From positions 1 to 7,980 of the forward strand of contig JAGOEF010000069.1 in NCBI GenBank assembly GCA_017997855.1: a stretch of DNA of 7,980 bases, read 5' to 3'. Below the pieces are notes generated by a model, which was given only the letters and a program-made list of their open reading frames with translations, was not told the DNA's origin and searched no databases. Shown in pieces: positions 1 through 7,980 of this stretch (positions are counted from its first letter, which is position 1; each line of letters starts with the position of its first letter). Position numbers and translations under genes: made by a program. Origin of the DNA: Bacteroidales bacterium (GTDB lineage Bacteria > Bacteroidota > Bacteroidia > Bacteroidales > ML635J-15).

Positions 1-30
1 GTCAAATAAGCTATACTCCCCTCTATCTGT

Positions 31-426
31 TTATTCCTCCTTTTGCATGAATTCGATAAACTGAAGCGTGAATTCATGGTGGTTGGCCAGCCTGAAATAC
101 AACACATCGTTCAACTCCACCACCGGGAAACGCACCGAATACCCCATCCCTTTCACGGGTAAGGCATTGTAGATTTTTTTGTCGAGTTCCTGTTGTACGG
201 CTTCCGAACCCATTTCCACCTTCTTGTAGCTGATACCGGCATCATCGAAAGCCTGTGTCATGTCGTGACAACGGCCACAATCTTCGCGCACATAAATTGT
301 AATGCTTGTCACCCCGTCGGGGAATAATGCCGGGTCGAAATGCTGATTTTCTGATTGAGCTTCGGTTTGTGCAAACAGGCCCGACACGGCAAACACAAGC
401 AATAAGAGTATCCCGATTTTTTTCAT
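31..426 (-). CDS. Exported glutaredoxin/thioredoxin-like protein with a CGRC active site
   Basis: The 131-residue product starts with a Sec signal peptide (KK, then a hydrophobic run to about residue 18, cleavage likely near FAQ at 18-20), so it should act in the periplasm or be held at the envelope. A beta-strand (ITIYV, 42-46) leads into DCGRC with the redox pair C50 and C53, the usual CxxC position at the start of the first helix. FPVV at 100-103 fits the cis-proline that faces the active site in glutaredoxins, and the size of about 110 mature residues suits a single glutaredoxin-type domain. It probably reduces or exchanges disulfides, but the partner is unknown. It lies 49 bases behind the TonB-dependent receptor on the same strand and may be co-transcribed with it. 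The start is preceded by AT-rich sequence and no Shine-Dalgarno, as is normal in Bacteroidota. Fold assignment is fairly sure; the substrate is not known. Confidence 0.85.
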   Translation of the reverse strand: MKKIGILLLLVFAVSGLFAQTEAQSENQHFDPALFPDGVTSITIYVREDCGRCHDMTQAFDDAGISYKKVEMGSEAVQQELDKKIYNALPVKGMGYSVRFPVVELNDVLYFRLANHHEFTLQFIEFMQKEE

Positions 427-475
427 AGCATTAATTTTTTAGACCAGAGCACTTTTACAAAAACCATGCAATTTA

Positions 476-2911
476 TCAAAAATTCACTTTCAGTTTTAAA
501 TTAATGCGCCTTCCTGTCAGATAGTTTGGCACCGCATATTGCCGCCCGTAAATATCCGACACCCAGATGTGCGAAATGGTATTGTTGATATCGAGCAGGT
601 TGAACACTTCGAGGGTGAGCCACATTTCGTCGATAAAGCGCAGGGGATGATTCTCGCGCAGTGGCTTGGCACCGATAAGCTGCTTCGACAAGCCGAGATC
701 GACACGTCGGTAAGGTGGAATTTTGCCCGTAGCCTGCCAGCGCTGGGCATTGGGCGGACCGAACGAAAAGCCCGTTCCGAACAGCAGGTTGAGGTGTGCC
801 TGCCAGGTAGGATTTCTCGGCAGGTAGTCGTGAAAATAAATGGCCATATTGAACCGCTGATCGGTGGGTCGGCGCAGATACCCCGGGTAAACCGTATCGA
901 CAATGCCATTATCGTCTTCTACCGTATAATAATCATCCTCGATATCCTCCATGGTTTTCATCAGCGACATGCTCAGCCACGACTCGGTGCCCTTCACAAA
1001 CTCACCGTTCACCTTTGCCTCGATGCCCACGGCATAACCATGCGCCGAATTCTCGCCATAATACCGTATGCGCACATTGTCAACATCGTAAGGAATAATA
1101 TTGTAGAGATGCTTGTAATACACTTCGGTCACCAGTTTAAACGGGCGATTCCATGCGGTAAACTGAAAATCGCTGCCCAACACTACCTGTACCGACGATT
1201 GCGCCTGAATATCGTTGTTCACACTGCCATCGCGCCTGCGGATTTCCTTAAAGAAAGGCGGCTGATGATACATGCCCGCCGAAAGACGAAAAACAAAATC
1301 GCGTTTCCATTTCGGCGAAAGCGAAACATTGCAACGCGGACTAAACAGCCATTGCCGGTTGAACGACCAGTACGACACGCGCGTTCCGGCATTCAGCCCC
1401 AGTTCGCTCTTCTTCAACTTGAAAACCCAGGTATTTTGCACATATGACTCCAACCGGTCCGACGAAAGCCCGATTACCGATGTGTCGGTATTAAACAGTA
1501 ACACCTCACTGTCGCTATAGGGTAACGAATAGCCTGCCGAATCAATCATCTGCCACTCGTTAATACTGTAATCAAAAATTTCGTGCTTGTAGCTCAGGCC
1601 CCAGTCGAGCGAATTCTCACCATGAACCCACTGTCCCTTGTGCGACAGCGACATCACATAGCCATCGAGGTAATTGCGCGCATGATTCAGAAACGAGCCC
1701 ACACCAATGTTGGCAATACTGTCGCCCAGATTATCGGAACCCAGCTGTTTGTCGAGTTCGTTCAGATAATACTGTCCCAAAATGTCGTAGGTTTCGGCTT
1801 CGCTGGTGTAAAAGCCCGATGCAATCCATTTCAGAACCACATTTTGCTTCGGTTTGTAGGTTCCTGTTAAAGCCGCTGTCGATGTAAGAAACTTATCGAC
1901 CTCCTGACCTTCGAAATACATTTTTATCTTGAGCGCCTGATCGAGAGTGCCCCACGAAGTTTCGTTGTCGATGGGAATAAAGCCATAGGAATTGTGGCTG
2001 TAATTGCCCAAAAAACTTAACTCGAACTTTTCATTGAAATCGTAAGTGAGAAAGGTCTGTGCATCGGTAAATCGCGGATCATACACCGCTTCGGTATCGA
2101 GACTACCCAACAGATAACGCGTGGTTTTATAGCGTAAACCCGTGATATGTCTGAAACGCCGGTCTTTCGAAAGCCCTTCGAAATGGGCAAACGCGCCCAA
2201 AAAGCTGGCCGTAAACGAAGCATCCCATTCAATGGGTTTCCGGTAGCGGATATCAAGCACCGACGAAATTTTATCGCCATAGCGCGCTTCGAACCCGCCG
2301 GTAGAAAAAAGTACCGACGACACCATATCGGGATTGATAAAGCTCATTCCCTCCTGCTGACCCGAACGGATCAGCAAGGGACGATAAATCTCAACATCGT
2401 TCACATACACCAGATTTTCGTCGAAGTTGCCGCCACGTACCGAATATTGCGAGCTGAGTTCGTTGTTCGACACAACCCCGGGCTGGGTTTTCAGCACATC
2501 TTCCATACCATGGGCTGTTGGAATGTTTTTGGCGGCAATCGGGTTCAGACGTTTCAGGGTGCCGCGCCTCACGTTTTCGTCTTCGATATCGACACCCGGC
2601 AGCATATCAACCGATTTGCGCAACACAAAAATCTTTTCGACCACATCGCCCTCTTTCAATTTCAATGCTTCCTGATATTTTTCGTATCCGAGAAAACTTA
2701 TCGAAATGCTCAGATCCCTGCCCGCCGGAACGATAATACTGAACCGGCCTGTTTTGTCGGTGGCAGCTCCGTTGCCCGTCGGAAAAATGCTTACGTTGGC
2801 AAATTGCACCGGGCGGTTATCCTCGTCAACCACCTTGCCGTTAATTGTGGCATTCTGACCCGCAAGCAGGCCGCACGACATCATCAATATGGCAAAAAAT
2901 ACCGATTTCAT
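476..2911 (-). CDS. TonB-dependent outer-membrane receptor with N-terminal carboxypeptidase-regulatory-like domain
   Basis: The 811-residue protein begins with a signal peptide (about 1-18). Residues about 21-98 form a carboxypeptidase-regulatory-like beta-sandwich (INGKVVDEDNRPVQFANV at 23-40, TDKTGRFSI at 51-59, FLGY at 73-76). A likely TonB-box stretch follows at about 101-112. The plug domain spans about 125-225, with YSVRGGNFDENLVYVND at 156-172 and GGFEARYGD at 205-213. The rest is a beta-barrel rich in alternating aromatic residues, ending in KLKVNF, a terminal phenylalanine typical of BAM-inserted proteins. Family knowledge: such receptors import ligands across the outer membrane with energy from TonB-ExbBD. 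It is shorter than typical SusC proteins (about 1000 residues) and no SusD gene is adjacent, so glycan uptake is not supported and the ligand is unknown. The only close partner is the exported glutaredoxin-like gene downstream. Confidence 0.93.
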   Translation of the reverse strand: MKSVFFAILMMSCGLLAGQNATINGKVVDEDNRPVQFANVSIFPTGNGAATDKTGRFSIIVPAGRDLSISISFLGYEKYQEALKLKEGDVVEKIFVLRKSVDMLPGVDIEDENVRRGTLKRLNPIAAKNIPTAHGMEDVLKTQPGVVSNNELSSQYSVRGGNFDENLVYVNDVEIYRPLLIRSGQQEGMSFINPDMVSSVLFSTGGFEARYGDKISSVLDIRYRKPIEWDASFTASFLGAFAHFEGLSKDRRFRHITGLRYKTTRYLLGSLDTEAVYDPRFTDAQTFLTYDFNEKFELSFLGNYSHNSYGFIPIDNETSWGTLDQALKIKMYFEGQEVDKFLTSTAALTGTYKPKQNVVLKWIASGFYTSEAETYDILGQYYLNELDKQLGSDNLGDSIANIGVGSFLNHARNYLDGYVMSLSHKGQWVHGENSLDWGLSYKHEIFDYSINEWQMIDSAGYSLPYSDSEVLLFNTDTSVIGLSSDRLESYVQNTWVFKLKKSELGLNAGTRVSYWSFNRQWLFSPRCNVSLSPKWKRDFVFRLSAGMYHQPPFFKEIRRRDGSVNNDIQAQSSVQVVLGSDFQFTAWNRPFKLVTEVYYKHLYNIIPYDVDNVRIRYYGENSAHGYAVGIEAKVNGEFVKGTESWLSMSLMKTMEDIEDDYYTVEDDNGIVDTVYPGYLRRPTDQRFNMAIYFHDYLPRNPTWQAHLNLLFGTGFSFGPPNAQRWQATGKIPPYRRVDLGLSKQLIGAKPLRENHPLRFIDEMWLTLEVFNLLDINNTISHIWVSDIYGRQYAVPNYLTGRRINLKLKVNF

Positions 2912-2960
2912 TCAATTCGATAACATAGCCATATAACAGCGGTGATTAAAAAAAATTGTA

Positions 2961-5102
2961 TCAAACATTCGTGCCGGGGTTAATTTCGGGATATTCGATA
3001 CGTGTGTGATAAATATTCATCAGCTTCTCGATGAAGATTTGTTTCGCTTCCGAAATGTTCTTAAAAGTGATGTTTACATTTTCGAATTGCTTTTCGGCTA
3101 CCTGTGTATCGATAATTTTATTCACCAGATTGCTGATCGACTCCTGCGTGTAACTTTTCAGCGAACGTGCCGAAGCTTCCACCGCATCGGCCATCATCAC
3201 CACAGCAGTTTCGATGTTTACCGGTTTAGGGCCGGGATAGGTAAACAGAGCCGGATTGGCAACTGCGCCCGGGTTCTCATTAATAAACGAATTAAAGAAA
3301 TAGCGCGTCATGGTGGTGCCATGATGGGTTTTAATAAAATCGGTGATGGGTGCCGGAATCCGAAACTTGCGCGCTGCCTCAACACCTTTATACACATGGT
3401 CGATTATTATTTTGGCACTATCCTCAAACTTCAGTCCGTCGTGTATGTTCCTCCCATGCTGGTTCTCGATAAAATATTCGGGGATACCGGTTTTACCGAT
3501 GTCGTGATACAATGCCCCCGTGCGTACCAGCAAGGCATGGCCGCCAATTTTACGGATAACACTCTCGGCCAGATTGGCCACCTGCATCGAATGCTGAAAG
3601 GTGCCCGGTGCCTTTTCGGCAAGTGCACGCAGCGCCGGACTGTTGGTGTCGCTCAGTTCAAGAAGCGTTACGTCAGACAAAAAGCCGAACAGTTTCTCGT
3701 AGAGGTACATCATAGGGAACAGTGTGAGCAGCAAAAACGCATTGCCGCCAAACCACAGGAAGTTTATCCATTTTATCGACTCGAGCGAGCCTTCGCGAAT
3801 AATGGAAAACCCGAGATACGACACCGAATAGGACGCCAGTACCAGCAACACCGACACAAACAGGTGAAATCGCCGCTGTATGCTCCGCAGACTGAACAGC
3901 ACAATCATACCCGCAACTATCTGAATAAAAATAAACTCAAAACTATTAGGTGCAAAAAACGAAATCAGCAGCACCAGCATCCAGAAACTAACCAAAGCAA
4001 TGCGGTTATTGTAGAAGGTGTAAACCAGTATCGGGAAAATCACGAAAGGAATCAGATACAGATTAATATCCCACACGGTGGTGAACAGATACGTGAGCAG
4101 CACCATCAGCATCATCTGCAAAATGATAAAACTGATTTGCTTCGGATTCAGCAGGATATTCCTGAAATTGAAATTCAGGTGGAGATAATACACCAGCAAA
4201 ATGAGTACAATCAGCAAACCATAGCCCATGTAGAGCCAGCGGAAGTTAACACCGGCATTGCTGTTGCTGTATTCCTCCTCCAACGACAGCAAAATGCGGT
4301 AGGTATCGTTATCAACAATGTGCCCGCGCTGCACAATAAGTTCGCCCTTTTGCACCTTGCCACTCGCTACCACGAGATTCTTAAACTCCTCTTCGAGTAC
4401 CGAAGCCGTGGTTTTCTCGTCGCGGATAAGGTTTGGGCTAAACACAACACTGCGGCATATCTCGTCAATCACCAGCAACTGCAATGAGTCGGTCTGAAAC
4501 ATGCGGCGGTTCATGTCTTTCAGCATGTCGGCCAGATATTGCGACGCTGCCTTGGGGCTGTACATAGCGGTTCGTGCATCGAGGCTGCGGCTTTCGTTGC
4601 CCGACAACAGGTTTATCATATATACCCCGGCTCCGCGGCTTGTATCGGGAATTTCGATAACGCCCTTCGCATAAATTTGTTCCAGAATGGTGCTTACAAA
4701 AATTGCGTTCTTCTCGTAGAACTGCGCGGGCAGACGTTCCGAAAGCGGCACCGAAACCACGCCGGGAAGGTTTTTCGCCGGACGGCCCACCAATTGCTCA
4801 AGTTTTTCGAGGGTTTTGGCCTTCACCAGCGGCAATACCGAAGTGTCGGTATAGTAGTATGCCACAAAACCGCTGCCTATACTATCACGGTCGTGCTGTA
4901 TCTCTTCGGGGGTTTTCTGCACGGCAAAATCGAAAGGGGCTATCACATCGTCGTGCATCCATGGGCTGCCCTTCTTAAAATCATACGAAAAATGATGCTC
5001 CTTGGGGAAGAGTATAAACACCACCAATGCCAGCAATACGAACAAAACAACCGACAACGGACGGCTCTCTTTTACTGTTTTATGACGATGACGGGCAGGC
5101 AT
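2961..5102 (-). CDS. pgpH: 7TM-HD family phosphohydrolase, probable cyclic-di-AMP phosphodiesterase (PgpH type)
   Basis: The 713-residue membrane protein has the PgpH architecture. One N-terminal membrane helix (about 16-32) is followed by an extracytoplasmic 7TMR-HDED-like sensor region (about 34-285), seven membrane helices (about 289-308, 322-341, 346-364, 368-385, 387-405, 412-433, 447-468) and a cytoplasmic HD domain (about 485-665). The metal ligands expected for the family are visible: H504 in FQHSM, H533-D534 in YHDIGK, H569 in IIDHV, H593-H594 in KTHHG and D639 in MMADAVEAS. It should therefore be catalytically intact. Characterised relatives hydrolyse cyclic-di-AMP to pApA and control turgor, potassium and cell-wall homeostasis; that substrate is inferred here. 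Length is usual for Bacteroidota members. The gene lies 62 bases behind the thioesterase gene and 49 bases before the receptor gene. An A8 run (T8 on the coding strand) at 2948-2955 follows the stop, but I see no hairpin to make it a terminator. Confidence 0.95.
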   Translation of the reverse strand: MPARHRHKTVKESRPLSVVLFVLLALVVFILFPKEHHFSYDFKKGSPWMHDDVIAPFDFAVQKTPEEIQHDRDSIGSGFVAYYYTDTSVLPLVKAKTLEKLEQLVGRPAKNLPGVVSVPLSERLPAQFYEKNAIFVSTILEQIYAKGVIEIPDTSRGAGVYMINLLSGNESRSLDARTAMYSPKAASQYLADMLKDMNRRMFQTDSLQLLVIDEICRSVVFSPNLIRDEKTTASVLEEEFKNLVVASGKVQKGELIVQRGHIVDNDTYRILLSLEEEYSNSNAGVNFRWLYMGYGLLIVLILLVYYLHLNFNFRNILLNPKQISFIILQMMLMVLLTYLFTTVWDINLYLIPFVIFPILVYTFYNNRIALVSFWMLVLLISFFAPNSFEFIFIQIVAGMIVLFSLRSIQRRFHLFVSVLLVLASYSVSYLGFSIIREGSLESIKWINFLWFGGNAFLLLTLFPMMYLYEKLFGFLSDVTLLELSDTNSPALRALAEKAPGTFQHSMQVANLAESVIRKIGGHALLVRTGALYHDIGKTGIPEYFIENQHGRNIHDGLKFEDSAKIIIDHVYKGVEAARKFRIPAPITDFIKTHHGTTMTRYFFNSFINENPGAVANPALFTYPGPKPVNIETAVVMMADAVEASARSLKSYTQESISNLVNKIIDTQVAEKQFENVNITFKNISEAKQIFIEKLMNIYHTRIEYPEINPGTNV

Positions 5103-5115
5103 AATAAATTTTCGA

Positions 5116-5145
5116 TAAAATTATAAAATTAAGTGTAACAGCCAA
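5116..5145 (-). promoter_or_regulatory. Possible promoter of the PgpH-like gene
   Basis: On the minus strand a TTG (5145-5143) is followed after 19 bases by TAATTTTA (5123-5116), seven of eight matches to TAnnTTTG. A second TAATTTTA is at 5131-5124. The element ends 13 bases before the ATG, which would leave a very short leader; the gene could equally be read through from the thioesterase gene. Confidence 0.28.
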
Positions 5146-5164
5146 GCATTTCGTACATCGCCAC

Positions 5165-5641
5165 TTATTCGGAATAAAATGCGTCTTTGCCCGGGAACTG
5201 GAACTTGTCGGCCGACTCCTCGGGGCTGAAACAGTAATAGCGCGCTTCGGCCTCTACCGCAAGCTCACCCGAGTTATTGTAGAGCTTTACTCCTATGGTG
5301 CACAGCCTGCGTTTCTGACCGATGAGCGAGGCCACCACACGCACCGGACCACAGCGCGACATCACGGGTTTCAGGTAATTAATGTTCAGATTCACCGTCA
5401 TGCAGGCCACCCCGATAACGGCAAACACATACCAGCCTCCGGCCTCGTCGATTAAACTGGCGGCTATACCACCGTGTAATACACCGGGCCAACCCTCGAA
5501 ATGTGGCGGGATATCCCATGCGCAGTGCACCTCGTTGCCCGAAACCGTAAACCCGAGATGCAGCCCGTGGTCGTTGTCGGGCGAACAACCAAAGCACCGG
5601 TAATTGTGCATGGCCGTAAACGGATTGTGTAGCTGTGTCAT
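5165..5641 (-). CDS. PaaI-like hotdog-fold acyl-CoA thioesterase
   Basis: The 158-residue protein has the hotdog signature of the PaaI/thioesterase superfamily. It shows HGGIAASLIDEAGGW at 56-70, with the HGG motif at 56-58 and an acidic pair D65-E66 on the central hotdog helix, followed by beta-strands (VNLNINYLKPV at 83-93). An N-terminal CFGC at 16-19 in the context NYRCFGCSPDNDHGLHL is a pattern common in this subfamily; it may bind metal or be structural. No signal peptide is present, so it is cytosolic. The expected reaction is hydrolysis of a small acyl- or aryl-CoA thioester, usually by a multimer; the substrate cannot be read from sequence. The start is the first ATG after a promoter-like CAAAATTA (5667-5674, minus-strand TAATTTTG). 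The gene is followed after 62 bases by the PgpH-like gene. Nothing suggests a dedicated catabolic cluster. Confidence 0.88.
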   Translation of the reverse strand: MTQLHNPFTAMHNYRCFGCSPDNDHGLHLGFTVSGNEVHCAWDIPPHFEGWPGVLHGGIAASLIDEAGGWYVFAVIGVACMTVNLNINYLKPVMSRCGPVRVVASLIGQKRRLCTIGVKLYNNSGELAVEAEARYYCFSPEESADKFQFPGKDAFYSE

Positions 5642-5666
5642 CTTTTCTGATGCGTTTTGTAAGTTG

Positions 5667-5674
5667 CAAAATTA
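5667..5674 (-). promoter_or_regulatory. Possible -7 promoter element for the PaaI-like thioesterase gene
   Basis: On the minus strand this reads TAATTTTG, a full match to the Bacteroidota TAnnTTTG element, 25 bases upstream of the ATG. No clear TTTG -33 element is found 19-21 bases further upstream, so the call rests on one motif and its position. Confidence 0.4.
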
Positions 5675-5713
5675 ATAAAAATTCAGGTTAATGGTGTCCG
5701 GTGCATGTAAGCA

Positions 5714-5791
5714 GCCCGTCATTGCATAGACGAGGCACGAGGACGAAGCAATCTGTGCTTCGAGAGCCTCAGCACAGGCATTTCGACGGGC
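5714..5791. repeat. REP-like structured intergenic element
   Basis: The element can fold as a three-way junction. Outer arms GCCCGTC (5714-5720) and GACGGGC (5785-5791) enclose two stems: ATTGC (5721-5725) with GCAAT (5748-5752), and CTGTGCT (5753-5759) with AGCACAG (5771-5777). The core with GAGGCACGAGGACGAAGCAAT resembles a dispersed intergenic repeat I remember from Bacteroidota and other phyla, not verified here. It lies downstream of the DUF1643 stop and 72 bases before the thioesterase start, so it might also limit readthrough. Confidence 0.7.
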
Positions 5792-5830
5792 GGTAAATAA
5801 TCAACCATCACCCACAAAAATCAACTCAAC

Positions 5831-6427
5831 CTATCCCTTCACCTCAAACGGAACACACTCATAACGATAACCCCACATCAAACCATGCAAAGGTTCACCC
5901 GTGGCCTGCCCGCCGGCAACGCGATACACCTGCCTGCATTCCGCATCAACAATCAGTTGGCGCACACGGGCAATACGTCCGGCATAGGCACGCGCGTCAA
6001 TGCCACTGTTGCCGCCCCAGGCACAAATCACAATCTCTGACTGACCCAACACGCTGCGAAACCACACATCGTTTTCGTCGCCGGTAATATAGGGCAGACC
6101 AAACGACTTGTAGCAGCGCTGTACATCGGCGGCATCGGTGGCACGCAGGGCAAACAGGTTGAGGATGGTAAGCATCGACACTTCGGGGAACCGGTGGTAC
6201 ACATAAGTTTCAACCTTACGTATGGTGGCATCCGACATGCTTTCGTCGGCCGAGCTGGGGTTTTTCAGTATCACGCAAAGCTGCTTATCGGCTCCCATGC
6301 GCAACAGCGACTGCCTGAACGGAATTTGCAACACATAACGGCATCGCTTATCGGCAGAAAACACCGCCCTGATATTCTCCACATCAACCTCGCTAAAGTG
6401 CGGCAATTGCCGGCCAATTCTTGTCAT
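5831..6427 (-). CDS. DUF1643 domain-containing protein
   Basis: The 198-residue cytosolic protein matches DUF1643 as I know it. It has CRYVL at 29-33, KNPSSADE at 55-62 (family pattern LNPStAd), SDATIRK at 65-71 (family DpTirr), LNLFALRAT at 89-97, NDVWF at 120-124, CAWGGN at 135-140 and GEPLHGL at 177-183. The last motif is usually G-x-P-x-HPL, so a glycine replaces the common proline after histidine. All other core motifs are present at the expected spacing, and the protein is full length. The conserved asparagine, aspartate and histidine residues could form an active site, but no biochemical function is established for the family and I will not assign one. It stands apart from its neighbours: 189 bases separate it from the thioesterase gene, with a structured repeat between, so it is probably transcribed alone. 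Upstream (6428 onwards) lies repeat-rich gene-free DNA. Confidence 0.88.
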   Translation of the reverse strand: MTRIGRQLPHFSEVDVENIRAVFSADKRCRYVLQIPFRQSLLRMGADKQLCVILKNPSSADESMSDATIRKVETYVYHRFPEVSMLTILNLFALRATDAADVQRCYKSFGLPYITGDENDVWFRSVLGQSEIVICAWGGNSGIDARAYAGRIARVRQLIVDAECRQVYRVAGGQATGEPLHGLMWGYRYECVPFEVKG

Positions 6428-6509
6428 AATTGTTCGTCTTGTTCAACGCCGCGCAAGATAATGGAATTTTTTGATTGGGGAAGGGATGGATGAGTAGGAT
6501 GGAGACAGA

Positions 6510-6554
6510 TGACAGATTTACGTCAGGATTAAATAAAATCTGTCAACTTTTTTT
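6510..6554 (+). repeat. 10-bp inverted repeat followed by a T-run
   Basis: TGACAGATTT (6510-6519) and AAATCTGTCA (6536-6545) are perfect inverted arms with a 16-base spacer, followed by T7 at 6548-6554. The geometry resembles an intrinsic terminator on the plus strand, but the arms are AT-rich, the loop is long, and no plus-strand gene precedes it. It could act on transcripts approaching the 6951 gene or be a protein-binding site. Confidence 0.5.
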
Positions 6555-6564
6555 AGGACGATAC

Positions 6565-6586
6565 AGTGTGAGTGTGAGTGTGAGTG
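6565..6586. repeat. Hexamer microsatellite (AGTGTG)x3 plus AGTG
   Basis: Three perfect AGTGTG copies at 6565-6582 are followed by a partial AGTG. It is short and C-free, in keeping with the G/T-rich composition that starts near here. No function is evident. Confidence 0.85.
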
Positions 6587-6612
6587 ATGAGATTTGGGAA
6601 TACATCCCCCTA

Positions 6613-6628
6613 CCCCCTTCGAAGGGGG
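6613..6628. repeat. Perfect 16-bp palindrome CCCCCTTCGAAGGGGG
   Basis: The palindrome is centred on TTCGAA and preceded by a second C-run (ATCCCCCTA, 6604-6612). I remember this type as a frequent dispersed intergenic repeat in Bacteroidota, unverified here. It may be a bidirectional hairpin or a remnant of a small transposable repeat. It explains the short spurious ORF reading through it. Confidence 0.85.
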
Positions 6629-6672
6629 ATTTGAAAGCGATAAATCGAATTGAATTGTGGTGATGTGAGAAA

Positions 6673-6696
6673 AGAGACGCGATAAATCGCGTCTCT
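6673..6696. repeat. Hairpin with 11-bp arms, AGAGACGCGAT-AA-ATCGCGTCTCT
   Basis: The arms 6673-6683 and 6686-6696 are perfect and separated by AA. The same 10-base core CGATAAATCG also occurs at 6638-6647, exactly 42 bases upstream. The hairpin ends two bases before the 21-bp array begins and has no following T-run suited to a plus-strand terminator until the array itself. It resembles a dispersed REP-like repeat of Bacteroidota, from memory. Confidence 0.85.
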
Positions 6697-6698
6697 AC

Positions 6699-6950
6699 GG
6701 ATGTTTTTTGAATTTGTTTTGTTGTTTTTTGTTTTTGTTGTGATGTTTATTTAATTTGTTTTATTGTTTATTATATTTGTTTTGGTGTTTTTTTATTTTG
6801 TTATGGTGTTTTTTTTATTTGTTGTTGCGTTTTTCTATTTTGTTTTGTTGTTTTTTGTATTTGTTATGGTGTTTTATTAAGTTGTTTTATTGTTTTATAT
6901 ATTTGTATTGATGTTTTGAGAATTTGTTTTGAAATCTAATTGAATGTAAT
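6699..6950. repeat. 21-bp tandem array, eleven clear units plus one decayed unit, T/G-rich, ending at the start codon
   Basis: Cutting from 6699 in steps of 21 gives twelve units without any insertion or deletion. The consensus is TGNTGTTTTTT for unit positions 1-11 and NWATTTGTTN for positions 12-21. G at positions 5 and 18 is present in all of the first eleven units (6699-6929), as is TTT at 6-8. Positions 3, 12, 13 and 21 vary. The twelfth unit (6930-6950) matches poorly, yet its length brings the frame exactly to the ATG at 6951. No two units are identical; the closest pair (6720-6740 and 6846-6866) differs at two sites. Counts over the 252 bases are 46 G and 3 C. The T-tracts fall about 10.5 bp apart, which suggests intrinsic curvature. 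The array could be promoter-proximal DNA, a U-rich leader or both. All six frames contain stops, so it is not coding. Confidence 0.93.
6898..6905 (+). promoter_or_regulatory. Possible -7 promoter element (TATATTTG) inside the array
   Basis: TATATTTG in unit ten matches the Bacteroidota -7 consensus TAnnTTTG and lies 45 bases before the ATG at 6951. The same octamer occurs in unit four at 6772-6779. I found no good TTTG -33 element at the usual 19-21 base spacing for either, because array TTTG motifs recur every 21 bp rather than about 27. In such T/G-rich repeats the match could be chance. Confidence 0.25.
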
Positions 6951-7925
6951 ATGACGAAACAAGAAGTGGGACAGTATGTAATGGAACGTACGCTGCGGGA
7001 AGTGGTGAGGAATCATTGGGGAATCGCACAGAATTTGCCGGGAATGGAGGCAATGGTTGCGCAATGGGATGAGAATGTGTTGCGAATTGATGCGGCACGG
7101 AAGGTACAGGAGGTGAGTGTGAAGGGGTTTTGTGTGCGGAAGAAGCAACTGCGGGAGGAGATGACGGAGGTGATACTGGATGTATGCCGGAAGATGTTTA
7201 GTTATGGGCGGATGACCGGAAATGAGGTTGTGGCGGCGACCACGGCGTATAGTAAGCGTGATTTCGTGAATGCGGCTGACACGGTGGTGCGCGATATTGC
7301 AGAGGTGGTTTGGAAGTGTGCATATAGTGAGCTTGGGAATGTTGGGGCATACGGTGTTGATGAAGCGTTGCTGGCTAAAGGCAGGGCGGCGATTGACCGG
7401 TATGTTGAGTCGATAGCGGAACCTCGGTTGGCGGCTGTGAAACGGAAAGGGGCAACAAGGATTATTGGGGATTTGTTGCGGCAGGATTTGGGTTTGCTGC
7501 AGGGTATGGATTTGTTGATGGAGCTGGTGCGGGTGAGTGAGCCCGGGTTTTATGGGCAGTATTGTAGCGCAAGGCGGGTTTATGTGATGGGCAGGGAACG
7601 GATGGCGCTGAAGCTAAGGGTTGTTGATGTAGTATCGGGTGAGGGTATTTCGGGTGTGAAGGTGGTGGTTAGGACATCGGAGAAGGGCGAGGTGGTGATG
7701 CGGAAGGTGACGGCTGCGGGTGGTGGGATGTATGTAAGGAATATGCCGAACGGCCGGTATTGGGTTGATTTTTTGAAGACGGGGTTCCGGCCTGAGGGTC
7801 GTGAGGTTTTTGTGAATACGGGCGAGATGTGGAAGATGGAAGTGGAAATGGAAAAAGAGGGAGTGAGGAGAGTTAGTGAGGAGGAATTCGGATTTGTGAT
7901 TGAAGATTTAAGATGTGGATGTTAA
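6951..7925 (+). CDS. Hypothetical cytosolic protein: helical N-terminal domain plus C-terminal carboxypeptidase-regulatory-like beta-sandwich
   Basis: This 324-residue protein is the only real plus-strand gene here. Residues about 1-215 are predicted helical by eye, with motifs TLREVVRNHWGI (14-25), SYGRMTGNEVVAATTAYSKRDF (split at 84-94 and 95-105), EPRLAAVKRKGAT (157-169) and EPGFYGQYCSAR (197-208). Residues about 219-301 resemble a carboxypeptidase-regulatory-like/Ig-like sandwich: LKLRVVDVVSGEGISGVKV, then GMYVRNMPNGRYWVDF (259-274), KTGFRPEG and GEMWKMEVEM. No signal peptide or membrane helix is seen, so it should be cytosolic, unusual for that C-terminal fold. The N-terminal half reminds me of an unnamed Bacteroidota family, recalled from memory only. 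Codons are purine- and G-rich: 7081-7140 has 27 G and 6 C. ATG at 6951 directly abuts a 21-bp repeat array, and a heptamer repeat follows the stop. Function unknown. Confidence 0.82.
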   Translation: MTKQEVGQYVMERTLREVVRNHWGIAQNLPGMEAMVAQWDENVLRIDAARKVQEVSVKGFCVRKKQLREEMTEVILDVCRKMFSYGRMTGNEVVAATTAYSKRDFVNAADTVVRDIAEVVWKCAYSELGNVGAYGVDEALLAKGRAAIDRYVESIAEPRLAAVKRKGATRIIGDLLRQDLGLLQGMDLLMELVRVSEPGFYGQYCSARRVYVMGRERMALKLRVVDVVSGEGISGVKVVVRTSEKGEVVMRKVTAAGGGMYVRNMPNGRYWVDFLKTGFRPEGREVFVNTGEMWKMEVEMEKEGVRRVSEEEFGFVIEDLRCGC

Positions 7926-7933
7926 ATGTTTTT

Positions 7934-7971
7934 ATGTAAAATGTAAAATGTAAAATGTAAAATGTAAAATG
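7934..7971. repeat. Heptamer tandem repeat (ATGTAAA)x5 plus ATG
   Basis: Five perfect copies of ATGTAAA occupy 7934-7968, followed by a partial ATG at 7969-7971. The repeat begins 8 bases after the stop codon of the 324-residue gene. Perfect copies suggest recent slippage, in contrast to the diverged upstream array. No hairpin or T-run marks a terminator for the gene in the remaining window. What lies beyond 7980 is not visible. Confidence 0.95.
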
Positions 7972-7980
7972 GGTTGAATT

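What the first reader, a model, noticed from the sequence alone, without database searches (positions are those of the whole stretch)
6699..6950. Indel-free 21-bp array running exactly to a start codon
Eleven clear units and one decayed unit keep a strict 21-bp register over 252 bases although no two units are identical and some columns are freely variable. Neutral tandem repeats that have diverged this far normally collect single-base indels, so selection appears to act on spacing while invariant columns (G5, TTT at 6-8, G18) suggest a bound factor or structure. The array stops at the base before the ATG of an orphan gene. I know of no described element with this layout. It could be a multivalent protein-binding leader, a U-rich mRNA leader or an architectural DNA element.
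Basis: seen in the sequence. Interest (0 to 1): 0.87.

Follow-up and report, generated by a model that had tools for sequence, protein, structure and literature searches.

The report
Helically phased 21-bp upstream DNA arrays
In front of a gene of unknown function lies a stretch of DNA repeated every 21 letters, exactly two turns of the double helix, and many distant relatives of that gene carry their own array with the same spacing but a different sequence, which points to an undescribed kind of DNA-protein control or assembly site.

Summary
The array is real: 11 units of 21 bp (6699-6929); the proposed 12th unit is not. It is no local accident. The gene belongs to a multi-copy Bacteroidota family whose ~215-aa helical N-terminal domain matched no curated model. 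A free period scan (10-60 bp) upstream of 99 homologues found arrays before 55; 51 have period 21 or 42. Unit sequences differ from locus to locus; in 34 arrays 449 of 453 spacings are exactly 21 bp despite 28% divergence from consensus. A second, at best distantly related family has them too (13 of 16 genes). Conservation inside the unit recurs every 10.5 bp, once per helical turn (weaker in held-out arrays); period 3 is depleted, so the array is not coding. In 386 kb around 20 genes, 21-bp arrays were found only upstream of the family gene. Against: two clades (23 genes, all from one genome family) lack arrays. Most likely a phased, locus-specific DNA-binding platform, perhaps read by the encoded protein. 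The binder is unproven: no DNA-binding fold was recognised, the domains are near neutral, and the supposed two modules do not recognisably resemble each other. No description was found in the open-access library searched.

The parts
6699..6929 (+). 11-unit, 21-bp-period non-coding array, consensus about g.TGTTTTtT..aTTTGTTtT (unit boundary arbitrary; extracted register starts one base later); two conserved boxes about one helical turn apart
   Evidence: stops in all six frames
6930..6950 (+). spacer between array and start codon; not a repeat unit
   Evidence: log-odds -15.3, shuffle p 0.31
6951..7925 (+). 324-aa protein: all-helical N-terminal domain (~215 aa, no curated family match) plus C-terminal carboxypeptidase-regulatory/transthyretin-like domain (residues 221-293)

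Best explanation
The array is a cis-acting double-stranded DNA platform. Each 21-bp unit holds two short conserved boxes about 10.5 bp apart. A bound protein can therefore contact one face of the helix once per turn, and 21 bp is the shortest whole number of base pairs that keeps every unit on that face. The simplest candidate is the product of the adjacent gene, whose N-terminal domain may be two ~100-aa helical modules, each reading one half-unit. Cooperative binding would then repress or tune the gene itself or assemble a nucleoprotein filament. Shown: the layout, the exact spacing, its recurrence, column-specific conservation, and 10.5-bp periodicity. Inferred: protein binding, the identity of the binder, the module-to-half-unit reading, autoregulation.
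For: Recurrence: within 700 bp upstream, 36 of 70 discovery homologues and 19 of 29 held-out ones have an array; the best period is 21 or 42 in 33 and 18 of these, with periods 10-60 all allowed. Spacing: 449 of 453 spacings are 21 bp, with 2841 mismatches in 10227 bp, in 34 arrays. Place: in 20 regions (386 kb) 21/42-bp arrays at score 18 or more occur only upstream of the family gene, in 19 of the 20. Selection on columns: column variance exceeds a star null at p<0.01 in 25 of 34 arrays and a duplication null (60 simulations) at p<=0.05 in 18 of 34. Helical face: conservation power at 10.5 bp is z 8.6 in 34 arrays (31 first-set, 3 second-family), and z 4.5 in 12 second-family arrays (3 of these loci were also). 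It is z 2.3 in 19 held-out arrays, and p 0.005 against a smoothness-matched null in 26 arrays. Motif follows protein: Mantel r 0.50, 0 of 2000 permutations, 28 arrays. Modules: the second family's ~105-aa N-terminal part aligns best to the second half of the window domain (hhalign probability 77) and weakly to the first (5.7). Its units are dyad-symmetric in 8 of 12 arrays, against 3 of 28 in the first family (Fisher p 7e-4).
Against: The N-domain model has no recognised DNA-binding fold: Foldseek best E 0.18, generic helical-bundle matches. Array-linked domains are near neutral (median net charge -1, some -9). Many family members lack arrays: 27 of 55 full-length strong discovery genes in the scan, 21 of them from four related genomes; one of the 27 (L121) has its array further upstream. 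Among held-out genes 10 of 29 have no array. Motif similarity among close paralogues can be plain common descent. The 10.5-bp signal is weak in the held-out set (z 2.3, against 2.2 at 21 bp). The two halves of the first family's own domain do not recognisably match each other (hhalign probability 0.5, E 0.056), against the two-module idea. The dyad counts include related pairs (L120/L128 in the first family; L198/L204 in the second), and the held-out first-family count is 2 of 19. In 4 of 20 regions a divergent XRE-type gene next to the array is an alternative binder.
Confidence: 0.45

Rival explanations
1. The array is a phased DNA platform, but its reader is a separate regulator (for example the divergent XRE-type protein at some loci, or an unlinked factor), not the adjacent gene's product.
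For: A divergent XRE-type gene flanks the array in 4 of 20 regions, G006 twice and G138 twice. The larger array-less clade carries a palindromic GTAG-N-CTAC element in 10 of 17 genes, against 0 of 34 array genes, which looks like a promoter with another regulator's site.
Against: Arrays in one genome differ in sequence, so one global factor is unlikely to read all. No neighbour gene within 6 kb is common: the largest neighbour cluster covers 6 of 20 regions. The motif of L116/L121 has no further array in its genome among the places examined.
Confidence: 0.25
2. The array acts as RNA: a transcribed leader or a precursor of short guide-like RNAs, in the manner of TIGR or CRISPR arrays.
For: One gene beside one array, with conserved and variable segments in each unit. 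Second-family arrays fold better than shuffles (z below -2 on at least one strand in 10 of 12), as palindromic units would.
Against: First-family arrays are not structured as RNA (1 of 24 with sense z below -2, 0 of 24 antisense). Conservation follows 10.5 bp, expected of B-DNA rather than of RNA guides. Variable segments are short, mostly under 10 nt. No Nop domain was found.
Confidence: 0.12
3. Intrinsically curved or architectural DNA: the sequence sets DNA shape rather than a protein site.
For: Exact two-turn period; the window array is T-rich. In the 12 second-family arrays A/T power at 10.5 bp is 0.158, the largest of the four values shown, without a null.
Against: A/T content has no 10.5-bp component over 34 arrays (z -0.5); GC-rich arrays exist (L112, L174).
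Confidence: 0.08
4. Neutral minisatellite or remnant of a heptad-repeat coding region.
For: Higher-order periods (42, 63; in L097 about 105 by eye) show unit duplication; some arrays are open in one frame, as in L082.
Against: Same period with differing sequences at many loci; column-specific conservation; period-3 conservation depleted (z -2.8); the window array is closed in all six frames.
Confidence: 0.04

Closest known systems
Iteron arrays of plasmid replicons with their Rep proteins (recalled, not read up here)
   Same: Direct repeats of about two helical turns upstream of one gene, sequence private to each replicon
   Different: No Rep or winged-helix match (for the window protein, for ten homologues); several copies per genome on long contigs; up to 24 units
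Centromere-like repeat arrays of plasmid partition systems (parC/ParR, tubC/TubR; passages of PMC5016525 seen)
   Same: Upstream direct-repeat array; there a cooperative nucleoprotein complex and autoregulation, here only proposed
   Different: Those come with an NTPase and a centromere-binding protein; no common second gene was found here
TIGR-Tas (PMC12045711; passages seen)
   Same: Compact repeat array with conserved and variable segments next to a single gene
   Different: TIGR units are processed to 36-nt RNAs, with alternating 8-12-nt repeats and 9-nt spacers and a Nop-domain protein; here 21 bp and no Nop match
DUF6261 (PF19775) family
   Same: L103, a weak homologue, gives a weak match (E 0.077); 2 of 5 DUF6261 genes have clear upstream arrays (L129, L132)
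   Different: Arrays there have period 42 or 41; the window protein does not match the model

Membership tests
TIGR-Tas | Nop domain in the adjacent protein | tested here: not met
   No Nop model among Pfam hits of the window protein (E<=0.1) or ten homologues (E<=1); fold comparison inconclusive
TIGR-Tas | Alternating 8-12-nt repeats with 9-nt spacers, processed to 36-nt RNAs | tested here: not met
   Unit is 21 bp in 449 of 453 spacings; RNA processing itself not testable
Iteron replicon | Array of about 17-22-bp direct repeats upstream of the gene (range recalled) | tested here: met
Iteron replicon | Rep initiator (winged-helix) encoded by the gene | tested here: not met
   No Rep model among hits of the window protein (E<=0.1) or ten homologues (E<=1); predicted all-helical bundle
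Iteron replicon | Array drives replication of a plasmid | not testable with these tools
   Window neighbours are ordinary genes; no plasmid match by DNA or for one homologue protein
Plasmid partition centromere | Cognate NTPase gene in the same locus | tested here: not met
   Neighbour ORFs within 6 kb in 20 regions share no common gene; the ORFs were not annotated one by one
CRISPR array | 25-36-nt repeats with spacers of similar size | tested here: not met
   repeat size from the TIGR paper's description of CRISPR
DUF6261 (PF19775) | Match of the protein to the Pfam model | tested here: not met
   No hit of the window protein; of ten homologues only L103, weakly, E 0.077
Heptad-repeat coding region | Open reading frame and codon-periodic conservation | tested here: not met
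   Stops in all six frames of the window array; period-3 power below null

The most novel reading that the evidence does not exclude
Bacteroidota carry an undescribed class of self-addressed gene-array units: multi-copy helical proteins made of ~100-aa modules, each module reading one 10.5-bp half-unit of a private array upstream of its own gene. Two-module proteins read asymmetric units; single-module proteins bind as dimers to palindromic units. This would be a new modular mode of sequence-specific DNA recognition, with its code already written next to each gene. (Odds lowered from 0.22 to 0.20 on checking, because the two halves of the domain do not match each other.)
Probability: 0.2. Interest if true: 0.94.

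Novelty: categorically new. Interest (0 to 1): 0.85.

Why it matters
A DNA element whose sequence changes from locus to locus while its spacing is held to exactly two helical turns is unusual, and the adjacent protein families have no known function. If the product reads its own array, every locus supplies a paired protein and target, so the recognition rules could be worked out by comparison and tested in E. coli. Even if another factor binds, the arrays mark a functionally dark group of Bacteroidota genes.

Tried and rejected
Coding origin: rejected. The L149 'array' lies in a Gly/Thr/Ser-rich coding stretch and was left out of the extracted arrays. L265 is a 14/16-bp repeat, not a 21-bp array, but it is one of the 19 arrays in the periodicity figure. 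L113 may merge two arrays; it was left out of the periodicity tests, as were L183 and L109. further left out L117, L120, L121 (near-copies) and L181, L095 (nearly uniform units); one search's first-family set left out L117, L120, L121 and the weak homologues L103, L114, L119, L181.

Rfam: only a sub-threshold CrcZ match (E 0.13, 18.2 bits against a cut-off of 95). PADLOC: none; PHROGs: four matches, each of a single member of 27. NCBIfam: eight weak matches, each of a single member of 10, none for the window. Pfam on ten homologues gave only matches under the curated cut-offs, among them two DNA-binding-type models for L082 (I-TevI_DNA-bd E 0.12, Terminase_4 E 0.39). Plasmids and phages: no match. 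Viral contigs: none. The first genome-contig scan with the gene family found nothing; the allowed second one used the neighbouring PgpH-like protein.

A search for trans copies of the L116/L121 motif in G279 gave 24 matches to a two-box pattern (control 4). Twelve lie in the two known arrays; four of the other twelve were read and none is in an array; the other eight were not read.

Paper searches found no description of such arrays. The listing (28 papers: titles and abstract starts) shows unrelated 21-bp repeats. The library holds open-access papers only.

Full report
1. The observation. The window array is 11 units of 21 bp at 6699-6929. Its period score is 23.8, against a maximum of 7.3 in 500 dinucleotide-preserving shuffles. 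The supposed 12th unit is not a unit. All six frames contain stops.

2. The gene. The 324-aa product has an N-terminal all-helical domain (AlphaFold2 mean pLDDT 93.5 for the domain alone) and a C-terminal carboxypeptidase-regulatory/transthyretin-like domain. A protein search gave only four relatives. Pfam matches only the C-terminal domain; NCBIfam, PADLOC and PHROGs give nothing for the window's N-domain. The window comes from an uncultured Bacteroidota: its PgpH-like protein is 60% identical to one named from a Bacteroidales bacterium. No whole genome is held for it.

3. Relatives carry arrays. Of 12 genomes reached through the PgpH-like gene, 3 had matches. GWF2_38_335 (G006) has four homologues of the N-domain, all with arrays (lags 21, 42 and 63). 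A second genome (G004) has three: L082 with an array, L085 without, and L087 with only 217 bp upstream. The remaining matches (L083, L089) cover the C-terminal domain only. A phylum sample gave homologues in 15 of 296 genomes and, with a better model and a largely overlapping sample, 18 of 395. Unit sequences differ between loci, for example GGTCAAGCAAACGTCGCTCAA (L081), TTCATTGCATTGTAAACTATG (L084) and TGTTTAATGTCACATTCGATC (L086) in the same genome.

4. Tally. With periods 10-60 allowed and only 700 bp upstream used, the discovery set has 70 genes with at least 400 bp upstream. Of these, 36 have an array; the best period is 21 in 25, 42 in 8, 41 in 2 and 15 in 1. The held-out set (families of G138 and G267) has 29 such genes; 19 have an array: 21 in 15, 42 in 3, 16 in 1. 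Of 55 full-length strong discovery genes, 28 have an array within 700 bp. Of the 27 without, 21 come from four genomes (G308-G311) that I sampled on purpose as relatives of G279; the others are L122, L124, L125, L085, L176 and L121, whose array lies 640-1000 bp upstream. L092 alternates 20- and 21-bp units.

5. Spacing. Chaining units with spacings 15-27 allowed gives 449 of 453 spacings of 21 bp in 34 arrays, with 2841 mismatches in 10227 bp. The arrays were first extracted in a fixed register, so the chain is a partial, not an independent, test. Control: 80 PgpH-linked loci (1164 overlapping 1.5-kb chunks) hold 12 arrays of any period at score 18 or more. Two have period 21, and one of these (L034) also stands upstream of a second-family gene. 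In 20 array-bearing regions (386 kb) 21/42-bp arrays at that score occur only upstream of the family gene, on either strand, in 19 of 20.

6. Selection inside the unit. Column variance exceeds equal-rate nulls in most arrays (25 of 34 star p<0.01; 18 of 34 duplication model p<=0.05). The conservation profile has a 10.5-bp component: z 8.6 in 34 arrays, z 7.1 in 24 first-family and z 4.5 in 12 second-family arrays (these overlap), and z 2.3 in 19 held-out arrays, one of them the 14-bp repeat L265. Shuffling columns ignores smoothness; with a smoothness-matched null in 26 arrays p is 0.005. Period 3 is depleted and A/T content has no 10.5-bp component, but has a 7-bp one (z 5.9) that I cannot explain.

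7. Motif and protein. Among 28 arrays, motif similarity follows protein identity (Mantel r 0.50, 0 of 2000; r 0.31 among pairs below 45%). L116 and L121 (63-64% identical) share CGAAAA-N-TTACA boxes. Some distant pairs also resemble each other above the shuffled-column maximum of 0.55 (L128/L123 0.69; L094/L121 0.67; L115/L121 0.61), so motif space may be limited.

8. A second family. The L034 product and relatives (a ~105-aa N-terminal part, helical by the look of its sequence, and other C-terminal domains) have arrays of best period 21 or 42 in 13 of 16 genes; one of these, L203, is the same locus as L183 of the first set. Their units are often palindromic (8 of 12 with p<0.05, L203 left out, against 3 of 28 in the first family; Fisher p 7e-4), though some of these arrays belong to related paralogues. 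A profile comparison links the N-terminal part to the second half of the first family's domain at probability 77 and to the first half at 5.7, but the two halves do not match each other (0.5). So the idea that two-module proteins read asymmetric and single-module proteins symmetric units is a suggestion only.

9. Array-less relatives. On a quick tree of 56 proteins the array label needs 5 changes against 18.5 in shuffles. Two clades (17 and 6 genes) lack arrays; all 23 genes come from G279 and its family (G308-G311). Ten of 17 genes of the larger clade carry GTAG-N9-CTAC-like palindromes in the upstream 450 bp, against none of 34 array genes. The window itself sits on a long branch, so its place in the tree is unsure.

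10. Mechanism. The data fit a double-stranded, single-face, locus-specific binding platform. The encoded protein is the only constant partner (the loci were chosen by that gene), but its fold and charge give no support for DNA binding, and a divergent XRE-type gene is present at four of 20 regions. I put about 0.7 on a DNA-binding platform of some kind and 0.45 on the full statement with the cognate product as reader (own estimates).

11. Known systems. Plasmid iterons (recalled) and partition centromeres (passages of PMC5016525) are the closest in layout; TIGR arrays (passages of PMC12045711) in look. None is met in its defining protein. Paper searches gave no description, within an open-access library.

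Noticed in passing
window 6673-6696: Inverted repeat AGAGACGCG-ATAAAT-CGCGTCTCT ends 2 bp before the array; a similar GAGACACG...CGTGTCTC repeat follows the 41-bp array of L132 (near 928-950). Possibly a dispersed Bacteroidota repeat.
   Followed up: no
34 arrays (31 first-set, 3 second-family): A/T content inside the 21-bp unit is periodic at 7 bp (z 5.9), not at 10.5 bp; the 7-bp power is 0.192 in 24 first-family arrays and 0.107 in 12 second-family ones (no null there). Unexplained.
   Followed up: partly
L084, L086, L099, L111 (and L165): A small XRE-type helix-turn-helix-like gene is transcribed divergently; at the first four it lies on the far side of the array (4 of 20 regions), at L165 next to a partial homologue without a 21-bp array. 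XRE label recalled, not scanned.
   Followed up: partly
L135-L138, L140-L142, L145, L153, L157: Array-less relatives carry a GTAGG-N7-CCTAC-like palindrome 119-399 bp upstream (10 of 17).
   Followed up: partly
L132 685-903, L092, L191: Arrays of period 41; in L092 units alternate 20 and 21 bp with boxes GGAAT and GCAAAAC.
   Followed up: partly
L070 10497-10626: A 21-bp array in a Bacteroidaceae MAG with no first-family gene on the fetched locus; the second-family model was not run there.
   Followed up: no
L108 -1103 to -868: A separate strong 16-bp-period array further upstream of an array-bearing gene.
   Followed up: no
L082 96-1238: The array is read in frame as the C-terminal part of the upstream ORF (heptapeptide A-P-E-V-Y-Q-M type); probably chance.
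   Followed up: no
window 7934-7971: Perfect ATGTAAA repeats just downstream of the gene.
   Followed up: no
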